Below the pieces are notes generated by a model, which did not search any database, had not been told where the DNA came from, and worked only from the letters and a program-made list of their open reading frames with translations. A stretch of 8,321 nt of DNA from Pseudomonadota bacterium (lineage in GTDB: Bacteria; Pseudomonadota; Gammaproteobacteria; Acidithiobacillales; Acidithiobacillaceae): contig JAKCBU010000033.1 of the NCBI GenBank assembly GCA_021839095.1, positions 1 to 8,321 of the forward strand, read 5' to 3'. The translations under genes and the position numbers were made by a program. Shown one piece after another: positions 1 through 8,321 of the stretch. Positions within the stretch are counted from its first letter, which is position 1. Every line of letters starts with the position of its first letter.

Positions 1-563
1 TCTCTAATATCAAGATTTCCTGGAGCAAGAACCGGATGCCCAGATTCCGCGTAGCTGCAACGACCTATTACATGATTATTTGATAAACCGAACAATTCAT
101 CGTTGATGCGAAGAAGGACTCCCAACGTACCAACGCCAAGACTGCCCCCAAGACCAATAGAGCTTCCGCACGTTATTCTATTATTATGCACATAGTGATT
201 TGGAGTGCCGATACTAGCAGGAGGCGTACCACCAACGTGCCCAATAGTTCCCTGCCGGTACTCTATACGGAATTCGTCTAATTGTGATGGCAAACTTTTT
301 ATTTGCTTCGCGGTAAATTTTTTATTTAGATAGGCTATAATAAGGCTTTCTTTTTGGTTAACGCTAATCGCGTGAACCTTTCTAGCATTGACCGCGCGAC
401 TTAAGGATGCGTCTAAATTTCCAAAGGTATCCTCAAAAAAATCTATGTACTCATCTTTCGTTGATATATCAGCAACCTGCGCGGCGGTGGCCGTTGGCGC
501 AAGCCCATGTCGAGCAGCCCATACGCGAAACGCGGCGCCAGCATCAAAGATGTTCGATGTCAT
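1..563 (-). CDS. Trypsin-like (Nal1-like) serine protease, N-terminal part, runs off left edge
   Basis: This open frame runs from ATG at 563 to the window edge, giving 187 residues with no stop. The start is supported by TTAGGAG at 569-575, spaced normally before it. Residues ~66-104 include SLIIAYLNKKF and a charged region, like the segment before the protease domain in bacterial Nal1-like trypsin-fold proteins. A Gly-rich stretch (GLGGSLGVGTLGVLLRI, ~137-153) leads into LFGLSNNHVIG (~158-167). Its His164 fits the catalytic histidine of the S1 fold, in the LSNNHV context typical of this group. It is followed by GHPVLAPGNLDI (~175-186), which resembles the family's GDPILQPG..D pattern. The catalytic Asp and Ser would lie beyond the edge, so activity cannot be judged. 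No signal peptide is visible, so the protein is probably cytoplasmic. Base composition is clearly AT-richer than the rest of the window, which suggests separately acquired cargo. Family assignment is from recalled motifs and is fairly confident; the substrate is unknown. Confidence 0.75.
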   Translation of the reverse strand, partial: MTSNIFDAGAAFRVWAARHGLAPTATAAQVADISTKDEYIDFFEDTFGNLDASLSRAVNARKVHAISVNQKESLIIAYLNKKFTAKQIKSLPSQLDEFRIEYRQGTIGHVGGTPPASIGTPNHYVHNNRITCGSSIGLGGSLGVGTLGVLLRINDELFGLSNNHVIGRCSYAESGHPVLAPGNLDIR

Positions 564-595
564 TACGGCTCCTAAAGTCGAGCTAATCTTGAAAA

Positions 596-639
596 ATTGA
601 TGCCCACACAAGAAAAAATTTGTCGTATTGGGCATCAAT
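596..639. repeat. 11-bp perfect inverted repeat upstream of the protease gene
   Basis: ATTGATGCCCA at 596-606 is the exact reverse complement of TGGGCATCAAT at 629-639. The 22 bases between them are AT-rich. The dyad lies in the 119-bp gap between two minus-strand genes, 33 bp before the protease start. It could be an operator, an RNA hairpin in the leader, or a module boundary, since base composition changes close by. The long loop and lack of a following T run make a classical terminator unlikely. Confidence 0.6.
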
Positions 640-682
640 GTGAGTACTTCAAGCAATACACATCCACTATCTACTGTATAGA

Positions 683-1990
683 CTATGCCCGATGCATGTT
701 CAAGTTCTGCTGCGCACCGAAGAAGGATTTGAGGGAGGCGAACAACCCTCCACTCACACCACCTTCCATATCAGGGAGTTTGCTGGCCGTTTGATGGACC
801 TTGGCGGCCTTCTCGGTCAACGCGGGGTCGGTCTTGCCGCCCTTCTTGTTCATATAAAATAGGGCGTCCTGGGCCTTGTCCACGCTGTCCTTGGCCTGGG
901 CGTAATGGGCGGATAGATCAGGATTGTTTCGGAGCAGGGCATCGGCATAGAGCGCCTTGGCACGGGCGGGCATTCCCTGCAAGCCTTCCATCTTCTGATA
1001 CTCCTGCACGGCGGGATGCCGGGCGATGGCGTCCAGATGGGCCTGCGCCCGGTCCATGTGGGCATGTGCCCGGTGCTGCCATTCCTCCGCGTCCGGCCCC
1101 TTGATGGCCTGAACCATGCTGCGCCCGGCGTTGGCCGTGTGCAGGAGCAACAAGGAAAGCAAGCCGATGTGTTGGTGAACGACTTGCTGCTGCCCATTCT
1201 GCTGCTGTGCGTTCTGCTTTTGCTCCGGCGTGTCGGGCTGCATCTTGGTTTCTTGCTTCGCTTCGGCTTGGGGCGCTGGCTGCACCCCGGCAGGGGGCTG
1301 CTCCCCGGCAGGGGGCAGGTCCAGCATATTCCGCAATTCGGCCAGACTGGAAAGCGTTTTGGGCGCTTCTACCGGCTGAGGAATATGGTTTTGCGCGATG
1401 TGATTTTTCAACTGATCGGCCAAGCCGGGTGTCAACGCCTGCCCGACCGGAACGGCATTACCATCCTGGTCGTGACGAAACACTCCAAAGCTCTGCGGGT
1501 CTTTTTCGTTGATTTTCCCATCCGCGCCCACTCCGGCCACAAAAAGCGGTTCGGTCGTCGGCGTGGCGTACCCCACCACGGCAGCCAATCGGTTGTGCGG
1601 GGACTCGTGCCCCTGATCCGGGCCGGTATAGAGCCGTTCCCGCAAGCCCTGATCGTTCAGGATTTCGAGACGCTGCCGCCAGTTGCCCGTGTCCTGGTTG
1701 TGCATGAGCACCCCGGTGCGCAACGTGTCGGGTGCGTCGGCGCGGCTGTAAAGCAGGGTCGCGCCTTCGGCCATCCCAGCAAGGTCGATGCCGCCCATGG
1801 GACTTGGAATTGGGGCGCGATCCGGTCCCAAAGGTTCCACCCTCTGCTCCCCCCCTATCGCGGCTCCCCTTCCGGCCAGTTCTTCCAGGCTTTTGGCTCC
1901 CTTGGCTCCGCCAATGGTTTCCGTAGGTTCGTCGATGATCCGAATGTTCCCGTCCATCTTCCTTGCTTCTACCGCATATTCCGCTGCCAT
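683..1990 (-). CDS. Hypothetical 435-aa protein with Pro/Gln-rich central linker
   Basis: I do not recognise this protein. The start at 1990 (MAAEYAVEAR) is chosen over the longer open frame from 2044 for two reasons: it has GGGAG in place, and the repeated leader element lies just upstream, as for other genes here. The N-terminal ~200 residues are soluble, with a segment of beta-domain appearance (SFGVFRHDQDGNAVPVG, ~167-183). A low-complexity linker at ~224-275 is rich in Pro, Ala and Gln, including two PPAG repeats and runs of Gln. A short hydrophobic stretch, GLLSLLLLHTANAG (~276-289), follows; it is too short for a clear membrane span. The last ~140 residues are helical and Ala/His/Gln-rich. 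Such linker-joined multidomain proteins are common on conjugative elements. It is transcribed divergently from the plus-strand cluster and shares its regulatory dyad. Function is unknown. Confidence 0.8.
   Translation of the reverse strand: MAAEYAVEARKMDGNIRIIDEPTETIGGAKGAKSLEELAGRGAAIGGEQRVEPLGPDRAPIPSPMGGIDLAGMAEGATLLYSRADAPDTLRTGVLMHNQDTGNWRQRLEILNDQGLRERLYTGPDQGHESPHNRLAAVVGYATPTTEPLFVAGVGADGKINEKDPQSFGVFRHDQDGNAVPVGQALTPGLADQLKNHIAQNHIPQPVEAPKTLSSLAELRNMLDLPPAGEQPPAGVQPAPQAEAKQETKMQPDTPEQKQNAQQQNGQQQVVHQHIGLLSLLLLHTANAGRSMVQAIKGPDAEEWQHRAHAHMDRAQAHLDAIARHPAVQEYQKMEGLQGMPARAKALYADALLRNNPDLSAHYAQAKDSVDKAQDALFYMNKKGGKTDPALTEKAAKVHQTASKLPDMEGGVSGGLFASLKSFFGAQQNLNMHRA
1281..1316. repeat. Two tandem copies of a GC-rich short repeat inside the 435-aa gene
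   Basis: TGCACCCCGGCAGGGGGC at 1281-1298 is followed by CCCCGGCAGGGGGC at 1303-1316. The core CCCC-GGCA-GGGG is a small inverted repeat. On the minus strand these encode the two PPAG units of the linker. The full 18-base version recurs exactly inside the ArdC-like gene at 4833-4850. Confidence 0.55.
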
Positions 1991-2017
1991 CGTGACTCTC
2001 CCGTTCGGTTGTACCTG

Positions 2018-2049
2018 CCAGGTGGTGCCGATTTTCGGCATCACCCTGG
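2018..2049. promoter_or_regulatory. Divergent dyad: two copies of the repeated leader sharing one palindromic centre
   Basis: The left arm CCAGGTGGTGCCGA (2018-2031) and right arm TCGGCATCACCCTGG (2035-2049) are near-perfect inverted repeats around TTT, with the exact core CCGATTTTCGG at 2028-2038. Read on the plus strand this is the leader of the gene starting at 2076; read on the minus strand it is the leader of the gene starting at 1990. In both directions about 14 bases separate the block from the ribosome binding site. An operator, or a bidirectional promoter element bound by a dimeric regulator, is the simplest reading. The binding protein is unknown. Confidence 0.55.
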
Positions 2050-2075
2050 CAGAACCTCACGAAAAGGAGATAGCG

Positions 2076-2417
2076 ATGGCTGTCGTGGCTCCCTGGCGTA
2101 CCCAATGGTGGGAATCCCGCCCCAAGCCGGATCAGGTGGAATCCTGGACCATCCGCGACCCGGAACTCCAACAGGTGGACGGCTTTCGCATCCTGCAAGA
2201 CCTGCTGAACCAGTCGGCCCCGCCTCACGATGCCCTGTCCTGGGCGCGAACCCTGATCTATCTGCCGGTCCTCGATGCGCTACCCATGATGGAGAAGCAC
2301 CCGCCCCTACCCGAAGCCTTCCCGCAACTCAATGAGCGGGAGCGCAACGTCCTCCAGACCCGGATTCAGGCGTTGCTCTGGACCAAAGTGCTGCACATGG
2401 GGAAAAAACATGCCTGA
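2076..2417 (+). CDS. Hypothetical protein, 113 aa
   Basis: The start at 2076 follows a strong ribosome binding site, AAAAGGAGA at 2063-2071, and the repeated leader. The frame stays open upstream to 1788, but that part is antisense to the 435-aa gene and has no comparable signal. The protein starts with a Trp-rich segment (APWRTQWWESRP, ~5-16). The rest is probably helical, with a moderately hydrophobic SWARTLIYLPVLDALPMM (~55-72) and a basic C-terminus (HMGKKHA). There is no signal peptide or recognisable motif. It is the first gene of the plus-strand cluster, and its stop lies only 10 bases before the next leader copy. Function is unknown; confidence that it is a real gene comes from the binding site, leader and spacing. 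Confidence 0.75.
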   Translation: MAVVAPWRTQWWESRPKPDQVESWTIRDPELQQVDGFRILQDLLNQSAPPHDALSWARTLIYLPVLDALPMMEKHPPLPEAFPQLNERERNVLQTRIQALLWTKVLHMGKKHA

Positions 2418-2426
2418 ATGGGTGCC

Positions 2427-2450
2427 GCGCAAAACCGGCATCACCCTGGT
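2427..2450 (+). promoter_or_regulatory. Repeated leader element, copy upstream of the small gene at 2478
   Basis: This is a diverged copy: GCGCAAAACCGGCATCACCC followed by TGGT. It lies just after the stop of the 113-aa gene, and about 15 bases later comes the binding site CGGAG (2466-2470) of the next gene. It matches the divergent copy in the CATCACCCTGG part and the other plus-strand copies in the TGGTAG/TGGTGA part. Confidence 0.6.
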
Positions 2451-2477
2451 AGAGACCCTTGATCCCGGAGATCCACC

Positions 2478-2636
2478 ATGGCCGATACCAGCGAAGCACA
2501 CAGAGAACTCTTGAGCGCCGTGCTGCGCCAAGCCATCGAGGAATCGCGCCGACCGACTCAGGCCGGGCACTCTGCTCGCCTGTGGCTGACACAATCTCCC
2601 GTAGCCCCCGCGCTTATTTCGTCCTGCTGGATATGA
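2478..2636 (+). pseudogene. Small hypothetical gene, probably frameshifted (52 aa as read; ~64 aa if restored to 2671)
   Basis: ATG at 2478 follows CGGAG (2466-2470) and a leader copy. As read it gives a 52-residue protein that begins MADTSEAHRELLSAVLRQAI, clearly helical and natural-looking, and ends in an atypical ALISSCWI at 2636. In the frame one base back, the sequence continues as SPRAYFVLLDMNPDEAIRR and stops at 2669-2671, directly before the next leader copy. Every other gene here ends just before its neighbour's leader, so 2671 looks like the original end. The 194 bases from 2478 to 2671 are one short of a multiple of three, which fits a single-base deletion in a 64-aa gene. The site of the shift cannot be fixed but should lie around 2570-2610. 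It could be mutation, a sequencing error or recoding, although I see no standard slippery heptamer. Function is unknown. Confidence 0.55.
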
Positions 2637-2672
2637 ACCCCGACGAAGCGATCCGCCGTCTGGCCGCCTGAG

Positions 2673-2697
2673 CGCGAAAAATCGGCACCACCCTGGT
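2673..2697 (+). promoter_or_regulatory. Repeated leader element, copy upstream of the antirepressor gene
   Basis: CGCGAAAAATCGGCACCACC followed by CTGGT. It matches the copy at 3643-3667 in 24 of 25 positions. It begins one base after a stop codon (2669-2671) and lies 14 bases before the AGGAG of the antirepressor gene. Internally, CACCA-CCC-TGGTG (2687-2698 plus the next base) is a small inverted repeat, and CGA-AAA-TCG resembles the core palindrome of the divergent copy. Confidence 0.7.
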
Positions 2698-2722
2698 GAA
2701 ACCACACACTCAGGAGACTGCC

Positions 2723-3541
2723 ATGTTGAACGCTTTGCTTCCCATCCAGACAACTGCTCTGGCCGACGAAGCCGTGCCCACCATCAATGCCCGCGACCTC
2801 CATGCTTTCCTTGGGGTGGGCAAACACTTTTCGACCTGGATCAAGGATAGGCTTGCCAAGATTGGTTTTGTTGAAGGACAAGACTATGTTTCTTTTGAAG
2901 GTTTGAGATCCCCCGTTTCGGGGAGCGCAAAAGCTCGCCCTCAGAAAACCATCGAATATCATCTCACCCTCGACACAGCCAAACACCTCGCCATGTTGGA
3001 ACGCACCCCCAAGGGGCACGAGGCTCGGCAATACTTCATCGCCTGTGAGAAGGAATATCGGCGGCTGCGGGATCAGCCCCCGGTGCAGCCAGCTAGCCAG
3101 CCCACCTTGAGCGAGCGGTATCTGAACGGCCTGCCCCATGAAACCGTGCTGGCCGAGTTCAAGCTGCTCATCGAACTCAACCGATTCAGTCCCGGCATGG
3201 ACGCCAATCAAGCCTTCCTGGGGGCGGTTGGGCAAATGGAAATGATGGGCGTGCAATTACGTCCCCTGCTGGCTCCCCAGGCTTTGGCCCTGGAGTCGCC
3301 CCATCGTTGCGCCGAACTGCGGCCTACGGACATCGCCCGGCGCTTCGGCATCCTGCGCCGGGACGGCAAGGAAGATGCCGCCGCCGTCAACCGGCTCTTG
3401 GCCGACCTGGGCTATCAGACGCGCACGGCCAGAGAAACACTGGCCTGGACGCCTACGGAGAAAGGCTGGCCCTTCGCCGTGGTCAAGGACGTGCCACGCG
3501 CCACGGTGCAAGGCGGGCGGCCCGTCCGGCAACTCTTTTAG
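2723..3541 (+). CDS. Phage-type antirepressor (AntA/AntB domain), C-terminus cut by an in-frame amber codon
   Basis: The start at 2723 has AGGAG at 2712-2716; a GTG at 2696 lies inside the leader and is rejected. The product is 272 residues. Residues ~18-115 match the AntA/AntB antirepressor domain: TINARDLHAFLGVGKHFSTW, then GFVEGQDYVSF, then YHLTLDTAKHLAMLERTPKG and a KEYRRLR end. Phage antirepressors of this type block repressors and switch gene expression. The C-terminal region (~210-272: LRPTDIARRFGI, AVNRLLADLGYQ, WTPTEKGWPFAV) resembles the usual second domain. That domain normally ends in a Leu-Lys-Trp-type motif plus a short tail. Here VRQLF is followed by TAG and the frame then stays open to 3640, so a Trp codon may have mutated to amber. 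It lies between two leader copies and may regulate this element, possibly through them (inference). Confidence 0.85.
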   Translation: MLNALLPIQTTALADEAVPTINARDLHAFLGVGKHFSTWIKDRLAKIGFVEGQDYVSFEGLRSPVSGSAKARPQKTIEYHLTLDTAKHLAMLERTPKGHEARQYFIACEKEYRRLRDQPPVQPASQPTLSERYLNGLPHETVLAEFKLLIELNRFSPGMDANQAFLGAVGQMEMMGVQLRPLLAPQALALESPHRCAELRPTDIARRFGILRRDGKEDAAAVNRLLADLGYQTRTARETLAWTPTEKGWPFAVVKDVPRATVQGGRPVRQLF

Positions 3542-3640
3542 AAGGATGGTCTGCTGGAGTGCGTCGCCCCTGTCCTCACCCGCCTGGGTGCTCAACGCAT
3601 GATCGCCACCAGCGATCAATTTTCACTGAGTTTGCAGTAG
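3542..3640 (+). pseudogene. In-frame C-terminal remnant of the antirepressor after an amber codon
   Basis: This is the same reading frame as the antirepressor after its TAG at 3539-3541. It encodes KDGLLECVAPVLTRLGAQRM and 12 further residues, then stops at 3638-3640, two bases before the next leader copy. A QLF-(W)-KDGLLECV joint would fit the family's usual Trp-containing end, and one base change (TGG to TAG) would explain the break. The other content of this ~100-bp gap is unremarkable. Confidence 0.5.
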
Positions 3641-3642
3641 AC

Positions 3643-3667
3643 CGCGAAAAATCGGCACCACCCAGGT
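3643..3667 (+). promoter_or_regulatory. Repeated leader element, copy upstream of the 55-aa gene
   Basis: CGCGAAAAATCGGCACCACC followed by CAGGT. It is identical to the copy at 2673-2697 except for one base (CCCAGG instead of CCCTGG). Similarity resumes at the binding site: CAGGAGATTGC here and CAGGAGACTGC there. It lies 13 bases before AGGAG of the 55-aa gene. Confidence 0.7.
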
Positions 3668-3694
3668 AGTCAACCCATTCAGGAGATTGCACCC

Positions 3695-3862
3695 ATGGAC
3701 TACCACACTCCCTTTCTGACCGGCGAACTGGCCGAAGACACCGGCATTCGCCTGGATGCAGCCGAGAACGATCAGGACGCCAAGCCCGTAGCCGAAGTGG
3801 ATGAGCACGGCAACCTGCTCGATGACCAGGGCCGGATTCTGGAGATCGGTCATGACGACTGA
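3695..3862 (+). CDS. Small acidic hypothetical protein, 55 aa, overlapping the ArdC-like gene
   Basis: ATG at 3695 is preceded by AGGAG (3681-3685) and the repeated leader. The 55-residue product is strongly acidic (MDYHTPFLTGELAEDTGIRL, then many Asp/Glu and an EIGHDD end) and has no signal peptide or membrane segment. Its stop (3860-3862) lies 11 bases inside the ArdC-like gene, so the two are probably translationally coupled. The segment DEHGNLLDDQGRILEIG contains a repeated G-N/R-L/I-L turn pattern. An acidic DNA mimic or a partner of ArdC is conceivable given the neighbour and charge, but the sequence does not show it. Function is unknown; confidence that the gene is real rests on its leader, binding site and coupling. 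Confidence 0.7.
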   Translation: MDYHTPFLTGELAEDTGIRLDAAENDQDAKPVAEVDEHGNLLDDQGRILEIGHDD

Positions 3863-5231
3863 AAAGAAAACGGCGGCGGAGATCGTCGCGGAGCAAATCA
3901 TCGACATGATTCACGATCCGTCCGGGGTGCCCTCCTGGCGCAAGCCGTGGACGCCGCCGCCCGGCCCGCGTCAGCCGGTCAACGCCTCGACCGAAAAAAA
4001 CTATCGCGGAGCCAACGCCATGGTTATGGCCTTTGGCAGATTTTGCGGACAACCAACGGTTTTTGCCACCTTCAATCAGTGGAAAGACCTGGGCGAAAAG
4101 GAAGGACTGAACCTGTTCGTCAAAAAGGGGGAGAAAAGCACCCCCATTCTGGTGCCCATTCTCAAGAAGGATGAAGAACATCTGGACGCAAACGGCGATC
4201 CGAAGCAGCGGCTCGTCGGCACCAAGCTGGCTTTCGGCTTTCACGTTTCCCAGATCACGGACGGCGAAGCCTTCTTTGAACGCAAGTATGGGGCCATTCC
4301 GGCTCCGCGATGGGACATGGATACCATCTGGCCGGTACTCAAGGAGCGTATCGGGCAAATCGCACCGCTGACCATGACCGCATCGGACAGGGCTTTTTAT
4401 CGGCACGGCTCCCATGAGATTTTCCTGCCGCAACCGGGCCAATTCGCGTCCGAGGCGGGATTCTATGGCACGGTGCTGCACGAACTCACCCACGCCACCG
4501 AACAACAGGACGAGGCGTTTCAAAACTCGATCAAGACCAACAAGCTCATTGGAAAGGACGAATACGCTTACTGTGAATTGCGGGCGGAATTGGGATCGCT
4601 GCTGCTCGCCCAGACCATGGGCCTACCCACGGAAGTCACGGAAGCGGCGTCCTACATCGAGGGGTGGGGCTTGAAGCATTTTGCCGAAGCCCACAAGGCG
4701 ATGATCCTGCAAGCAGCCAACTACGCGCAGAACGCCGTGGACATCGTTTGCACCCCGGAGTTCATGCTGGCCTTGCAGGAACGCCGCAACGCGGCGATTT
4801 CCGGCACTCTCGCGGCACCACATCCCCAGGGTTGCACCCCGGCAGGGGGCGACCTGTCCATCACGCCCGCCGACCTGGACGCCGGGAAACGCTACACCTT
4901 CACGTCCGATCCGGGGCACGGCTGGCTGGTGGTTCCCACGTCCGACATCGCCCAACTGGGTATCGCCCAGGACATCAGCATTTGCTCCTATCTGTCGCCA
5001 CGCGGCGGCAAAGCCTATCTGGAGGAAGATTGCGACGCGCCCCGGTTCGTGACCGCCTACGCGGAGCATTACGGCATAGATGAAGATGCGCTTTGGAAGA
5101 AGATCGCCATCACCAACAACATCGACCGGCAAGCCACCTGCCGCTCCTATGACCACTTCGATCCCGAGCGGATTCCAGGCCCATCCGTTCCGGCACATCA
5201 GGAAACCTTCGCCCTTGGGAGTCATCCATGA
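3852..5231 (+). CDS. ardC: ArdC-like antirestriction protein with zincin metallopeptidase domain
   Basis: The 459-residue product starts at 3852 (MTTEKKTAAE), with GGAG at 3841-3844. The longer frame from 3801 is rejected because it lies wholly within the 55-aa gene and lacks such a site. The N-terminal part (~1-130) matches the ArdC ssDNA-binding domain: WRKPW near 29-33, YRGANAMVMAF near 51-61, FATFNQWKDLG near 71-81, VKKGEKSTPIL near 90-100. The second domain is an MPTase-PolyVal-type zincin with HELTH at 210-214 (His210, Glu211, His214) and a probable third ligand in CELRAELGSLL (Glu242 or Glu246). Beyond ~335 an extra C-terminal part (GHGWLVVP, YLEEDCDAPRF) resembles a small domain of polyvalent mobile-element proteins (DUF7007-like, from memory). 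Known ArdC proteins bind single-stranded DNA and protect incoming conjugative DNA from restriction. It overlaps both neighbours. Confidence 0.88.
   Translation: MTTEKKTAAEIVAEQIIDMIHDPSGVPSWRKPWTPPPGPRQPVNASTEKNYRGANAMVMAFGRFCGQPTVFATFNQWKDLGEKEGLNLFVKKGEKSTPILVPILKKDEEHLDANGDPKQRLVGTKLAFGFHVSQITDGEAFFERKYGAIPAPRWDMDTIWPVLKERIGQIAPLTMTASDRAFYRHGSHEIFLPQPGQFASEAGFYGTVLHELTHATEQQDEAFQNSIKTNKLIGKDEYAYCELRAELGSLLLAQTMGLPTEVTEAASYIEGWGLKHFAEAHKAMILQAANYAQNAVDIVCTPEFMLALQERRNAAISGTLAAPHPQGCTPAGGDLSITPADLDAGKRYTFTSDPGHGWLVVPTSDIAQLGIAQDISICSYLSPRGGKAYLEEDCDAPRFVTAYAEHYGIDEDALWKKIAITNNIDRQATCRSYDHFDPERIPGPSVPAHQETFALGSHP
4833..4850. repeat. Third copy of the GC-rich short repeat, inside the ArdC-like gene
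   Basis: TGCACCCCGGCAGGGGGC is identical over 18 bases to 1281-1298, although the two genes are unrelated and on opposite strands. It encodes CTPAGG at the linker between the zincin domain and the C-terminal extension, so both host sites are interdomain linkers. Confidence 0.55.
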
Positions 5232-5785
5232 AGAAAATGACCTTTACCCTGTGCATCGCTCTCCTGGCCGCGCCGGTGGCGGCTGCCGCCGCGCCCTGCG
5301 ATCCAAGTTGCCCGACCTGCCAGAACGCCATCAACACCTTCCAGAAGCAGGCGCAGGAAACCCTCGCCGTCGCAACGCCGCCGAATCCCCAAAACGAGGT
5401 CAATAGCGATACCTGCCTGGGTAATGCGCTCAACTTTTCCCTAAGCGATATGTTTCCCTCCAGCGTGTCGAGCCTCATTCAACAACTGGAAAAAGAGGTC
5501 TTTCAGGCGGCTTGCAGCGCGGCCAGCAGCGCGATCAGCAATACGGTATCCAAGGGAAACAGTTTGCTGAATTTCAATCTGCCCGCCAACGAGTTCTCTC
5601 AACTGACGGGCATGAGCAGCTTCAATCCGGTGCAGATTACCAGCAACAGCGGTGGCAGTTCGGGCATCACTTTCCAGAACAGCAGCCCGAATATCTGGAG
5701 CAACGCAGCCACTACCGCCGTCAGCAACGGGACCGGGGAAGCCGCCAGTCAGGTCAACAACTGGTACAACAATGTCTTGCCATAA
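5228..5785 (+). CDS. Exported Cys-containing hypothetical protein, 185 aa
   Basis: The ATG overlaps the ArdC-like stop (ATGA, 5228-5231), with GGGAG at 5218-5222, so translational coupling is likely. Residues 1-22 form a clear Sec signal peptide: MKKM, a hydrophobic core LCIALLAAPVAAAA, and an Ala-rich cleavage region. The mature protein begins with CDPSCPTC (Cys24, Cys28, Cys31), a tight cysteine cluster that could form disulfides or bind metal; it is not a thioredoxin CXXC followed by a thioredoxin fold. Further cysteines are at 63 and 96. The C-terminal half is rich in Ser, Asn and Gly (NSGGSSGITFQNSSPNIWSN region) and low in charge, as in surface-exposed or pilus-associated proteins. I do not recognise a family. 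Its place before two more exported proteins suggests an envelope function, perhaps in DNA transfer. Confidence 0.8.
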   Translation: MKKMTFTLCIALLAAPVAAAAAPCDPSCPTCQNAINTFQKQAQETLAVATPPNPQNEVNSDTCLGNALNFSLSDMFPSSVSSLIQQLEKEVFQAACSAASSAISNTVSKGNSLLNFNLPANEFSQLTGMSSFNPVQITSNSGGSSGITFQNSSPNIWSNAATTAVSNGTGEAASQVNNWYNNVLP

Positions 5786-5795
5786 GGAATTTGCC

Positions 5796-7025
5796 ATGTG
5801 GAAAAAAACGCTTTTTCTGGCGGTCGCCCTGGCGTTGAGCAATTCGGCCTGGGCTTTGGGGGAACAGCCGCAATCGCAGCCGATTGGGCCGGGAACCATG
5901 GTTGTTCCCGTAACCGGGTACTGCGCTGGTGGTTACTCCCAGGGGCAGGTCGCCACCCCGCAAAACATCAACGCCGCCGAGAGCGGCATCGTCAATGCGC
6001 TGGACATCATCTACTTCGATAATTGGGTGCCGCTGTTCGAGGCTGCGCAATCGAAGAATAACTCGGTGCGCAAGGATTTGACCCAGGGATTGGCGCTGGA
6101 CGTGAATACGGCCATGCAGAAGATCGAACAGGCCAAGGTTCGCGCCAATACTTATGCCGATGAACAGACCCCGCCCGGTATGCCCTGCGGCGCGGACGGT
6201 TGCACCGGCCAGCAAATGATGAGTTCGATCATCGCAGGTAGTAGTGGGGTGATGGGGTCCGCCAATCCCATCAGTGGCGCGGCGGCCCAGGTCAACTCCA
6301 CCAACGAGGCCGTAACCACCCCGCAAGACGCGTTCGGGGCCATCGTGACCTATCAGGCCCAATGCGGCAAATTCGCTTCGCAGGCGGAGATTACGGCGGG
6401 CGTCTGTCCGGGGGCCACAGTGAGCGTCAAACCCAACGCCGATCTGGATGGAAGCACCCTGCTTTCGGTGCCGAGCACGGCCAATAACGAGGCGCATCCC
6501 AAATTGGACGCCCAGGCGCGGGCGGCATTGGTCCATAACCTGACGGATACCATGCTGGTCGCCAAGCTCAAGAAACCCAACTACAAGACCGTCGAGGGCG
6601 AGACGGAGGCCGGACTGCAAATGTCGATGCAGGCCCGCCTGAATCTGGCCCGCACGGTGCTTTCCCAGGTGGAGGCCATGAAAGCTCCCATTACGGGTTT
6701 TGGACCGCAGGTGCAAAAGACGCTCAACAAGTCCTTGGGGGGGACGCCGCCCATCGCCTCCAACGCTTCACTGGATCAGGCGTTGGCCTGGGAGGACAAG
6801 GCCACTTACGGCAACCCGAAGTGGTACGTCAAGCTGCAAACCCTGCATAAAGCGGCCATTCAGAAACAGATGGTGCTCATGCAGGCCCAGGAGTTGCAGT
6901 ACCAGTATCTTGCCTTCCGGGAGCGCACCAATATCGAGGCGTTGATGGCCACCCTGGTCGCCCAACAGACGCAACAGGTCATGCGCAAGGAAGTCCAAAA
7001 TCAGGGTACCAATGCTGCGCAATAA
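5796..7025 (+). CDS. Exported hypothetical protein, 409 aa, first of two tandem paralogues
   Basis: The start at 5796 (MWKKTLFLAVALALSNSAWA) follows AAGGAA at 5784-5789, 10 bases after the previous stop. Upstream in-frame codons lie inside the preceding gene and are rejected. Residues 1-20 are a textbook signal peptide with an AWA cleavage site. Residues 21-70 are specific to this copy and include TGYCAGGYSQG (Cys43). From ~72 to the end it aligns without gaps to the next gene. Shared landmarks are YFDNWVPLFEAAQ, PPGMPCGADGC (Cys131, Cys136), AFGAIVTYQAQC (Cys190), AGVCP (Cys204), LVAKLKKPNY and TYGNPKWYVKL, plus a Gln-rich helical C-terminus (~350-409). Paired conserved cysteines suggest disulfides in the periplasm. 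I do not recognise a named family. A role in the envelope machinery of a mobile element is inference from context only. Confidence 0.85.
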   Translation: MWKKTLFLAVALALSNSAWALGEQPQSQPIGPGTMVVPVTGYCAGGYSQGQVATPQNINAAESGIVNALDIIYFDNWVPLFEAAQSKNNSVRKDLTQGLALDVNTAMQKIEQAKVRANTYADEQTPPGMPCGADGCTGQQMMSSIIAGSSGVMGSANPISGAAAQVNSTNEAVTTPQDAFGAIVTYQAQCGKFASQAEITAGVCPGATVSVKPNADLDGSTLLSVPSTANNEAHPKLDAQARAALVHNLTDTMLVAKLKKPNYKTVEGETEAGLQMSMQARLNLARTVLSQVEAMKAPITGFGPQVQKTLNKSLGGTPPIASNASLDQALAWEDKATYGNPKWYVKLQTLHKAAIQKQMVLMQAQELQYQYLAFRERTNIEALMATLVAQQTQQVMRKEVQNQGTNAAQ

Positions 7026-7035
7026 GGAGGGTGCC

Positions 7036-8142
7036 ATGCGACCATTATTGCGCAGTCTCCTGCTGGCGTTGATCGTTGCACCGGGAACCGCCTGTGCCAC
7101 CGGATTTACTACCGGCCTGAATGATCTGTATTTCGATCATTGGGTGCCTTTGTTCGAGGCGGCGCAAGCGAAGGACAACGCCGTGCGCAAGGACTTGACC
7201 GAAGGATTGGCCCTGGACTTCAACACGGCGGGCCAGAAGGTTCTACAGGCCAACGCGCGCGGCCAGACCTACGCCGACGAACAGGCCCCTCCGGGGATGC
7301 CCTGCGGGGCCAATGGCTGCACCGGGCAGCAAAGCCTTTCTGCGGTCATCGCCGGAAGTGAGGGGGTAATGGGAAGCGGCAACCCTGTCAGTGGCAACGC
7401 GGCCCAGGCCAGTCGCGCCGACCGGGCCATCACGACTCCCCAGGGGGCCTTTGGGGCCATCGTGACTTATCAGGCCCATTGCGGCCAGTTCGCGTCCCAG
7501 GCGGAGATCCAGGCAGGCGTATGCCCGTCTGCAACGGCCAGTCCAAAGCCCAATGCCGATCTCGACGGGTCTACGCTCCTGAGTGCCCCGAAAGTTGGCA
7601 GCGATCCGATTCATGCCAAGCTGGACGCCCAGGCACGAGCGGCCATCATTCACAACCTGACTGACACCATGCCGGTCGCCAAACTCAAGAAACCCAATTA
7701 CGGGACCGTGACGGGAGAAACCGGGGCCGGACTGCAAATGTCCATGCAAGCGCGGATGAACGTCGCCCAGACCATCCTTTCGCAAGTGGCCGCGATGCGG
7801 GCGCCGATTGCCGGATTCGGGCCACAGATGCAAAAGACGTTGAGCAAGAATCTGGGGGGCGTCCCCGCCATTGCCAATAATGCCTCATTGGATCAGGCGT
7901 TGTCCTGGCAGGATCAGGCGACATACGGAAATCCCAAGTGGTACTTCAAGCTGCAAAGCCTGCATGGCGCATCGGTGGAAAAGCAACGGCTGCTCATGGT
8001 CGCGGAGAAATTGCAGCACGATTATTTACGGTTTCGCATGGAAACCAATGAGGAAACGGCGCTGGCCACCATGCTCGCTCAACAGACCCAGGAAGTCATG
8101 CGGCATGAAGTAGAGCGACAAGGAACTGATACCGCGCAGTAA
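7036..8142 (+). CDS. Exported hypothetical protein, 368 aa, second tandem paralogue
   Basis: The start at 7036 has a strong AAGGAGG at 7024-7030, overlapping the stop of the previous gene region (stop 7023-7025). The first ~22 residues are a signal peptide (MRPLLRSLLLALIVAPGTAC). Cys20 sits near the cleavage site, but the preceding residues GTA do not form a convincing lipobox. Residues 31-368 match residues 72-409 of the upstream gene with a constant offset of 41. Identity is about 70% in the stretch I counted (43 of 61 around the cysteines). Cys90, Cys95, Cys149 and Cys163 correspond to its conserved cysteines. Both end in a GT-x-x-AQ tail. This copy lacks the ~40-residue N-terminal segment with Cys43. 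The pair arose by tandem duplication and has since diverged, and both signal peptides are intact. That suggests two kept, non-identical subunits. Function is unknown. Confidence 0.85.
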   Translation: MRPLLRSLLLALIVAPGTACATGFTTGLNDLYFDHWVPLFEAAQAKDNAVRKDLTEGLALDFNTAGQKVLQANARGQTYADEQAPPGMPCGANGCTGQQSLSAVIAGSEGVMGSGNPVSGNAAQASRADRAITTPQGAFGAIVTYQAHCGQFASQAEIQAGVCPSATASPKPNADLDGSTLLSAPKVGSDPIHAKLDAQARAAIIHNLTDTMPVAKLKKPNYGTVTGETGAGLQMSMQARMNVAQTILSQVAAMRAPIAGFGPQMQKTLSKNLGGVPAIANNASLDQALSWQDQATYGNPKWYFKLQSLHGASVEKQRLLMVAEKLQHDYLRFRMETNEETALATMLAQQTQEVMRHEVERQGTDTAQ

Positions 8143-8151
8143 AAATCGGCA
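8141..8151 (+). promoter_or_regulatory. Trimmed copy of the repeated leader before the small membrane-protein frame
   Basis: AAAAATCGGCA matches the leader core of the copies at 2677 and 3647 exactly. It overlaps the stop of the preceding gene and is followed at once by TAGGAG and the ATG at 8166. The CACCCTGG half is missing, so this is either a shortened version or a chance match. Confidence 0.4.
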
Positions 8152-8165
8152 TAGGAGTTACCGCA

Positions 8166-8284
8166 ATGAGCACAGTCTAAAGTCTGTCTTTTACCGTTTT
8201 GACCTGTTGGGATGGGCTTTTTTAGCCGCTGAAATAGTGATCGGTGCTCCGCTCTGGAGCCTTTTGCATATCGGGAGAGAATAA
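8166..8284 (+). pseudogene. Small membrane protein gene broken by a one-base deletion (~39 aa if restored)
   Basis: ATG at 8166 has AGGAG at 8153-8157, but as read it stops after four codons (MSTV, TAA at 8178-8180). One frame back, starting with AGT at 8174, the sequence is open for 36 codons: SLKSVFYRFD, then a membrane-like LLGWAFLAAEIVIGAPLW and an HIGRE end, stopping at 8282-8284. That stop overlaps the next ATG as TAATG, a typical coupled junction, so this frame looks like the real one. The distance from 8166 to 8284 is 119 bases, one short of 40 codons. Loss of one base near AGCACAG (for example from AGCCACAG) would explain it. The intact product would be a single-span inner-membrane peptide of ~39 residues. 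Function is unknown; a sequencing error is possible. Confidence 0.55.
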
Positions 8285-8321
8285 TGGACACAAACGAAGC
8301 GTTGGCGAATCTGGAAGCTGC
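8284..8321 (+). CDS. Start of a further gene, cut by the right edge
   Basis: ATG at 8284 overlaps the stop of the preceding small frame (TAATG) and follows CGGGAGAG at 8272-8279. Only MDTNEALANLEA is visible before the edge, too little to suggest a function. The coupled junction and binding site support it as a real gene in the same operon. Confidence 0.6.
   Translation, partial: MDTNEALANLEA

Follow-up and report, generated by a model that had tools for sequence, protein, structure and literature searches.

A start-linked sequence block before unrelated genes of a putative Acidithiobacillus conjugative element as a probable site of transcriptional control

Repeated upstream sequences of known elements and the block of this locus

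For the CUP elements, Delver and Belogurov 1997 is reportedly the source that is cited. These conserved upstream sequences of IncN precede a number of genes, including antirestriction genes, and are bound by the repressor ArdK (accessible part of PMC6289460). In the pLS20 family, conserved sequences upstream of ardC and other operons define establishment regulons; in the parts of that report available to us, EGeRS1 of pLS20 measures 400–600 bp and contains many inverted repeats, and EGeRS2 of p576 is described as promoters with operators for a ribbon-helix-helix repressor, Reg, on either side (PMC8708921). A third kind is found in cluster K mycobacteriophages, whose SAS and ESAS are short, asymmetric, mostly in one orientation and fixed in place before unrelated genes. 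According to the accessible sections of these reports, SAS has the sequence GGGATAGGAGCCC, includes the ribosome binding site and lies 3–9 bp from the start, while ESAS, found just upstream of some SAS, is an imperfect inverted repeat of 15–17 bp in each copy and carries SigA-like hexamers (PMC3203893, PMC11373665, PMC12699233).

In the window, that is, the whole stretch of 8,321 bases analysed here, an asymmetric 20-base block, roughly AAAAYCGGCAYCACCCWGGT, precedes five gene starts, four on the plus strand and one on the minus strand. A preliminary description of this DNA had proposed a repeated leader before several genes; the leader is real and its coordinates were confirmed. The copies, with the position of their CGG and its distance to the ATG, are as follows.

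2018..2038, minus strand: copy M, CCGAAAATCGGCACCACCTGG, with one C fewer; CGG at 2030, 40 bases to the ATG; overlaps copy A
2028..2049, plus strand: copy A, CCGATTTTCGGCATCACCCTGG; CGG at 2036, 40 bases to the ATG
2017..2049: inverted repeat formed by M and A, inside the 85-base gap 1991–2075 with its two divergent starts
2427..2450, plus strand: copy B; CGG at 2436, 42 bases to the ATG
2673..2697, plus strand: copy C; CGG at 2683, 40 bases to the ATG
3643..3667, plus strand: copy D; CGG at 3653, 42 bases to the ATG; one of 25 bases differs from C, as first described
8142..8151, plus strand: AAAATCGGCA only, at a background score; a doubtful remnant or a chance match

The genes around them are listed in the same way.

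6..563, minus strand: gene truncated by the window edge; its protein matches PHROG 25502 (E 1.7e-21)
683..1990, minus strand: gene M, 435 aa, behind copy M; start at 1990 predicted from its binding site
2076..2417, plus strand: gene 1, 113 aa, behind copy A
2478..2671, plus strand: gene 2, behind copy B, with a 52-aa frame from its start
2723..3541, plus strand: antirepressor gene, 272 aa with an AntA domain, behind copy C
3695..3862, plus strand: 55-aa gene, behind copy D, overlapping ardC by 11 bases
3852..5231, plus strand: ardC, an ArdC-type antirestriction gene with no block of its own
5228..8142, plus strand: run of three genes after ardC (gaps of −4, 10 and 10), with no block

All five copies are intergenic, 637 of the 8,321 window bases being counted as such, and the strand of the block is that of its gene in each case. 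The GGAG begins 29–31 bases past the CGG, which is 15–17 bases past the last G of the core and agrees with the 13–15 bases formerly given to the five-base binding site. B, C and D stand in register as approximately nCGCGMAAAAYCGGCAYCACCCWGGT, with CGCGC ahead of AAAAC in B. The core as originally written, CGAAAAATCGG, holds exactly in C and D only, since B has CGCAAAACCGG at this position, A has CCGATTTTCGG and M has CCGAAAATCGG with one C fewer on the right. The AT stretch reads AAAA in B, C, D and M and TTTT in A. While the five copies first described are all in place, A and M are the overlapping arms of one inverted repeat and hence not wholly independent.

When compared to the known systems, the block shares with the CUP elements that several conserved copies stand before unrelated genes of one element. 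The CUP site is, however, defined in the available description by a 13-base consensus and EMSA, whereas our block is likened to it by description and not by sequence, and no TrfB/ArdK-type repressor was found among the ten window proteins (Pfam and NCBIfam, E 0.1). With the EGeRS it shares that the same sequence heads the ardC operon, here through copy D and the 55-aa/ardC run, as well as other units; against the size and repeats described for EGeRS1, the block has about 20 bp and lies 40–42 bases from the ATG. The likeness to SAS and ESAS lies in the short, asymmetric, start-linked and mostly uniformly oriented form. In sequence the block differs from SAS as described, and its core ends 15–17 bases before the GGAG instead of including it; the inverted repeats described for each ESAS copy are seen here in A/M only, partly in B and at chance level in C and D, and hexamers of the SigA kind are absent from the copies in a sigma-70 scan at chance level. 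By analogy, the block may in its working be most like CUP and EGeRS2, and we claim membership in none of these groups.

Conservation of the core and its occurrence beyond the window

The strict pattern CGGCAYCACCCWGG-N12..18-GGAG-N4..10-ATG has four matches in the window and none in any of 200 dinucleotide shuffles (mean 0.00). A weight matrix was built from the four plus-strand copies, with M held out and 100 first-order random sequences as null. Copies C, D, B and A score 33.1, 31.7, 30.5 and 26.2 bits and the held-out M scores 16.2 bits, while the next-best place of the window reaches 8.6 bits and the best scores of the random sequences (n = 100) have 10.0 as their median and 15.2 as their 95th percentile and reach 19.6 at most. 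M is borderline on score alone and is backed by its intergenic place and its 40 bases to the start. The trimmed sixth copy formerly placed at 8141 did not hold up: AAAATCGGCA is exact there, yet it scores 4.2 bits and ranks 20th, which is background. Past the stop at 8142 come a binding site, a frame of four codons (MSTV) and then about 100 bases up to the next start, and a gene has perhaps been lost from 8143–8283.

Identity among A–D is 92% in the core, 36% in the 15 bases that follow and 24% in the preceding DNA; when B, C and D alone are compared the spacer is at 31%, against a core at 90–92%. As the core was chosen for its likeness, the informative part of this comparison is the near-random flanks at the same spacing. 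Since the flanks are near random while the core agrees, the core looks to be under selection and the whole leaders do not look like recent duplicates. An all-against-all BLASTP of nine window proteins (E ≤ 1) returned the 5796/7036 pair only, both of them blockless. These identities and the BLASTP result bear out the original view that the genes behind the block are unrelated and that the block is a shared control device and not a trace of gene duplication. The two genes of that pair, 5796–7025 and 7036–8142, are adjacent paralogues with 70% identity over 350 residues. Both kinds recur on contigs of equal size (e.g. 6911, 4998, 23768 and 18152), so the pair has probably been kept.

The block stands before five of the seven starts with gaps of more than 40 bases and before none of the four at tight or overlapping junctions (p 0.045, with a lower true weight because a single gap serves both gene M and gene 1). 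The five are the starts of gene M, gene 1, gene 2, the antirepressor gene and the 55-aa gene; the long gaps lacking it belong to the minus-strand gene 6–563 and the start at 8284, and the tight junctions to ardC, 5228, 5796 and 7036. Hence, the block marks the heads of units and not every ribosome binding site.

Beyond the window, 154 proteins were fetched, and the homologues of the antirepressor were 120 listed of 928. One of these, P0039 (78% and 80% in two comparisons; contig of up to 11,028 bases), has a predicted start that lies ahead of the usual site, so that MKIGITLVSSPIQEIAM precedes the latter; leader C of the window, in the same frame, gives KIGTTLVKPHTQETAM. As protein, the leader reads KIGITLV SSP IQEIAM in P0039 and KIGTTLV KPH TQETAM in C; the seven block residues fit at the same 40-base distance and the spacer differs. 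Across 42,552 positions of the fetched proteins, K-I-G-[IT]-T-L-V at five or more of seven residues was otherwise matched just by the window's own two leader translations. The leader on this other contig thus appears, by the indirect route of its translation, to bear the block at the same distance; such leaders are visible only where a start is annotated upstream in this frame, and P0039 is a single case from the 120 homologues listed out of 928. Read into the gene, the leaders of A, C, D and M have an open frame and that of B meets a stop, and B and D use a different frame over the block. Given the different frames and the stop in B, the block shows no conservation at the protein level.

The relatives of the antirepressor at 13 distant viral loci have no block at up to three mismatches and one place at four (L130). 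Block patterns found 8, 5 and 0 stretches in three scans of viral contigs, and we regard these 13 stretches as chance matches, with one block each and several identical across contigs; five of them fit block-GGAG-ATG by construction, and in each of these five the block lies within at least one open frame. The pattern AAAAYCGGCAYCACCCNGG proved too loose, matching at least 119 stretches of genome contigs in many phyla, with no Acidithiobacillus title among the matches listed. A 15-base piece of the block at up to one mismatch is matched in all of ten unrelated genomes (59 matches, two of them exact, against 15 for the backward control); since it is not rare in ordinary genomes, a short match alone proves nothing. 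A 71-base leader met four plasmid records, with E values near 6. A text search of the accessible open-access literature with three 13-base pieces of the block led to three papers, which by title and abstract treat unrelated subjects. The first impression that no described element has this sequence thus stands for the sequence, which is new as far as these searches reach, and not for the kind, which is already known from CUP, EGeRS and SAS/ESAS.

Action of the block as DNA or RNA

We favour, with moderate confidence, a reading of the block as a DNA site of transcription control, be it a promoter plus operator or an operator over a promoter, that heads separate units in the accessory or establishment part of a conjugative element. 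The constant strand and the near-constant start distance are counterpoints to it, as a promoter requires neither, and so are the missing core base of M and the two of seven long gaps that lack the block. The fixed distance, taken in the preliminary description as a sign of a role in the transcript or at the start site, fits a minimal uniform leader just as well as a role in the transcript.

The main rival, possible though rather unlikely in our estimate, is an unstructured RNA site, in which the block would belong to the 5′ leader, ahead of the ribosome binding site, and a protein or a small RNA would bind it in single-stranded form and thereby control translation or stability. The common strand of block and gene in all five copies fits such a site, as do the GGAG 29–31 and the ATG 40–42 bases past the CGG, and the plus strand of 2021–2035 is a 15-base perfect complement to C and D, so that pairing of other leaders with an RNA made from this stretch is conceivable. 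Against recognition in the transcript stand the folding results. A consensus fold of the five leaders gave −0.34 kcal/mol with two pairs and no covariation, from a MAFFT alignment that leaves the missing base of M unplaced; the single folds differ, with z values of −2.41 (A), −0.52 (B), −1.74 (C), −0.45 (D) and −0.54 (M); and Rfam returned two matches (E 0.55 and 0.64), both of them away from the block and below the gathering score. For comparison with single-strand DNA promoters of the Frpo type, whose mark is a hairpin with promoter hexamers in its stem, short folds were computed with RNA parameters: copies A, M and B form a hairpin at the block, D forms one of three pairs, and C folds differently. 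The exchange of AAAA for TTTT in A is neutral for DNA and odd for RNA recognition, and a DNA site therefore fits better.

The 85-base divergent gap bears on the same question, as it contains little beyond two opposed copies, leaders and binding sites. Two opposed copies in a divergent gap are a usual arrangement of a two-way promoter or operator. For a transcript-level element, each transcript would need to start inside the leader of the other gene, and a promoter placed upstream of either copy would fall within the leader of the opposite gene. As for the form of a DNA site, a second half-site is present in A/M, partial in B and at chance level in C and D: the 8-base left arm has p values of 0.025 for B and 0.58 for C and D, and the 15-base arm of 0.21 for B, 0.53 for C and 0.85 for D. 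A plain dimer operator was rejected on account of this weak or missing second half-site in B, C and D. No sigma-70-like site was found at the copies, but the strict scan found two in the window against 3.2 expected by chance, so that this negative carries little weight.

Less probable than an RNA site, and in our view improbable, is that the block forms a promoter class of its own, namely a complete asymmetric promoter of 20–23 bases for a sigma factor or RNA polymerase that the element itself encodes, transcription beginning at or just after the terminal GG. Such a start would yield the same very short leader each time and thereby explain the strict orientation and the fixed 40–42 bases.

We give slightly less credence still to leader modules that were spread by recombination together with their genes, the fixed distance then reflecting common descent. 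The single difference between C and D would agree with this, and pLS20 plasmids are described in the available text as having recurrent upstream DNA ahead of cargo genes that vary. Descent alone would not, however, keep a core at 90–92% identity next to spacers at 36% (31% among B, C and D).

A host sigma-54 promoter with a very short leader is highly improbable. We take CGGCAC to resemble the sigma-54 −24 box, and A has GG-N10-GC, but this is the case in one of five copies, with GT in B, C and D and CA in M, and the conserved stretch is longer than sigma-54 requires. Conservation of sigma-54 in Acidithiobacillia is reported in the accessible part of PMC12194929. Equally remote are sites resembling the stoperators of L5 type, in which a repressor stops elongation between genes (13-bp sites of transcription regulation in the available text of PMC3203893): the block is likewise asymmetric, gene-directed and intergenic, yet its fixed closeness to starts and the opposed divergent pair would seem to fit initiation better.

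A putative establishment-type regulon and the genes it would serve

Where homologues of the 368- and 409-aa proteins carry a species name, it is A. ferriphilus, A. caldus or A. thiooxidans. Two of the three genes after ardC have distant relatives near DotA/TraY in plasmids, namely of Pseudomonas, one typed MPF_I, and of Roseomonas, and ArdC and AntA domains are present in the window. On the basis of these homologues, neighbours and domains, the window looks like part of an Acidithiobacillus conjugative element; no relaxase was identified in it. The A. thiooxidans homologues of gene 1 (HF670_05160) and of the 409-aa protein (HF670_05140) each have a longest contig of 2,800,235 bases and, judged by tags and lengths, probably lie in the same neighbourhood, in an integrated element.

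A window-wide megablast against plasmids had no match, and a distant search of 1900–5300 met one 82-base piece in a Methylomagnum antirepressor gene. The A1 peptide patterns, two per scan, had no match in genome contigs or viral contigs, and A1 was matched in 0/4 and 0/3 genomes. Relatives of gene M were absent from the viral contigs, plasmids and phages searched, and those of gene 1 from the viral contigs. Among 274 gammaproteobacterial genomes, the antirepressor P0047 had one match, to the AntA part only. The sulfur oxygenase reductase family was matched in 11 of 369 gammaproteobacterial genomes, 10 of them above the cut-off, and none was identified as Acidithiobacillus by its neighbouring frames; a 16S signature was matched in none of the 369.

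Several of the genes show features of their own. Gene M has no Pfam, NCBIfam or PHROG match at E 0.1, and gene 1 has eight homologues of 111–115 aa, one of them named Acidithiobacillus thiooxidans. In gene 2 a second frame ends at 2671, just before copy C, and a frameshift is possible. The antirepressor has 272 aa, while its closest homologue P0035 (98% identical) has 305 aa and other close full-length ones examined have 297–317 aa, so the window protein looks shortened by an in-frame stop. In the closer homologues (P0035–P0060) the C-terminal half is well conserved, whereas the centre of the AntA half comes in alternative versions, as though segments had been swapped. The protein of 6–563 additionally has a weaker match to a protease family (E 4.5e-05).

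Overall, the block is a genuine start-linked control site that is apparently under selection, probably transcriptional and probably belongs to an establishment-type regulon, for which the ArdC in the run behind D and the conjugation-type neighbours speak. We infer that a single regulator encoded on the element would bind the asymmetric 20-base block and thereby control all the units jointly, these being gene M, gene 1, gene 2, the antirepressor gene and the run from the 55-aa gene through ardC into the conjugation genes. If ArdK/CUP and Reg/p576 are taken as models, the units would probably be repressed in the established cell and expressed in a burst after transfer, until the repressor has built up. 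The antirepressor gene itself bears the block (copy C), and the model of its protein has DNA-binding-like parts; our guess that the antirepressor may be the regulator of the block comes from these two points.

If this reading is true, one 20-base sequence tags the set of genes activated jointly by such an element. A block that stands apart from the ribosome binding site at a fixed distance would also offer a clean test of DNA versus RNA action for start-linked repeats, a question still open for those of mycobacteriophages in the accessible parts of the reports (PMC3203893, PMC12699233, PMC11373665). Candidate anti-defence or entry genes of acidophile elements, here gene 1, gene M and the gene of the 55-aa protein, could then be listed by position alone, as genes have been listed by upstream sequence for p576 and pLS20 in the available text on these plasmids.
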